A stretch of 64,000 bases of DNA from Allorhodopirellula heiligendammensis (GTDB lineage: Bacteria; Planctomycetota; Planctomycetia; Pirellulales; Pirellulaceae). How positions within the stretch are numbered: position 1 is the first letter of the stretch; every line of letters starts with the position of its first letter. The position numbers were made by a program, and so were the translations under genes. Of the stretch, positions 1 to 64,000 are shown piece by piece. The DNA is taken from positions 1 to 64,000 of the forward strand of contig NZ_SJPU01000006.1 of the NCBI RefSeq assembly GCF_007860105.1, written 5' to 3'. The notes beneath the pieces were generated by a model. The model was not told where the DNA came from. It searched no databases and saw only the letters and a program-made list of their open reading frames with translations.

Positions 1-1039
1 GGACATGTACGTTCCTGCAAAGAAGATGTGAGAATTCTCTTTGAAGGATGGCATGTCCACACTTTTTTATCCATCCGTCGTAACTTCCGCGACTTCAAAC
101 CCGGCGCACGCTTTAGTCGGATGAGCCGAATTTAGTTGTTACCGACGGAATTGCGGTCGTAGTTTTTGCTGAATTGTGACTGTATGGATTTGGAACCTCC
201 GATCGTCCTTTTGCAGAAAGAGGGCCACCCACTTTTCAGCTCGGCCTGCGGCTTGTTTTTCGGCCGATTCAACTACGATCCGGTCCTCGCAGAATGCCGC
301 CACCGAGCATCGGGCTCATTCTGATCCGATTTTCGAATATCGGCGCAGTAGCGACCCCGGATGGAATCAAAGTGGAAGGTTTTCCGAAGACGGTCAGGCC
401 GAAGATATCCCGAGTGGGTTGTCACGGGCGCAGAGCCAACCTTGACCGCGACGGCTGGCTTCCTCGGCGAGGTGTTCTGGGCTACCCGCTGCCCGCTTGA
501 ACACCCGCCCAAATCGGCTCACGACGTCGCACCAGACATGGGTATCCAAGCCCATACGTGTGAGGATCGGCCGCAAGTGCGCGGGGATCGCACTGACCTT
601 GTCACTGCGGAGTTGACGTCCCGTCCAGTCGAGCTGTTACCGGCCTTTTTGATGTCGCATTTTTGGCCGAATTGAGACTGTAGGGATTTGGCGGTGATTT
701 TGGCGTGTTGGCCGAATTGTTGCGAATTTTGGAGAAGGATTTCGCGCCGCACTTTTTGGCCGATTTGGTGTCGGAGAGCTGGATGATCCTGGACCGACTT
801 TGTGAAGGATGGATGGCGCCGATTGATCTGCTCGGCGATTCGGACTCTTGATCGAAATCCGATTGCGATCGCTAGGGAACGATCAATGCCAACTGCGCAG
901 CAAAAAGCTAACCACGCAGCAAAAATGCGATCGTTCTGAGCGAACGATCGCATGGACGTTGGTTCCAATTCGATGATGCTGAACCGATGCTCGGACTCAA
1001 CTCACGATGTCAGCATTCGCACACAGTGACTGCCATCAC
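1..1039. other. Gene-poor, probably decayed DNA at the left edge
   Basis: No reading frame here has a recognisable domain or convincing composition. The stretch from about 640 to 850 repeats short words such as TTGGCCGA and AATTTTGG, and a near-copy of TGAAGGATGG occurs near 42 and near 802. At 895-926 the word CGCAGCAAAAA occurs twice. ACTCACGATGTC occurs near 1000 and again near 1039. These look like the debris of mobile elements, but no family could be named. Confidence 0.5.
927..951. repeat. Perfect 10-bp hairpin
   Basis: GCGATCGTTC (927-936) is followed by a 5-nt loop (937-941) and its exact complement GAACGATCGC (942-951). There is no T-tract on either side, so it is not a standard terminator. 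It could be an operator or the end of a lost mobile element. Confidence 0.6.
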
Positions 1040-1336
1040 TCACGATGTCTGCAAGGAATCGGAGTTGGCCGATGGCGTCGGATCGCCGAGGTCATCTCGG
1101 TAGTCTTCCAACCAACGACGCAGGATCGTGACCGCCGGGACGAAGTCGTGACCCTGCAGTAACATCAGGTCGATGTTGTTGGTGTTCTTCTGACAACAGA
1201 AGCAATGGGCCAAGTTGTTCTTCGGATTCACTGTCGCTCGCAACTCTTTGCAATGGGGACACTGAAAACGAAAGTAGCCATCGCTCTGCTTTGAAATCGG
1301 ACCGTGCTGACCAAGTCGAGTGACCGTCAACTTCAT
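1040..1336 (-). CDS. Stand-alone CHC2-type zinc-finger protein
   Basis: This 98-residue protein resembles the zinc-binding domain at the N-terminus of DnaG primase. A CPHC motif near residues 26-29 is followed by HCFCC near 44-48 and then by an N-I-D segment, the same order as the C-x2-H...C-F-x-C...N-x-I-D pattern of CHC2 fingers. No TOPRIM or helicase domain follows: the protein ends about 50 residues after the finger. DNA or RNA binding is an inference from the fold. It has no obvious operon partner and sits in a region of mobile-element debris, so it may be an accessory protein of a transposon. The ATG at 1336 has only a weak ribosome-binding site. Confidence 0.6.
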   Translation of the reverse strand: MKLTVTRLGQHGPISKQSDGYFRFQCPHCKELRATVNPKNNLAHCFCCQKNTNNIDLMLLQGHDFVPAVTILRRWLEDYRDDLGDPTPSANSDSLQTS

Positions 1337-1403
1337 CGGTAAGTCGTTGCGAAGAAATCAAATGGGTCAGGTCTCTTTGATGAGTACGCCACCAGATGCA
1401 CTA

Positions 1404-1501
1404 ACAAGATTAAGGTGTCCGGTACCGATTAACCAGACACTGCACCGGAGGTGAGCATTGAAACGGTAGCCGGACAAGAGTAAGGTGTCCGGTACCGATT
1501 A
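1404..1501. repeat. Pair of 28-bp direct repeats with a GGTACC core
   Basis: Positions 1404-1431 and 1474-1501 match at 27 of 28 bases, exactly 70 bp apart. Both contain AAGGTGTCCGGTACCGATTA. They lie just upstream of the hairpin array and the Y1 transposase gene. This suggests that they are part of the same transposase-associated unit, or a dispersed repeat that it recognises. Confidence 0.75.
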
Positions 1502-1546
1502 TGATATATACCATCCTCTGCGCCGGAGTAAAGCAGTACTTTAACA

Positions 1547-1765
1547 GGCCACCGCACGGTGGCCTTTCTTGTTGGCGGACAGGAAGTCCGCCATCTTCTG
1601 CGGCACGAAGCCGCCCAGTCGTTGGTTCTTCCGGCCTGCGAAGCGGGCGACGCACACGACGTGCGTCGCGGCTGTTTCGGCTGGATGCCGCCGCCCTGGA
1701 TAGATCGCTGAACGACGGCGACACGGATGTCGCCGCATGACTAAGCCCGGTGGCAGGATGCCGCC
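1547..1765. repeat. Array of at least six small hairpins, REP-like
   Basis: Successive short palindromes are packed head to tail. Stems and loops are: 1547-1564 (GGCCACCG/CGGTGGCC, followed by TTTCTT); 1574-1592 (GGCGGAC, loop AGGAA); 1600-1614 (GCGGC, loop ACGAA); about 1634-1648 (GCCTGC, loop GAA, one G-T pair); 1647-1669 (9-bp stem GCGACGCAC, loop ACGAC); 1716-1735 (8-bp stem CGGCGACA, loop CGGA); 1749-1765 (GGTGGC, loop AGGAT, one G-T pair). Most loops contain GGA or GAA. The array ends 13 bp before the inverted end of the Y1 transposase unit. This arrangement resembles REP/REPIN arrays beside RAYT genes in other bacteria. Confidence 0.7.
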
Positions 1766-1778
1766 CGGCGACCCGGAG

Positions 1779-2584
1779 AAGATAACGGGACGGGGGTTGA
1801 ATCGACTCGTCCACCTCCCTATTCTGGGGGCTCGTTCGCGAGCTGCTATCGAGTCATATCAATGCCACGTCAAAATCGAGATGACCGTGCCGGTCAAATC
1901 TATCATGCTCTGAATCGGGGTAATCAACGACAGGAAATTTTTCACAAGCCGGAAGACTTCCAGGCCTTCATTCGGGTGTTGGCCGAGGGACTTCAGAAAT
2001 ACTCCGTCGAACTGTTTAGTTTTACGTTGATGCCCAACCACTGGCATCTGGTTCTTCGCCCAGTCAAGGATGGGCAGATGGGACGATTGCTGCGATGGGT
2101 CACGGCGACTCACACCCTTCGCTACCGCGGTCATTGCCATAGTCGCGGCGGCGGGCACCTCTATCAGGGCAGATTCAAGAGTTTTCCGATCGCCGACGAT
2201 GAGCACTTCTACGTCGCTTGTCGCTATGTGGAGCGGAATCCCTTGCGTGCCAAGCTTGTCGATTCCGCAAAAGATTGGCAGCATGGATCGCTCCATCGGT
2301 GGAATCAGCCGAAGGAGCCCGATCCGGCAATTCTATCGCGATGGCCGATACCTCGACTTCGGGGCTGGAACAAGCGAGTCGATACGGCGTTAACTGCTGG
2401 AGAACTTAAGTCGCTGCGAACATGCGTCGATCGCTCTCGCCCCTATGGCAGCGAGGAGTGGGTCGAAGAGATCGCCGAACGTCAGGGCTTGTGGCACCCG
2501 CTACGTCCGGCAGGCCGTCCACGCAAGCGTCCCCGGCCACAAAAGGACATCAAATGAACGATTCGACCCCCGTCCCGTTTTCTT
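1779..2584 (+). mobile_element. RAYT-type (IS200-like) unit with 26-bp inverted ends
   Basis: The Y1 transposase gene is bracketed by inverted repeats: 1779-1804 and 2559-2584 are reverse complements at 24 of 26 positions. The core is CCCCCGTCCCGTT. The right end begins 1 bp after the transposase stop codon. RAYTs are usually single-copy domesticated IS200-like enzymes that act on REP palindromes. The presence of clear ends suggests this copy could be, or recently was, a discrete unit. Confidence 0.65.
1862..2557 (+). CDS. REP-associated tyrosine transposase (Y1/HUH family)
   Basis: A 231-residue Y1_Tnp protein. The HUH metal-binding motif is visible as H60-W-H62 inside LMPNHWHLV, and the probable catalytic tyrosine is Y122 in the sequence CRYVERNP that is typical of RAYTs. 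The GHLYQGRFKS segment is also characteristic. Family members nick single-stranded DNA at the foot of REP hairpins. The C-terminal tail (about residues 195-231) is rich in Arg, Pro and Lys and probably binds DNA. The gene is full length with a normal ATG, and it lies between inverted ends and next to a hairpin array that may be its substrate. The frame shows no disruption. Confidence 0.9.
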   Translation: MPRQNRDDRAGQIYHALNRGNQRQEIFHKPEDFQAFIRVLAEGLQKYSVELFSFTLMPNHWHLVLRPVKDGQMGRLLRWVTATHTLRYRGHCHSRGGGHLYQGRFKSFPIADDEHFYVACRYVERNPLRAKLVDSAKDWQHGSLHRWNQPKEPDPAILSRWPIPRLRGWNKRVDTALTAGELKSLRTCVDRSRPYGSEEWVEEIAERQGLWHPLRPAGRPRKRPRPQKDIK

Positions 2585-2602
2585 CCCCCGTCCCGTTTTC
2601 TT
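2559..2602. repeat. Right inverted end with an 18-bp tandem duplication
   Basis: The right end carries two adjacent identical 18-bp copies at 2567-2584 and 2585-2602, each CCCCCGTCCCGTTTTCTT. A run of CCCCC then joins directly to the IS66 remnant. Only one such copy is seen at the left end. Confidence 0.8.
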
Positions 2603-2610
2603 CCCCCGCG

Positions 2611-2855
2611 TTGATGACGCTCGCGTACCACCGACAAACAACCTTGCCGAGCGGGCGTTACGTCCGTTGGTGATCCTTCGCAAGATCACGTTTGGTCATC
2701 GTAGTGAAGCGGGAGCGGACCAGATGGCGAAACTAATGAGCGTCGCCGAGACTGCGCGGCGTCATGGACATCGGGCGAGCGACATCTACTTCGAGTTGCT
2801 GACACGTCCACCCGATGCAGCATTGAAGCGGCTCTACGCCAAACCGGTTGCTTAA
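2611..2855 (+). pseudogene. IS66-family transposase, 3' remnant
   Basis: About 80 residues match the extreme C-terminal part of IS66 (TnpC-type) transposases, notably PPTNNLAERALRP, VILRKITFG and a tail on helicase-like spacing ending in LYAKPVA. Full-length proteins of this family are roughly 450-550 residues, so the first four fifths are missing. The break lies exactly at the right end of the RAYT unit, which suggests that insertion of that unit, or a deletion at its end, truncated the IS66 copy. No functional protein is expected. Confidence 0.8.
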
Positions 2856-3382
2856 GCGGAGCGATGCGTTGGCGTCAAACGATTTTGTTCAATGCTTATG
2901 CGGTCACCTTCCGCCGCACAACGCTGCACGACGGACTACTGCAAAAGCAATTCAATTTGATTGAATTGCTTTGGTTTGGATGCTGCGCGATCTCTACTTT
3001 TCCGAACCCGACTACCGCAACCGATTTCTCCTATGCGACGGAAGTCAGTTTGAATGATCCCATTGCAACAAACCATGGGATCTTCCAAATTTGAATGCTT
3101 GTGCGGTCATCTCGAAGATCACTGGTAAATGCGAAGCTAGATGGCCGGGGACTAAACTGTTACCGTTCCCCACGCTCAAGAGTGCGCGGTCGATACGCGT
3201 GGTCAGTATCCCTCCGAAAAGCAGACGGGCATCCAGACCACCAAGAAGAAAATGTGCCTTGCAGCAATCTAATGAAGCCTCGTTTCAGTCCAACGCATCG
3301 GGCGAAACATTGAGCAAAGACGCCTGACCCATTTGCTTCTTCCCGGCAGTGCGATTGATCGTCAATTTCCATAGAAGCCATC
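2856..3382. other. Non-coding stretch between IS66 remnant and nuclease gene
   Basis: No gene is supported here. Two 22-bp segments, 2888-2909 and 3091-3112, match at 19 positions and share AATGCTT and TGCGGTCA; they could be footprints of insertion-sequence ends. The stretch GGGACTAAACTGTTACCG near 3150-3167 may be another IS end, but no partner was found. Confidence 0.4.
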
Positions 3383-4369
3383 CTAAGCCCGCGGGAAAAC
3401 CTGGCCGTAAATAAAATTCTCAAAGTTATCTTCGCCGATGCATTGGCAGCCGTTCGCGGATGCTAAATCGATAGCTGATTTTGTGAACTTGCTGTTGGTG
3501 ACGACCGAAGTTTGCGAGCATTGATGGAGCTTCATTCCGGCGACCACCTCTTGTACAGCGGAATTACCGACCGAGTGATAGTAGCCCTTTATTTGCACAG
3601 CCAAGCGTTTAGTCCCTGCAATTACAATGAGGTCAACGCCTTGGTCGCCCGTTGTCGGTGTTTCTTCGACCTGATATCCGAGATGCTGAAAAACTCTAGC
3701 AACGTAGTTTTCGAAATCGATTCCACGCAGTTCACGCCATCGCTCCTCGTAGAGAGTTTTCGACAGGTTGTCGAAAGCATTCTTGCGTCGAGTCTCGTCC
3801 TCCTGTGCTCTCTGTCTAGCAAGTTCAGGTTCCCAGGCGGACAGTTGAGAAAGTGTTCCGGTGATATCTCGGTTCACTAACTTCAGTGAATCCTGAAGTC
3901 TATCCAACTGTTGTTTCGCTTGGTTTTTTGCGAGCTCATGATGATCAACTCGTAATCTTGTCGTCTCGTCGCTTCCGCACAAAACGAAATAGTAGGCAGC
4001 GAATGCAACGGCAGCCGAAATGAGTCCGACGACAATGCCTGCGACGGGTTGTCTGAGGATTGCAGCGACGAAGGCGAACGGCAGAACCAAGGATGCAAAA
4101 AGGCCTCCAATCAAGACAAAAGTCCGCACGTCGTGCTCGTCAACCCAACGCCTGCATCGTTGCTTGGATTTTTCCCAAATTACCGCATTGCTGGAACGCT
4201 TAATCTGAGTCGCGGCTGATTTTTGTTCCGCCAGAATCGCATCCTGACTTGCTTGAAGGTCTGCCAGTTTCCCTTTGGCTTCTCTGATTTTCTGCTGGAT
4301 CAATTCCGCGGCCCCACTTGGCAAGTCATCGGTTGCATATCGTGTGTCGTGTCGTTCTGAAATGAACAA
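3383..4369 (-). CDS. Membrane-anchored Mrr-like restriction endonuclease
   Basis: A 328-residue protein with three parts. Residues about 15-75 are charged and probably coiled coil. Two hydrophobic segments at about 83-105 and 108-130 look like a membrane hairpin, and a second charged helical stretch follows. The C-terminal part (about 215-328) is an Mrr_cat-type PD-(D/E)xK nuclease: GIDFENYVARVF leads in, D246 sits in the GVDL motif, and Q259-x-K261 lies in AVQIKGY. Mrr-family enzymes cut modified or foreign DNA. The start is a TTG 7 bp after the stop of the upstream gene, implying co-transcription and probable coupling; no ATG is available in frame nearby. By eye the gene is more AT-rich than its neighbours, in keeping with transfer. 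Confidence 0.75.
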   Translation of the reverse strand: MFISERHDTRYATDDLPSGAAELIQQKIREAKGKLADLQASQDAILAEQKSAATQIKRSSNAVIWEKSKQRCRRWVDEHDVRTFVLIGGLFASLVLPFAFVAAILRQPVAGIVVGLISAAVAFAAYYFVLCGSDETTRLRVDHHELAKNQAKQQLDRLQDSLKLVNRDITGTLSQLSAWEPELARQRAQEDETRRKNAFDNLSKTLYEERWRELRGIDFENYVARVFQHLGYQVEETPTTGDQGVDLIVIAGTKRLAVQIKGYYHSVGNSAVQEVVAGMKLHQCSQTSVVTNSKFTKSAIDLASANGCQCIGEDNFENFIYGQVFPRA

Positions 4370-4376
4370 TCAGAGG

Positions 4377-4808
4377 CTAGTTCGCATCTTCGCAACTACT
4401 CTCCGCTGCGATAGCGGGAAGTTGCTCTTTAGGAAGCATTCCCGCAAATAGATTGTTGATTCTCTGCTTTGCTTCTGGATGTACAGTGACATCTTCGCCC
4501 TCGATTAGAAACACCTTGGAGCGACCCGCAAGAAAGATCGCATCCCAATTCAACCGATCGCGACCCAGTAAACGAACCGGCGTGGGCAAAACCTCCCAGG
4601 CGGGGTCAATGACGTTCGCTTTGTACTTGGCATCGTCGACGATAAATGGCTTTCCTTTCTTGGCGGCCAGAGTGGCATATCGCAAAACCGTCTCGCAAAT
4701 GCTGTCACCGTACTTGCCCCAGACGGTGCCGACTGAATTGGTCGCAAGAGATGTTGACGCTAACTTGGTTTGATTGGCAGCGGTCTTCAGTTTGTTAAGA
4801 AAGCTCAT
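4377..4808 (-). CDS. Unknown protein paired with the Mrr-like nuclease
   Basis: I do not recognise this 143-residue protein. It begins MSFLNKLKTAANQTKL, an amphipathic helix, and contains a basic/aromatic middle part (KYKANVIDPAWEVLP, LLGRDRLNWDAIFL) that reads as a compact globular domain. There is no signal peptide or membrane segment. The frame stays open to a TTG at 4883, which would add 25 residues; the ATG at 4808 is preferred because the extension has no better ribosome-binding site and looks less conserved in composition. The stop lies 7 bp before the nuclease start, so the two form an operon. A role as partner, regulator or inhibitor of the nuclease is inferred from context only. Confidence 0.6.
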   Translation of the reverse strand: MSFLNKLKTAANQTKLASTSLATNSVGTVWGKYGDSICETVLRYATLAAKKGKPFIVDDAKYKANVIDPAWEVLPTPVRLLGRDRLNWDAIFLAGRSKVFLIEGEDVTVHPEAKQRINNLFAGMLPKEQLPAIAAESSCEDAN

Positions 4809-5072
4809 GTTGCTACTCTGGTGGACAATTTGCCAATCGGGGTTTTGAGTGAAGTGTGAAGCGACGATCGTCTCTGAGTCCAATTTCGATCTGTTGCCTC
4901 TCAGTGCGGTGATAGCTGCGGAACTAGGACGGCTGATCCGTCGGTGTGAGTCTAGCAGATGCCGATGATCACGGGGGGGCGTCCAATAGCACCGAGCGCG
5001 GTTTCGGCGACATCGTGGGCTTGAGTGCCTTTTAGCGGTTAAGGCATGGCATGCGGGGACGTCGCATCCGAG

Positions 5073-5249
5073 CTACCGGTGCTGATCCATGATCGACTGA
5101 ACGTGTTGGCGGAAATATCGTTGCTCTGATACGGCTACGTCATGGGCAAGTTCGATCCGCTGAGCGTGCTCGTTCACTCGCTCTGCGAAATCTACGTTCT
5201 CCACAATGTTTTCAATTATCATCGACGGCGGCGTCTTGAGCGTTTTTAT
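5073..5249 (-). CDS. Small protein coupled to the integrase; possible AUA start
   Basis: Immediately after the integrase stop (5263-5265) the minus strand reads AGGGAGGTG, a strong ribosome-binding site, followed by 4 nt and then an in-frame ATA at 5249. No ATG, GTG or TTG lies in that frame at proper spacing; the first ATG is at 5222. From the ATA the product would be 58 residues, from the ATG 49: it is mostly helical and charged (ENIVENVDFAERVNEHAQRI). Small genes after integrases are often excisionases or regulators, but no helix-turn-helix is clear. A GTG inside the ribosome-binding site opens only a 14-codon frame and is too close to it. Confidence 0.45.
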   Translation of the reverse strand: MKTLKTPPSMIIENIVENVDFAERVNEHAQRIELAHDVAVSEQRYFRQHVQSIMDQHR

Positions 5250-5262
5250 TTCGCACCTCCCT

Positions 5263-6456
5263 TCACGCCACTTTTCGCCTTCTTGGGCTTCGGCTTCCTG
5301 CTTTCCACCATGCCCGAACATGCTTGCAGACGTCGCGTATTCGCTGGGGGTCGATGCCTTCACGGTAGACGTCGGCCATCGTTGCGTCAAAGTGTCCTAT
5401 CACGTAGATGGTCGCGATTTGATCTTTGCAGTTGCCCCCGATGGTTTCGAACTTGTGCCGTGGCGAGTTGAACCCGACTCCTTCTCGGTAGCATCCGACC
5501 TTGGTTGTCAGTTTTTTGAACTCTGCGGATAGAGGCTCGGCGGAGCGACCTTCGTGAAACCACGCTTGACGTCGCTTGGTCACGGACACATTGTCTGCCA
5601 GCGAGTTAGGGAGATTCCCGTACCGGTTTTCGATCGCCACCTTCAACGCGGCTCTTGTCTCCGGCCACAGCCAAGCGGCTCGCTCCACGGCGGTTTTCTC
5701 TCGGAGTCCTTCGATCCACGCTTTTGAAAAGTCGATGCTCGAGATTTGCATTCTTCCGCAGTCTGCGTTCCCGTACCCGGCATTGATGCCCAATAGGATC
5801 ATGGCGCGCATCTGGAAATTGGCGGCGTCGAGCAGTTGGTGCAGTTCCGCTGCCGAGAATAGCTTTTTCGGCTTGGTCGCTCGGTGCAATCGTTGTCGCT
5901 TCTGGCTTACCCGTTTGAAATTGGGGCCGGTGCGGAGCGGCTTGTTGACCAGTTCGACTTCGTAGGCGTATTTGAGCACGACTCCCAGTCGCGTTATCTC
6001 GCTGTTGATTCGCGTTGGTCCCCATGTCTTCGGAAACGATGACCGGTACCGAGCAAAGTCGGCCACTGTCAGCCCGTCCAGGAAACGACCCTTGCCGATA
6101 AAGTCCGCAAACCGCTTGCAAGCATCGTGGTAGTCGTTCAGCGTTCGCAGGGATAGGTCGCCTTGTTCCCGCTGCTGATCCTTGGAATCCAAGAACGTAT
6201 TGCACAGCCTCGCGACGTCGGCCCGATCGTCGTTGCGTTTTGGATCCGCCCCGCCAAGCAGCTCGTCGCGGACTTCCAGCCACTCCTGCAGAGCAGTGTC
6301 GGGATCATCCCACGTCCCAAAGTAGTGGATCTTGCCACGCACCTTCGTGCACCACTTTCCGGATGCATGAGCCGTCAGCGGAATATCGGCATACGGTTTA
6401 TTGGGCTTCTGCGGCTTCGCAGCGCGGCGATTTTTGGATAGACTGCGGGCATTCAT
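5263..6456 (-). CDS. Tyrosine recombinase / site-specific integrase
   Basis: A 397-residue integrase of the kind common in planctomycetes. The basic N-terminus (about 1-60) resembles an arm-binding domain, residues about 80-190 a SAM-like core-binding domain, and 200-385 the catalytic domain. The second catalytic Arg is in FNSPRHKF and the His and Tyr are in VIGHFDATMADVYRE. Two departures from the textbook pattern are visible: the first-Arg region reads NAGYGNADCGRM rather than G-x-R-x-x-E, and the His of the H-x-x-R box is replaced by Asn. Related planctomycete proteins share these features, as far as I recall. The gene lies 5' of tRNA-Arg and no copy of the tRNA 3' end was found elsewhere in the window. 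Confidence 0.85.
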   Translation of the reverse strand: MNARSLSKNRRAAKPQKPNKPYADIPLTAHASGKWCTKVRGKIHYFGTWDDPDTALQEWLEVRDELLGGADPKRNDDRADVARLCNTFLDSKDQQREQGDLSLRTLNDYHDACKRFADFIGKGRFLDGLTVADFARYRSSFPKTWGPTRINSEITRLGVVLKYAYEVELVNKPLRTGPNFKRVSQKRQRLHRATKPKKLFSAAELHQLLDAANFQMRAMILLGINAGYGNADCGRMQISSIDFSKAWIEGLREKTAVERAAWLWPETRAALKVAIENRYGNLPNSLADNVSVTKRRQAWFHEGRSAEPLSAEFKKLTTKVGCYREGVGFNSPRHKFETIGGNCKDQIATIYVIGHFDATMADVYREGIDPQRIRDVCKHVRAWWKAGSRSPRRRKVA

Positions 6457-6485
6457 GGCCAGGCTTCTGAAAAGCTTGGTGGTGG

Positions 6486-6526
6486 AGCCCGTTCGACGTT
6501 ACCGCGTCGATTCGGGCGTTTTTGTT
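6486..6526 (+). terminator. Rho-independent terminator-like hairpin
   Basis: GCCCG plus TTCGACG pairs with CGTCGA plus TCGGGC around a TTACCG loop (11 paired bases with one small bulge), followed by GTTTTTGTTT. On the plus strand this is a classic terminator. It lies in the leader of the integrase gene, which reads the other way, and before tRNA-Arg, so its target transcript is unclear. Confidence 0.55.
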
Positions 6527-6583
6527 TGGCAAGCTATTAAACCGGTTGTAGTCTGGTTGTAACAAGCCTCGCAAAAACACGTC

Positions 6584-6657
6584 GCGCCCGTAGCTCAGCT
6601 GGATAGAGCATCGCACTTCTAATGCGACGGTCGCAGGTTCGAATCCTGCCGGGCGTA
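6584..6657 (+). tRNA. tRNA-Arg (anticodon TCT)
   Basis: The 74-nt sequence folds as a cloverleaf: acceptor GCGCCCG with CGGGCGT (one terminal G-T pair), D arm AGCTCAGCTGGATAGAGC, anticodon stem CGCA/TGCG with loop CTTCTAA, and T arm GCAGG-TTCGAAT-CCTGC. The anticodon TCT reads AGA. CCA is not encoded. Confidence 0.95.
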
Positions 6658-6730
6658 CTTGCGGAAATAGGGAGTTAATGGTCGGCCGCAAATGCAATCA
6701 GTATTTTTGAAGGCAGAAAAGGCCGTTGTT

Positions 6731-9700
6731 TTAATTTCGAGCACCTCGATAGAGTCTGGCAAAATCCGCGACGCTGACAACGCCTTCATTGGTCAGGAAG
6801 ACATCGAGATGACTGGGTGCGGTGTCGCCAGCGAGCAGTGCTAATTCGTCTCGGGCGGCCAGTGCGTGGGGAGTGAGTTGCTGGGCTGCGGCGGATTCCG
6901 CTGCACGGGTCAGTCGTGTTTTGGCTTGTTCGAGTATCTGCCCGCGATCACCCGAGAAGACTTCGGGATACCTCGCCATGGCGAGGCCCTCGATCAAGTT
7001 GGCCTTCAAATCGGCTGCGTCGAGTCGTTGTCGGCGCAGCAATTTGATCAGCTTTCGGAAATTCTTCTTTGTGTGCGAACTGGGATGCGATAGAAGCGAA
7101 AGCGTCGCGATCGCGCTGAGTTCGGCAATGAGCGTCTTCATGAGCTGATTGCGGTAGAGCACCGATCTGTCGCACTGCTGGGCGATTTGTGCGAGTACTC
7201 GCTCAGTTTGCCTGGGTTGGTTTTGGTAGATTGCACGAAGTAGGCTCTCAAACTGCATCCCCATGCCGAAAGCGTCTTCACCAATATCTTGCAAGCTCGG
7301 CAGTAGCTGCGAGTTTCGATCCCGCAGCGATTCCAGATCGTTCCGCATTAGGAATGCGACGGAGCTATAACCGAGGGAACCCATTGCCAGTACAAAGCAG
7401 TCGTTCATCGTCGCGCCCTCGGCTTGCATGTCCTCAACCATGTCCGCCAACGCGGTTAAATTACCCATCTGAAAATAGCACGCTGCTTCGAGGCAACTTG
7501 TATGGGCCAGTTCAAAGCCGTGGTGCAATTCGCTGTCGGCGTAACATTTGCGGGCTTGCAGGATATGTTGGGTCGCCTGTTGAAACTGGCCGCTCATTCC
7601 ATTCGCCCACGCCAGCCCGCACTGAACGTCTCCGTGGTAGCCAGGAGGATCGTTTTCGCTCAGCGTCTCCTGGAGATGGGACAGGGTATGAGCCGCTGCG
7701 ATACGTTTGCGACCCGGTCGGTAGGAATCGAACACGCAGGTGCCAATGATCAGCTCAATTTGTTCACCCCGCGATCCAAATTGACGGACCAGGCCGCGAT
7801 TGAACACATTCAGTTCGGCCGCCAACCAATTGTCGAGCATGCTGAGGGGACGGACGAGGGCCCCGCAGACCGCGATCTGGTTTCCCAACAATTCAGGACG
7901 CTGAGGTGGCGCGTAGGAGTCGTCCAGATCCCGTGCCGATGTAAAGATAGCTTGGCGAGTCAACTGCCAAGCTATCGAGAGTTTCGTCGCCCATGCTTGC
8001 TTGCGTCGCGGCAGTTTCAACCTTGCCAAGAGTGGATCGAGACGGTCGACGGCGTGGGCAAATCTGCCCGAGCGGATGAAACACTGAACTTGCTCGAGTT
8101 CGGTATCAAGTTTGGCTTGACCCGAAAGCAGTTCAGCAAGCTCTTGGTAAGTTTGAGCTGCTTCATACAGGCGTCCTGATCGCTGCAGGCTCTCTGCCGA
8201 TGAACGCAGTGCATCAATGCGATCGACACCGGAGCTGTAGGATGCGACGCTGCGATGCCAGCGGGCCGCCTCTAAATGAGCATACACCTGCTGGGCCTGC
8301 ATGGCGGCTTGATTCGCCCATTTCACGAACTCGGGAATGTCGCCGGCTTGCTCATAATGTTCGGCAATCCGTCCAGCGGAGAGCGGAACATTGACTAGGC
8401 ATTCGGCCCATAGTCGATGTAAGCGTTGTCGCTGCTCGGTCGGAATCGCCGAACGCAGTTGGATTGCGAGGCGGTCGTGCCAGACTCTAATAAATTGCTC
8501 ATTGAACCCATCTCGGACAATCAGACGATTCTCGACCAGTTCATCGAGTTGCGTTTCGAGCAGTGCGGAGTTGTTCTCGATCGAGCACAATTGATCGAAC
8601 GTGATTTGGCGTCCGGCGACGACGATGATATTCAATAAAGCTTTCACGCTCGGGCTGAGCTGATCACTACGATGTTGCCAAACATCTTCAATGGAGGGAG
8701 CGTCAAGCTGAGATGTGGCGGCGGAATGATTGTGGGAAGAGGCCTGGGGTTTTCGAGTTAGACAATCGTGTAGCAGTCCCGATGGCGATAGTTCACTGAG
8801 ATAGGCCTCGAGCCGGTACGGTTGCCCCTCGATCTGCTCGTTCAGGGCTTCCAGACGGGCATCATCCAGTTCGATTCCCTGCAACTTCGCTTCGCTGCGG
8901 ATTGCTTGAGAGGTCACCTCACTTGTCAGTGGCTCAATCGTGATGTTGGCATCGGGAGGGAATTGCTGTCGATCTCCTCCCGCCCGCGAGACGGTGATTA
9001 ATCCCAGTCCTTGGTAGAGCGGCGGTCCCATGCGGCTGGAGGCGCTGGATTGGAAGTGGTCGAGGGTCCGGAGCGTGTCTCGGTCGGCCCATTGAACGTC
9101 GTCGATCACAAAGAAGACGGGGCCAACTTCGCGGAGTTGGTTGCAAACTTTGATTGCTGCCTCCAACCCGCCGGTGCGTTTGTCCGAGGTCACGATTGGC
9201 GGTTGCGACCAGTCGACTTCGAGAATTTCACCGAGTCCGGGCAGAACTCTTTGCAGAATGGACTCACTCACCGAGTCAACTTTGATTTTCTCAAATCCAC
9301 CTCGGCGATAGCGGATCACAATCTCGTCGGCGATCTGGCTGAAGGCTTGCAGCGGGATCTGCTCGAAACGTTGGCAGCGAGCAACAAAGACCAGCGGCCA
9401 GGACTGGGACCGCAGCTCATCAATTGCCAATTGCAGGAAGGTGGATTTGCCGATGCCGGAGGTTCCGTCCACATGGAGACGCTTCACTTGACCGCCCAGT
9501 ATGAGGTGGCACCAGCGTCGGAACTCAATGAGCTGCTCGGCGCGAGCAACTTTGGTGATTCTCTCCGCCCGCGTGGAAGCATGGCTTTGTGTGGAGATCG
9601 CAACCAGCGGCGTGCTCTCACGTCCGACACGCGACACAGCCATCGCGGTCGGGCGATCGGGAACCTCAGGTGACAGCATTTCGTGAACGCACTCGAGCAA

Positions 9701-10645
9701 GCATTCGGGGATATCGGAGTGAAGTCCGACCATCGCCGAAATAATGTATTCGCGATCGCTTTGGCTGCTCCGCTCATCGCGGGGGATCATGTCATCCTCG
9801 TGATCGGTCGTGGCCGCATCGCCCGGGTGGATCGGCGAGTTTTCCAAAGCGTCACGATCTCGACGACGCTGAGCGGAAGAAAACATTCGCAGCGCTTCCA
9901 AAGCGACCATGCCGAGACTGAAAATGTCGCTCGCGGGGCAGTAGGACTGGCGGAATAGCACCTCCGGAGCCACGTACATTGGCGTCCAAATGAGGTAGCT
10001 GCGAATGTTCTGCGGATCACTCTCAGCTTCGAACTCGCCGGCGAGGTCGCAATCGACAATGACAAAGCGATTGCCATCGTTTGTCATCATCAGATTGGTG
10101 GGTTTGATGTCTCGATGGACGAGCTGTTGGGCATGTATCCAATTTAAACCCGCTCCAACCTGACGGAGCATCTCGAGCAGACGCTCGCAACTCTCGTGCA
10201 GCGGCAGCGACTTCCAGCGGCGCAGTACCTGCACTAAGTTGTCGCCCTCGATCAACTCCATCGAAAACGCGAGTGCATCGTCATCCTGCAGGATCCGGTA
10301 AAGTCGTACCAGACCGGGGTGGCGTAGTTTGCACATTCGTCGAAAACCGGTCTTGGACCGGACCGCGTCTGCCGGATCAATTGTGGGGATCAGCTTCAAC
10401 GCGACCGTTTTACCGGTTTCGGTTTCGCGAGCTTCATAAACCCACCCATGTGACCCGCAGTCGATCGCGCGGAGCAGTTCGAAACCAGCTACGATTTGAC
10501 CAATTTTCCACGGCGAATTTTTCAGACGCGGACGCTGGGCGTGGCCTCGGGTCGCGTGGGCGCCATCGTTCTTGCTCTTTTGCGTCTCTTGAGAGCTGCT
10601 GGGACGCATCCAATCGTCACCGCTATAATCGTCCCACTGGGCCAT
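6731..10645 (-). CDS. Ser/Thr protein kinase fused to AAA ATPase and TPR-like region
   Basis: A 1304-residue signalling protein. The N-terminal kinase domain (about 50-345) has a glycine loop CGSHGWVYEA, the VALK lysine K84, the HRDIKPTN catalytic loop (D179) and APE in YVAPEV. The metal-binding DFG is replaced by D198-C-D. A STAND/AAA-type ATPase follows, with P-loop DGTSGIGKST and Walker B VFFVIDDVQWAD. The last 600 residues are helical repeats resembling TPRs. Similar architectures occur in PknK-type and hybrid sensor kinases, where the ATPase-repeat part senses a ligand or partner. There is no membrane segment, so it is probably cytoplasmic. The frame is open to a TTG at 10690, but the ATG at 10645 is preferred. 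It is transcribed alone. Confidence 0.9.
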   Translation of the reverse strand: MAQWDDYSGDDWMRPSSSQETQKSKNDGAHATRGHAQRPRLKNSPWKIGQIVAGFELLRAIDCGSHGWVYEARETETGKTVALKLIPTIDPADAVRSKTGFRRMCKLRHPGLVRLYRILQDDDALAFSMELIEGDNLVQVLRRWKSLPLHESCERLLEMLRQVGAGLNWIHAQQLVHRDIKPTNLMMTNDGNRFVIVDCDLAGEFEAESDPQNIRSYLIWTPMYVAPEVLFRQSYCPASDIFSLGMVALEALRMFSSAQRRRDRDALENSPIHPGDAATTDHEDDMIPRDERSSQSDREYIISAMVGLHSDIPECLLECVHEMLSPEVPDRPTAMAVSRVGRESTPLVAISTQSHASTRAERITKVARAEQLIEFRRWCHLILGGQVKRLHVDGTSGIGKSTFLQLAIDELRSQSWPLVFVARCQRFEQIPLQAFSQIADEIVIRYRRGGFEKIKVDSVSESILQRVLPGLGEILEVDWSQPPIVTSDKRTGGLEAAIKVCNQLREVGPVFFVIDDVQWADRDTLRTLDHFQSSASSRMGPPLYQGLGLITVSRAGGDRQQFPPDANITIEPLTSEVTSQAIRSEAKLQGIELDDARLEALNEQIEGQPYRLEAYLSELSPSGLLHDCLTRKPQASSHNHSAATSQLDAPSIEDVWQHRSDQLSPSVKALLNIIVVAGRQITFDQLCSIENNSALLETQLDELVENRLIVRDGFNEQFIRVWHDRLAIQLRSAIPTEQRQRLHRLWAECLVNVPLSAGRIAEHYEQAGDIPEFVKWANQAAMQAQQVYAHLEAARWHRSVASYSSGVDRIDALRSSAESLQRSGRLYEAAQTYQELAELLSGQAKLDTELEQVQCFIRSGRFAHAVDRLDPLLARLKLPRRKQAWATKLSIAWQLTRQAIFTSARDLDDSYAPPQRPELLGNQIAVCGALVRPLSMLDNWLAAELNVFNRGLVRQFGSRGEQIELIIGTCVFDSYRPGRKRIAAAHTLSHLQETLSENDPPGYHGDVQCGLAWANGMSGQFQQATQHILQARKCYADSELHHGFELAHTSCLEAACYFQMGNLTALADMVEDMQAEGATMNDCFVLAMGSLGYSSVAFLMRNDLESLRDRNSQLLPSLQDIGEDAFGMGMQFESLLRAIYQNQPRQTERVLAQIAQQCDRSVLYRNQLMKTLIAELSAIATLSLLSHPSSHTKKNFRKLIKLLRRQRLDAADLKANLIEGLAMARYPEVFSGDRGQILEQAKTRLTRAAESAAAQQLTPHALAARDELALLAGDTAPSHLDVFLTNEGVVSVADFARLYRGARN

Positions 10646-10857
10646 GATTGCAAAAAACCTTGGTGATGAATATGGTGTGCAGTCATTCAATCATATTTCA
10701 TGTACATCCGCTCCAGTTTTCGTTCGAGAAACGGAAAAAATGCCAGATATTGGCCTCTTTTTTCGCCTATCTCCGGCATTGACCGCGCGGCGGACAATCG
10801 ATATTGTTGGGCTCGTCGTGAGCGGCGATTTCCAACGCCTGCTCTCAATGAGCACAC

Positions 10858-10932
10858 GGTGGCTATAGCTCAGTTGGTTAGAGCGTCGGATTGTGATTCC
10901 GAAGGTCGAGGGTTCGAGCCCCTTTAGCCACC
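10858..10932 (+). tRNA. tRNA-His (anticodon GTG)
   Basis: The acceptor GTGGCTA (10859-10865) pairs with TAGCCAC (10925-10931). The extra G at 10858 (G-1) faces C at 10932, the hallmark of tRNA-His. The anticodon loop TTGTGAT gives GTG, and the T arm is GAGGG-TTCGAGC-CCCTT. Confidence 0.95.
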
Positions 10933-10988
10933 CTTTTCTTAAAAAATATCGAGTTCCTTGGCTGGAACGCCCGTCAGACCAGGTGACG

Positions 10989-12191
10989 ATGGCCCCTTTT
11001 GGCAAAATCCTGATCGCCCTGGTAACGGTGACGGTCCTGCATGCCCACTTCAATTTAGGGATGCTGCGTTCCAATTCCGCTTCGGCGCGACCGGGAGAGG
11101 CTGCCGTTGGCAAGTCACTGCGTGTCGGTCATTTGCCCGTCACGTGTCATTTGACATGTCCAGTAACCAGCTGGGTGAGTCGGCATTCGCCTGATCATTC
11201 TGACTTCGTGTCGTGGCGATACACCAATTTTCCGGCGATGACGGAAGATATCGACGCCGGGAATTTGGATGCTGCGTTCATTCTCGCGCCCCTCGCGATG
11301 GTCATGCAACGCCAAGGTACCCCGGTCAAAATTGTGCATCTGGGGCATCGCGATGGAACGGCCATCGTCGTCCCCACGCAATCGACCTACCAGACGTTCG
11401 CTGATCTGAGAGGCAAACGCATTGCCATCCCTCATCGATATTCGAATCAGCGGATTCTGATCGAGAAACTGAAGGATCAATTTCAGTTTTCAGATGATGA
11501 TATTACCCTGATCGATTATCCGCCCCCAGAAATGCCCGCTGGACTGCAGGCGGGACAGTTTGATGCGTACATCGTGGGAGAGCCGTTTGCCGCCAAAGCC
11601 GAAATGGATGGGTTTGGGCGCGTGCTCTATTTTACAAAAGATATCTGGCCGAACTTTATCTCCTGTGCTTTGGTGGTAACCGAGCGATTGATCGAGCGCG
11701 ATCCCGATTTGGTGCGGGAGCTCGTCCAAGGAATCTCGGCATCAGGAAAATGGCTCGATGAGGGTGACGACCAGTTGATCGCTGGGATGGCCCCTCTGGG
11801 TAGCCAACGCAGTCGCGATGCGGCCAGCACCGTGATTCCCGAGGGATTCGGTCACTCGCCACGCATGCAAGCGGCTTTGATCGCAGCCCGGCAGGAGTAC
11901 TACAACCAAGATCCAGAGCTGCTGAAATTTGTGTTGACACGGCCACCTGATCGGGTCCGCTATAGCCAGCTCGATCTCGCACGCGAGGATTTTGTTGAAA
12001 TTCAACGCTACGCTGAGCGACTGGGTTTTTTCAGTTTCCGACCGGTGACAGCCGCCGATCCGTTCGGCTTTGACGATTATGCTGACCCAACGTTTGAAAA
12101 ATCCGGAGTGTGGACGTTACCGCTGGCAGAGGATGCGGCGGAGCTACATCCTCTGAACAGGGATGCAGCTCGCTGGCAGGCTCAGCCGTGA
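10989..12191 (+). CDS. NrtA/SsuA-like ABC transporter substrate-binding protein
   Basis: A 400-residue periplasmic binding protein. An N-terminal hydrophobic segment (about 5-20) acts as a signal peptide or anchor. The body follows the NMT1/NrtA pattern: RVGHLPVTCH, then FPAMTEDIDAGNLDAAFILAP and GKRIAIPHRYSNQRILIEKL, and the second lobe YPPPEMPAGLQAGQFDAYIVGEPF. The first ligand loop carries a Cys-x3-Cys (TCHLTC), which is unusual for nitrate, sulfonate or taurine binders and could bind metal or form a disulfide. Its start is placed at the ATG at 10989 with AGGTGA just upstream; longer frames run into tRNA-His. The stop overlaps the permease ATG by one base, so the three transporter genes form one coupled operon. 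The substrate is unknown. Confidence 0.85.
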   Translation: MAPFGKILIALVTVTVLHAHFNLGMLRSNSASARPGEAAVGKSLRVGHLPVTCHLTCPVTSWVSRHSPDHSDFVSWRYTNFPAMTEDIDAGNLDAAFILAPLAMVMQRQGTPVKIVHLGHRDGTAIVVPTQSTYQTFADLRGKRIAIPHRYSNQRILIEKLKDQFQFSDDDITLIDYPPPEMPAGLQAGQFDAYIVGEPFAAKAEMDGFGRVLYFTKDIWPNFISCALVVTERLIERDPDLVRELVQGISASGKWLDEGDDQLIAGMAPLGSQRSRDAASTVIPEGFGHSPRMQAALIAARQEYYNQDPELLKFVLTRPPDRVRYSQLDLAREDFVEIQRYAERLGFFSFRPVTAADPFGFDDYADPTFEKSGVWTLPLAEDAAELHPLNRDAARWQAQP

Positions 12192-12964
12192 TGCGGGCGC
12201 GTTCGCTCCTGCTCGGCGTGTTAGGGATCGGCTTGTTTGCGTTGCTGTGGCAGTTGGCGACATGGGGTAACGGGCGCACGGATGTTCCGGGACCCTACCT
12301 AGCCGTCACCGGGCTTGCCGAGCTGGCTCGCGAGGGAGTGTTGTGGCGTTACATCATTGCTTCGGTTTTCCGGGTGATGTGGGGGTTCGCACTGGCGGTC
12401 GTGATCGGTATTCCCTTGGGGCTGGCGATCGGATGGTCGCGGTGGGTTCGCGAATTGCTTAATCCGCTGGTCCAATTGCTGAGGCCCATTTCGCCCATCG
12501 CTTGGCTGCCAATTTCCGTATTGGTGTTCGGTGGCGTGAAGTGGTGGGAGCCGAGCGACCTGTCGGCCATATTTCTAATCTTTTTGGCGTCGATCTTTCC
12601 GATCATCACTGCGGCGACTTCTGCCGTCGAAGGGATTGACGAAAAGTATCTGCGCGTGGCAACCAATTTCGAGATTGGCGGAATTGCGATGTTGTTCCAT
12701 GTCATTCTCCCAGCGGCGCTTCCGCAAATATTGACGGGGCTGCGGTTGGCCCTCGGAATTGCGTGGGTCGTGTTGGTTGCTGCGGAAATGCTCGGCGTTC
12801 AATCGGGTTTAGGATTTCAGATCAACGATTCACGCAATAATCTGCGCTACGATCGGGTCGTCGCGGCGATGATTGTGATCTCTATCATTGGTATCGGTTT
12901 GGACTCTGCGATGGCGCGGATCGAGAATTCAGCACTTGCCCGGCGGGGGACGGCGAAGCGATGA
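12191..12964 (+). CDS. ABC transporter permease (SsuC/NrtB/TauC type)
   Basis: A 257-residue inner-membrane permease with about six hydrophobic helices. It follows the BPD_transp_1 pattern: the EAA loop region is seen as VATNFEIGGIAMLFHVILPAALPQILTGLRLALGIAWVVLVAAEML, which docks on the ATPase. The ATG at 12191 shares its first base with the last base of the upstream stop codon, and its own TGA overlaps the ATPase start as ATGA, so translation is very likely coupled. Together with the neighbours it should import an anion or small organic compound such as nitrate, a sulfonate or a pyrimidine precursor; sequence alone does not settle which. Confidence 0.9.
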   Translation: MRARSLLLGVLGIGLFALLWQLATWGNGRTDVPGPYLAVTGLAELAREGVLWRYIIASVFRVMWGFALAVVIGIPLGLAIGWSRWVRELLNPLVQLLRPISPIAWLPISVLVFGGVKWWEPSDLSAIFLIFLASIFPIITAATSAVEGIDEKYLRVATNFEIGGIAMLFHVILPAALPQILTGLRLALGIAWVVLVAAEMLGVQSGLGFQINDSRNNLRYDRVVAAMIVISIIGIGLDSAMARIENSALARRGTAKR

Positions 12965-13782
12965 ATAGAGTCGTTCCCAAAATCTTGGTTGAGGACCTGT
13001 CACTTGAATTTCCCGCAAAGGACGGCACCCGCACGCAGGTGCTTCGTTCGATCGACTTGGAGGTGCAAGCGGGCGAGTTCATTTGCATCGTGGGTCCATC
13101 AGGATGTGGCAAGTCGACGTTGCTGAACATCGCTTGCGGGTTTCTCGCACCGTCGCGAGGGCGGGTGGTCGTTGATGATGTTCCCGTCACCAAACCCGAT
13201 CGGCGACGAGTGTTCATCTTCCAGGACAATGCCGTGTTTCCATGGTTGACGGTCCGCGAAAATATTGGCTTTGGCCTGCGTGATCGGACTGCTCCGGAGA
13301 GCACCGCGACGATTCAGCGGTACATTGAAATGATTGGTTTGGCAGGGTTCGAGGACTCCTATCCGCGAGATCTTTCTGGCGGAATGAATCAACGCGTCGA
13401 GATTGCGCGGGCGCTTGCGTCGGATCCAGATATCTTGTTCATGGACGAGCCCCTCGGTGCGCTCGACTTCCTGACACGCCTGAAGATGCGAGCGGATTTG
13501 GTCGAGATCTGGCGACAGGAACGGAAAACGATTTTGTTCGTGACTCACGATGTGGAAGAGTCCGTTCAGTTGGCCGATCGGATCGTCGTGATGAGCAGTC
13601 GGCCGGCTGAGATTCGCTCGGTAATCCCGGTCAAGTTGCCGCGGCCTCGCAATCTGGATGATCCGGAGTGCCTGCGTATTCGTGACGAAGTCTTCCATCT
13701 CATGGGACTTGATCACTTTGGCAGGAGCGAGGAGTTGGATTCACCGAATGGGAAAATAGCACGCGGCCAAGATCCGGTTTGA
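12961..13782 (+). CDS. ABC transporter ATP-binding protein (SsuB/NrtD/TauB type)
   Basis: A 273-residue ATPase with Walker A GPSGCGKST, Q-loop FQDNAVFPWLTV, signature LSGGMNQRVEIARAL, Walker B ILFMDEPLGALD and switch histidine in VTHDVEES. This is the standard set of the nitrate/sulfonate/taurine importer family. It has no C-terminal binding-protein domain of the NrtC type. It is the last gene of the three-gene importer operon; a free-standing regulator is not adjacent. It energises the permease encoded just upstream. Confidence 0.93.
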   Translation: MNRVVPKILVEDLSLEFPAKDGTRTQVLRSIDLEVQAGEFICIVGPSGCGKSTLLNIACGFLAPSRGRVVVDDVPVTKPDRRRVFIFQDNAVFPWLTVRENIGFGLRDRTAPESTATIQRYIEMIGLAGFEDSYPRDLSGGMNQRVEIARALASDPDILFMDEPLGALDFLTRLKMRADLVEIWRQERKTILFVTHDVEESVQLADRIVVMSSRPAEIRSVIPVKLPRPRNLDDPECLRIRDEVFHLMGLDHFGRSEELDSPNGKIARGQDPV

Positions 13783-14227
13783 TCACGCCCCCGGGGGAAA
13801 TTGCAGTCAATCCGAACGCCTGATCACCTCGGTTGCACCTAGAATCTCAGCTGTCATGCACCACAACGCAGTGGCCAGCGCGGCAGTGCTTGATAGCGAA
13901 CCGGGAGAAAAAGTGCCATCCTGTTTCCGTCCGACCACGGGCCTCTCCGACCAGCGGGCCTCTCCGCCAGCGGGTCTCGATTCCAGACGTATGCTCTTCC
14001 GCTGTACTTGCCGGCGCGGCAATATCAGCTGGATCGAAACTGACCAGGACAGCGTCAACATCTTGGCCATCAACTGTATGCAGATTGGCCGCCGTTCCTA
14101 ATCGGCTACCGACACGTGCGTGCGTGTGCACGAGCAAAGTCAATTAAAGCGAAGTGCGTGCGACGGAAACACTTGGAGGCTCTTTAAGAAATTTAGTCTG
14201 CACTCGGGTCCGTGCACCGTATCTGTC
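13783..14227. other. Gap with no supported gene
   Basis: Several frames of 80-130 codons overlap on both strands here, but none shows a domain, a signal peptide or a good ribosome-binding site. Segments such as GGGCCTCTCCGACC and GGGCCTCTCCGCC near 13941-13970 are near-repeats. A decayed gene is possible. Confidence 0.4.
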
Positions 14228-14806
14228 TCAGCGTGCGGCACTGCCGGCGCGATCGAATTCAAATCGCTGCAGACTCGCCGGTCCAGTCGTCTTGAGCGAC
14301 ATTTGGGCTTCATCGAGCCGAGGCGGGGTGCTCGTGACAATCAACAGGATGGCTCCATCGTCTATCCGCTGCTCGTACTTGGCTGCCGAATGCGAATTGA
14401 TTCCAAAATGATTGGCCATCGCGAAGAGTCCGCGCGAGTTGACACGATCGGAGTCAACTTGGGAGGAGTTTGCGAGCTTGCCCGCTTCCGACATGACGGC
14501 ACCAAGGGCAGCCCCCCCAGCGAGAGCTGCGAGTGGTCCCGCGATCATGATGGGACCCATGACCGAACCGATGGCCAACGGTGTGCCCACCAAAGCACCG
14601 ATTCCCGCCCCGATCTCCATCGACCGTTCGACGCCGACGTCGCTGTAGGCCGCGCCGCTCCGGTCCACTTTATCGAGCGCTCGGGTGTGTCCCTTCCAAG
14701 CAACCGATATCGCATCGGCATGGAAATCCGCCTTACGCAGCACCTCTAAACCAACTTTAGCCGCTTGATGCGACTCATACTCCGCTACTAAACAAGCCGC
14801 TCGCAT
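14228..14806 (-). CDS. General-stress-type protein with a glycine-rich membrane-like segment
   Basis: A 192-residue protein. The first 50 residues (RAACLVAEYESHQAAKVGLEVLRKADF) resemble the N-terminal ferredoxin-like fold of YflT/GspM-type and DUF1269-like stress proteins, in which a short alpha/beta unit is followed by a glycine-zipper segment. Here that segment is at about 65-105 (GAGIGALVGTPLAIGSVMGPIMIAGPLAALAGGAALGAVMSEAG). The C-terminal part is polar. The ATG at 14806 has a GAGG just upstream. It follows the small membrane protein gene by 30 bp on the same strand, so the two are probably one transcript. The role in stress is inferred from the fold only. Confidence 0.65.
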   Translation of the reverse strand: MRAACLVAEYESHQAAKVGLEVLRKADFHADAISVAWKGHTRALDKVDRSGAAYSDVGVERSMEIGAGIGALVGTPLAIGSVMGPIMIAGPLAALAGGAALGAVMSEAGKLANSSQVDSDRVNSRGLFAMANHFGINSHSAAKYEQRIDDGAILLIVTSTPPRLDEAQMSLKTTGPASLQRFEFDRAGSAAR

Positions 14807-14836
14807 GACCTCAACCTTCCAATCGGGGGACGCAAC

Positions 14837-15019
14837 TTACAGATAAAACCATACGCCGAAGGCGAGGGCAACCACTAACAGAACGACCAGGTAGCTCAAG
14901 CCAACCAGCCCAAACACACTCGCAGGAGAACGTTCGTCCAGGGTCATATTCTCGCCCTTGCCGCGCTCGCTCAACGGCACATCGGCATCACTCTCGTCTC
15001 GTCTACTTACTTGCACCAT
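14837..15019 (-). CDS. Small single-span membrane protein
   Basis: A 60-residue protein with a charged N-terminal half and one C-terminal hydrophobic helix (about 37-60, GLSYLVVLLVVALAFGVWFYL). The start at 15019 is preceded by AAAGGGACC at suitable spacing. It lies 30 bp before the stress-type gene and is probably its operon partner. Small proteins of this composition are common in planctomycetes, and no function is known to me. Confidence 0.6.
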   Translation of the reverse strand: MVQVSRRDESDADVPLSERGKGENMTLDERSPASVFGLVGLSYLVVLLVVALAFGVWFYL

Positions 15020-15207
15020 CTTTTCGGTCCCTTTCTATGACAGCGGGCTCACGTCGGTTCGCTTCAGAACGTGTGACGTTCAACGATTAAGGTGCAAATA
15101 AAGTGCCAGTTTCAATGTGTTGCTGAAGATTCCGGACCAACAGACTCCTTACGCCCCACCGTCCGGTCAGCGTGATGCCTGCAGCTCGTGGGCGTGGGGC
15201 GTCATTC

Positions 15208-17484
15208 TCAGCGACCTGCTATGGTCTTGGCGAGCTCCCGGTCGTGTTCGCCCATCCAACCGCCCGACTCGTTGCGATTGGGTGACGGTACAAATCCACG
15301 TACCGGGCGACGCTGTTTCCATCCCGTGCGGACTCTGTGGGCGATTGCCTCAAACGAAAGTTCCTCGCAATTCGCACCGGACGCTTCAACACTCATACCG
15401 CCTACGGCGACCGCCATTTCGAGTGCCGCTGATGGGTTGGCGTTGCGGGCGAGGGCGGCGAGGAAGCCAGCGATCGTGCGGTCTCCGGCGCCATTGGTGG
15501 ACTTAACCCTCACATCGAAACAGGGTGCGTGAAGTTCGCGGCCAACCCACTCGTTGGTATCAAATTCGCCAGCACTGAAAACGCGAGTAATCCGACTCGC
15601 GTCCGATGTCGTTTTTAAATAAAGTCCCTGGTCGCCGAGTTTGAAGAGCACGACACCCGTCCCAAACGCGAGTAAACGATCAGCCGTGCGGCTGAGCAGA
15701 TCGCGATGGAGTGACTCGATGTGCCCATCGTGCCCGACGAGATCAGTCTCATCATCATGTTCTGGGGCGAGCATGAACAGTATTTCGTCGAGGCTCGGCA
15801 TGAAGCAATCTACATGCGGCAGGACGCGTTCGAGCCACACCGTCCAATTGATCTTTCCTGTGGGAGCGTTTGGATCGGGCATCGCCATATCGAGGGAGGT
15901 CGTGAGCCCTTGATCTTTCACTTGGCGAAACAGCTTGGCCATTTCAACGCCACCGTCCTGCCAGAACCGCTGCATCAGCGGTGGGTAGCCAAAATGAAAT
16001 AGCTTCGCCCCACCGAGCTGGTCTAACTCGACGTCATCGGAAGAAAACGTGTCGTTCGCACCGGGGAAATGCAAAAATGAACGATCCACGCCCGGCGGCA
16101 TAATGACAATCGAGTAACTTGTATGCTCCCCGTTGGCGACAATCATCTGCTGGGCAAGGTCGCTATCGGTTTCCTCTAGGATGCTAAGTATGTCGCGTCC
16201 GAATGAATCGTCACCAATCTTGCCCATCAAGGACGTCCGCACACCAAGGTGGTGAAGGGTAAGACCCGTATTGGCGACGCAACCGCCGGTCAGGTGAGTT
16301 GCCGGACCGACTACCTTTAACTTGCCGGCCTCAATGAGCGTGTTCGCGCTGGCGACTGAGTAATCCTCTGGAAACTCAGGGACAATGTCCAAGCAGATAT
16401 GGCCGGCAATCACCACTTCCAGGTCACTGGGTTGCTGAACACCGACTGAGGTTGTCGCTTTCGTACGACTTGAATAGTCGAAGAATCGGTTGGTTGCCTG
16501 CATATCATTTTCAAGAGATCGGAATGGCCGAATGCCGAGACTCTCCAGGTCGTTATGATACGATCGGACCGCTTCAGCGGCGTCGTTCAACTGCCCATCG
16601 GCGAGATATCGTAAGTGCTTGATAAAGCTAAGTTGATGCTCGGAGTTGTTAATCATCCGGCCGTACAACGCCACGCGAGCACCGTACTTCTTAGCTTCCC
16701 AGAGTTGATGGAATGCATCAAAGGTGGTGCCTGAGGAACCACCCAGAATTCCCACGACGATTGACGAGTCGTAACTCACCAGTTGGTCCATCGCTGCCGG
16801 ACCGTGGTAAACCATTTTCAAGAACAGGGGGCGTCCGCGCCGGGCGACTCCCGCGAGTGTCCGGACGATCTGATCGTTGACAAAAGCTCCGACATCTTCG
16901 ATCGGATTGACTGGACAGTTTGGATCGAAGATCTCCAGGAAGTGCCGAAACTCTTTCCGTTCGGCCTCGAGGCAGAACTCGCGATAAGCGGCCAATGTTC
17001 GCGCGTCATGGACGGTATCGTTGTTGAAGGTAACTGAGTAGAGACCCAAATCGGCGCCGAGTTGGCGTTCACTTGGCAGGCAATCCGCTTTTCCACACTG
17101 GGCATGCTCGAGCAGGGCAGAACGAAAGGGCTGCGACGGCTCTTTACCATAGACGCCCCCACGAGCTAACCAGATCTCCGTGGTATCGTTGGCGCGAATC
17201 GCAGGCGTGACGCCCGATGCATCGAATAGACGTTCATCGATCGTGAGCACTTCGTTGGTGCTCACACTCATCAGCATGATATCGATCAGACCCTGCTGAG
17301 TGTTCTGCCGAATGATCTCGCGGAACTGCTGAAGGGTTCGGAACTGCCCTGTTTCTCGGTCTTTTCCCGTTGCTGCAATTCCAAACGCCATATCGGCATC
17401 TTTGGCATCAGCCAAGATAAACTCGTCGCACGCAGAGTCTTTTTGAATGCGAGCGAGCTTGTCGTCGAGTGTTTTTGAGGGCAT
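15208..17484 (-). CDS. Aldolase-like / PfkB sugar-kinase fusion
   Basis: A 758-residue bifunctional-looking enzyme. Residues about 1-350 resemble a TIM-barrel class I aldolase (segments DEFILADAKDADMAFGI, RPLFLKMVYHG with a possible Schiff-base lysine, and GILGGSSGTTFDAF). Residues about 375-735 are a PfkB/ribokinase-family kinase: the N-terminal DLEVVIAGHICLDIVPEF, the GG box HLTGGCVANTGL, and the catalytic loop TNGAGD near the end. Kinase plus aldolase matches two consecutive steps of sugar-acid or inositol breakdown (as in IolC plus IolJ), but the substrate is unknown. The ATG at 17484 is preferred; the longer frame would overlap the RND pump gene. It lies 197 bp after that gene and may have its own promoter. 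Confidence 0.8.
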   Translation of the reverse strand: MPSKTLDDKLARIQKDSACDEFILADAKDADMAFGIAATGKDRETGQFRTLQQFREIIRQNTQQGLIDIMLMSVSTNEVLTIDERLFDASGVTPAIRANDTTEIWLARGGVYGKEPSQPFRSALLEHAQCGKADCLPSERQLGADLGLYSVTFNNDTVHDARTLAAYREFCLEAERKEFRHFLEIFDPNCPVNPIEDVGAFVNDQIVRTLAGVARRGRPLFLKMVYHGPAAMDQLVSYDSSIVVGILGGSSGTTFDAFHQLWEAKKYGARVALYGRMINNSEHQLSFIKHLRYLADGQLNDAAEAVRSYHNDLESLGIRPFRSLENDMQATNRFFDYSSRTKATTSVGVQQPSDLEVVIAGHICLDIVPEFPEDYSVASANTLIEAGKLKVVGPATHLTGGCVANTGLTLHHLGVRTSLMGKIGDDSFGRDILSILEETDSDLAQQMIVANGEHTSYSIVIMPPGVDRSFLHFPGANDTFSSDDVELDQLGGAKLFHFGYPPLMQRFWQDGGVEMAKLFRQVKDQGLTTSLDMAMPDPNAPTGKINWTVWLERVLPHVDCFMPSLDEILFMLAPEHDDETDLVGHDGHIESLHRDLLSRTADRLLAFGTGVVLFKLGDQGLYLKTTSDASRITRVFSAGEFDTNEWVGRELHAPCFDVRVKSTNGAGDRTIAGFLAALARNANPSAALEMAVAVGGMSVEASGANCEELSFEAIAHRVRTGWKQRRPVRGFVPSPNRNESGGWMGEHDRELAKTIAGR

Positions 17485-17681
17485 GCTAGTTATGGTCGGA
17501 AGGTGAATTGGTATGGCGCATCTCGCGTCTGCATTCGATGGAGGCAAGCCATCAGGATCGAGCTTTTCGATCCGAACGTATTGGTAACGTTCGAGGTTCG
17601 ACGAGTTTACCACACACGGTAACCCAGAGGCGTTGCCCGCTGGAGTTTGAGCGTCGTGACGACCTCCGCTAGGATTGAAGT

Positions 17682-20600
17682 TCACTCGGTGAAGGGAACT
17701 GCAATCGGCTTGATGCCGAACGTTTCTACCAGGACGGCATATAGCGCGGGTAGTACGAATAGCGTTAACGCCGTTGTGAACAACAACCCGATAATCATGC
17801 ACCACGCCAAGCCGGTCCAAAGTGGTCCGCCGGCTATCGCTAACGGCAGCAGTCCGCCGACCGTCGTGGCCGTGGTCAGGAAAATTGGTAGCATTCGCTG
17901 TTTTCCTGCATCGATTAGACATTGTTGAAACGTTTGCCGATCGAGCTCAGGACGTTGAGCCGATTGCCGCTCAGCGATCAGGATATCTGCAAACTCGACG
18001 AAGATGATCGCAGTGTTCAATACAATTCCGAATAAGGCTAGGATGCCGAGCTGGGGCATGAAGCCGAGTGAGTTGTCGGTGATCGAAAGCCCCAACCAAG
18101 CTCCCACGAGGGCCAGTGGCAGCGTGCACAGAACCATCAATGGCTTGCTCCAACCGTTGTACTGAAAGATCAGACACAGAACGATCAGGACAAACGATAC
18201 GGCGAAAGACAACATCATCTGTCCGCCCGATTTTTGACTTTCCTCATACGCCCCGCCCGCTTCGATCCAGTACCCGGCGGGCAACGAAGCGGTGAGTTCC
18301 TGCATCCCCGGCGATGCCAACACTCGCTCGACGACATCATTTCCGGTGACGCCCGGCAACATTCTCGCTGAGACTTCGATAACGCGGTTCATATCGCGTC
18401 GTTGTATTTTTTCGGGCTCCCAAGAAAAGCGAAAATTGGCCAGTGTCGAAAGTGGCACTTTACCCTTGTCGCCTTCGACGAATGCTTCCGGAAGTCCACG
18501 GATCGACTGCCGGCCCTCACGACGCAATCGGAAGTAGACTGGAACTTGGTGATCACCTTCACGGAACGTCGTTAGCCTCAATCCCGAGTAGTAGGAATTG
18601 AGCGTTTTGGCCACCTGCGCATTGGTTACCCCGGCCAAAGTTGCCCGATCTCGGTCGACGTCCACTTGGATTTGGTAGCCATTGATGCCCCACGAATCGT
18701 TGACGTTCCAGGTTTCAGGCTGAGATGCAACGAGGCGTTTTAAGCGGCCGCTGATATCACGCAGCACGGTGGGGTCCGCAAATCCGTTACCCACAATGCG
18801 AAACACGAGCGGGTCCGCTGGCGGACCTAACGAGAGTTTTACCGGTGTGACCCGGGCACCGACAATCGGCTCGATACCACGGTGCCGATTGCCTTGCAAA
18901 CAGGCGATGCGCACCTCTTCGACATAGTCGGCGCTGTATCGCCCATCCTGGGTACGGACGAGAATCTCAGCAAAGTTGCGAGCGGGCGGCTCGGGGTTCC
19001 ATGACAAGTTCCAGCGCGAGCCGCCACCACCAACCAGGGTGCGCATCGCACGCAGTCGGTGCTGTCCGCTCACAGTTTCCATGTCTTCACCGACGTCGCC
19101 TTCCACCTTGCTGAGTTTGCGGATCAGCTGTTCCACACGCTTTGCTACCTGATCGGTCTGTTCCATCGTTGCCGTCTCAGGCAACGTGACGTTGACAGCA
19201 AACTGATCACGGGCTGCCTCGGGGAAAAATTCAGAACTTACGGGCAAGGTCATGATCGCCACGCATAATACAGTCGTGGCGACGAGTGTGGTCCATTTGA
19301 ATCGCACTGCGAGCGTTGCCAGAACGCCATACAGACGCTGGATCCAACTTTCGTGCGATGATGACTTGAGAGGCTTCGCAACAGATCGACGCAGACGATT
19401 GGGCAAGTACGCCTGTACCGCGTATGCCCAACGCACCGGAGGCGATGCTGGGGCGTCACTGCGTGGGGCACGGATAAACCTTCCGGCGAGAATCACACAT
19501 AACGTCATCGCCAACACCCAACTCAATGCCAGCGTCGTTGAGACCGTCACCGGCAAACTATAGACGTACTCTTTGCCCCCACCTTCGAGCGTGAACATCA
19601 TTGGGATAAACGCTGCCATTGTCGTGAGGGTGCCAACCAGCATTGGAATTGCGAGGGTATTGGCACCTTCGATCGCCGCCCGGTACGGAGACATGCCGGC
19701 GATCTGGTTCGTGCGGGCTTGGTCACACACCTGGACCGAGTTGTCTACCAGGAGACCCAGCGAGATGATGATGGCGGCGAGCGAGATTTGTTCAAGCTGA
19801 ACGCCCATAATCGAAATCAAACCGATCGAGGCAATCACGACTACCGGAATATTGGCGGCCATCACGAAAGATGTGCGGAATCCCACCACGAGATACACCA
19901 CGGCAATCACAATCAAAATCGCTTCGATCACATTGACGATCACTTCGCTGATCTTGGCTTGCACGTTCTCGGATTGATCGGAGACGGGGGTTGCCGCGAT
20001 GTCCGGTGGCAGTCGTTTCTCGTACTCGATGAGTGCTGCCACACGTTGTTTGGAAGCATTGCAGACATCCACAATATTCTCGCCAGACCGCATCGTGACG
20101 GCAACCATCACTGCCGGAGACGACGTCTCGTGGTCGCCAAAGCGACAGATGTATCCAGGCGGATCTTCGTAGTCACGCTTGACACTCAAGCCGAGGTCAG
20201 ACAGATAAACATTGTTCCCCTCGGTATCGGCATCGCCGCCATTGACGATGCCGGAGATTTGTTTGATTTCGTCAACGGCATCAAATTCGCCACCTGGTTT
20301 GACAGAAAAATAGCCTGCTTCGGCAGAGATTTGTCCGCCCGGTTGGATGATATTTCGCTGCGACACCAATCGCTCGAGTTCCTGGGTTGTCAATTTTTGT
20401 TGAGCCCAATTCCCCACGTCTGTTTCAATGAAAATTGCTTCACTGCGGACACCGAATTTCTCCACCTTGGCTACGCCCGGCAGCAATCGCAACGAATCCT
20501 CGATTGTCTCAGCGAATTGTTCCAGTTGCCGGGGCGTGTACCGATCACGCTCGGAGACAGTCTCTCTCTCGAACACAGGTATCTGATGAACCGCCAATAG

Positions 20601-21017
20601 TAAGACGGCTGTGTCACCGAACTGGTCGTTAACCACCGGGCGGATTGAGGGATCGGGCATCGGTGCCAGCGAAACTCGAGCGCGTACCTTGTCCCACACG
20701 TTCTGGATGTCCGCTGGCGGGATATCGTCGGCAACCTCGACGAAAATCGTTGATTGTCCCGTGCGAGACGTTGAGCGGACTGTCTCGACTTCTTCCAGGC
20801 TGACGACTGCCTGCTCGATTTTATCGGTGATCAGTTCTTCTACTTTGCGGGCGGGCGCCCCGGGCCAATGGGTCGAAATCACACAGACACGAATCGTGAA
20901 CTCTGGGTCCTCGCGACGAGGCATCGAGAAAAATGTAATCGTTCCCCACACCATTAGCATCACGACGAGTGAGATCACGATTGACTTGTACTTCACGGCA
21001 ACCGCAGCCAGACTCAT
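17682..21017 (-). CDS. RND-family efflux pump (HAE/AcrB type)
   Basis: A 1111-residue inner-membrane pump of the usual RND length. The N-terminal helix (YKSIVISLVVMLMVWGTITFF) is followed by the large periplasmic loop, starting with MPRREDPEFTIR. A central block of helices contains the proton-relay region LGLLVDNSVQVCDQARTN, and a second periplasmic loop and helix block follow. The ATG overlaps the TGA of the upstream membrane-fusion gene (ATGA), so translation is coupled. The divergent TetR gene probably represses the pair. The substrate is unknown; drugs, solvents or detergent-like compounds are typical of the family. No outer-membrane TolC partner is encoded here. Confidence 0.95.
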   Translation of the reverse strand: MSLAAVAVKYKSIVISLVVMLMVWGTITFFSMPRREDPEFTIRVCVISTHWPGAPARKVEELITDKIEQAVVSLEEVETVRSTSRTGQSTIFVEVADDIPPADIQNVWDKVRARVSLAPMPDPSIRPVVNDQFGDTAVLLLAVHQIPVFERETVSERDRYTPRQLEQFAETIEDSLRLLPGVAKVEKFGVRSEAIFIETDVGNWAQQKLTTQELERLVSQRNIIQPGGQISAEAGYFSVKPGGEFDAVDEIKQISGIVNGGDADTEGNNVYLSDLGLSVKRDYEDPPGYICRFGDHETSSPAVMVAVTMRSGENIVDVCNASKQRVAALIEYEKRLPPDIAATPVSDQSENVQAKISEVIVNVIEAILIVIAVVYLVVGFRTSFVMAANIPVVVIASIGLISIMGVQLEQISLAAIIISLGLLVDNSVQVCDQARTNQIAGMSPYRAAIEGANTLAIPMLVGTLTTMAAFIPMMFTLEGGGKEYVYSLPVTVSTTLALSWVLAMTLCVILAGRFIRAPRSDAPASPPVRWAYAVQAYLPNRLRRSVAKPLKSSSHESWIQRLYGVLATLAVRFKWTTLVATTVLCVAIMTLPVSSEFFPEAARDQFAVNVTLPETATMEQTDQVAKRVEQLIRKLSKVEGDVGEDMETVSGQHRLRAMRTLVGGGGSRWNLSWNPEPPARNFAEILVRTQDGRYSADYVEEVRIACLQGNRHRGIEPIVGARVTPVKLSLGPPADPLVFRIVGNGFADPTVLRDISGRLKRLVASQPETWNVNDSWGINGYQIQVDVDRDRATLAGVTNAQVAKTLNSYYSGLRLTTFREGDHQVPVYFRLRREGRQSIRGLPEAFVEGDKGKVPLSTLANFRFSWEPEKIQRRDMNRVIEVSARMLPGVTGNDVVERVLASPGMQELTASLPAGYWIEAGGAYEESQKSGGQMMLSFAVSFVLIVLCLIFQYNGWSKPLMVLCTLPLALVGAWLGLSITDNSLGFMPQLGILALFGIVLNTAIIFVEFADILIAERQSAQRPELDRQTFQQCLIDAGKQRMLPIFLTTATTVGGLLPLAIAGGPLWTGLAWCMIIGLLFTTALTLFVLPALYAVLVETFGIKPIAVPFTE

Positions 21018-22765
21018 TGTGATACTCCGTTCTGAACAGCGATCCGTTCACCATTTTGAAGAAAGTGCACCCCGCCGACAACAATCTGCGTCTCCGCGTC
21101 AAGGTCATGGGGCGTCGCAGGGGTGATCTGAATCTTGGATCCTGTCTTGAGGTTGTCTCGAATCATGGTGTTGACCAAAGTCTTGCGAGCGATTGTCACA
21201 CCGTCCTGCTGCGCGACCACAAATAAGTATGTTCGGCCCGATTCCTCGTAGATCGCCTCTACCGGAACGAAGTAGCCAGCGGCGGGCGATTGACTGCTTA
21301 GATTGACGCGGACCAGGTCGCCTGGTCGCAGCATCCATTGAGGACCCGAATCGAAAACCAAAGACGTCCCATCCCAATCGTTGCGGGCACCATCGGGAAA
21401 TTCCAATTGCCCTGCAAGCAGGCCCAGCGGAGGTGGCTCGTCGTGAAAACGAACCTCTCGAAAGACCCAGTTGCCCAGATACGGAATACGCAGATCGAGT
21501 AACTCCACCTGCCGCCTCGTCACCGAGGCCACTTCAGGGATCTCGTCTCCCGTTTGTACGTCGGACAAAAGCCACACAAACGAACCTTCTTCATTCGTCT
21601 CAATCGCGTCCTCCTCGATAAAGAATGAGTCGGTGTGGACATCGTTCAGCTTTCGCTGGGCGCCGATTACGGAGCGAACATCCAGAGGCCACACGTCCTG
21701 CGTGCGGGCAGCACTGGTACCGCATGCTGCTGCGGGCAGTTTCGGACGAGACTGGGTGTTGAGCACCAAGAGTGTCACAGTGAACGTGCGCGTCGCTGGA
21801 TCGGCACTGGGAGCCACGACATAAACCAACGCCCGCATTTCATGAGGCTGATCCTCGTCGGTGATGAATGATATCGGCACCTCTTGACGGAGCTGCAGTT
21901 GTCGCGACTGCTCACCGGATACTTCAATCTCAACTTTGATCGGATCCATCATCTGTAGATTCAGTACCGGCGATCCAGCGCTGACAACGCTGCCGGGGAC
22001 CACTTCGACGGACGAGACCTGACCCCGATAGGCAGCGTAGAGCGTTGTGTTTTCTAAATCGCGTTTCGCGTCTCGCAATCCTTGCTCGGCCTGCTTGATC
22101 TTCGCGAGTGCCGATTGCGCCTCCGCATCGGATTGCTTCAGCATCGCCTCGAGAGATGTCAGTCGATCGCGAGCATTCAGCATCCGGTTCTCAGCGAGGT
22201 CGAATTCCGCCTGTGACAGCGCATTCTGATCTTCCAATTTCTTCGCACGGGCGAAGTCGAGCTTTGCCAACTCCAAATCTGACTTGGCTGACTGGATATC
22301 CGAAGGGATTGACTCCTCTTTGCGAATCAACGCGACCTCGTGTTCAAGTTTGGCGACCTGCAATGCGGCAGCTGCCGACTCAAGAGCGACTTCGTAGCGA
22401 TCCGGGTCGATTTGCGCAAGTGGAGTGCCTGGCGAAATCACTATTCCGTCGACGTCTTTTACCAATCCAAAAACGTTCTTGCCGGGCTCCAAAACCCACT
22501 CGACCCGCCCCGAGACCTCAAAACCCATGGACTCCGTTTTCCACGACTTGACGCTGCCGGAAACCACATTCGTTGAATCGGGAACCTCTTCTCGAAGCAA
22601 CATGGTCGTCACCGGTCGTGGTGGCTTGGGCGGATACACGACCGGATCCCGCATGCAACCACCGAGGGCCAGCAGCACCAGGAAAGCGGGGATGAAACGG
22701 GAATCGAAAGCCGCCGTCCCGGTTTCCTCGTGCGTGCTAAATTTGGTTATGCTGCATCGGCTCAC
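21014..22765 (-). CDS. RND efflux membrane-fusion protein (HlyD/AcrA type), lipoprotein
   Basis: About 583 residues, longer than usual adaptors. A hydrophobic stretch ends in the lipobox LALGGC, so it is probably lipid-anchored in the periplasm. It continues with a beta-barrel/lipoyl part (VSGSVKSWKTESMGFEVSGRVEW, VVPGSVVSAGSPVLNLQ) around a long coiled-coil hairpin (about 140-230). An extra segment of about 100 residues is inserted before the membrane-proximal domain. Two starts are possible: an ATG at 22801 and a GTG at 22765 preceded by GGAGGGGAG. The GTG is chosen for its strong ribosome-binding site; either gives a long n-region before the lipobox. The frame beyond 22801 crosses the operator and is rejected. 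Confidence 0.9.
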   Translation of the reverse strand: MSRCSITKFSTHEETGTAAFDSRFIPAFLVLLALGGCMRDPVVYPPKPPRPVTTMLLREEVPDSTNVVSGSVKSWKTESMGFEVSGRVEWVLEPGKNVFGLVKDVDGIVISPGTPLAQIDPDRYEVALESAAAALQVAKLEHEVALIRKEESIPSDIQSAKSDLELAKLDFARAKKLEDQNALSQAEFDLAENRMLNARDRLTSLEAMLKQSDAEAQSALAKIKQAEQGLRDAKRDLENTTLYAAYRGQVSSVEVVPGSVVSAGSPVLNLQMMDPIKVEIEVSGEQSRQLQLRQEVPISFITDEDQPHEMRALVYVVAPSADPATRTFTVTLLVLNTQSRPKLPAAACGTSAARTQDVWPLDVRSVIGAQRKLNDVHTDSFFIEEDAIETNEEGSFVWLLSDVQTGDEIPEVASVTRRQVELLDLRIPYLGNWVFREVRFHDEPPPLGLLAGQLEFPDGARNDWDGTSLVFDSGPQWMLRPGDLVRVNLSSQSPAAGYFVPVEAIYEESGRTYLFVVAQQDGVTIARKTLVNTMIRDNLKTGSKIQITPATPHDLDAETQIVVGGVHFLQNGERIAVQNGVSQ

Positions 22766-22819
22766 TGGATCTCCCCTCCGATCAAAACGTACTTGCCTCA
22801 TCCAAAAGTACACCCTTCG

Positions 22820-22853
22820 GTTTACTTGGTCAACGGCAAAGTAAACTGACCAG
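22820..22853. promoter_or_regulatory. TetR operator-like palindrome in divergent promoter region
   Basis: GTTTACTT (22820-22827) and AAGTAAAC (22839-22846) are perfect inverted repeats 11 bp apart. Interlocked with them, TGGTCA (22827-22832) and TGACCA (22847-22852) form a second pair. The site lies between the pump operon and the divergent TetR gene, the expected place for an autoregulated repressor. Confidence 0.7.
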
Positions 22854-22902
22854 TGCACCCCGGAAAGATGTCGATTCCTCAAAAGAGTGGCCACACAAGT
22901 CA

Positions 22903-23511
22903 ATGATTGAACGCATGACCGACCGCAAGAGACGATTGATCATCGAAGCTGCGATGAGCGAATTTCAGACGGCGGGGTTCGACAACACCAGCATGGACCA
23001 GATCGCTGAGACCGCTGGCGTGTCCAAACGGACGGTATACAACCACTTCTCCAGCAAAGACGAATTGTTTGACAACATTGTCGAACAGTTGGTGGAGCGT
23101 GTCGGTGTGATTTCGACATTTGAGTATGACTGCGAAGCGGATCTGTCGGCGCAGTTGGTCGATATCTCAACGCATGTCACCCGCTCTGTTAGCGACGACG
23201 ACTTCCAAGCGTTGGCCAGGGTGGTGATGTCACGCATGTTAACATCACCCGAACTCGGCCGCCTATTGACCGAACAGACCAACCAATTGGACAAGCAACT
23301 CGCAATTTGGTTGGCCGCAGCGAATGAGGCTGGGCAGTTGCATGTCGACAACGCCGAGATTGCTGCCGAACATCTCGTCGGTCTGCTCTTGTCGTACGCC
23401 TTCTGGCCAAGGTTATTTGGTGTCAAGAAACGCACCCATCGCACCCCCGCAAAGAAATACATTCAGGAGCTCGTGACGATGTTCCTGCGTGCTTATGCGG
23501 TACCAGATTGA
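22903..23511 (+). CDS. TetR/AcrR-family repressor
   Basis: A 202-residue regulator. The N-terminal helix-turn-helix is clear: RLIIEAAMSEFQTAGFDNTSMDQIAETAGVSKRTVYNHFSSKDELF. The C-terminal part (about 70-195) is the helical ligand-binding/dimer domain, with a TetR_C-like GLLLSYAFWPRLF. It is divergent from the RND operon with the paired palindromes between them, so it most likely represses both and is released by a pump substrate. An internal ATG at 22915 is an alternative start with little effect on the product. Confidence 0.93.
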   Translation: MIERMTDRKRRLIIEAAMSEFQTAGFDNTSMDQIAETAGVSKRTVYNHFSSKDELFDNIVEQLVERVGVISTFEYDCEADLSAQLVDISTHVTRSVSDDDFQALARVVMSRMLTSPELGRLLTEQTNQLDKQLAIWLAAANEAGQLHVDNAEIAAEHLVGLLLSYAFWPRLFGVKKRTHRTPAKKYIQELVTMFLRAYAVPD

Positions 23512-23526
23512 TGGCGGGCCGCGATC

Positions 23527-24171
23527 GTGAGAGCGTCGCGTTTGGAACCGTTTCAGGTGGTACCAGCTGTTCGACAAATTTGCCAGGCGATGCCGCACGT
23601 GTTCCTCAAGCCCAATGTGTCGGTTGGACAGGCCGGCAAAGGATCAGTCAATAACGAAGGAAACCAGCTCATCGAAACGCATCTACACCATTGCCGCGAG
23701 ATTATTGAGACCGACTGGGGGGCGATCATGCGCATCCAGAGCGAAGTCTATTATGAGTTCGCACCTGAGTCCGAGGTAGTGATGCGGTCCAAGTTAACGC
23801 AATCGCCTGCCACATGCTTCGTGGCCACGGGTAGCAACAACTTGGTTCATGCGTACTGTCTCGCCCATCCGTATCCCCCCGATCGCGTCGCGGTGCTGGG
23901 GAGGGTCAACTCAGAGCGATGGGCCCCTTCCGCAAATCTCTATGTTCATGATCTCGCCGTGCAACAGGGGTCCACAGGTCGCGGCGTCGCCCAAGCCCTG
24001 TTTCACCACCTGACTTCAGTCGCGTTGGCTCATGGGTATCGAACGATGTCTTTGGTCGCGGTGCAACAGGCCGCTGGATTTTGGGAGAGAATGGGCTTCC
24101 TCTCCTCAACGGCGGTCACGATCGACGAGTCCTACGCGTCAGGCGCCATCTTCATGACTCGCCAACTGTAG
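23527..24171 (+). CDS. GNAT-family N-acetyltransferase
   Basis: Up to 214 residues. The GNAT core is seen from about residue 60: WAPSANLYVHDLAVQQGSTGRGVAQALFHHL carries the acetyl-CoA loop (Q-x-x-G-x-G/A), and VQQAAGFWERMGF is the typical C-terminal motif. The start is uncertain: a GTG at 23527 gives the longest frame and an ATG at 23593 gives a 192-residue product without loss of the core. It follows the TetR gene by 15 bp and may be co-transcribed with it. The substrate is unknown. Confidence 0.8.
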   Translation: MRASRLEPFQVVPAVRQICQAMPHVFLKPNVSVGQAGKGSVNNEGNQLIETHLHHCREIIETDWGAIMRIQSEVYYEFAPESEVVMRSKLTQSPATCFVATGSNNLVHAYCLAHPYPPDRVAVLGRVNSERWAPSANLYVHDLAVQQGSTGRGVAQALFHHLTSVALAHGYRTMSLVAVQQAAGFWERMGFLSSTAVTIDESYASGAIFMTRQL

Positions 24172-24372
24172 GTGCGCCTCGACCCCCATTCCCCGTCGAG
24201 TTCCCGTTTGCCTAGAAGAGAATCCTCTCGATTGTCATCTGGCTGGCCTTGATCGGCACATGGACAGCAGTTCTCGTAGATACCGTCCACCGAGACTTTT
24301 TTCGCGAGGACGTCGGTGATGGCGATTGGAAACATCGCGATTGAGACAAATCATGTGAGCAGATGCTACGCG

Positions 24373-26022
24373 TCACAACGGACGCTTGCCCCAATAGCGG
24401 ACTGCGACGAACAAGCACAAAAGTCCAGCTCCGAGACATACCCACACAGGAACTCCGCAGGCCACCGGCAGAGTGCCGGTGATAATGCAGACAGCTCCTC
24501 CCAACAGGGCGTAAGGAATCTGCGTGCGGACGTGCAGAAGGTGGTCGCAGCCGCACGCACGGCTCGATAGGACGGTCGTGTCAGAAAGCGGTGAGCAGTG
24601 GTCACCGAAGATCGCGCCTGCCAGGACACTGCTGAAGGTGGCCAGGGCCAAAGGTGAATTGACAGCCATCTCGCCGACAGCGGGAGTCACGTTCGCTTGC
24701 ATATCCAGCACCAGGCTGACGGCGATTGGTGTCACGATCGCCATCGTGCCCCAACTGGTCCCGGTAGCGAATGCAATTCCGCCGGCAAGCAAAAACACGC
24801 AGGTAGGTAGCAGACGCAAGTCAATCTGGTCACTCAGGACACTCGATAGGTAGCCGCCCGTATCGAGTGCCTCCCGACCGGTCATCGCCGAGAGTGCCCA
24901 GGCGAGCCATAGGACGGATATGGCTGGCATCATCTGCAATGCACCATCGAGCAGTCCCTGGCCGAGCCGAACGAACGACAGACGCGAGAGAACCAATGCA
25001 AGCACCGCGGCGACAACGAGTCCACTGCCGCCACCGATCACCAGAGCCAAATAGGAATCCCCTGAACCGATCACGTCGCCCGCCCACTGGAGTTGGCTCA
25101 TGGCGGTGGAGTGGCTCAGCGTCAACTCGGCATCACGACTGCCGGTGATCATCAATGTGGCAAGTACAGCGATCAAACAAATGGCGATGGGACCGAGTGA
25201 GGCCGTCGCGTCCTGCCATGTTGAGAATCGTGACGTGGAGTCTTGGGTTTGGTGCTGCGTGTCATCGACAGCAACCGGCTCAGACACGTCGTTGGAACGC
25301 TTCCGGAGTTTCTCCAAGGCCTCCTGTTCAGCCACTCTCATGGGTCCAAAATCGCAGCCAGTCCGAGCGATGATGAACACCAAGGCCAATGCAAACCAAG
25401 GATAGAAGCGATAGGGAATGCTTTGGATGAAGAAATCAAATACCCGAATGGATGATGAATCAGCGTACGAGGATGCGTCGATCCCTGCTTGGAGATAACT
25501 CAGCTCTGTGGCCACCCAGGTGCTGACTAACGCCAGCCCCGCGACGGGGGCTGCGGTCGAGTCAACCAAATATGCGAGTTTTGCGCGGGAGAGACCGAAT
25601 CGATCGGACGTCGACTGCATCGTGCCACCCACCAACAGGGTGTTCGCATAGTCATCAAAAAATACAGCCAGACCTGTCGCTGCGATCAGCGTCTGCACCC
25701 CCTTGCGATCCTTGACTCGCCGTGCCAGCTGAGCGATCGCGCGCCGCATCGATCCCGCCACTTCAATCACCCCCACCATCATGCCCAACAGCAAGGTGAA
25801 CGCCAGCACCATGAGGTGGTCAGGATCGGTAATCGATCCCATGATGCGGTCGCTGAAAATCTGAAGCGTGTCCATCCCCCAGCTGCCATCTGGGGTCGCC
25901 CGAGCCAGCAGCCCGGCGCCTACCAGCACGCCTGCCGCCAGCGGCAGCAAGACCCGCCGCGTCAGCAGTGCCAACGCGATCGCGATCAAAGGCGGCAGTA
26001 AGCTGGCAAATCCGTAGTGCAA
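24373..26022 (-). CDS. NhaC-family Na+/H+ antiporter
   Basis: A 549-residue inner-membrane protein with 11-13 hydrophobic helices. It carries segments typical of NhaC-type antiporters: LLGMMVGVIEVAGS, FFDDYANTLLVGGTMQ (conserved acidic pair), AYLVDSTAAPVAGLALVSTWVA, and near the C-terminus GTSWGTMAIVTPIA and LAGAIFGDHCSPLSDTTVLS. The family exchanges sodium or other substrates for protons. The start is a TTG at 26022 with AGGACG 5 bp upstream on the minus strand; no ATG fits. It is followed, 200 bp downstream, by the end of the convergent GNAT gene. Confidence 0.92.
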   Translation of the reverse strand: MHYGFASLLPPLIAIALALLTRRVLLPLAAGVLVGAGLLARATPDGSWGMDTLQIFSDRIMGSITDPDHLMVLAFTLLLGMMVGVIEVAGSMRRAIAQLARRVKDRKGVQTLIAATGLAVFFDDYANTLLVGGTMQSTSDRFGLSRAKLAYLVDSTAAPVAGLALVSTWVATELSYLQAGIDASSYADSSSIRVFDFFIQSIPYRFYPWFALALVFIIARTGCDFGPMRVAEQEALEKLRKRSNDVSEPVAVDDTQHQTQDSTSRFSTWQDATASLGPIAICLIAVLATLMITGSRDAELTLSHSTAMSQLQWAGDVIGSGDSYLALVIGGGSGLVVAAVLALVLSRLSFVRLGQGLLDGALQMMPAISVLWLAWALSAMTGREALDTGGYLSSVLSDQIDLRLLPTCVFLLAGGIAFATGTSWGTMAIVTPIAVSLVLDMQANVTPAVGEMAVNSPLALATFSSVLAGAIFGDHCSPLSDTTVLSSRACGCDHLLHVRTQIPYALLGGAVCIITGTLPVACGVPVWVCLGAGLLCLFVAVRYWGKRPL

Positions 26023-26054
26023 CTGGACGTCCTAGAGAGTGCAATGGAGCTGGG

Positions 26055-26984
26055 TTAGCGGAGCGTCTCCAGTTCCATTCCCATCTTCACGTCAGTGGTC
26101 ATCTGCTGTTTCTGACCCGCCATCTCCACGTCCATCGTGGACTTGCTGGCAATCGTTAGCGAGGACTGGACTGGAATCAAGGATCGCGTTTCGATCTGCG
26201 AGGTGCCTTGTCCATCGGTATCCAGCGATGCCAATTTCAAAATCGTTCCCGGGGGCAACGCGGGGTTCTTAATTTCCTGGGGTTCCGCACTTTGAGCGAC
26301 ATCGATTTTCATGGTAAAGCCGCCCGTGCCCAGCTTCACGATTTCATGCGTGGATGTTTGCACCATGTGCATTCCGTTGGCGACTAGCTTTTGCGTGACC
26401 TTCCACTTGGCACCCAGTCCAATCGGTTCACTCGGTACCGGTGAACTAATCCGATTCATCGACTCTTTCATGCCATCGAGCATCTGCTTCATCTGCGGTG
26501 CCATGCCTTCAGGGATATTAAAATCAGCTGATTTGGTTATCCCGCGATCGGTTACGTTCGCCGAGCCAGTGGCACCTACCAGTGACTTGATCATCTCTTT
26601 GAGCATCGGGGCCATGGGGGATGGATTGTTCGGATCGTCAATCACCTCGGCGCCGGTATAGATGAAGCTAAACGTAATATCACCGTCCTCACTGATGTTC
26701 TCGACGGTGGTATCGAACGTTACTTTTTGCGCTGGGATATCTTGAGCAGGCATCGCGTTGCCCGCGATGGACATCTTCATGTCGATCGAGATCGTCATGA
26801 CAGCGGATTGTGTCTCGCCAACACGCGGTGCATAGCGGATGGGTTGGAGGGGAGCTTTGCCGGCATCGATCAGTTCAACCTTCACAGGTTCAGCTGAGTC
26901 GGCGGCTTGTGTTGCCGTCGCATTCGTCATCGAAGCGAGTAGTAGTAGTGGTAGTATCCAAAAGTTCGTGCGGCGTGTCATCAT
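26055..26984 (-). CDS. Secreted DUF6263-like protein
   Basis: A 309-residue exported protein. A signal peptide is visible (MMTRRTNFWILPLLLLASMTNATATQAAD). The mature part has repeated amphipathic beta segments (AVMTISIDMKMSIAG, GDITFSFIYTGAEV, KWKVTQKLVANGM) of the kind seen in DUF6263 lipid-binding-like beta-rich proteins. The function is not known. The first of two consecutive ATGs (26984 and 26981) is used; the longer frame lacks a signal peptide at its start. It follows leuS and precedes the antiporter gene by 32 bp on the same strand, so read-through into that gene is possible. Confidence 0.7.
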   Translation of the reverse strand: MMTRRTNFWILPLLLLASMTNATATQAADSAEPVKVELIDAGKAPLQPIRYAPRVGETQSAVMTISIDMKMSIAGNAMPAQDIPAQKVTFDTTVENISEDGDITFSFIYTGAEVIDDPNNPSPMAPMLKEMIKSLVGATGSANVTDRGITKSADFNIPEGMAPQMKQMLDGMKESMNRISSPVPSEPIGLGAKWKVTQKLVANGMHMVQTSTHEIVKLGTGGFTMKIDVAQSAEPQEIKNPALPPGTILKLASLDTDGQGTSQIETRSLIPVQSSLTIASKSTMDVEMAGQKQQMTTDVKMGMELETLR

Positions 26985-27069
26985 CAACAATCCCAAAAGT
27001 TTAACGGGAGGTGGGGGAGCCCAAAGGCGGAGTGGATGGCAATAGTCTACCACGACGGCATTGGAAGGG

Positions 27070-27105
27070 GCGATTGGACTGGAGCGATTGGACTGGGGCG
27101 ATTGG
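27070..27105. repeat. 14-bp tandem repeat, 2.6 copies
   Basis: Units GCGATTGGACTGGA, GCGATTGGACTGGG and a partial GCGATTGG lie in the gap between the DUF6263-like gene and leuS. No function is evident. Confidence 0.7.
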
Positions 27106-27212
27106 TATCCGACTGACATCACAGCAGGTCAGACGAACATAGCCGGGCGGCTACGTCGTCGACCGACTATGCGGAAGCTCGCGAAAACGGAATACCGGAC
27201 GATCCGGAGGAC

Positions 27213-30107
27213 TCATTTGACGACGAGATTCACCATCCGGCCGGGCACCGCAATTTTCTTTACGACCTGTTTGCCATCGATTGCCAGGGTAACCAGTTCG
27301 CTCGCCATGGCGGCGGCGATCATTTGATCTTGGGTTGCGTCTGGTGAAACGTTGATCTTTGTTTTCAACTTCCCATTGAGTTGTACTGGGATTTCGATAC
27401 TGGACTCCACCAACGCCGCCTCGTCCCATTGCGGCCATGGCTGCAGTGCGATGGACTCGTCATGGCCCAGCAGACGCCATAATTCTTCGCACAGGTGAGG
27501 CGCATAGGGATTGAGCAGGACCAGGAACGTTTCGATCGCCTCGCGGGGTCGGGTTTCGCTGCGTGTGAAGTGATTGGAGAATTCCATCATTTTCGCGATC
27601 GCAGTGTTGAAACTCATCGACTCGGTATCTTCGGTGACCTTGCGGATGGTCTGGTGCAGTACGCGTCGCTGATCTTCGTCACAAGGCGTGTCGACGACTG
27701 CATCGCTGACGCATAACTCGTCGGCTTTTTCATCGACGACCAAACGCCAAACCCGGTCGAGAAATCCGCGTACACCGCCAACGCCGTTCATGACCCAAGG
27801 TTTGGTCGCCTCCAGCGGTCCCATGAACATCTCGTAGAGTCGCAACGAATCGGCACCGAAATCGCGGACAACACCATCAGGGTTGACTACGTTGCCGCGA
27901 GTCTTGCTCATCTTGAAGGCGCGACTGTCGACTTTAATCGCTGGATCCGAGACTAAGACAAATCCTTCGCCCTTCTTCTGCACATCGCCTTCGGCAATTT
28001 TGACAGATTCCACGGCGCGCCCGTCCTTGTTTACCCGGTTGCCCTCGGCATCACGGCGAACGTGCTGCGTCGAAACTGGATTGCCATCCCCGTCGACATA
28101 GCCAGTGAACTCCACTTCGCCGAGGATCATGCCTTGATTGACGAGCCGTCCAAATGGTTCGGGGCAAGTGACGTATCCGCGATCATAGAGCACTTTGTGC
28201 CAGAATCGTGAGTAGAGCAGGTGCAATACGGCATGCTCGGCGCCGCCGACGTACAAATCAACTGGCATCCAGGCGCGTTCGAGTTCAGGATCAATCAGAC
28301 GCTCACGATTGTGGGGATCGATGTAACGCAGATAGTACCAACACGATCCCGCCCACTGCGGCATCGTATTGGTCTCGCGGCGATATCGCTTGCCATCAAG
28401 CTCGACGATCAACCAATCGTCATCGGCCTTGGCCAACGGCGGTTCTGGCCGGCCGTGCGGTTTGAAATCTTCGAGTTCTGGAAGCGTGACGGGCAGTTGG
28501 TGTTCGGGAACGCCGCGTTTGATGCCGGTCGGATTACCTTCGTTGTCCAGCTCGTGCAAAATGGGAAATGGCTCACCCCAAAATCGCTGGCGACTGAACA
28601 GCCAATCCCGAAGTTTGTAATTGACGGCTTGACGTGCGAGACCCTGCTCAACCAGCGAAGATGTCAGATGTGATTTCACCTCGTCGGTGGTTTTGCCATC
28701 GTATTGCCCGCTATTGATTGCGACGCCCTCGGCCACGAAACATGCTCGGCCTGCGAGGATTTCCTCGCGTTGAGCATGTTCAGCTGGTGGATCGACCACT
28801 GCGATCACTGGCAGATCAAAGGCAACGGCGAATTCAAAATCGCGAATGTCATGCGCCGGCACCGCCATGATCGCGCCGGTTCCATATCCGGCCAAAACAT
28901 AGTCGGCGACCCAGACGGGGATCGACCGCCCATCGGCCGGGTTGATCGCGTGGGTGCCGGTGAAGACCCCTGTCTTCTTGCGATCGCCCTCGGTGCGTTC
29001 GCGATCACTCTTAAACGAAGCCTGCTCGCGGTAGGCATCCACTTCGGCTTTGCGTTCGGGGCTCACCAGAAGATCGATTAAAGGATGTTCCGGCGAAACC
29101 ACCATGTACGTGGCTCCAAATAGCGTATCGGGTCGCGTCGTGTACACACGCAGCGCATCACGACCGGGTTGGGTCGGGAATCCGTTGGCAGCCCGCTCGC
29201 GTTTCCAGGCCACATACGGTCCGCGCGCAGCGTCGTTTGCAGTTGCGTCAGACGCAGCATCGGTCGGGTGGGCGCCCGGCTGCAGGTAAAAGTCCACCTC
29301 CGCACCGGTACTGCGCCCGATCCAGTCTGATTGGAGCTTCTTGATGCCCGCAGGCCACTGCAAATCCTCGAGTCCATCAATCAGGCGCTCAGCGTAATCG
29401 GTGATTCGCAACATCCACTGCCTCAGCGGAATGCGTTTGACAGGATGACCTCCCACTTCGCTCTTGCCATCGACGACTTCTTCGTTGGCCAATACCGTGC
29501 CCAGTTTGGCGCACCAATTCACCAATGCGTCGTCCTGGTAAGCCAATCGTCGCGAGTCGCGGTACAGTTCGATCGCGCGCTCTCCTTGAGACTCGACCTC
29601 CGCCGGAATGGGTAACTCCGAAATCGGGCGGCCTTTCTGCCCTGTGGTATCGAACCACGTGTCGTAGAGCAACAGAAAAATCCACTGGGTCCAGCGAAAG
29701 TAGCCCTCGTCGGTCGTGGCCAAAACGCGGTTCCAGTCATAGCTGAATCCCAACATTTTCAGTTGACGAGTGAAGTTATCTATATTCCGCTGGGTTTGTA
29801 CTCGCGGATGCTCCCCCGTTCGAATGGCATGCTCCTCGGCGGGCAGACCGAACGCATCAAAGCCCATCGGATGCAGTACGAATTCACCGCGGGCGCGGGC
29901 AAATCGCGAGACGATGTCCGTCGCGGTGTATCCTTCCGGGTGACCGACGTGCAACCCATCGCCACTCGGGTATGGAAACATATCGAGGACGTAACGCTTG
30001 ACGACGTCGCCGGATGCGTCGGAGAGGTCGGGCGTGGCAAAAGTTTGATTGGTTTCCCAATACGCTTGCCAGCGGGGTTCGATCTCGTTGGGGTTGTAGC
30101 GGACCAT
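27213..30107 (-). CDS. leuS: Leucyl-tRNA synthetase
   Basis: A 964-residue class I synthetase that charges tRNA-Leu with leucine. The N-terminal HIGH-type motif is [20 protein letters not shown] and the KMSKS loop is [13 protein letters not shown]. The editing (CP1) domain lies between them, with [19 protein letters not shown] and the [12 protein letters not shown] motif. The C-terminal anticodon-binding part ends with [17 protein letters not shown]. It is longer than the E. coli enzyme (860) because of insertions around residues 280-300 and 690-740. It begins with a normal ATG and stands alone. Confidence 0.98.
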
Positions 30108-30215
30108 AACTTGTCTAAAGAGAAGTGTCGGAAAAAGGTTCGGTGAAAGATCGTTGCGGGTCGAATTAGAATCGCCTCACCGAGAAACGACAACGTGAAA
30201 GAGCCGCAGGCGCAA

Positions 30216-30257
30216 TAAAAAAGCGGCCGACATCCGAAAATGTCGCCCGCTTTTCTT
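30216..30257 (-). terminator. Bidirectional terminator for the Cys-rich gene
   Basis: The stem GCGGCCGACAT / ATGTCGCCCGC (one mismatch) is flanked by AAAAAA on the left and TTTTCTT on the right, so it can end transcription in either direction. It lies 35 bp past the stop of the minus-strand Cys-rich gene. Confidence 0.8.
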
Positions 30258-30291
30258 AGATCGCTCTAGCTTGGGGTCAATCCAGTACGGA

Positions 30292-30675
30292 TTAGTAGCA
30301 GCAAGGAGCGGGAGTTGCGCAAGGGTCGCAGCAGCTGCGAGATGCTTTGTGAGCAGCGCACTTGGCCTTCAGGCGTGCGAACAGACCGCAGCGAGGTGCA
30401 GGCTCGCAGCAAACTGGTGCTGGCTCAGGACAGCAAACAGGTGCTGGCTCGGGGCAGCATACTGGTGCTGGTGCTGGCTCGGGGCAGCAAACAGGTGCTG
30501 GCTCAGGGCAGCAAACTGGTTCCGGAGCTGGGCAGCAGGTTGGTGCTGGAGCTGGGCAGCAAGTAGGTTGGGCACAAGCCGAACGCTTCTTGTGGAAAAA
30601 GCCGGCTTCGGCTTGAGGAGCAACAACGCTGCCAACAACGGCGAGCAAAGCAACTGCCAGGATCGTACGAATCAT
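30292..30675 (-). CDS. Secreted Cys/Pro repeat protein
   Basis: A 127-residue exported protein with a clear signal peptide (MIRTILAVALLAVVGSVVAPQAEAG). The mature chain has 22 cysteines, most in Cys-Cys pairs inside an eight-residue repeat, CCPEPAPV, present in about six copies. The C-terminal end has further CC and CxxC pairs. Such chains could form a disulfide-linked surface or cell-wall network, or bind metal; the family is otherwise unknown to me. The ATG at 30675 has GGTGAG upstream; the longer frame lacks a signal at its start. A strong terminator follows. Confidence 0.75.
   Translation of the reverse strand: MIRTILAVALLAVVGSVVAPQAEAGFFHKKRSACAQPTCCPAPAPTCCPAPEPVCCPEPAPVCCPEPAPAPVCCPEPAPVCCPEPAPVCCEPAPRCGLFARLKAKCAAHKASRSCCDPCATPAPCCY
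30406..30566. repeat. 24-bp coding tandem repeat in the Cys-rich gene
   Basis: The 8-residue protein repeat is mirrored by a 24-bp DNA repeat, with copies differing at a few positions and one carrying an extra 6 bp (AP). Recent slippage or recombination is likely, and copy number may vary between strains. Confidence 0.75.
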
Positions 30676-30967
30676 CGAATTCTCACCAAAATGGGGGGAT
30701 GGGGTAATGCTCGTCGCTCGACGAGGCAATTTGGGGAGAGTTTAAGACTTGAAAGCATTGCGTCAACTAGGCGAAATATTCCGATGTTAACAAGTTAGCC
30801 ATAATTGCCCATTCTATGGAGGGGATTCCTACATCGCCAAATTTTGTGAATTTTCTATCGCCGCACAGTGATATCCGCCGGAGCCGAAGGACTTTGGGGG
30901 CTCACGACGGACGGCGCCCTCGAGCGGCAGCCTGCTCACGACAGGCGGTGTCATCGTTCGACGATGG

Positions 30968-31834
30968 TCAGTGCGAATGCAAGTTGGGGTCGCGGTCGTG
31001 ATGTGCTTGATCGACATGCACGTGGAGTTGGGGATGATGCTGGAAAAGCCAATCCCAACCCGCCTCGGTGACTTCGCAATCGTCCAAATACAGAGAGTCC
31101 AAATGCGGCAGACTCGCGAGCGTCTGCAGTCCCTCGTCAGTGACGGGCACGCCGATCAGGTGCAGCCCCCGCAGTGATTTCAGCTCGGCAATCGCTGTGC
31201 AGGCCTCATTGCCAAGTCGGGGTGAGCCCAGTCGAAGTTGCGTTAAGGCAGTTACTTTTTTTAGAGATTCAATCCCCTTGGAGCTCACTTGACACTGCGG
31301 CAGATTGAGCAGCCATAGTTTTTCGCAGCCCACCAACGCGGCGACACCTGCATCGGTGATCGGTGAGTGCCGCAGACGCAGTTGTTCCAACCCTGGCAGT
31401 TTGGCTAATGCGGTGAGCCCTTCGTCGGTCACCACACCTTGGTCGGCAACTACCGTGTCGAGACCGGTCAGCAGCTGCACCGGCAAATCCTGCAACATGC
31501 CATCAGAGATTGGGACGTCGGCGAATAGCAAACGTGTTGAATCACCCGCGACGACGTTGGCAACTTGCGCTGCGAAGTCGGGGTGCCCCTGTCCGCTATC
31601 GATACTTTCTTCACCAGTGGCCCCCGTGACGTCGACTGCGGACTCACTCTGACGCCGCAGGAAACTTCCCATGACAAAGACACAGGCCACGATCACGATT
31701 AAACCCACGATCAATCCTTTGGGGCTCCAGCGACGGCGTCGGGAGCCAGTTGGACGAGAGTCTGCATCGATTTTGGAGGTGACGGTATGCGTGTCGGGTG
31801 GTGATGTCACTGGTTTGAATGGCGACGGGTTCAT
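30968..31834 (-). CDS. Leucine-rich-repeat protein with one membrane span
   Basis: A 288-residue protein. A basic N-terminal tail (about 1-37) precedes one hydrophobic helix (about 38-57, GLIVGLIVIVACVFVMG), so it is probably anchored with the C-terminal part outside. From about residue 130 come LRRs of the type seen in planctomycete proteins: VTDEGLTALAKLPGLEQLRLRHSPITDAGVAAL and following units. Such repeats usually bind protein partners. The ATG at 31834 is chosen because upstream codons add an unlikely tail. A His-rich end (HHPQLHVHVDQAHHDRDPNLHSH) may bind metal. Confidence 0.8.
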   Translation of the reverse strand: MNPSPFKPVTSPPDTHTVTSKIDADSRPTGSRRRRWSPKGLIVGLIVIVACVFVMGSFLRRQSESAVDVTGATGEESIDSGQGHPDFAAQVANVVAGDSTRLLFADVPISDGMLQDLPVQLLTGLDTVVADQGVVTDEGLTALAKLPGLEQLRLRHSPITDAGVAALVGCEKLWLLNLPQCQVSSKGIESLKKVTALTQLRLGSPRLGNEACTAIAELKSLRGLHLIGVPVTDEGLQTLASLPHLDSLYLDDCEVTEAGWDWLFQHHPQLHVHVDQAHHDRDPNLHSH

Positions 31835-32208
31835 GAGCGGCGGGATGCCCACACGGTGAGGGCTGTAGACACACAATAACTACAATTCAATGAATTCGTA
31901 ACGCGGCGCCCATTCGTCGCGCGGGATTTCAGTCTGCAACTGCTAGTTTGCAAGCGGCGAAAAACGGAGGTCAGGTTGGTGGACGGTGCACCGGGGCGCC
32001 CAACATCGAACACCCCGGTGCAGCTAAGGATTTCGTTGGGAAACTGAACTGCCGAGAAGATTGACCCAGTAATCTTCGCGACAGGATACGCATTTCCGTC
32101 AGCAGAGCTGATCGAGAAGCAATTCCCGCAAATCAACGACTCAACAACGAAAACCAAATGTGTGTGGTTCGGAATTCAAAGTGAGGTATCAATTGCGAGG
32201 ATGGGCTG
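31835..32208. other. Gap with a long inverted repeat
   Basis: No gene is supported. TGCACCGGGG (31987-31996) and CCCCGGTGCA (32013-32022) are perfect 10-bp inverted repeats with a 16-nt spacer. With no T-tract they may be an operator or a structured tail of the upstream TPR transcript. Confidence 0.6.
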
Positions 32209-35200
32209 TCAACGCGACTTTGAAAGTTTCTGCTCAAATCTTTTGACCTGCTCGTGCAAATGCCACTGACCGGGATCATCGATCACGCAGCTTCGTTCAA
32301 TCTGGGCAGCCTCATCGAAATTGCCTCGGCGGGCTAATATCTCGGCAAGCGTGTCACGATAGATCGCACTATCGGGCTCGAAACGGACGGCATGTCGGGA
32401 TAACCGCAGGGCATCGTCCAGCTCGATGTTATTGACGGCGGCGCCCCAGGCGACGTTATTCGCGATGACAGCATCGACTGGAAAGGTTTTTAGATGGATA
32501 TCAGCAGCCTGGATCATGCGTTTCAATTCGGCAGCAGCGAGATCCTCCAAACCCAGTTCACTCAGTCTCGGCAAAATTGACTCTGCGGTCGTAATATCCA
32601 TCGCATCGAGTTGTCGCAGTCGATCGAGCAGTTGCCGCACCGTTTGGGCAGCTGCCGCTGGCGGTTTCGCAGCCGTTTGCGAGAGGGCCAGTTCCAGTTT
32701 TTCACGCGCGAACAAGCGAGGGAAAACGAGATAGAGCTGCGGCCGCAGACTGATGCGATCGAGCGTCTGAACGAAGGCGATATCGACCCATGTGATCGCT
32801 TGGTGGCGCAGCTCCAGGTCGCGGGCGCTGAGGTCGCCGATCGATGGGGCGTCTACCGCCGATTCCGTCGTCTCAAGTCTGGAAGCAGTCGCTCTCAGGA
32901 CGAACCCCTGATATTTTCTCGCTATATCGAACATTGACTGCGTCTCGTCAAATGTCAGAGCCGTCATCACCAATGTTGAGCGGTAAACCTGATCTGCGAT
33001 CTGCCACTGGCCAAGATCGGCGAGCACGTCCGCGATCTGTTGCCGCATATCGGTCGATGGGGTGCATGCCATGGCCCGTAACTGCCGTAGAAGTTCCTCG
33101 GCGGTTCGCTGATCGCCCACATCGCGAGCGGCCCGCCACTGTTCGCCGACGGCCGTCACGGCAGTAATCACGTCATCGCGAAAGCGTGGATTCCCCTCGC
33201 TCGTCGACATGGCCACCGCATTCCAAATGACTTCGTAGAGGTCACCACTGATCGCGCTGGGGCCACTGAGTCGGTACTCTTTTGCCAGCGTCAGGGCGCC
33301 TTTAAGGTCGCCACTACTGGATAGCCGTTGTAGAAACGGTTCGGCTAGATCAGGCCGACCGTGGGCTGCAAACAACTCGCTCCAAACGTCCACGCTCGGC
33401 CGAAAATAGACATGCAGATCGGGTTCGTCGGCGACGCGGTGACGGAGGGTACCATCGCGGAGGCTGCGGGCCAGTTCGGAAACCAAATCAGCGTGTCGGC
33501 GCCGATCAACATCGTCGGCACGGGCGATTTCGCAGGCGATCTGAAATGCCTCGATCGTCGTCGCTTGAGGACGTTGCATTTGCACAAACCGTTGCAAAAT
33601 GGCCAACACCTGATAATTATCGTTGACGGTGATTTGGCTTATCGCATTGCGACTAATAATCGTTGATTCTGTTTCCCAGTCGCGCATCCCCAATCGGATC
33701 ATCCAATCCGAATGTGTGGTCCATAGCAGTGACAACAAGACATAGTCGCGAATTAGGTATGTCGACGAGCTTTGCGGCCGTTTGACGCGCAAGTCCGGCA
33801 GTGATAAACGGTCGGCGATACGCCACGCCGCGTCATCTCGATTAACGCCATCGAGTAACCGAATCAATGTGAATAGTTTTTCAATCTCCGGGGCAACTCC
33901 TGTCTCCGCTGAGGCACCGGCCTCAGCCACACGCAGGGCGTCACCTGAGTTGGATGCGTCAAATAACTCTCGTTGGGCGGCGATCGCCTCATCAATCCAA
34001 GTCTCCAGTTGTGTATCGATTTGGTCAACGGGAAAGCCTAGTCGATCAAACGCGTCCGCGTTGCGTGAAGCGTTAGCAGCGATCATCGCGGCCGCGGCGG
34101 GATCATCCCTTCCGATGACGCTGAGCCCAGCATCGATTTCACCGTGGATCAACAGCGTACGCCATGCCAGCGCGCGGGCATCGGCAACCGCAGACGCGCC
34201 ATTTTCGTCATCACCGAGAGCTTTTAGATTCGCGGTCAAACCGGCCACCGCTTGCGCCCGAATATCCATCTCAAGACCGCGGTCGGCAGCGATCAAGGCG
34301 GCAGCCCAGTGACCAATTGCGTCTTCGTGGTAGCGGGCAAGTTTGTCGGCGAGGTCATACGTTGGTGCCGCATCCGAGTCGGCGTCGCCTGCCGCGTCGA
34401 TGAGTTGCGAAGCGGCATATTCACATTCACGAGCAGACTGGGATGCGGCGGATGCCATCGGCAGCCACTGGGACGTCAGCATTTGCACGGAGCGGACGAG
34501 CGTTTGCTGGCGTGGGGCGAATTCGGCGAACACGGCATCATTCTGTTCCATGTTACGGCTTTGGTCTGCCGCCCGCGCCGCCTCCATGGCTGCGTTTACC
34601 TCACCGGCTAGGAGGTTCAGCAAAACCTGGGTGCGCTGAGTCAAAATGCTATCCCAATTCTTAGCGGACTCCGGCAATCGCATCTCGGCGACTGGTTCGT
34701 CGGACGTCGCGAACAATTTCGCCCAATCGTGGCGACTCACGGCCATTGCCGAGGTGCTACTCGCAGCATCAAGGAAATCTAAGAAGGACTTGGGCGTCTT
34801 GGATCGCACCGCGGCCCGCGCGTAGATCGGAAACCGTTGATCGAGCGTGATGCTCACACGCGCTGAAATCGATTCAAAGTCGAGCGTGCCATAGGATTCG
34901 TGCATGGCAATTGTCGCAGCGGCAAATTGCCCAGCTTCGAGTAAGTGTTCGATCGCCTCAATGGGCGCGAGGGCGGCAAGTTGGTGAGCGAGTTCAGGAG
35001 GTGTGTCCGACAAAATACCTCTTTGCCAGCGGCCAAGTATCCACCGCGCCCGCTCCGCCGTCTCCGGGTCGTCATCGCGGGCTGCCACGATGATCGCCTC
35101 TCGATATTTGTCTCGATCACGCCATAGCTCCAGGGTTGAGCGACGTCGCAGCGAGAACTCTTCGCTCCCGAGGGGACGCGAAGCCTCGTTCGCCACCACT

Positions 35201-35319
35201 CCAGCCACAGAAACCTGTTCGGGGGTACCCGTGGACTCGACTTCGTCGGATGCAAAGGCACACGCTGCGATCGTCGCCAACGATAGAGAGCGGAGAAAAG
35301 TTTTAGCGGAACGCTTCAT
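32209..35319 (-). CDS. Large secreted TPR-type protein
   Basis: A 1036-residue protein. A signal peptide is visible (MKRSAKTFLRSLSLATIAACAFASD), then a charged, entirely helical chain. Repeats of about 34 residues, such as WQIADQVYRSTLV and ALRLSRHAVRFEPDSAIYRDTLAEILARRGNFDEA, show that the C-terminal part is TPR; the middle is more divergent. There is no catalytic motif, so a scaffolding role in the periplasm is inferred. The ATG at 35319 is preferred; the longer frame has no signal peptide at its start. It is transcribed divergently from the S41 protease. Confidence 0.8.
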   Translation of the reverse strand: MKRSAKTFLRSLSLATIAACAFASDEVESTGTPEQVSVAGVVANEASRPLGSEEFSLRRRSTLELWRDRDKYREAIIVAARDDDPETAERARWILGRWQRGILSDTPPELAHQLAALAPIEAIEHLLEAGQFAAATIAMHESYGTLDFESISARVSITLDQRFPIYARAAVRSKTPKSFLDFLDAASSTSAMAVSRHDWAKLFATSDEPVAEMRLPESAKNWDSILTQRTQVLLNLLAGEVNAAMEAARAADQSRNMEQNDAVFAEFAPRQQTLVRSVQMLTSQWLPMASAASQSARECEYAASQLIDAAGDADSDAAPTYDLADKLARYHEDAIGHWAAALIAADRGLEMDIRAQAVAGLTANLKALGDDENGASAVADARALAWRTLLIHGEIDAGLSVIGRDDPAAAAMIAANASRNADAFDRLGFPVDQIDTQLETWIDEAIAAQRELFDASNSGDALRVAEAGASAETGVAPEIEKLFTLIRLLDGVNRDDAAWRIADRLSLPDLRVKRPQSSSTYLIRDYVLLSLLWTTHSDWMIRLGMRDWETESTIISRNAISQITVNDNYQVLAILQRFVQMQRPQATTIEAFQIACEIARADDVDRRRHADLVSELARSLRDGTLRHRVADEPDLHVYFRPSVDVWSELFAAHGRPDLAEPFLQRLSSSGDLKGALTLAKEYRLSGPSAISGDLYEVIWNAVAMSTSEGNPRFRDDVITAVTAVGEQWRAARDVGDQRTAEELLRQLRAMACTPSTDMRQQIADVLADLGQWQIADQVYRSTLVMTALTFDETQSMFDIARKYQGFVLRATASRLETTESAVDAPSIGDLSARDLELRHQAITWVDIAFVQTLDRISLRPQLYLVFPRLFAREKLELALSQTAAKPPAAAAQTVRQLLDRLRQLDAMDITTAESILPRLSELGLEDLAAAELKRMIQAADIHLKTFPVDAVIANNVAWGAAVNNIELDDALRLSRHAVRFEPDSAIYRDTLAEILARRGNFDEAAQIERSCVIDDPGQWHLHEQVKRFEQKLSKSR

Positions 35320-35830
35320 ATTCAACAGCAGGCTGGGGGGCAAAGAATGGCAGAGGCCAAAATCTCGCGATGTACGTAGAACGTTGATTCTATCATATGA
35401 ACCCTTCGTTCTGCCCGTCCCGCCGTTGGTGGCCGCGTTTGTTACTTGCCCCGCGACTCGACACTGCCTATTAATAGCTCGACGCCAAAGAGGAGTTGCC
35501 GACCTGAATACGGGGTCGATGGTGTGTTTCACATCTGAACATCGTGAAACATCGCCGTACCGATTTCTCTTTCACGCGCAGCGGAAGCGCAAACCGCCTG
35601 GAAAATCGAGATCGATGCGATGCTCGCACTTGTCTCCATTTCCTCCCAATCGACTCGACCGCACCTACTCAGGTGGGCTTGTTCGGGTTGGAGGGGATGA
35701 AGCAAATATTTCCGGGGAGGTTTTTTGACCGGGCACCAATTGTGACCTACGTTTGCTCAGCCGCGTCTTCTCGAGTGTCGATCACGCGGCCTTCCCCCTC
35801 CCCGCCTGGGCACTCCAATGGAATTTTCGC
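35320..35830. other. Divergent promoter region without a gene
   Basis: The 511-bp gap separates the divergent TPR and S41 protease genes. It must hold both promoters. Reading frames here are interrupted or lack signals. No clear operator was found. Confidence 0.4.
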
Positions 35831-37564
35831 ATGGAAATCTTGCCAACCGCATTGAGTCGCCACCCCCGTTGGTGTTGTCGCCCGGGTATTGTGCTGGGAT
35901 CGTGGGTTCTGCTCAATGTCGTCACCTTGACGTCGCCCTTAACGACATTTGCAGAGGAGCATGGGTCGGTTCCCGCCGTGACTGTTCCGAGCGGCGAAAC
36001 TGCAGAGACGATTCCTGCTGGTAGTTCCTCCCTCAACGATTCGTCAGCTCGGGACCGCTCACTCGAAGCCGGTTTAGAATTAGAACAGGCCGAGCAATGG
36101 GGCGACGCGATCGACCACTACGATGCCGCGACACGAGCATTTCCCGATGATCGGATCCTGTATCAGCGATTACTGATTAGCCGCCTGCATTTCGATGTCA
36201 TTCGACGTTATGACGATCGCACGTACCTGCAAAGCGTGCGTGAAATGTCGACGTCGCAGACGTTGGATCTTTACAGTGAAATCCTTGCAAACCTACAGAC
36301 GCACTATGTTGACACGATCGAGTGGTCCCGCGTGCTCTTGCACGGGACGGCTGCCCTGGAGGTGGCGTTGACTGAGCCTGCATTCGTCGATCGAGTCGTC
36401 GATCCAGATCGCCGTGACCGCATCGAAGCGTTTCGACAAGCGATTCATCACCGCATCGCTGACCGATCCACACAGAGCCGTTTCGATTTGCGAGCAACCG
36501 TGAATTTGGTCGCGACCATGGCTCATGAGGAACTCGGCATCTCCGGGACTGCGACCGCGCTGGAGTACGTCAGTGGAGCAGTTTCGACGCTTGACACGTT
36601 CACTCGTTTACTTTCGCCAGGTCAGCTCGATGAGATGTTTTCTACCATCGAGGGTAACTTCGTCGGTTTGGGTGTCGAACTGAAGGCGGGGGAGGACTCT
36701 CTTTTGATTCTCTCGGTCATCCCAGGTGGCCCCGCTGCTGAAGCTGGAATTATCCCCGGCGACCGTATCTTGGCGGTCGGCGGAAACCGCACTGACGAAC
36801 AGGAACCAAACTATGTCGCTGATTTGTTGCGAGGTCCTGAAGGCACCGCAGCGGCGTTAACGATTCTCTCCGCTGATCAAACCGAACGCCAACTCTCTGT
36901 CACCCGGCGACGGGTGGATGTTCCCTGTGTGGAGAATGTTCACATTGTCGATTCAGCCCGCCACATCGGCTATTTCCGGTTGACTAATTTTCAAAAATCC
37001 ACCCCTCGCGAAGTCGAGCAAGCGTTGTGGACGCTGCACCGCTCCGGCATGCGATCGCTGATCATGGACCTCCGTGACAACCCCGGCGGTCTGTTGTCGG
37101 CGGCCGTGGAAGTGGCCGATCGCTTTCTCAGTGACGGACGCATCGTGACGACGCGGGGCCGCAATGCTCGTGAGAATTTCGACTATGCCGCCCACCGGCC
37201 GAATACTTGGGACGTACCCATGGCAGTGCTGATTGATCGCAACAGTGCGAGTGCCAGTGAGATTTTCTCAGGTGCGATTCACGACAGTGAGCGGGGCGCC
37301 GTGATCGGTGAAACCAGCTACGGCAAGGGAAGCGTGCAAGGGATCTTTCGAATGCAATCAGGGAAATTTGGTCTCTGCTTAACGACGGCAAAGTTCTACT
37401 CGCCCAGCGGCAAAGCGATCAGTCGCAATGGGGTGGAGCCCAACGTCGTCGTACCGCCGACCTACATCGCGGCCCGCCCTGACAAAGATGGCCGTGTTAC
37501 GACCGAACTCGATGATGCCGTGCTGCAAAAGGCCATCGAGTACCTCGGTGGGGGCGGCCGCTGA
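35831..37564 (+). CDS. S41-family C-terminal processing protease with PDZ domain
   Basis: A 577-residue exported protease. The N-terminal hydrophobic stretch (about 20-42) serves as signal peptide or anchor. A helical segment (about 50-200) precedes a PDZ domain (NFVGLGVELKAGEDSLLILSVIPGGPAAEAGIIPGDRILAVGG). The S41 peptidase core follows, with nucleophile Ser in DRNSASASEIFSGA and the lysine in YGKGSVQ. Family members trim C-terminal peptides of periplasmic or membrane proteins. The ATG at 35831 is preferred over a longer frame that lacks a signal peptide. A strong terminator follows the stop, so it is monocistronic. Confidence 0.92.
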   Translation: MEILPTALSRHPRWCCRPGIVLGSWVLLNVVTLTSPLTTFAEEHGSVPAVTVPSGETAETIPAGSSSLNDSSARDRSLEAGLELEQAEQWGDAIDHYDAATRAFPDDRILYQRLLISRLHFDVIRRYDDRTYLQSVREMSTSQTLDLYSEILANLQTHYVDTIEWSRVLLHGTAALEVALTEPAFVDRVVDPDRRDRIEAFRQAIHHRIADRSTQSRFDLRATVNLVATMAHEELGISGTATALEYVSGAVSTLDTFTRLLSPGQLDEMFSTIEGNFVGLGVELKAGEDSLLILSVIPGGPAAEAGIIPGDRILAVGGNRTDEQEPNYVADLLRGPEGTAAALTILSADQTERQLSVTRRRVDVPCVENVHIVDSARHIGYFRLTNFQKSTPREVEQALWTLHRSGMRSLIMDLRDNPGGLLSAAVEVADRFLSDGRIVTTRGRNARENFDYAAHRPNTWDVPMAVLIDRNSASASEIFSGAIHDSERGAVIGETSYGKGSVQGIFRMQSGKFGLCLTTAKFYSPSGKAISRNGVEPNVVVPPTYIAARPDKDGRVTTELDDAVLQKAIEYLGGGGR

Positions 37565-37621
37565 TCCGTTTAACTCGTCGCAATCGATAAAACCTGCCAA
37601 ATTCACTCAACCCTCCCAACC

Positions 37622-37655
37622 CGAACGCCCGATACCACCATCGGGCGTTCGTTTT
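37622..37655 (+). terminator. Rho-independent terminator
   Basis: CGAACGCCCGAT pairs perfectly with ATCGGGCGTTCG around ACCACC, and TTTT follows. It lies 57 bp after the S41 protease stop. Confidence 0.9.
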
Positions 37656-37703
37656 GCGCGAACGGCTCGCTTGGTATGTCCTTGCTAAACGGACCTTGGT
37701 TGA

Positions 37704-39533
37704 ATGAATGTTGCGATGAACTCACAATCCCGTCGAATGAACGCTGGCCCTACGGCCGGGGCGCTGCTCGCAATCGCTCTGTCGAGCAGCCTTGCGATGC
37801 CAGTATCAGTAACGGCCCAGGTACGGACCAAGCTACCTGACCGCGCAACCTACAATCCTGCCGGACCTTCAACGCCTCCGTCACAGCCCATGGGCGCATC
37901 CGACGAGGCTCAAGTGGCGGGCGTCACGGACGAATCCATCGCCGCATCCTTGCGGCAGTCACCGCTGCGGGAAGCCGATGGCAAGATCGAGCCAGTCAAT
38001 CTTCGTCCGCTGCCTTCTATGGTTCCGCGGGGCAAAGCACGCGTTCTCGCTCTGGCCGACGACCGCGGCAGCGACCCGCCAGCGGAGCCTCCTCAATCGG
38101 CTACGTTACGACCAGCTTCGTATGTTCAGCCCCGGAAAGTGCAGTCCAGCTCAAATCAGATTCAGACGCCAGCCCAGCGGCGGGTAGTCGGCTACGACTC
38201 ACAGCAACACATCCGTCGTACCGCGAGTCCTGGACCACAAACACTGATTCAACACGGTCAGTCCGAAGAATGGATTGAAGGCGGGGTCATTGGATCTGGA
38301 TCGACCCAGTGGGCCCATGACGGCAATATGGGACCGATCCGGATGGGAAATTACAGTGGATGCAACGCCTGCGACGGCGGCGGCTGTAATAGCTGTGATA
38401 GTTGGGGTGGTGATTGCAACAGTTGCGATGGACTCGGCTGCGACGGATGCGGTCAATGCCGTGACTTCAGTAACGCGTCGTTGTCCTTTGATCCCTGTCG
38501 CTGGTTTGGCTCCATCGAACTGCTGCTGCTCTTTCGCGAGGGCGATTCCATCCCGGCGCTGGTCACGACGAGCCCGACGGGAACGACTGCTGATACGGCG
38601 GGCCAACTTCCTGGTGCCACAATTCTCGCCGGTGGCGAACAAGCGTTCAAAGATCTCACCGCTGGCGGACGACTGACCATCGGTACCTGGCTGGATGATC
38701 AACGCAATCGTAGCCTCGTGTTCCGGGGTTGGACTGCGACAGAGGCAGACTTGTCATTTTCCGCTCGGGAGGGCATTAACGCAGGACCGATTCTGGCGAT
38801 TCCAACCACCAATGCCGGTGCGGCTGACGCAGTCCTGATCGCATATCCCAACTCCAACGAAAATTTTGGCCGGTTCGGTAGTGTTAATCTTAGCGCCGAC
38901 AGCAATGTCTACGGCGGTGATATCTCGGTGCGTCAATTCCTGACGGGCGGGTTGGGCACGACTTTCGATGTGCTCTACGGCTACCAATACATGGGCCTCG
39001 ACGAAAACCTGCAACTCTCCACGTCCAGTACCAAGACGCAAGATCAATTCCCCGACCAGGTCGGTAACAACCTGAGCACGTTTGATCAGTTTGAAGCGAG
39101 CAATCAATTTCACGGGGGCCAGTTCGGATTCGCCGGAGCCTATCGTGAGGGATGCTGGAGTTTCGACTGGCTGGGCAAGGTCGGGTTTGGACAGATCAAG
39201 CGTCAAGCTGAGCGGCACGGACGATCCGTAATCACCACCGACACGCCGCCACCGGCGGTCAACGATACCGGATTGTTAGTCAGTGACGCCAATACGGGAT
39301 CGTACTCATCGAGTACCTTCGGGTGGGCACCGGAGTTTGATCTCTCAGTCGGCTGGCACAAGTATCCGCGATTCGACGTGACGTTCGGCTATAACATTAT
39401 CGCGATGACCGATGCGGTGCGTCTGTCTGGGATCATGGATCCGACCAACACGCTGGACACTCCCCGATCGAGCGTCAACTACGGGACATTCATGGTCCAG
39501 GGAATCCACTTCGGTATCCGGCACGTCTGGTAG
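37704..39533 (+). CDS. BBP7-type outer-membrane beta-barrel protein
   Basis: Up to 609 residues. A signal peptide is visible (AGALLAIALSSSLAMPVSVTAQ). A proline-rich linker (about 40-200) is followed by a Cys- and Gly-rich segment (about 225-255, GCNACDGGGCNSCDSWGG...). The C-terminal half is a beta-barrel with alternating hydrophobic strands, ending VQGIHFGIRHVW with the aromatic last residue typical of outer-membrane barrels. This layout fits the planctomycete BBP7 family. The role is unknown. Three ATGs (37704, 37716, 37737) could be the start; the first is used. Confidence 0.85.
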   Translation: MNVAMNSQSRRMNAGPTAGALLAIALSSSLAMPVSVTAQVRTKLPDRATYNPAGPSTPPSQPMGASDEAQVAGVTDESIAASLRQSPLREADGKIEPVNLRPLPSMVPRGKARVLALADDRGSDPPAEPPQSATLRPASYVQPRKVQSSSNQIQTPAQRRVVGYDSQQHIRRTASPGPQTLIQHGQSEEWIEGGVIGSGSTQWAHDGNMGPIRMGNYSGCNACDGGGCNSCDSWGGDCNSCDGLGCDGCGQCRDFSNASLSFDPCRWFGSIELLLLFREGDSIPALVTTSPTGTTADTAGQLPGATILAGGEQAFKDLTAGGRLTIGTWLDDQRNRSLVFRGWTATEADLSFSAREGINAGPILAIPTTNAGAADAVLIAYPNSNENFGRFGSVNLSADSNVYGGDISVRQFLTGGLGTTFDVLYGYQYMGLDENLQLSTSSTKTQDQFPDQVGNNLSTFDQFEASNQFHGGQFGFAGAYREGCWSFDWLGKVGFGQIKRQAERHGRSVITTDTPPPAVNDTGLLVSDANTGSYSSSTFGWAPEFDLSVGWHKYPRFDVTFGYNIIAMTDAVRLSGIMDPTNTLDTPRSSVNYGTFMVQGIHFGIRHVW

Positions 39534-39627
39534 GCGGGAAGCGATGTCGCTTCTCGTTGCAGGGCTTTCAAAATCTATCCTGACGCTGCGGAGATCGTGC
39601 TTCCGTGGAGCACGCCGATCAGCCTGC

Positions 39628-40455
39628 CTACCAGGCCGGTGGTAGTCGAAATCCGTCACTGCCAAGATTGATAATCGACTCAACGTCGAGCGTGCCGTAG
39701 CGTGAGTACCCCGTGTGTACGATCAGATTCGGCAGAATGATGGCATCCCCCTCGTGATGAGTGTGGCCACACAGAACAGTGAAGAATCGATCGGGATTTT
39801 CATCAGCAGCTTGCCGCAACGCTGCTCCGACGTGCCCACAGACGAAGAATGGAGCCCAGTTATCATCGGTGATGTGCCCCTCGTACCAACACGCCTCACG
39901 AAAGGGAGGTACATGAGTCGCGATCAGCACATGCCGCACCTCGGCCGGCAGCGCTACCAATTTCTGCTGCAGCCGCTTACTACTATCGAGGCCCTCGCGC
40001 TGTAAAATCGTCCGCCAGGTTTCCGGTGCATCAGCACGGAAATCTTGGATCAGTTCAAAGTCACTGAGCCGAACTGTGGAATTGAGATAGTCGCCCTCAC
40101 TGGCGTCCCCCCAGCCGTCGTCGCCCAGCAGGACAGAGTCGGCCGTGAGGAACACTGGGCCGCTATCGGTGAGGTAGTGCAGATGGTCGTAATCACGGGC
40201 TAGGTCAATCATGAGGCGACGCGTCTCTGCGATTGACTTACCGTAGAAGTCATGATTGCCCAGGACAAAGTAGATCGGGCGATCAAACGTCTCCACCAGA
40301 CACCGAAGTTGATAAGCGACATCATCGCCTTCCGAAATATCTCCTGTCGTCACCAGCGCGTGCGGTGCAAAGGCAATTAAATCATCCGCCCAACGACGCC
40401 ACGTCTCCAGTTTCGCATGGTCAAAATGCGGATCGGTGATCCACGCTAATCGCAT
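39628..40455 (-). CDS. Calcineurin-like metallophosphoesterase
   Basis: A 275-residue phosphoesterase. The metal-binding motifs are all seen: WITDPHFD (D-x-H), VTTGDISEGDD (GD), VLGNHDFYGKS (GNHD), ATHVPPF (H) and CGHTHHEG (GHTH). The family hydrolyses phosphodiesters such as cyclic nucleotides or sugar phosphates; the substrate here is unknown. The ATG at 40455 is preferred; the longer frame starts at a TTG. It follows metK by 161 bp on the same strand. Confidence 0.9.
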   Translation of the reverse strand: MRLAWITDPHFDHAKLETWRRWADDLIAFAPHALVTTGDISEGDDVAYQLRCLVETFDRPIYFVLGNHDFYGKSIAETRRLMIDLARDYDHLHYLTDSGPVFLTADSVLLGDDGWGDASEGDYLNSTVRLSDFELIQDFRADAPETWRTILQREGLDSSKRLQQKLVALPAEVRHVLIATHVPPFREACWYEGHITDDNWAPFFVCGHVGAALRQAADENPDRFFTVLCGHTHHEGDAIILPNLIVHTGYSRYGTLDVESIINLGSDGFRLPPAW

Positions 40456-40616
40456 CGACAGGTCCGTCCCGACACCGTCGGCGGCAGTGGGATTGATGCG
40501 ACGAAGCAATGGAGAGCGTTCAGCGAGATGAGTTACGGGTTCGGACAACAGGCACTGGAAATCAGGGGCCAGGGTCGCGTGGTGACTCCTGAACCCCCAT
40601 TTCGTCAGAGCCTTGA

Positions 40617-41801
40617 TTATGCCATGGCGACGAGACCGGCGGCCTCGGCGAGTTCTTCGGCCTTATCTGTCTTTTCCCAAGTGAACGCGTCGCCTTCACG
40701 ACCAAAATGGCCGCCCGACGTCGTCGCTGTAAAGACAGGGCGACGAAGTTGCAGGTGATCGATAATCTGGCCAGGCTTCAACTGGAAGTGTTTGCGGACG
40801 AGTTCGCACAACTTCGCATCGGCAATCTTGCCGGTACCCTCGGTGTCCACGTGCACGCTCACGGGGTCGGTAACGCCAATCGCGTACGCCAATTGAACTT
40901 CGCATCGCTCTGCTAAACCCGAGGCGACGATGTTCTTAGCGATGTAGCGGGCCATGTAAGCAGCACTCCGGTCAACCTTGGTGGAGTCCTTGCCGCTGAA
41001 CGCACCGCCACCGTGACGTCCCCATCCACCGTACGTGTCCACGATGATTTTGCGACCCGTCAATCCACAATCACCATGCGGGCCGCCAATTTCGAACTTG
41101 CCCGTGGGGTTGATGTGATACTTGATGTCGCCCTTGTCGAGTTCCGCTGGAATCGATGGCTTGATCACATTTTCGATGATGAATTTTCGAATTTCTTCGT
41201 TGCTGACGCCTGGTGAGTGCTGAGCACTGACGACGACGGTATCGATGCGTACCGGCGTGTTGCCCTCGTACTCCACCGTCACTTGACTCTTATTGTCCGG
41301 TCGCAACCAATCCACTTCTTTATTGAAGCGCGCTTCGGTGATGCGGTTAATGATGCGATGCGAAAGGGCGATCGGCAGTGGCATCAACTCGGGGGTGTCG
41401 CCACAGGCGTATCCGAACATCAGCCCTTGGTCGCCCGCACCGATTTCCTTGCCAGTCTCGTTGGAGTTCACCCCTTGGGCAATATCGGGGCTCTGCGCAT
41501 CCAAGCGAACCTGAACTTCGCAGTTCGCGCCATCGATACCTGTGTCCGCGTTGTTGTATCCGACCGCGAGGATGGTATCGCGAACGATCTTTTCGTAGTC
41601 CACATCAGCCTTGCTGGTGATTTCACCAGCGACCACTGCCAAGTTCGTGTTGACGAGCGTTTCGCAGGCAACGCGGCTGTGCGGATCTTGAGCGAGCAAC
41701 GCGTCCAAGATACTGTCGGAAATACGGTCAGCCAGCTTATCGGGATGCCCCATGCTGACCGATTCGCTGGTGAAAAGATAACGACCTGACTGATTACTCA
41801 C
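40617..41801 (-). CDS. metK: S-adenosylmethionine synthetase
   Basis: A 394-residue enzyme that makes S-adenosylmethionine from methionine and ATP. The motifs are clear: [81 protein letters not shown] and the KHFQL end. The start is a GTG at 41801 with GGAG 9 nt upstream on the minus strand; the frame stays open to another GTG at 41849 but the extra residues do not fit the family. No SAM riboswitch was found upstream. Confidence 0.97.
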
Positions 41802-42113
41802 TACTGAAAACTCCGCGGATTCGGTCCCATGCGGTATCGTGCGTCTCACGATTTTAAACCGCTGGCGACCAGAAGGGTCTGGACAGGGGCCTCTCCGATT
41901 CGCACGCTCCCAAACAAATTGAGAAAAATCGTTGCGTCGCCAGACCCCCTAGCAGCCACTACCATAATCTTCCGCCGCAATCCTGAAAACCATCGAATTT
42001 GCCCGTTCGCACGATTATTGCAATGGCTTAAGGTACGCTGTTAGCCATTCGAAACGGTGCCGCGAAGGCGACGTTTATTGGCTTCGATACGATCCCAGCA
42101 CGAGAGACCACTC
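41802..42113. other. Divergent promoter region, metK / GH32
   Basis: The 312-bp gap holds both promoters. A longer frame upstream of the GH32 start lacks a signal peptide. No riboswitch or clear operator is visible. Confidence 0.4.
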
Positions 42114-44138
42114 ATGAATTCAGTCATTTTCAAACGGCTCATCTTCGTTATTTCGCTCCAGATGCTGACCTGGACGAGCAGCTTAGTGGGCGAAGAACTG
42201 CTCTTTCCTAATTCGGATTTTGAGTCTGGAACGCTGCAAGGGTGGACCGCTCAGGGCGATGCTTTCACGAACCAGCCCACCGAGGGGGACAATCCCCAAG
42301 CTCGAAACCGCGAGTCCAGTCTGCATCAAGGCAAGTACTGGATCGGCACCTACGAGCGATTCGATGGGAAATCGGGGGCCGCCGGCCAGATCCGCGGTGA
42401 TGCTGCCACCGGGACGCTCACGTCGCAGGAGTTCACGATCGCCCGCCCCTACATCACGTTCAAAATCGGCGCTGGAAATCTTCCTGGGGAAACGGGTGTG
42501 AATTTGATTGTCGGTGACCAGACGATCGAACTTGCGACGGGTATCGATTCAGAATCCATGATCACGATCAGCAAAGACGTCTCTGAATTTATTGGCAAAC
42601 CCGCGCGACTGGTCGTCTTCGATCGTGCCACGGGGGGGTGGGGACATATCAACGTCGACAACTTCACTGCGACTGATAACCCGGTGGTCGACGAACGGAG
42701 CAAGTTCGCGCTGACACCCGGCATCTCACCGGAAGCCTATCCGGACACAGGCTACGATCAACTCCGGCGACCCCAATTCCACTTTAGCTCGCGACGCAAT
42801 TGGCTCAACGACCCCAACGGCATGGTTTACGACGGCGGGAAATACCACCTTTTCTTCCAACACAATCCGCATGGAACCTCGTGGGGTAACATGACCTGGG
42901 GCCACGCCACCGCCCCGGACATGTTGCACTGGACGCAGCACGACCACTCCCTGCTGCCCTACTCGGTGGACGCTCAGGCGGGAACGATCTTTTCCGGTAC
43001 CATCGTGACGGACGACAATAATTCACTAGGGAAACAAGTTGGTGATCCCAAAACCCTCGTCGCCTTCTTCACCTTTGCGACCAAGCCAAAGTTCTACCAA
43101 GCGATGGCGTACAGCACCGACCTCGGCGAGTCTTGGACGTACTGGAACGAGGGTCGCGCCGTCGTGCCGAATCAAGGATTTGACAATGGAGAACGCGACC
43201 CCAAAGTTTTCTGGCATGCGGCAAGCCAGCAGTGGGTGATGGCATTATGGGTACAACGCGATCCCGGACGAATCCGCTTTTTCACATCGGACAACCTCAC
43301 CGATTGGAAGTTCGCCTCCGACCTCATGCGGGATTGGGCATTTGAGTGCATGGACGTGGTCTTCCTGCCGGTCGACGGTGATGAAAACAACATGAAATGT
43401 GTGATTTATGACGCCAGTTTTGACTACGAAATTGGCTCCTTCGATGGAGAGCAATTCACCACCGAGTCAGGGCCGTTCCAGGCTGGCGGTGGAAATTTCT
43501 ACGCAGCACAGACGTTTTACAATCAACCGCAAGGGCGAGCGATCCAGATTGGCTGGATGCGAGGAGGCCCCAATGCGGCGGACCTCTACGACGTTCCCTT
43601 CAACCAACAGATGTCGTTTCCCTGTGAGCTATCCCTCCGCGATACTGATCAGGGCATGAGATTGTTCTATCAACCAATCGAAGAAATTCAAACGCTCGTC
43701 GAGTCAACACACGATAAATCCGATGTCGATCTACCCGCAGGCGAAAACCTCATCGCTGATTTGGCACCACTGGACCTCATCGACATGACAGTCGAGTTCG
43801 ATCCGGGAACGGCAACGTCGCTGGTGTTTGACCTGCCCGGCGTTCAGGTGACCTACGACTCAGCGACGGGAACATCCACCTATACGGGCGTCGATAATGA
43901 GGGCAACAGTCAAATTCACACACTGCTACCCGATTTGAAGCCTCGTGACGGCAGGGTGCGATTGCGATTCCTGGTTGATCGAATCTCATTGGAAGCTTAC
44001 GCATTCGATGGCGAGGATTTCCGCGCCGTGTACACGTCCCCCAACACGGCGCCGAAAACCAATTCGATTCATGCCGTTGGAGGGACCGCTCGTATCCACG
44101 TCTTGAAAATCAATCGACTCAACTCGATTTGGAAGTAA
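42114..44138 (+). CDS. Secreted glycoside hydrolase family 32 (levanase/inulinase-type)
   Basis: A 674-residue exported enzyme that hydrolyses beta-fructosides. After a signal peptide (MNSVIFKRLIFVISLQMLTWTSSLVGEE) comes a beta-sandwich domain of carbohydrate-binding type (about 25-195, LLFPNSDFESGTLQGW ... WGHINVDNFT). The GH32 propeller follows: nucleophile D233 in WLNDPNG, D362 in ERDPKV and acid/base E411 in FECMD. The C-terminal part is the usual beta-sandwich module (about 540-674, ISLEAYAFDGE). The ATG at 42114 is chosen. It stands alone and is convergent with the sulfatase. Levan, inulin or sucrose are candidate substrates. Confidence 0.95.
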   Translation: MNSVIFKRLIFVISLQMLTWTSSLVGEELLFPNSDFESGTLQGWTAQGDAFTNQPTEGDNPQARNRESSLHQGKYWIGTYERFDGKSGAAGQIRGDAATGTLTSQEFTIARPYITFKIGAGNLPGETGVNLIVGDQTIELATGIDSESMITISKDVSEFIGKPARLVVFDRATGGWGHINVDNFTATDNPVVDERSKFALTPGISPEAYPDTGYDQLRRPQFHFSSRRNWLNDPNGMVYDGGKYHLFFQHNPHGTSWGNMTWGHATAPDMLHWTQHDHSLLPYSVDAQAGTIFSGTIVTDDNNSLGKQVGDPKTLVAFFTFATKPKFYQAMAYSTDLGESWTYWNEGRAVVPNQGFDNGERDPKVFWHAASQQWVMALWVQRDPGRIRFFTSDNLTDWKFASDLMRDWAFECMDVVFLPVDGDENNMKCVIYDASFDYEIGSFDGEQFTTESGPFQAGGGNFYAAQTFYNQPQGRAIQIGWMRGGPNAADLYDVPFNQQMSFPCELSLRDTDQGMRLFYQPIEEIQTLVESTHDKSDVDLPAGENLIADLAPLDLIDMTVEFDPGTATSLVFDLPGVQVTYDSATGTSTYTGVDNEGNSQIHTLLPDLKPRDGRVRLRFLVDRISLEAYAFDGEDFRAVYTSPNTAPKTNSIHAVGGTARIHVLKINRLNSIWK

Positions 44139-44143
44139 ATGGC

Positions 44144-45673
44144 TCAGAGGCGGGCTGGATTGAAAGGCGTGGACGGCACTCTTCCGGACGCGTGTTTCCG
44201 TAACTCCGCTCGCATCCGATCAATTACGCGTCGAGAATTTGCGTCCGGATCCACGGCTAGATTGTTGAACTCGCCGGGATCGGTGTGGTGATCGTAGAGT
44301 TCGACACCGTGTTCGCCTTCGCCCCACTCGGTGAAACGATAGCGGTCGGTGCGAATACTGCACCCCATCACGGGCTTTGCCAGCCGATCATCGGCTGGTC
44401 GTAAGACTTGAGTTACCGCAAATCCGCTCCAATCACATTCGGGATCGCTCAGGAGGGGGCGCAGACTTCTGCCGGCGAGATGTTCCGGTGCTGCGATGCC
44501 TGCGAGATCGGTAAGTGTAGGATAGATGTCGACGAATTCTACGATGCGGCGACAGGGACCGGTGGCCCAGAATGTATCGGTCGACCCCTCCGCTGCACGG
44601 ATAATCAAAGGGGCCCGCGCCCCTTGCTCGAACAAGGTCCGTTTCTGCCAGATACCGTCATGCTCGCCCAAGTGATACCCATGGTCGCTCCAAAATACCA
44701 CGATCGTGTTGTTGGCGATGTCCAGATCGTCGAGCGCATCGAGCAGTCTGCCCACTTGCGCATCAACGAACGAAACGCATGCGTAATATGCTTGGGTCGC
44801 CTGCAGTAATGTTGGCTCATCCAACCCGTAGTTGGGGATGGGGCAGTTGTGTGCGAATGCAGCGGCAGGAATGTCGTCACGATCGTCCGCAGGCGAGAAT
44901 GGCAGTCGCATTTCCTCGATGGGGTACATGTCAAAGTACTTCTTCGGGGCGACATACGGCGTGTGAGGACGAAAGAAACCAACCCCCAGAAAGAACGGTT
45001 CGTGTTTCTGTTCACGCATGATTTCAATCGCGTTGGTTGCGACCATGCCGTCGGTTTGTTCTTCGTCGGTTCCGTTGGCAGCTAACCAACTCAGTGCCCC
45101 ACTGATGGCGCGATGCGGCTCGGCATTGAAGATCAATGTTTCGTCGTCTTTATCGCGACCTTTCGGGTTGACCGTTCGGTTCCACGATGGAGGATCGTCA
45201 AACCCATCGGTGCCAATGGCCGCGGGCACGTTATAGTGATAGATCTTACCAACGCGAGCAGAGAAGTAGCCCGCCTGCTGAAACGCCTGTGGAAGGGTTA
45301 CCGCATCAGGTACTTCATCGCGAAAATGACGATCCAAGTCATAGACGTTGATGGTGTCAGGACGCAGGCCCGTCATCACCGAAGCCCGCGTGGGATTGCA
45401 CAGCGGCAATTGGTTATAAGCACGCTGGAACGAAACACCGCTGGCCGCGAGCCGATCAATGTTCGGTGTTCGGGCGAGAACATCGCCATAGCACCCCAGC
45501 GTGCAGGCTAAATCATCGACCGCGATGAAAAGCACATTCGGTTTAGAATTTGCGTCTGTCGGCGAGCCGGCCAACAGCGCCGGGGGCGAGAGCAAGATCG
45601 CAAGCAGAACGACTCGCAAGTTCGAAACGATACGGCCTGCGGTCACTATCGAGCTCATGGTCATGTTCGCCAT
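44144..45673 (-). CDS. Secreted sulfatase (iduronate-2-sulfatase-like)
   Basis: A 509-residue exported sulfatase. A signal peptide (about 10-40) precedes [20 protein letters not shown], the first metal-binding block. The active-site signature [11 protein letters not shown] carries C92, which would be changed to formylglycine by a sulfatase-modifying enzyme. Further metal ligands are in [20 protein letters not shown]. The family releases sulfate from sugars, here probably algal polysaccharides, as is usual in marine planctomycetes. The ATG at 45673 is used; a longer frame would overlap the Dabb gene. It follows that gene by 22 bp. Confidence 0.93.
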
Positions 45674-45695
45674 AGAAAGAGGTTCATTGGTGAGT

Positions 45696-46094
45696 TCACT
45701 CAGCCCAATAGTCCACGACCACAACCTTCTCCAAGTGCGGCTTCAGGGTTTTTCCGAACGCTTTGTGAGCTGGGTGAGGCAGGTACTCCGCTCGCCCCGC
45801 CTCATCGGCAAACGTCAATAAGAAGCAATGTGTCAGACCGTCATTAAGACCTTCAGGGCTGTTGTTCAGGCCATGCTCGAACGCCACGATCGAAGGGATT
45901 TCGCTCGGTAGTTTTTTGAATGCGTCGACGACGCCTTGGACGTCCGCTTCGCTACTGGAGTCCTTGAAGCCAAACATCACCATGTGACGCAGTTGTTTGG
46001 CGGCGGGTTTGGCTTCGGAGCCAGTTGCGGTGATTTGCATGGTAGCGACTGCGAGTAGACCGAGGGCGAGTAGGGTAAAGAGAGTTGACTTCAT
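45696..46094 (-). CDS. Secreted Dabb (stress-responsive A/B barrel) protein
   Basis: A 132-residue exported protein with a signal peptide ([20 protein letters not shown]). The remainder is a Dabb domain: [63 protein letters not shown] and the end [13 protein letters not shown]. These small dimeric barrels are found in plant stress proteins and bacterial enzymes with varied functions. It lies upstream of the sulfatase on the same strand, so they are probably co-transcribed. Confidence 0.9.
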
Positions 46095-46341
46095 GATCGA
46101 TTCGTCTCACGGAAGGAGGTGCAGTTAGAAGGTGGGAAGCGGCCTACATCATAGTCAACTCCACGTCGGCGAGCGCCCCCAGAGTCAGGCCGTCGTCCCG
46201 CTTGATCGCGGCTGCCTCGCCATTCCTGGCACGCCTCAACATCACACCCTGACCGGGATGACGCCAACAGAGCACGCCGACGCGTCGGTCTGCACATCAA
46301 ACACAGTCTTCCAAAAAAGCACCGTGCGTCCTTTTTTTCGC

Positions 46342-46370
46342 TTGACGGGCCTGCCGACCGAGCGTACTAT
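46342..46370 (+). promoter_or_regulatory. Sigma-70-type promoter of the GntR-ABC operon
   Basis: TTGACG (46342-46347), a 17-bp spacer and TACTAT (46365-46370) give a near-consensus promoter 41 bp before the GntR start. Downstream, GTAC occurs twice 10 bp apart (46364-46367 and 46378-46381), a possible GntR operator half-site pair. The rest of the 317-bp gap to the divergent Dabb gene shows no gene. Confidence 0.65.
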
Positions 46371-46411
46371 CATGGCGGTACACCCGAACGCTAGAAAGGT
46401 GGCGGTTAATC

Positions 46412-46822
46412 ATGTTTTTCACGGTCGAGCCCTCCAACGGTGTCGCGATTTATTCGCAGATCGTTCGTCAGATTAAATTTGCGATTGCCGAGCAGACGCT
46501 GCGCCCGGGCCAGTTGTTGCCGAGCGTCCGGCAGTTGGCGACGCAGCTGGCGGTCAATCCCAACACGGTCGCCCGCGCCTATCTCGAATTGCAGTCCGAC
46601 GGGATTACGGAAACGCTCCGCGGTCGCGGAGTTGTTGTCTGCAAGGGTGCGTTGGACCGCTGCCGGAAACAACGCAAATCCATCATTGCCGCCCGCGTGG
46701 AGAGTGTGCTGACCGAAGCGCTGCACGGCGGGCTGACTGCAGATGAAATCCGCAGCATCGTTGAGCAGCAGCTCGGATCGCTCGAGGGTAGCGTGGCTAA
46801 GATCTCGTCACCGCCCGACTAA
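46412..46822 (+). CDS. GntR-family regulator, YtrA subfamily
   Basis: A 136-residue regulator, the size of YtrA-type proteins. The winged helix-turn-helix is clear (VAIYSQIVRQIKFAIAEQTLRPGQLLPSVRQLATQLAVNPNTVARAYLELQSDG), followed by a short helical dimer segment without a ligand-binding domain. YtrA regulators usually repress the ABC operon they lead. The ribosome-binding site AAGGTGG lies 10 nt before the ATG. The ABC ATPase starts 66 bp downstream. Confidence 0.93.
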   Translation: MFFTVEPSNGVAIYSQIVRQIKFAIAEQTLRPGQLLPSVRQLATQLAVNPNTVARAYLELQSDGITETLRGRGVVVCKGALDRCRKQRKSIIAARVESVLTEALHGGLTADEIRSIVEQQLGSLEGSVAKISSPPD

Positions 46823-46888
46823 GCCGATTCGGCGTTTCAGCAACCTTCCCATATCTCATTCGCTCATCACCGCCCCGAGGCCCCAGCC

Positions 46889-47851
46889 ATGACATCAGTG
46901 ATCACCGCCCAGAGTTTGACGATGCGTTTTCGCGGTTGCGATGCGCTTCGCGGAGTCGATTTTGCAATCGAACCGGGAAGTGTTTTCGCGCTGCTGGGAG
47001 AGAATGGAGCTGGGAAAACAACCATGATTCGCATCATGACGGGGTTTCAGAAGCCGACTTCGGGCGAGTGCACGGTGTGCGGAATCGATCCCACACGCCA
47101 TCCCCTCGAAGTTCGCCGGCGCGTCGGGTATGTCTCCGATGCCCCGGCGCTCTATGACTGGATGAGTGTAGGCGAGATTGGATGGTTCACCGCCTCATTC
47201 TTTCCCGATGGGTTCTTGCCCGCGTATCGTGAATCCATCCGTCGCTATGAGATCCCCGAGGACCGCAAAATCCGGCACTTGAGTAAAGGGCAGCGCGCGA
47301 AAGTCGCCCTCTCGCTCGCCCTCGCCCATGATCCAGAATTACTGATTCTCGACGAACCTACCTCTGGGCTCGATCCGATGGTCCGGCGTGACTTTCTCGA
47401 GAGCATGATCGACCGCGCCGCATCGGGGCGAACCGTGTTCTTGTCGAGTCACCAGATTAGCGAAGTCGAGCGAGTCGCGGACACGATCGCCATTCTGCAT
47501 GAGGGCAAGCTCCGCGTTGTTGCGCCGCTGATCGAGCTCAAGCAGTCGATGACTGAGTTGACCGTCAGTCTGGACGACCCACTGGTAGCGATACCGTCAA
47601 TCGACGAGCCAGCCGAAGTGATGTGTGATGAATTGCTTGGCCGGCAACGGCGTATGGTCGTGCGAAATTTCACACCGGAGATGCATGCGAGGTTGGCCTC
47701 GGCGACGGGTGTGGTCAGTGTGCATGAACGCCCTCTATCGCTCGAGGAGATTTTCATCGCATGTACAAAGGGCTCTCTTTCTCGTCCCCAGGGTGACTCG
47801 GACCCAGCCGCAGTCACGCCGCAGGCAGCCGCGATGGAGGTCACGATATGA
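46889..47851 (+). CDS. ABC transporter ATP-binding protein
   Basis: A 320-residue ATPase: Walker A LLGENGAGKTTMIRI, signature LSKGQRAKVALSLAL, Walker B LLILDEPTSGLDP and switch histidine in LSSHQISEVERVA. The C-terminal 90 residues are the extension typical of export-type ABC-2 ATPases. Its stop overlaps the next gene as ATGA, so the membrane partner is translated with it. GAGG lies upstream of the ATG. Because the leader gene is a YtrA-type repressor, induction by envelope stress or an antibiotic is a reasonable guess. Confidence 0.94.
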   Translation: MTSVITAQSLTMRFRGCDALRGVDFAIEPGSVFALLGENGAGKTTMIRIMTGFQKPTSGECTVCGIDPTRHPLEVRRRVGYVSDAPALYDWMSVGEIGWFTASFFPDGFLPAYRESIRRYEIPEDRKIRHLSKGQRAKVALSLALAHDPELLILDEPTSGLDPMVRRDFLESMIDRAASGRTVFLSSHQISEVERVADTIAILHEGKLRVVAPLIELKQSMTELTVSLDDPLVAIPSIDEPAEVMCDELLGRQRRMVVRNFTPEMHARLASATGVVSVHERPLSLEEIFIACTKGSLSRPQGDSDPAAVTPQAAAMEVTI

Positions 47852-50244
47852 ACGCAATCTCATCTCCTCTGCGTGGCTTGGTTTGGAAAGAGACGCGCCA
47901 GATTGTTCCCTTGGTGCTAATGTTATTGGCAGTTGCGCTGTGCTTGATCACGCTGTGGTCGATCCTGGATGCGCCTCAAACGATTGCCCAGTTTGGTCAC
48001 TACATCCCGCTGCTGCTACCAGCACTCTTTGCCGCTGGCGCGGGCGCCATTCTCGTCGGCCAAGAAAAAGAAACACGCACGATGCTGTGGTGCTCAACGC
48101 TGCCCATATCACCGGTGACGATCGTCGGCGTGAAATTCGTCGTGGCGCTGGTCGGCCTGTTGTTGATGTGGTTTTGCTGCGCGTTCATCGGCATCTTGAT
48201 TGGTGACAATCGACTGCCTGGGAACGAGGGAGGAGTGGCGAATACGTTGTATTGGTTCGCCCATAGTCTCTTCATCTTGTGCTGTGGCTTTTACACGGCG
48301 TGGCGGATGAAAAGCACCTTTCCCAGCCTCGTTGCCTTAGTACCGTTGGCAGCTCTACCCTACGTGGCGACATCTCTGTACTTCGGTCTGTTTGTCGAGG
48401 ACCGCTACATTTCGCTGCAAGAGGCCGCCTGGTTGTTAACCACGACATCGGCGATTGGCTGCGTCGTGATGGGGTGGCTCGCTTACCGAGCGGGAATTCA
48501 CGCTCTGTCGCCAGCGACTCCCGAGCTTGAGGAGAGCGGCGCACGCCATTGGCTGGCTGCGTGGCGTCCCGCCAACTCCTTGCCGGTTCCGGAGACTCCC
48601 TTTCGCTATCCGCTCAGCTCGTTGGTATGGCAATCGATTCATCACAATCGCATGACGTTGGCGGTCCTCGTGATCCTGATTTTATTGGGCTGCACGGCCT
48701 TTGGAAGCATTGGCAGTGAACAGCACACCCGCCTGTGGGAGAACGTGTTGGCACTCGCGATCGTCGTCGGTGCGATCGCAACCTCTTGGCTGGGCGTGTT
48801 TGTGTTCCACGGTGACGGTAGCGCGAACCGTTTGCGGTTTCTCGCCGATCGCGGCGTTTCGCCAACACGGGTTTGGATAGGTCGCCATCTGATCGGCGTC
48901 AGTGCGATCTCTCTAGGCATGGTCGCATTTTTGATTTCGTCCTGCTTTTCGCTGCGAAACTCGCGTCTCGAGTATGGCTATTTTGCCCCCTCGATGGCGA
49001 TGGTCGGCTGTGTTTTGTGGATCATCTACGTCGTGTCGCAAGCGACGAGTCAATGGATTCGGATTCTCGCTGCCTCCGCGTTTATCGCTCCCGTTCTCGC
49101 CGGTGTTGCTGTGGTTTGGCTCTGTGGGGCGGCGACCATGTATGACGCACCATTTTGGCTGGTGTCGCTGTGTAGTCTACTGCCGATGTTGGCGACGTGG
49201 ATGATGATGCGGCGGTTCATGGACGACGCAGCCAAGTGGCCGATTTGGTTATGCGGCGCGGTGACCACCCTCCTCTTTTTATCGCTGCCGGTCGTGCCTT
49301 TTGTGATCGACGTGGCCGCCTTCCCCGGGATCTCGCCTGCCGCCAAGGCCGCGCTAATTGCCAGGACTCGGGCCGTTCCAAATCCTGGGGATTTTCAACC
49401 CATGATGAGCACTATTTCACCACTTCAGAAACTGCAAGTCGTGCAACCCCAAGACGATGTCGCCATTACGGAAATTGTCCGATCCCAAGGCTTTCTTCCT
49501 CAGGACTATCTGTCGATCGGCGATCTGGATGCTGACACACACGTCCCGCTGCATGCCGATCTCGGCATTCTCGCCCAATCAATTGAGTATGCCGAGTATT
49601 TCAGGTATCTCGTCATGCAAAACTCGGAGGATGCGGACGCCGTCGAAGGATTTGGAAAATGGATCGATGCGTTGTCCGTGATGGCGTCACGATTGCGAAT
49701 GAGTGCGCGTTGGTACGATCAAGAAGTAGCCGATCAGGTCGAGATGTGGTTGACACAGACTTTGTCGCGTGAAGAACTCCAGCCACTCCGATCACGCGAT
49801 TTTTCGCAGCGGGCAATCGCAGTCATTTCAGATCAGGAGAATCGGAATGCGGCCCGGCGGCGTGCGGTGCTGCTGAGTTTTCGTGACTTTGAGTCAAACC
49901 GAGCCGACGAAGAACGCGACGATTCCCTGGGAGGATTCCGCGAATATGAGATGTTCCAGTGGGTTCCACAACAGAAGCGGCACTGGATCTATGATCGCTT
50001 GATTGATCGGTTAGCTGTCGACGCCCTGGAGCTGATCGATGCAGGGGAAAGCGGCCAGGACACATTGTCGATCCGCCGGAAACTACACGACTTGATGGTT
50101 GCACCCACCACTCCATTCGACCAGGGGCCCTACGGCGCTCACCAGAACCAGATCCAACCGTCCTTTGGATATGGGGCAACTCGTTATCCCGCATCGACCT
50201 GGTATGACGCGTGGGAAGGCCAAGCGAAACAACTGGGAAATTAA
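47848..50244 (+). CDS. ABC-2-type membrane protein with long C-terminal domain
   Basis: A 798-residue protein. The first 520 residues contain about 12 hydrophobic helices in two sets of six (21-45 to 205, and 265 to 495), with ABC-2 permease features (TRTMLWCSTLPISPVTIVGVKFVVALVGLLLMW). The last 280 residues are soluble and charged (about 520-798) with no domain I recognise. It forms one unit with the ATPase; the two together look like an exporter or ABC-driven membrane regulator. The substrate is unknown. Confidence 0.85.
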   Translation: MNAISSPLRGLVWKETRQIVPLVLMLLAVALCLITLWSILDAPQTIAQFGHYIPLLLPALFAAGAGAILVGQEKETRTMLWCSTLPISPVTIVGVKFVVALVGLLLMWFCCAFIGILIGDNRLPGNEGGVANTLYWFAHSLFILCCGFYTAWRMKSTFPSLVALVPLAALPYVATSLYFGLFVEDRYISLQEAAWLLTTTSAIGCVVMGWLAYRAGIHALSPATPELEESGARHWLAAWRPANSLPVPETPFRYPLSSLVWQSIHHNRMTLAVLVILILLGCTAFGSIGSEQHTRLWENVLALAIVVGAIATSWLGVFVFHGDGSANRLRFLADRGVSPTRVWIGRHLIGVSAISLGMVAFLISSCFSLRNSRLEYGYFAPSMAMVGCVLWIIYVVSQATSQWIRILAASAFIAPVLAGVAVVWLCGAATMYDAPFWLVSLCSLLPMLATWMMMRRFMDDAAKWPIWLCGAVTTLLFLSLPVVPFVIDVAAFPGISPAAKAALIARTRAVPNPGDFQPMMSTISPLQKLQVVQPQDDVAITEIVRSQGFLPQDYLSIGDLDADTHVPLHADLGILAQSIEYAEYFRYLVMQNSEDADAVEGFGKWIDALSVMASRLRMSARWYDQEVADQVEMWLTQTLSREELQPLRSRDFSQRAIAVISDQENRNAARRRAVLLSFRDFESNRADEERDDSLGGFREYEMFQWVPQQKRHWIYDRLIDRLAVDALELIDAGESGQDTLSIRRKLHDLMVAPTTPFDQGPYGAHQNQIQPSFGYGATRYPASTWYDAWEGQAKQLGN

Positions 50245-50344
50245 ATGATTCGACATCAATCGGCACGCCGCGACGAGCACGAATCGTCGAACAATCTCGA
50301 CTCGGTCAAACAAGTGACCCTCTTCATTTCCGCGAGTAATTGAA

Positions 50345-51715
50345 ATGGCAAATCCCCACCTCTCGCCAAGCCGGCGTAGCGAAACGAGCTATTTGGCGCT
50401 AGTTATCGTCCCACTGATCATCGTCATCGGCCTGCTGATGTTTGGGTTAGTTCAAGAATGGTCGGCTCGTCGCTATGTCAACGCAGAGTTGGCGACGCTC
50501 CGCGCAGCAGGGCAGCCACTCGACAAGGCAGCATTGATTGCGGAACTCAACGGGCCCCCAGTGCAGCCTAGCGACGCGACCTGGGAGGACCTCAACGACG
50601 TGATCGTGTTTCTTGAATACAAGTACCGCGAGGCATTTCGACTCCTGAATCCTTCCGGGGAGCTGGTGCCAGCGGGACGTGATTGGCCTGCGGAGGGACT
50701 TGCTGAAGACTACCACCGGGAAGCGGCTCCGCTGATCGAGCGGATTCGCGAACTACTCTCCAGTGCAGACATGCCGCCTCCTCCCAGCGGTGCGTACGCA
50801 AGTAGGAGTCTGTATGGAATACCAGCCTGGAATGGCGATGATTTGTTGTTCCGTGAGTTTGCCTACGCCTACCATCGTGGCGACAGCGAACTCGCTATCG
50901 AGCTGATCGAACTATATGTCAACTTCTACCGGCGTATCATGGGCGTCGAGAAGATGGGCCCGCCCCAAGAATTGATCCATCGCTCGCTCGAAAGCGATTT
51001 CTGGCAAGCGGACGATCTGCGTCGACTACGGAAACTGTTAAACGATCGCGTTGATGGAGAGAAATCATGGCACGCCGTGCTCGACCGAGAGCTCGTGGAG
51101 TTGCTTGAGGACGTGCGCATGGTTAATGAGGGGGATGAGGTTGGCTCCGACGTGCTGCCCTTTGGCGTGCCATCCACTCGCGTTGCCTCGCTCCTGCGCT
51201 CCTACGCCGATCTGGAAAAACTGCAGGGCGCAGGGACTCGCCAGCACGTGCAGTCCGTCAGCGCCATTGATGCTCGGAATAATCGTGAACGAGGCAGGGC
51301 AGCGGTCGAGAGTCTTGCCGCAGTGCCATGGTCTACTTTCGATTTCAACACTCATTTCCGCCGCATGGAAGGAAACGCAGCCAGCATTGCGACGCAGCTC
51401 ATGAGCCAGCGGCGGTTGCTGGTAGCGATCGCTATCAAGCAGTTTCAATTGCAGGCAGGACGCTGGCCAACATCTCTCTCCGAACTTGCGACCGTCGGCC
51501 TGACGTCACGCGACTGGGAGATGGTTGATGGAATCGATTTCGGTTACCGCGTCGATGCTGACGGCGAAACGGCTCGCGTGTGGCGTTTCACGCAACCCTA
51601 CGACGGCGTGTCGCCAGACCTGTTCGACAAAGGCTTCCGTTTTCCACCCTTGCCGCCCAGCGACATGGTCTTGAATAAATCGGCAATCCAGGATGCTGAA
51701 ACAGAGATTCGCTAG
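50345..51715 (+). CDS. Unknown protein with one N-terminal membrane span
   Basis: A 456-residue protein. One hydrophobic helix (about 17-39, LALVIVPLIIVIGLLMFGLV) anchors a largely helical, charged body outside or inside the membrane. Near the C-terminus, LLVAIAIKQFQLQAGRWPTSLSEL resembles a planctomycete motif where a secreted or inner-membrane helical domain ends; I cannot name a family. It lies 100 bp after the ABC membrane gene on the same strand and could belong to that operon. Confidence 0.65.
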   Translation: MANPHLSPSRRSETSYLALVIVPLIIVIGLLMFGLVQEWSARRYVNAELATLRAAGQPLDKAALIAELNGPPVQPSDATWEDLNDVIVFLEYKYREAFRLLNPSGELVPAGRDWPAEGLAEDYHREAAPLIERIRELLSSADMPPPPSGAYASRSLYGIPAWNGDDLLFREFAYAYHRGDSELAIELIELYVNFYRRIMGVEKMGPPQELIHRSLESDFWQADDLRRLRKLLNDRVDGEKSWHAVLDRELVELLEDVRMVNEGDEVGSDVLPFGVPSTRVASLLRSYADLEKLQGAGTRQHVQSVSAIDARNNRERGRAAVESLAAVPWSTFDFNTHFRRMEGNAASIATQLMSQRRLLVAIAIKQFQLQAGRWPTSLSELATVGLTSRDWEMVDGIDFGYRVDADGETARVWRFTQPYDGVSPDLFDKGFRFPPLPPSDMVLNKSAIQDAETEIR

Positions 51716-51751
51716 GGATTGTTAACGCTTCTGTTTTGGTTTGCAGTGCAA

Positions 51752-51830
51752 GTTGGGAGTTTAGGGTGGGAGTTTAGGGTGGGAGTTTAGGGTGGGAGTT
51801 TAGGTTTCGCGTTTAGGTTTCGAGTCTCGG
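51752..51830. repeat. 13-bp tandem repeat
   Basis: Three exact copies of GTGGGAGTTTAGG lie at 51766-51804, with variant units before (51752-51765) and after (TTTCGCGTTTAGG 51805-51817 and TTTCGAGTCTCGG). They run directly into the left palindrome. The repeat sits just downstream of the unknown membrane protein and upstream of moxR. Confidence 0.85.
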
Positions 51831-51847
51831 AGAGACTCGGCTACTCA
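51821..51847. repeat. Left copy of a 27-bp inverted repeat flanking moxR
   Basis: The sequence contains CGAGTCTC, loop GGA, GAGACTCG (8-bp stem) and then GCTACTCA. It is the exact reverse complement of 53009-53035, on the other side of moxR. No T-tract follows. Confidence 0.85.
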
Positions 51848-51934
51848 GGGAAGCATTTGTGAGCTGCAGACGCACCTTGATCGGCGTATACTGCAGCTTT
51901 CCCTTCGCGCCCTCTCTCTCTGCTTCACACCGCC

Positions 51935-52981
51935 ATGGTCACACCGCCCCCTCGCGAAACTGCTCCCAGCGAACTTCCGTCCGATGATCTTGCGTCCGCT
52001 CAACAGTTGATCGCAAGCGTCAACGAAGTGAAGGACCAAGTGAGCCGAATCGTGGTCGGACAGAGCGAGGTTGTCGAGCAATTGCTGATTGCAATTCTGG
52101 CCCGCGGGCACTGCTTGCTCGAGGGCGTGCCCGGCCTGGCAAAAACACTGATGGTGCGAACCCTGGCTTCGTCGATGAGCCTGGACTTTCGTCGTATCCA
52201 ATTCACTCCCGATCTGATGCCGGGGGACATCACGGGGACTGACATCATTCAGGAAGATCACGAGACGGGGCGTCGCGAAATGATCTTTCGCAAAGGGCCG
52301 ATCTTCACGCAGATGCTACTTGCCGATGAGATCAACCGCACGCCGCCCAAGACGCAAGCGGCATTACTCGAAGCGATGCAGGAACACGAAGTGACCGCGG
52401 GCGGGCACACCTATCGCTTGTCCGAACCGTTCTTCGTCTTGGCGACGCAGAATCCGATCGAACAGGAGGGCACCTATCCCTTGCCCGAAGCTCAGCGTGA
52501 TCGGTTTCTGTTTCATGTCGTCGTGGCCTACCCGAGCCGTGACGAAGAAGTCGAGATAGTGGACCGTACGACATCGGGTGAGCTTCCCGACGTCAAGCAT
52601 GTGATCAGTGGTGAAGATATCGTGCGGTTTCAAGCACTCGTCCGCCGGGTCCCGCTACCCGACCACGTCAAGCATTGGGTCATCGACCTGGTCCGCGACG
52701 CACGGCCAGGCGAAACGGATGCTAAGCCTTGGGTGCGGGAGTGGATTCAGTGGGGGCCCGGACCGCGGGCGAGTCAGCAATTGGTGCTCGCATCCAAAGC
52801 TCGGGCGTTGTTGCAGGGCCGCACCCACGTATCCATGGACGATGTTCAGGCTCTCGCACTGCCCGTACTGCGGCACCGGATCGTACCAACTTTCGCCGCC
52901 GAAGCCGATGGAATCTCCGTCGCTGATTTAGTCGCGCGCTTAGTCAAAGAACACCGGGTACCCGAAGCAAGTTTGTTGTAA
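51935..52981 (+). CDS. MoxR-family AAA+ ATPase
   Basis: A 348-residue MoxR ATPase with Walker [12 protein letters not shown], Walker [24 protein letters not shown], sensor 1 [22 protein letters not shown] and sensor 2 in [17 protein letters not shown]. MoxR proteins are chaperones that assemble other protein complexes, normally in operon with DUF58 and VWA-domain genes. Here none follows: the gene is alone, bracketed by exact 27-bp inverted repeats, and a terminator-like palindrome begins 28 bp after the stop. Confidence 0.93.
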
Positions 52982-53008
52982 TCCAGCGGCAGAGCCCGTT
53001 ACCCGCTG

Positions 53009-53086
53009 TGAGTAGCCGAGTCTCTCCGAGACTCGGAGTTTTCTTACCGAGACTCGGAGTTTTCTCTCCGAGACGCGGAGTTCTTA
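53009..53086 (+). terminator. Right inverted repeat, terminator hairpin and 21-bp tandem copies
   Basis: 53009-53035 is the exact reverse complement of the left copy. Its hairpin (CCGAGTCTC, loop TCC, GAGACTCGG) is followed by AGTTTTCTT, a good terminator for moxR. From 53026 a 21-bp unit (CCGAGACTCGGAGTTTTCTTA) then repeats three times with small changes to 53086, a pattern of local amplification. Confidence 0.8.
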
Positions 53087-53202
53087 AAGGCGGAACTCGC
53101 AAAGAAATCACCAAGCCGCTGCATTACTCGCCGCAAACCGATTGACCTCACGGTCTGCTGATGCAATCGATCCGCCATCAGATTTCCATCTTGAAATTAA
53201 TT

Positions 53203-54081
53203 TTACTTTCTCGGCATCACGCGATGGAAATGCAAATAAACCTCTCGATCAACGACTCGGCGCACGCCCTCGACCAAACACTTCGGTTCGTTGTCGCGTT
53301 CGCCTTCAGCAATGATCTTTTCGATTGGCGTGCCGGGGGCGACGGAGAAAGTGCGTTGGTTGATCGTTTGGTTGCCCGCGTCGAGTTCGGGGATGATGAA
53401 GTGACACGTCGCGCCAAAAGTCAGCATGCGGGCGTTATTGGCGTCATGGTATGGTCGGAAACCCGGAAACCCTGGCAGCAGGCCGTGGTGCAGATTGATG
53501 ATCCGGCCGCCCGCAAATTGCCAACAGACGTCGGCGGGAAGAACTCGCATGTAGCGGGCCAGGATTAAATAATCGACCTCGAATTCGTCGAGCGTTCGAA
53601 TCAGTGCGTCGTTATCCGCCCCGCCCTGGTCATCGCCGATCATGCGGAATTCCGAATGAAATTCTTCGGCCAGCGAGGCCAGTTTCTTTCGATTCGAAAT
53701 CACCACAGGCACGTCTGCCGCGATTGTTCCCTCTGCCACAGCTTGCAGAATCGCGCGCGGCGTGTCTTCGACGTACGTACATGCCACGGCGAGTCGCGGC
53801 CGTGCCGACGAGCGTACATCGGGACTCCATACGCGGATGGAAAGCCCCGTGTGCTCTCCGATTTGACGCATCTCGGCCTGCAGCTGCGACAGCGACACCT
53901 GACCCTTGGCCACGGACATCTCGTCAAACTGTATACGACACAACATCGCGAACAGTGACTGTTCGTCGTGATCGTACATCTGAATCTCGGCGATCCGCGC
54001 CCCGCGGCCGGTGAGATGGTGAATGATCGGGTCAGCCAATCCGGTGTGATCGGGACCGAGAGCGGTGATGACGACTTCCAT
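53203..54081 (-). CDS. purU: Formyltetrahydrofolate deformylase
   Basis: A 292-residue enzyme that hydrolyses 10-formyltetrahydrofolate to formate and tetrahydrofolate, supplying formate and balancing one-carbon pools. An N-terminal ACT domain (about 1-80, VVITALGPDHTGLADPIIHHL) precedes the formyltransferase fold (about 90-285). The active-site region NLHHGLLPGFPGFRPYHDA and TFGATCHFIIPELDAGNQTINQ matches the family, with HHG instead of the usual HHS. It starts at the ATG at 54081, directly beside a G-rich tract. Alone in its transcript. Confidence 0.92.
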   Translation of the reverse strand: MEVVITALGPDHTGLADPIIHHLTGRGARIAEIQMYDHDEQSLFAMLCRIQFDEMSVAKGQVSLSQLQAEMRQIGEHTGLSIRVWSPDVRSSARPRLAVACTYVEDTPRAILQAVAEGTIAADVPVVISNRKKLASLAEEFHSEFRMIGDDQGGADNDALIRTLDEFEVDYLILARYMRVLPADVCWQFAGGRIINLHHGLLPGFPGFRPYHDANNARMLTFGATCHFIIPELDAGNQTINQRTFSVAPGTPIEKIIAEGERDNEPKCLVEGVRRVVDREVYLHFHRVMPRK

Positions 54082-54127
54082 GGGCGGGGGCAGGGGCGGG
54101 GGTGGGGGGAAAGAGGGAGGGTGCGGG
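54082..54127 (+). other. G-rich tract with quadruplex-forming potential
   Basis: The plus strand carries at least seven runs of three or more G in 46 bp (GGG, GGGGG, GGGG, GGGGG, GGGGGG, GGG, GGG, GGG) with short linkers. It lies immediately upstream of the purU start codon, on the template strand for that gene. Confidence 0.75.
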
Positions 54128-54257
54128 CATTTTTGAATTCTAGCTCAAATCTGCCGGTACAGCGGAGCGCGGTCTCGTATTGGCCGGCAATTGCGCTATC
54201 ATGAGAGGAATCGACTCGGCGTATCCAGACCATTCTTCTCCGCGGCATCATTCGGTG

Positions 54258-54761
54258 ATGATCCAAATGGCAAAATCAACAGCAAAACTAGATTCCTCAC
54301 CCGCCACGGTGCGGCAGCGGATTCGGCGCCGGAGTGATCTGCCCAAGGGTGAAAGTCTCTGTGATCACTGCACCGCCAAATGCTGCCACTATTTCGCGTT
54401 GCCGATCGATGAACCGGTCTCGCGAAAAGATTTTGATTTTATTCGTTGGTACCTACTCCATGATCGAGCCAGCGTGTTTGTCGATGAGGAGACCTGGTAC
54501 CTACTGGTCCATACCACATGCAAGCATTTGCAGGCGGACAACCGTTGCGGAATCTATGAGACCCGCCCGCAGATTTGCCGCGAATACACGACAGACGATT
54601 GTGAGTTTGATGACGACTGGTGTTACGAACGATACTTTGAGACCCCCGAGCAGATCGATGAGTACGCGGACGCACTGTTTGGTCCTCAGTTCGAACAGGT
54701 GGGACTCCGCAAGCAGGATATGATCCGCAGTCGTCGCCCCACCGGTCTACCGGTCGTGTGA
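54258..54761 (+). CDS. YkgJ-family cysteine-cluster protein
   Basis: About 167 residues. The zinc/iron-chelating motif of the family is seen as CDHCTAKCCHYFALPID, followed by the typical CKHLQADNRCGIYETRPQICREY and a further Cys in DDCEFDDDWCYERYF. Such proteins bind metal clusters of unknown use. The start is uncertain: ATGs at 54201, 54258 and 54267 and a TTG at 54180 are in frame; 54258 is used as the first with a plausible distance from the promoter-like TATCAT near 54195. Confidence 0.85.
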   Translation: MIQMAKSTAKLDSSPATVRQRIRRRSDLPKGESLCDHCTAKCCHYFALPIDEPVSRKDFDFIRWYLLHDRASVFVDEETWYLLVHTTCKHLQADNRCGIYETRPQICREYTTDDCEFDDDWCYERYFETPEQIDEYADALFGPQFEQVGLRKQDMIRSRRPTGLPVV

Positions 54762-54851
54762 GTGCCCCTTGTAACCGGACCGTTCCGTCGGTCCAGGTTC
54801 CTACGAAATATTCCCTTAATAACGCCGCGATCGGTCGATCAAGAAATCAAG

Positions 54852-57089
54852 ATGGCTACTACACCGAGGACGTCGACGCACGAGGGTCAAACCCCGTCCG
54901 CTCGCGAAATACTTGCTCAGGTGTGGGGATTCGACGACTTCCGACCGATGCAGGACGAAGCCGTCAACGACGTGATTGCCGGCCGTGACAGCGTCGTGGT
55001 GTTGCCCACTGGCGGCGGAAAGTCACTCTGCTACCAAGTCCCGGCATTGGTTCGTGAGGGGATGGCCGTCGTCGTCTCACCGCTGATCTCGTTGATGAAA
55101 GACCAGGTCGATGCGTTGGTGAGTAACGGTGTCGCGGCGGCCCTGGTCAACAGCACTCAAAGCGACGAGCAAAAGCGTGAAACCGCCGCCCGAATCCGCA
55201 GCGGAGAAATTCGGTTGCTCTATCTCGCTCCCGAGCGGCTACTGACCAACCGCACTCTTGATTTCCTAACCACGATCCCGATTTCATTTTTCGCGATCGA
55301 TGAAGCTCACTGCGTCAGCAATTGGGGACACGATTTTCGTCCAGAGTACCGCGGTTTGCGAATCTTGAAACAGCGGTTTCCACATGCTTCCGTTCACGCC
55401 TTCACGGCCACGGCATCGGAGCGGGTGCGTGAGGATATTGCCGGGCAATTGGAACTCCGCGATCCGCATATCTTAGTCGGCAGCTTCGATCGCCCCAACT
55501 TGACCTACCGCATGCTCCGTCGTGACAACGCGCTGAGGCAGATCATGAGCGTCGTCGAACAGCATCCCGGTGAGTCCGGGATCGTGTACTGCATCACGCG
55601 GAAGGAAGTCGAACAGACCTCGGCAGCGCTTGCTGCCGAGGGCGTCTCGGTCCGCCCCTACCATGCCGGACTCGACGATCTGACACGACATGGAAATCAG
55701 GAAGCATTCATACGTGAGCAGGTGGACGTGATCGTAGCTACGGTTGCGTTCGGGATGGGCATTGACAAATCGAATGTGCGGTTCGTCGTTCATGCGGGCA
55801 TGCCCAAATCGATCGAGCACTACCAGCAAGAGAGTGGACGAGCGGGACGAGACGGCTTACCGTCACAGTGCACTCTCCTGTACAACGGTGGTGATCTGAT
55901 GACGTGGAAACGCATCCTTGAAATGGGTGATCGATCCAACTTTGACGAGGCCATGGCGAACGTAAACTCAATGGCTGCCTTGTGCTCGGGCGTTCAGTGC
56001 CGTCATGCCGCCATCGTCAACTATTTCGGTCAAGAATTCGATGTTGAGAACTGCAATGCCTGCGATGTCTGTCTGGGCGAGCTCGACATGGTGGAGGATC
56101 CGATCACCCTCGCGCAAAAAATTCTCTCCAACGTCGTGCGACTGCAGGAGCGGTTTGGGGTGGCCTACAACGTCAAGGTACTGACGGGATCACGAGATCA
56201 GAAAATCACCAGTGCCGGGCACGATCAACTCAGCACCCATAATCTGCTCGGCAACGAGTCGACGGCCAACGTCCGGACCTGGATCGAACAATTGATCTCC
56301 CAAGGGTTTCTCGAGCGAACGGGCGAGTTCAACGTCTTGCGATTGACACCGCCGGGCCGCGACCTATTGCGACGCCAGGGAACGGTGACCTTGACTCGCG
56401 CAGCCCCCGCTTCCGCTGGCCGCCCCTCAGCACGCTCAACAGCGGACTCGTGGGAGGGTGTCGATCGTGGCTTGTTCGATTTGCTCCGCGCAAAACGAAG
56501 TGAGTTGGCCACCGAGCAAAACGTACCCGCCTATATTGTCTTCGGCGACGCTGTCCTTCGCGATCTCGCCCGGCTGCGCCCCACATCGCTCGCAGGTCTC
56601 GCGCAAATTCGCGGTATTGGTGAACGCAAACTGAAGGAGTATGGCGAGATTTTTCTCAACGAGATCGATGCGTATTGCCAACAGCACGAGGTGCCGCGGG
56701 ACATGGTCATCCCACAGGACCACTCGCTTGCTGCCCCAGCGGCTGCCAAGCCGAAAAGCATGAAGGGCGCTATTGCTCAACGCGAGGCGGATGCCTGCTT
56801 TGCACAAGGTCAATCAATCGAAGCCGTCGCAGCAAAGATGGGACGAGCTCAGTCGACTGTGCGAGGTTATTTGAACAATTATATCCGCGACGCCAACATC
56901 ACCGACCCATCGCCATGGGTTTCCACGCAGAAGACGACGGCAATCGAAGCGGCCATTCACGCGAGCGAGGATGGCCGGCTCAAGCCAATATTTGAAGCCG
57001 TCGAAGCTGACCAGACGATTCGCGAGCCAGTCGGCTACGACGACATCCGCATCGTGGTGAGCTGTTGGCAGAACCGATCGGATCGGTGA
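54852..57089 (+). CDS. recQ: RecQ-type ATP-dependent DNA helicase
   Basis: A 745-residue 3'-5' helicase used in recombination and fork repair. Helicase motifs include Walker A LPTGGGKSLCYQVP, DEAH in FFAIDEAHCVSNWGHDFRPEYRGL, and VI QESGRAGRDG. The RQC zinc-binding part (CRHAAIVNYF...NCNACDVC) and the HRDC domain (about 560-625) follow, and the end carries a helix-turn-helix (IEAVAAKMGRAQSTVRGYL), as in some bacterial RecQ homologs. The ATG at 54852 is used; the longer frame has no support. Confidence 0.96.
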   Translation: MATTPRTSTHEGQTPSAREILAQVWGFDDFRPMQDEAVNDVIAGRDSVVVLPTGGGKSLCYQVPALVREGMAVVVSPLISLMKDQVDALVSNGVAAALVNSTQSDEQKRETAARIRSGEIRLLYLAPERLLTNRTLDFLTTIPISFFAIDEAHCVSNWGHDFRPEYRGLRILKQRFPHASVHAFTATASERVREDIAGQLELRDPHILVGSFDRPNLTYRMLRRDNALRQIMSVVEQHPGESGIVYCITRKEVEQTSAALAAEGVSVRPYHAGLDDLTRHGNQEAFIREQVDVIVATVAFGMGIDKSNVRFVVHAGMPKSIEHYQQESGRAGRDGLPSQCTLLYNGGDLMTWKRILEMGDRSNFDEAMANVNSMAALCSGVQCRHAAIVNYFGQEFDVENCNACDVCLGELDMVEDPITLAQKILSNVVRLQERFGVAYNVKVLTGSRDQKITSAGHDQLSTHNLLGNESTANVRTWIEQLISQGFLERTGEFNVLRLTPPGRDLLRRQGTVTLTRAAPASAGRPSARSTADSWEGVDRGLFDLLRAKRSELATEQNVPAYIVFGDAVLRDLARLRPTSLAGLAQIRGIGERKLKEYGEIFLNEIDAYCQQHEVPRDMVIPQDHSLAAPAAAKPKSMKGAIAQREADACFAQGQSIEAVAAKMGRAQSTVRGYLNNYIRDANITDPSPWVSTQKTTAIEAAIHASEDGRLKPIFEAVEADQTIREPVGYDDIRIVVSCWQNRSDR

Positions 57090-57356
57090 AAAATCCACCC
57101 CGCGATGCCTGGGGCTGGTTCAGTCTTACCCCGTGGCCATACAGCCGGTTCTCAGACCCGGAGGGGATTGCTGCGACTGTCCAGGCCAATGCACGGATTA
57201 CTTTGTTGAGCTCGCAGGCGGAGGGAGACCGATGTCGACGGTTCGTTGGATTGCGGGTACGTTTTCACGACGTAGATTGTCGCTCCCAGGGCCGCGCCGC
57301 CAGTGATGATCCATTAATCTATGTTTTCATCTCATATTTACTCAATCGCACCAGTC

Positions 57357-58163
57357 ATGTTTGCACTCTGTAACGAAACTTTCCGCGACACGCCGCTTTC
57401 CGATGCAGTCCGCTTGACGGCCGACCTTGGCTATACCGGCTGGGAAGTCGCTCCCTTCATGCTGGCCGATCACGTTGATGCGATCGGACGGGAGCAGCGG
57501 GCTGAGTATCGCAAGACCGTCGAGGACGCGGGTCTGAAGATCATCGGTCTGCACTGGTTGCTCGCCGGCACGCAGGGCTTGCATTTGACGACACAGGATG
57601 CGTCGGTGCGACAAAACACAGCGGACTATCTGAAGAGTTTGGCCCGGTTGTGCGGGGACTTGGGGGGAAACCTGATGGTGCTCGGTTCGCCACAGCAGCG
57701 CAACCGCACCGAAGGGCAAACGCCTGAACTCGCGATGGCGAATGCAGCCGAGGTACTGCGGCAAGTCGTCCCCACCTTGCATGAGCAAAACGTGCGGATT
57801 GCTGTCGAGCCGCTTGGTCCCGAAGAAGGTGATTTCCTCAATACTGCCGACGAAGCCTGCGAACTGATCGATGCGGTCGGCGACCCCAGCATCGGATTGC
57901 ATCTTGACGTCAAGGCCATGAGCACCGAAGCGGAGCCAATCGAGCAGGTCATCCGTCAGCACGCCGACCGGATGATCCACTTTCACGCCAACGACCCCAA
58001 CCGCCTGGGGCCAGGAATGGGCGACGTCAAATTTGAACCAATCCTGCAAGCACTGCGTGACGTGAACTACGATGGCTGGATCAGCGTCGAAGTGTTCGAC
58101 TATTCACCTGGGGCTGAAACGCTGGCGAGAGAAAGTATCCGCAACCTGCGGGCAGCAAGTTAA
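57357..58163 (+). CDS. Sugar phosphate isomerase/epimerase (AP endonuclease family 2)
   Basis: A 268-residue TIM-barrel enzyme. The family's metal-binding residues are seen in VEPLGPEEGDFLN, GLHLDVKAMSTEAE, HFHANDPNRLGPGMGDVKFEPIL and ISVEVFDYSPGAE. Members isomerise or epimerise sugars such as hydroxypyruvate, myo-inosose or xylose. The substrate is unknown. The ATG at 57357 is preferred; the frame also offers 57321. Its stop codon overlaps the convergent TraB-type gene in a shared TTAA. Confidence 0.9.
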   Translation: MFALCNETFRDTPLSDAVRLTADLGYTGWEVAPFMLADHVDAIGREQRAEYRKTVEDAGLKIIGLHWLLAGTQGLHLTTQDASVRQNTADYLKSLARLCGDLGGNLMVLGSPQQRNRTEGQTPELAMANAAEVLRQVVPTLHEQNVRIAVEPLGPEEGDFLNTADEACELIDAVGDPSIGLHLDVKAMSTEAEPIEQVIRQHADRMIHFHANDPNRLGPGMGDVKFEPILQALRDVNYDGWISVEVFDYSPGAETLARESIRNLRAAS

Positions 58164-59152
58164 TTCCTGGTCAAGTCCCACGCGTCGAACCACGTCGTGT
58201 CGGTCGGTTGCATGTCGAATTTTGCCTCGAGTCGCTCAGCCATGTCCACGAGGTGGCCCGCGCCGTAAAAAACGGCGACCGAATTGGCACCCTCGTCAAG
58301 TTCTTCTTTCAAAATTTGAAATGCTTTTCGATTACGGCCTTTGATAATCGTATTTTCACCGTTGGCGTCGCTGACGCCGGCGGTCACCAATTCGATATCC
58401 AAGAGTTGAGACGCCATGGCCTGTTTAAGCATCTTAGCGCGATCTTTGCTGAAGAATGCCATGATGAGGTCGACGTCGCCGCCTTTGGCTTGGGTTGCCA
58501 TCCCTGCTCCCATCATCCGGGCGACCATTTTCCAAACACTGTCGCCCCGTCGCTCAAGGTCTTTGACGAATTCATCGGGGCTCATATCCGCATGGCGAAA
58601 ATTTTCAGCCATATAATCGATTTTTTCGAGCTGATATTCAAGATGAAGCATATCCTTCATCCCGCTTTGCATTGACGAGAGCAGCGAACGACGCTGCTGC
58701 AAATCTTCAGGGCGGATGCGTGTTCCGTCGGGAGCCACCAGTTCGTAGAGCACCTTGTCGTAGCTGCTAAGTTGCTCTTTGAGCGCCTGGTAATACTCTG
58801 CTTGGCCTACGTGGATCACTCCCACGAGATCGACGCTCTGCCCCTCGTAAGCCGTATCGGGCTTCCCTTCGAAGTGAACGATCGCCGTTTGCAGAGCAAC
58901 GGGAGTCCCGTCTGCGTCACGCTTGATACGAACATATTGACTGGCGTCTGCTTCGTCGCCGTCTGTTGCTGGCGAGTCAGGCCCCGCTTCGAGCGGGCCG
59001 TCGGATTCCTCGCTGGCAGCGGCCGACTGCTCTGCTGGAACCGGCGGAGCCACGTTGTCCTGCGCCATGGCGATACGCGCCGCAGCGAGCTGCCATCCGA
59101 TCAGCAGGATCGTTCCGGCGATGCAAACAATTTTTTTAAGGTAACTCGGCAC
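58160..59152 (-). CDS. Secreted TraB/GumN-type protein
   Basis: About 330 residues. A signal peptide begins the protein (about 1-30, VPSYLKKIVCIAGTILLIGWQLAAARIAMAQ). After an acidic linker, the TraB fold is seen: VDLVGVIHVGQAEYYQALKEQL, YDKVLYELVAPDG and the end motif VAVFYGAGHLVDMAERL. The family resembles haem-uptake ChaN/Tiki-like hydrolases; the substrate is unknown. The start is a GTG at 59152 with GGAG 7 nt upstream on the minus strand; the longer frame to 59467 lacks a signal at its start and would overlap the divergent gene. Confidence 0.82.
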   Translation of the reverse strand: MPSYLKKIVCIAGTILLIGWQLAAARIAMAQDNVAPPVPAEQSAAASEESDGPLEAGPDSPATDGDEADASQYVRIKRDADGTPVALQTAIVHFEGKPDTAYEGQSVDLVGVIHVGQAEYYQALKEQLSSYDKVLYELVAPDGTRIRPEDLQQRRSLLSSMQSGMKDMLHLEYQLEKIDYMAENFRHADMSPDEFVKDLERRGDSVWKMVARMMGAGMATQAKGGDVDLIMAFFSKDRAKMLKQAMASQLLDIELVTAGVSDANGENTIIKGRNRKAFQILKEELDEGANSVAVFYGAGHLVDMAERLEAKFDMQPTDTTWFDAWDLTRN

Positions 59153-59443
59153 GCGGGTACTCCGGTAGCGGGATTTCGTGATAAACTCGAATAGATACCA
59201 TCCTAGCACACACCAATCCATTTTCGGATAGCTCTGGACGGGTAATCGTCGCGGTTTCCACTGGGGTGTTGCATTGCCTCGAGTGGACACATGAAGCCAT
59301 CGTCGCCAAAGCAATTTAGCGTACGTGCCCTCGCGGCGAGCCTGTCTGCGACGCAAATCGAGCCTGGAAAACAATTGGCGCGTAAATTGCTGACGATGGC
59401 CTTCGCAACGTGATTTCCAGGCCCTTGCGACGAAAGTACATCC

Positions 59444-60877
59444 ATGTCCACCGCACCACTTCACCACCCGTTGACCGATTCATTCCCACGCCGCGGACAC
59501 TCTGAGAATACTGCTTGGTCGGGGTCGGTTGGCTCGACCGATGTCAGTCAGGTCTCGCGGCGAACCTGGTGGTGCATGTTTTTCGCGAGTACCACGGCGC
59601 TGCTCACCAGTGCCTACCTGGCCTGGTCCTCCCTCACATCATCGCCCATCGCCGGCTGTAGCGGAGGAAGTGTGTTTGATTGCAACCACGTTCTCCACAG
59701 TCGTTGGTCTTCAGTAATGTCGATTCCCGTCAGTCTGCCCGCGATGGCTACTCACGGTCTCATTCTGGGAATGCTGTGTTGGAACGCGACGACGGCTCGC
59801 AGCTCACAGATTCGTTGGCGATTAGTCGGTTTCGCTGCGTTGCTCGCCGGCGGCGCAGCAGTTTGGTTCACCGGTTTGCAGATTTTTGCCCTGGGGCACC
59901 TCTGCAAATACTGTTTGGTGGCCCACGCTGGCGGTCTCGTCGTCGCGGGGGCGTTCCTCTACAGTCGTCCTGTTTCAAAGACGGCGTTGAAGTGGATTAC
60001 CTTGGCGGCAGCTGGTTCACTGGCGGGCTTGATTGGTGTGCAATATGCCGCAGAGCCACCGCAAACTTTCGAAATTATCGAATATGACACGCCGCAGCCT
60101 GCTGTGATTGATCCGGCCGTGCCAGCGAGCGACGAGGGGATGGGCGATGATGATTTCTTCGCCCCCCCAGCATCGGCAAACCTGCAGTCCGCACTCGAAC
60201 TCCGCATCGACCGCTGGCAATCCGAGTCGCTGCCTCGGCTCGTCAACGCAATTGCAAATCCCGCGACACTCTTGATGGCTCAGGTGGAGGCGGCGCCGGA
60301 AAAAACCAAAGCGACGGCGACGATCCTCAATGGCATCAAACTCCATACCGACGCGTGGCCGTTGGTGGGCGACCCCGACGCAAAGATGGTGTTCGTGGAA
60401 ATGTTCGACTACACGTGTTCACACTGCCAGGAAACTCATAAGTCGCTCGCCGCCGCTTGCAAACACTTCGGCGACGACCTCGCTGTGATCACATTGCCGG
60501 TCCCCATGGACCAGAGTTGCAATTCAACGGTCCGCTCCACGTCGGCGGAACATCGTGATGCCTGCAATCTCGCCAAGCTCGCCGTCGCGGTTTGGCTGGT
60601 GGATCATGCGAAGTTTGCCGAGTTCCATGACTACTTGTTCGAGTCCAAACCGAACTACGCAGCAGCGTTGACTCATGCGTCGACCGTTGTCGACAAGGAC
60701 AAACTTGACAGCGTGCTAGCTGGTACAGTGCCGAGCGATTACATCAGCAAACACGTCTCGCTCTATAAGCGGGCGGGTGCTGGCACGATTCCAAAGATGC
60801 TGTTTCCCCGCACGACCACCGTCGGCGCAGTGTCATCCTCGCAAACGTTGATCGACATGATCAATCGCTACCTGTGA
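59444..60877 (+). CDS. Fused vitamin-K-epoxide-reductase-type and DsbA-type oxidoreductase
   Basis: A 477-residue membrane protein. Four or five helices carry the VKOR features: a Cys pair C72...C80 in GCSGGSVFDC and the redox CxxC C154-K-Y-C157 in ALGHLCKYCLV. A linker (about 200-290) leads to a thioredoxin/DsbA domain with C325-S-H-C328 in FDYTCSHCQETH. VKOR regenerates the oxidised state of its fused DsbA-like partner, which forms disulfides in exported proteins. This fits the many Cys-rich exported proteins in the window. It starts at the ATG at 59444. Confidence 0.93.
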   Translation: MSTAPLHHPLTDSFPRRGHSENTAWSGSVGSTDVSQVSRRTWWCMFFASTTALLTSAYLAWSSLTSSPIAGCSGGSVFDCNHVLHSRWSSVMSIPVSLPAMATHGLILGMLCWNATTARSSQIRWRLVGFAALLAGGAAVWFTGLQIFALGHLCKYCLVAHAGGLVVAGAFLYSRPVSKTALKWITLAAAGSLAGLIGVQYAAEPPQTFEIIEYDTPQPAVIDPAVPASDEGMGDDDFFAPPASANLQSALELRIDRWQSESLPRLVNAIANPATLLMAQVEAAPEKTKATATILNGIKLHTDAWPLVGDPDAKMVFVEMFDYTCSHCQETHKSLAAACKHFGDDLAVITLPVPMDQSCNSTVRSTSAEHRDACNLAKLAVAVWLVDHAKFAEFHDYLFESKPNYAAALTHASTVVDKDKLDSVLAGTVPSDYISKHVSLYKRAGAGTIPKMLFPRTTTVGAVSSSQTLIDMINRYL

Positions 60878-61807
60878 TCAGTCGATGAACCGTCGGGTAA
60901 TGTCGCTGTAAGCGTCAACCCGGCGGTCTCGCAAAAACGGCCAGTGGGTGCGGACAACATCCATTTCAGCTAGCTGACAGTCTGCTGTGATCACTTGATC
61001 GCTGTGGTCATCGCCGCGAGATAAAATTTCGCCCCGAGGTGACACGATAAACGAGTTACCCCAAAACTCGACTTGTCCCTCGATTCCAACTCGGTTGGGC
61101 GCCCCTAAGAAAATGCCGTTGGCGATCGCATGAGCACGCATGCTGGTCATCCATGCATCAAGCTGGCCGGCACCGTACTCGTCTTTCTCCTCGTCAATCC
61201 AGCCAATGGCCGTGGGATACAGCAGGATGTCCGCACCGGCGAGTGCGAATAAACGGGCCGCTTCGGGATACCACTGGTCCCAGCAAATCCCCACCCCTAA
61301 CTTGGCGTACCGCGTCGTGATGATATTGAAGCCATTGGGGCGATCTCGGGGTACGTCGATATCGCGACGCGCCACATCACCGGGAGCGAAATAAAATTTC
61401 TCATAGTACAGTGGATCGTCAGGAATGTGCATCTTGCGATACATGCCGGCAATCGAACCGTCGGCATCGAGCACGACCACGCTATTGTGATAGACTCCTG
61501 CGGCGCGTTTCTCGAATAGCGGGCAAACGATTACCACCTCCAGTCGACGGGCCAGTTCGGCGAGCGCATCGGTAGTCTTGCCCGGTATCGACTCGGCGAG
61601 ATCAAACATCCGATGATCTTCGGCTTGACAGGGGTAGCAGGTTGCAAATAGCTCCTGCAGACAAATCACGTGGCCACCCTGTCGGGCGGCCGGATCGACA
61701 GATTCGGCGGCCTGTTCGACCAATTCCGTGGCGGCAGCCATGGTGTCAGAATGGTTTCCTCGCCAGCGCATTTGCACCAGCGACAATTTCACAGCGGATG
61801 AATTCAT
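60878..61807 (-). CDS. Carbon-nitrogen hydrolase (N-carbamoylputrescine amidase-like)
   Basis: A 309-residue nitrilase-superfamily enzyme. The catalytic triad is visible: E52 in CLQELF, K125 in YRKMHIPD and C175 in GICWDQWYPE. The YYEKFYFAPGD and PTAIGW segments match N-carbamoylputrescine amidases (AguB), the last step of putrescine synthesis from agmatine. Its stop codon directly abuts the convergent VKOR gene. Its ATG lies 4 bp from the divergent bioD start, so the two promoters must lie inside the opposite gene or overlap. Confidence 0.9.
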   Translation of the reverse strand: MNSSAVKLSLVQMRWRGNHSDTMAAATELVEQAAESVDPAARQGGHVICLQELFATCYPCQAEDHRMFDLAESIPGKTTDALAELARRLEVVIVCPLFEKRAAGVYHNSVVVLDADGSIAGMYRKMHIPDDPLYYEKFYFAPGDVARRDIDVPRDRPNGFNIITTRYAKLGVGICWDQWYPEAARLFALAGADILLYPTAIGWIDEEKDEYGAGQLDAWMTSMRAHAIANGIFLGAPNRVGIEGQVEFWGNSFIVSPRGEILSRGDDHSDQVITADCQLAEMDVVRTHWPFLRDRRVDAYSDITRRFID

Positions 61808-61811
61808 AGCG

Positions 61812-62501
61812 ATGGAAGTCTATTTTGTAACGGGGACCGGTACCGATGTCGGTAAAACATACTGCGCGGCCCAATTTGTTGAAACGTGCCGTGCTGCGGG
61901 CAGGCGCGTCGGTGTCTACAAACCGGTAGCGAGTGGTTGTGAACTCGGTGACGACGGCGAGCGACTCGCCAGCGACGCCAGCGTTCTATGGCATGCCGCA
62001 GGGTGCCCGAGCACGTTGGACCAGGTTTGTCCGCAGCGGTTCATCGCGCCACTGGCGCCCCCTCAAGCCGCGATCGCCGAAGGCGTGGAGGTTGACCAAA
62101 CATTGCTGATGACCGGTGTCGAGGCATGGGCGGCCGGTGGTGAGGACGCCTCCCAACACCCATCGACGGTATTCGATGTGCTTGTCATCGAAGGAGCTGG
62201 CGGCTTGTTCAGCCCTCTCGCCACCTCGCTGCTCAACATCGATTTTGCACTGCAACTGAAGGAGCGATTCCCCCAGATGTACGTGGTGCTAATCGCAAGA
62301 AACCGCTTGGGTGTGATCCACGAATGCGTCGCCACAGTTCGCGCCGCAATTGCGACGGGGTTGAGCATCGACAAAATCGTGTTGAATGAATTTGCAAACG
62401 AGGCGGATGAATCGATTGCCACTAATAGTCAACAGGTTGAACATTGGACGGGCTGTCCCGTGGCGGAGATGTCGCTTGAGACCATTGTCCCGAGCGAGTA
62501 G
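61812..62501 (+). CDS. bioD: Dethiobiotin synthetase
   Basis: A 229-residue enzyme of biotin synthesis that closes the ureido ring of 7,8-diaminopelargonate. The P-loop GTGTDVGKT (residues 8-16) is clear, followed by GVYKPVASGC, the nucleotide-binding ALAPPQAAI and VIEGAGGLFSPL. No other biotin gene lies nearby. The ATG at 61812 is used; a longer frame would overlap the divergent amidase gene. Only 4 bp separate the two start codons. Confidence 0.93.
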   Translation: MEVYFVTGTGTDVGKTYCAAQFVETCRAAGRRVGVYKPVASGCELGDDGERLASDASVLWHAAGCPSTLDQVCPQRFIAPLAPPQAAIAEGVEVDQTLLMTGVEAWAAGGEDASQHPSTVFDVLVIEGAGGLFSPLATSLLNIDFALQLKERFPQMYVVLIARNRLGVIHECVATVRAAIATGLSIDKIVLNEFANEADESIATNSQQVEHWTGCPVAEMSLETIVPSE

Positions 62502-62597
62502 TTTGGCGATAGATGGTCGGCTCGAGAGACGCGGACCAGCGCCAGTCGCCCGGTATGGTAAAGAGTTGGCGGACGGTCGCGATCCCGACCGAGTTGG

Positions 62598-63575
62598 TCA
62601 TCCACACATCACATCGGACTCTTGAGATCGTGTTTCCTGCGCGTGACGAAATCGGTGCCGCGTGAGTTGTTCCCATGCTGCATCGCGACCGCAGTTCATG
62701 AGCCGCTCAGGCCTTCGGAAATCAAACCACGCGACTTCGGCAAGATCAGGACGAATATGAATATTCGCCCATTGCGATTTTTCTCGGCGTAAGATTTGTT
62801 CTCCGATATCTTGCATGCGCATCATCACATCGAGGGCTGATTCGAAGTTTTCGATGCGAGCATTGTGCTGGCCGATATCAATTGCGATCGTCATGTCGGT
62901 GGCATACGCGCTGGCCACCGTACTGGGGATGGAATCAACGACGCCGATATCACACAACAGCATCCCATTGTGCTCCACCGGAGGAAAAATTCCGGGCAAG
63001 GCCATCGATGCATGAATTGCGGTGCGTAGTGAACCCGACTCCAGTACCACCCGGTGACCACTGCGGAGGTCAGCGGCGACAATACTCATGGGCGTAGGCA
63101 GATCCGAAAAATCGATGTCGGGAACGAGTTCATCGATGGACGTGGCCAAGATCACACCAGGCATCAGCGACTGCTGGGTAACCGCACGGGTTAACCGGCG
63201 GTGAGCTGAGTAGAGATACTTGGCGCGTTCATACCACGCGACGATACCGGTCGACGGGTTCTCATCCGACACCCCTGTCGAACCGAATAGCTGAGCCTGA
63301 TGGCGTCGAAATTCTGGTGAAGTGAGAAACCTAATCACACGAGACTGAACTCGGCGGATGTCCGTTTCGAGGGAGCACATGGCGCCAATCAACGCTCCGA
63401 TACTGACACCGACGTAACGCTCCGGGTGAATTTCGGTCTGGGTAATTGCTTCCAAAGCACCGAGGTGTGCCAGTCCTCTTGCCCCGCCACCGCCCAATGC
63501 GATCACCGCACTGCGTCGGCGAGAAAAAGGTGCCTTGGGAAGTGGAAGGAAAGGAAGGAAATCGCGAAAATTCAT
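62598..63575 (-). CDS. Patatin-like phospholipase
   Basis: A 325-residue lipase of the patatin family. The oxyanion hole is GGGGARGLAHLGAL, the nucleophile is S58 in YVGVSIGAL (GxSxG) and the catalytic aspartate is D209 in CDIGVVDSIP, where DIG replaces DGG. Such enzymes release fatty acids from lipids. The ATG at 63575 overlaps the stop of the upstream partial gene as ATGA, so they are translationally coupled; the longer frame has no support. Confidence 0.92.
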   Translation of the reverse strand: MNFRDFLPFLPLPKAPFSRRRSAVIALGGGGARGLAHLGALEAITQTEIHPERYVGVSIGALIGAMCSLETDIRRVQSRVIRFLTSPEFRRHQAQLFGSTGVSDENPSTGIVAWYERAKYLYSAHRRLTRAVTQQSLMPGVILATSIDELVPDIDFSDLPTPMSIVAADLRSGHRVVLESGSLRTAIHASMALPGIFPPVEHNGMLLCDIGVVDSIPSTVASAYATDMTIAIDIGQHNARIENFESALDVMMRMQDIGEQILRREKSQWANIHIRPDLAEVAWFDFRRPERLMNCGRDAAWEQLTRHRFRHAQETRSQESDVMCG

Positions 63576-64000
63576 GACTCCGATTCCTCCTTGTATGGCA
63601 TTAAAATCTCGCCTGACTGCACCCCCTCGAGGGCGGACCAACCCTGTTCAGCGATAGTGGCACCTAGTTGGGTCACAAGTCGAAAATCACGATCGCTTTC
63701 CTTGCCGCCGAGCATCTTCCGACGCAACTCACGACAAACCACATCGCCCGCTGCTCTGGTGGTGGCATCCTGACTGCGACTGGCGTACAAGCTCGTAACT
63801 AACACAACCACCGCGGACTGAATGTCGAGTGATAACGCAGACATCCGACACTGCCGATCGGCGAGTTTCAACTGATATTTCCGCATCGTTCCACTGACGT
63901 TCAAGCCACTGGACGACAGATACTGACGCGCGAAAAGTACGTGCTCCTGGAGCTCGGCGTTGGCAACATGCTCGTGACTCCAGTGGGCTGATCGGAGCGA
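63572..64000 (-). CDS. Partial acyl-CoA dehydrogenase-like protein, C-terminal part
   Basis: The frame stays open to the window edge, so the start lies beyond it. About 142 residues are present, rich in helices. The segment MRKYQLKLADRQCRMSALSLDIQSAVVVLVTSLYASRSQDATTRAAGDV and the following helix resemble the C-terminal domain of very-long-chain acyl-CoA dehydrogenases. The 5' end is cut off, so the active-site base cannot be checked. It is coupled to the patatin gene, which fits a fatty-acid metabolism unit. Confidence 0.45.
   Translation of the reverse strand, partial: SLRSAHWSHEHVANAELQEHVLFARQYLSSSGLNVSGTMRKYQLKLADRQCRMSALSLDIQSAVVVLVTSLYASRSQDATTRAAGDVVCRELRRKMLGGKESDRDFRLVTQLGATIAEQGWSALEGVQSGEILMPYKEESES

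Follow-up and report, generated by a model that had tools for sequence, protein, structure and literature searches.

A hairpin-array repeat beside a RAYT element in Allorhodopirellula heiligendammensis and its possible spread by means of a RAYT-type terminal motif

We analysed a stretch of 64,000 nucleotides from Allorhodopirellula heiligendammensis (hereafter the window), in which a train of small hairpins lies directly 5' of a RAYT-family Y1 transposase gene. Eight hairpins (hp1 to hp8) occupied positions 1546–1769, and their loop type on the + strand was A-(C/G)-G-A-(A/T). The features of the region are given below, where M2 and M3 denote end motifs of RAYT genes.

1359–1379, + strand: solo M3 motif (CAAATGGGTCAGGTCTCTTTG), remnant of another left end
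1412–1426, + strand: solo M2 motif (AAGGTGTCCGGTACC), first copy
1482–1496, + strand: M2 motif heading the array element, at −57 to the start of the hp1–3 model
1519–1528, + strand: conserved box TGC(A/G)CCGGAG between the TIR motif and hp1, read from several copies
1546–1565, + strand: hp1, intrinsic-terminator-like, 8–9 bp stem
1573–1593, + strand: hp2, 8 bp stem, loop AGGAA
1600–1614, + strand: hp3, 5 bp stem, loop ACGAA
1634–1648, + strand: hp4, 6 bp including one G-T, loop GAA, read from the sequence
1647–1669, + strand: hp5, 9-bp stem, loop ACGAC, with stem variants in other copies
1678–1690, + strand: hp6, 4 bp only, loop TGGAT
1716–1735, + strand: hp7, 8-bp stem, loop CGGA
1745–1769, + strand: hp8, final hairpin of the window copy, loop AGGAT
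1778–1804, + strand: left TIR of the RAYT element, separate from the array, 27 bp, 92.6% to 2559–2585
1862–2557, + strand: RAYT-family Y1 transposase, 231 aa (PF01797, 45.3 bits, cut-off 23)
2559–2585, − strand: right TIR of the RAYT element, mostly repeated at 2585–2603

The first-pass annotation had reported a dense array of small hairpins, and this was borne out. Segment 1546–1772 contained 5 perfect stems of at least 5 bp, compared with a mean of 0.98 and a maximum of 4 in dinucleotide shuffles (0 of 1000 reached 5). Folding z scores were −5.2 (+ strand) and −4.0 (− strand) for RNA at 1540–1790, and −5.8 and −5.0 for the two strands as DNA at 1546–1772. Hairpins hp4 and hp5 overlap, with the opening bases of hp5 in common, and the hp8 stem can be drawn either with 6 bp including one G-T, or with 10 and one mismatch. 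By eye, the array appeared as two-hairpin units in train (hp2-hp3, hp5-hp6, hp7-hp8), and in copies from Rhodopirellula solitaria CA85 the element runs on past the hp8 position. An intrinsic terminator scan of the + strand found hp1 to be the sole array hairpin that qualifies, so that we rejected an account of the array by terminators only. Minus-strand coding (a 65-aa ORF at 1541–1738) was also rejected, as the frame was not kept in locus L002 when judged by eye.

The array does stop just before the RAYT gene, as previously noted; its end is ~8 bp from the left TIR at 1778 and 92 bp from the start codon at 1862. The gene belongs to a different element, which has TIRs at both ends and follows the array immediately on its 3' side. 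Its product has a Y1 domain and scored 64.5 bits against NF047646, below the cut-off of 80, and the GTAG rule found no REP in window positions 1–4000. A second copy of this RAYT in the source genome (L012, G000:C2:1714.5k) is 95% alike and has the same terminal repeats, and it has no array; its likeness to the window begins at ~1768. Close to the RAYT region, the window also encodes an Mrr_cat restriction endonuclease-like protein (3383–4369, − strand). Loci L134–L137, on contig 20 and contig 2 of R. solitaria, contained near-identical RAYT genes with the left TIR GAAGAAAAAGGTGACGGGGGTAGTTTT; three of these genes lie close together on one contig, the TIR occurs up to three times in tandem, and the group looks like a recently active TIRtron. 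In the available part of PMC3733652, R. baltica is named as one of the species with many genes for tyrosine transposases and many flanking repeats, GTAG REPs are described from it, and TIR elements are said to occur as single, dimeric or grouped repeats. Because REPs, tyrosine transposases and flanking repeats are thus reported in R. baltica, the RAYT and TIR world around the array is already known, as far as that part of the source extends.

The annotation had also anticipated further copies in clusters, and we found these in the source genome (G000) and in relatives, mostly clustered. A DNA search detected three partial array copies elsewhere in G000 and more in relatives, chiefly R. solitaria (G006) and Neorhodopirellula pilleata Pla100 (G010). 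We then used R1, a covariance model of hp1–3 built from 15 sequences, which gave 40 matches in 13 genomes at E ≤ 0.01. The spread was uneven: 5 matches in G000, 17 in G006, 11 in G010, 3 in G001, 2 in G002, and 1 each in G008 and G012, with no match at this threshold in 6 of the 13 genomes. Matches were mostly intergenic, as judged by simple greedy ORF picking. Context was analysed for 33 of the 40 matches, and the window array was added separately for all counts on 34 arrays (hairpins, feet and TIR motifs). Left out of the context set were the degenerate match at window 3187, matches G010:C4:321753, G012:C95:98502 and G006:C19:597, and two parts of neighbouring arrays (G006:C19:62384 and C1:484887). 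The degenerate match is a second hp1–3 segment of the window (3187–3276, − strand), scoring 29 bits with R1.

Array copies were modular, some having hp1–3 only and some the later hairpins only, and long G006 copies extend several hundred bases past hp8. For two G010 arrays, a flanking gene was traced to 17 loci in relatives, and R1 found no match at any of them. Only one flank of these loci was aligned, and they therefore indicate absence of the array beside the gene, not a clean empty site; neither a target-site duplication nor a clean empty site was shown for the array. In locus L098 (G006:C24:8001–28000), two arrays 7.1 kb apart, with an ORF for a tyrosine recombinase between them, had the same model scores and downstream ORF pattern, which suggests a tandem duplication.

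The stems covary between copies, a further prediction of the annotation that held. At the hp7 position, 98.6% of cells were paired in 10 distinct copies, and both sides had changed in 6 of 7 pairs, versus 1.4 in shuffles and at most 1 in slid controls. Both-side changes affected 5 of 22 pairs in hp1–3 (15 copies), versus 1.9 in shuffles, and the hp1 position carried two unrelated stems among copies, AGGCCACC... and CGGTAGCC.... When the loops in 441 kb of array loci were counted with no motif given beforehand, ACGAA, GGA, GGGA and ACAAG came first; ACGAA was absent from the top loops listed for 192 kb of control stretches. The 34 array segments held 72 hairpins in all versus 12.9 in shuffles (shuffled counts not de-duplicated). 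Among 51 distinct hairpins of at least 6 bp in these segments, SGA/GAA loops were on the array strand in 30 cases and on the other strand in 3, a de-duplicated count. We concluded that the compensatory stem changes and the 30:3 loop orientation point to constraint or to a copying mechanism.

The array belongs to a longer repeat, which starts at a short motif near ~1472 and was overlooked by the first-pass annotation. Inverted end motifs were found around the RAYT genes of three genomes. M1 is the window type. M2 (AAGGTGTCCGGTACC) is the end motif of RAYTs L141, L146 and L147 and bounds RAYTs of G006 and G010, and M3 (AAATGGGTCAGGCCTCTTTG) is that of RAYTs L011 and L139; at G000:C2:1716.9k, a RAYT has a near-identical M3 (GGCCTC form) as its perfect 23-bp TIR. 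No M2-type RAYT was among the matches listed for G000, though this genome has M2-headed arrays. Homology among M2-headed copies starts at the motif (~1471–1472 in the window). A TIR motif lay within 100 nt 5' of 18 of the 34 arrays, always on the array's strand. Most of these motifs (13) stood between −52 and −58; two were at −44, and the remaining three at −12/−40, −9 and −77. Twelve control stretches (192 kb) contained one TIR motif. The patterns used found no TIR motif within 100 nt in the other 16 arrays, some of which, by eye, are degenerate or are without the left part. Conversely, 6 of 30 M3 copies in the three genomes were located within ~200 bp 5' of an array, in the same orientation. 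The gap from the motif to the TGCACCGGAG box was mostly 17 nt, and 9 nt in a sub-type, when copies were compared by eye.

The order in the window is M3, M2, M2-array, M1-RAYT-M1', and all left ends point one way. In the window, the inverted motifs 3' of the array belonged to the RAYT element, apart from an additional M3; for each of the other 33 arrays, the 4 kb on the 3' side contained none. The element is therefore one-ended, unlike a TIR-bounded MITE: it carries the TIR of TIRYTs of the genus, as a TIRtron-derived repeat should (M1, M2 and M3 all stand at RAYT ends), and lacks the inverted TIRs at both ends that a MITE-like TIRtron derivative should have. What links the array to RAYTs is the solo TIR motif that heads it, not the hairpins. 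The array as a RAYT leader was tried separately and rejected; a box, CCTCTGCTCCGGAGT, near the start of RAYT L002 shows a resemblance, and 24 RAYT leaders, by eye, share only the TIR motif.

Neighbouring genes were scored for 4 of the 5 matches in G000, 15 of 17 in G006 and 11 of 11 in G010. Same-strand RHS cores (TIGR03696) were present up to 3.5 kb 5' of 2 of 4, 5 of 15 and 0 of 11 arrays, respectively. Hence 7 of 30 arrays in the three genomes were 3' of RHS genes on the same strand, and none of the 30 had an RHS core 3' on the same strand. Binomial estimates that assume random placement were 6e-6 (G000) and 2e-9 (G006). By tblastn with two pieces of the RHS core, the core was found 5' on the same strand at 8 of 27 oriented loci, with a weak 3' match in 2.

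In G000, 3 of 4 arrays had a RAYT-family gene on their own strand within 2.5 kb 3', as did 2 of 15 in G006; arrays adjoin such genes more often than expected in these two genomes. Y1 proximity was computed for G000 and G006, and was judged for G010 from tblastn of 16-kb stretches. In L097, the tblastn searches of these stretches placed a RAYT fragment immediately on the 3' side of the array. They also gave Y1 matches 3' in the two G025 loci L017 and L027 (chosen after being seen and outside the neighbour counts), whereas in several others the Y1 matches lay 5' or on the other strand. One Y1 match was found in 12 control stretches. The N. pilleata arrays had neither RHS nor a RAYT directly 3', which indicates that neither neighbour is needed. 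The earlier expectation that arrays lie near RAYTs was supported as an enrichment in G000 and G006.

Other mobile genes found at array edges were an X element, with a Mu/rve transposase and an AAA ATPase, and genes for PD-(D/E)XK transposases (PDDEXK_2). The X element, seen at window 632–1351 and at L079:8411–11105, comprises a CHC2-type Zn-ribbon ORF, the AAA ATPase and the Mu/rve-type transposase; it had 15 matches in three genomes, many beside arrays or RHS genes.

We observed a repeat of patchy spread, with covarying stems, a dominant loop orientation, a TIR motif that is fixed in place and points one way, and an excess 3' of RHS genes. Our tentative interpretation is that the array is a copy of a dispersed, modular, probably non-autonomous, TIR-headed mobile repeat of the Rhodopirellula group, served by RAYT-family enzymes. 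Such an element would consist of a single TIRYT-type terminal motif, ~17 nt, the TGCACCGGAG box, the terminator-like hp1, and two-hairpin units with purine-rich A-S-G-A-W loops, nearly all on one strand. The TIR motif may be where RAYT-family HUH/Y1 enzymes nick single-stranded DNA or join it, with the hairpins holding the displaced strand in folded form. If insertion always has the same orientation, elements would be stacked head to tail, as in the window series M3, M2, M2-array, M1-RAYT, and this stacking may take place in tolerant sites, for example the 3' flanks of RHS toxin genes. Several findings argue against the mobile-repeat reading: the element is one-ended, the patterns used found no motif near 16 of 34 arrays, and G000 has M2-headed arrays but no M2-type RAYT among its listed matches. 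In addition, three motif types occur at one position, which could also mean repeated insertion at a hot spot, and in G010 the arrays have no RHS gene nearby and no RAYT adjoining them 3'.

The main rival is a structured RNA, possibly mobile itself, of which the window would hold a 5' fragment; we consider this possible but doubtful. It is raised because the one-strand, purine-rich loops and linkers and the freely exchanged helices resemble a large folded RNA. A longer G006 copy had a folding z of −4.9 and, in its + fold, unpaired bases comprising 79 A, 63 G, 24 T and 25 C; the AT skew of long copies was +0.2 to +0.4. The compensatory stems are also consistent with an RNA, as is the preference of hp1 for G-U over A-C (29 vs 9). 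In contrast, the G-U excess was missing in hp2 and hp3 together (26 vs 27), the − strand had a folding z similar to that of the + strand, and the window array was without purine skew. Moreover, hp1 is terminator-like on the + strand and stands ahead of the rest, so that a transcript from upstream would stop there. We found no sigma-70-like promoter in 1380–1860. Against Rfam, none of four long loci reached a family's gathering score, and window 1300–2700 had only sub-threshold matches, none credible. We keep both readings, RNA and single-stranded DNA, and infer how the element would act and move.

An unlikely alternative is that the arrays are passive, hairpin-rich intergenic debris of hypervariable regions behind RHS genes, alongside RAYTs, the X transposon and PD-(D/E)XK transposase genes. 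The place of the TIR motif would then be fixed since TIR repeats target a terminator-like region. The finding of RAYT, X-element and PDDEXK_2 genes at array edges fits this idea, as do the three TIR motif types that share one position. However, some arrays are away from such mobile genes, and the compensatory stems and biased loop orientation imply constraint or copying.

It is quite unlikely that the arrays represent a new class of mobile element: TIR-headed, one-ended and structured as a single strand (DNA or RNA), which would swap TIR types for different RAYT-family enzymes and act as an orientation-specific landing or recombination platform behind RHS polymorphic toxin genes. Full copies would be several hundred bases long.

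The first-pass annotation had proposed that the array is a diverged REP/REPIN of the window RAYT, which our data make very unlikely. The array does adjoin a RAYT in the window, the 3' Y1 genes of G000 and G006 arrays agree with the proposal, and many copies, mostly intergenic, are as expected of REPs. But the tetranucleotide foot is missing: with a foot defined as GTAG/GTGG or CGTC 0–2 nt 5' of the stem, GTAG/GTGG preceded 1 of 34 distinct SGA-loop hairpins and CGTC 1 of 34. The 5' CnGA foot of class 3 Y1-associated structures, a class taken from the available part of PMC6006769, preceded 0 of 34. The hairpins run in one orientation rather than as two inverted REPs, and the N. pilleata arrays have no RAYT directly 3'. 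Furthermore, a REPtron has its RAYT flanked and every full gene copy associated with repeats, whereas the array lies only 5' of a RAYT that is bounded by its own TIRs, and the second copy, L012, has none. The repeat thus belongs to the RAYT-linked world that the annotation suggested, and is not a REP of this enzyme.

As a positive control, the source genome contains a classical RAYT amid 13 GTAG REPs (G000:C2:1142321; L014, 1140872–1144243). These REPs have the sequence GTAGGGCCGGTTCCYACCGGCC or a one-base-shorter form, occur on both strands and are spaced ~235 bp; L014 is a textbook REPtron. Other REP-like families are present at L151 (G000:C2:475138–476846) and L152 (G006:C21:9812–11511), where Y1 genes are bordered by inverted sequences in several copies, such as AGCCGAGTCTCTCCGAGACTCGG or CGGCTCGGAGAGCCGAGCGAC. 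A CsrB/RsmZ-like sponge RNA with GGA loops is hardly credible: loops such as CAGGATG resemble the Csr consensus, but GGA occurred in 15 of 34 distinct SGA-loop hairpins and CGA in the other 19, and the copies are dispersed and patchy.

No description of the array repeat was found in the available parts, supplementary files aside, of literature on RAYT/REPIN/TIRYT, Rhodopirellula repeats, Planctomycetes Rhs and structured RNA. The array is a real, lineage-specific hairpin repeat with a RAYT-type terminal motif, probably undescribed so far. The available part of PMC6006769 reports no REP-like sequences beside TIR-type (subclass 2.1) enzymes. A repeat that combines covarying hairpins with a TIR motif at one fixed place is a concrete candidate for a further substrate of these enzymes, and the excess of arrays behind RHS genes suggests a link to exchange sites of toxin-immunity cassettes.

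Compared with known systems, the array resembles REP/BIME/REPIN sequences with their RAYTs in its small intergenic palindromes, clusters, nearby Y1 transposase and compensatory stems. It differs in that it lacks the GTAG/CGTC foot, its stems vary between hairpins while the loops stay, it has one orientation, and the RAYT is not hairpin-flanked on both sides. Large structured bacterial noncoding RNAs are similar in having covarying helices, and the unpaired + strand of long copies is purine-rich, but the array has no Rfam match and has a terminator-like hairpin at its 5' side. The window RAYT corresponds to the TIRYTs of Di Nocera et al. 2013 (PMC3733652), or subclass 2.1 of PMC6006769, as these are defined in the available parts of both papers; the inverted terminal repeats that bound it are unrelated to GTAG repeats. 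The descriptions in those parts are of TIR repeats alone, whereas in the present repeat a solo TIR is followed by a series of hairpins whose loops are conserved.
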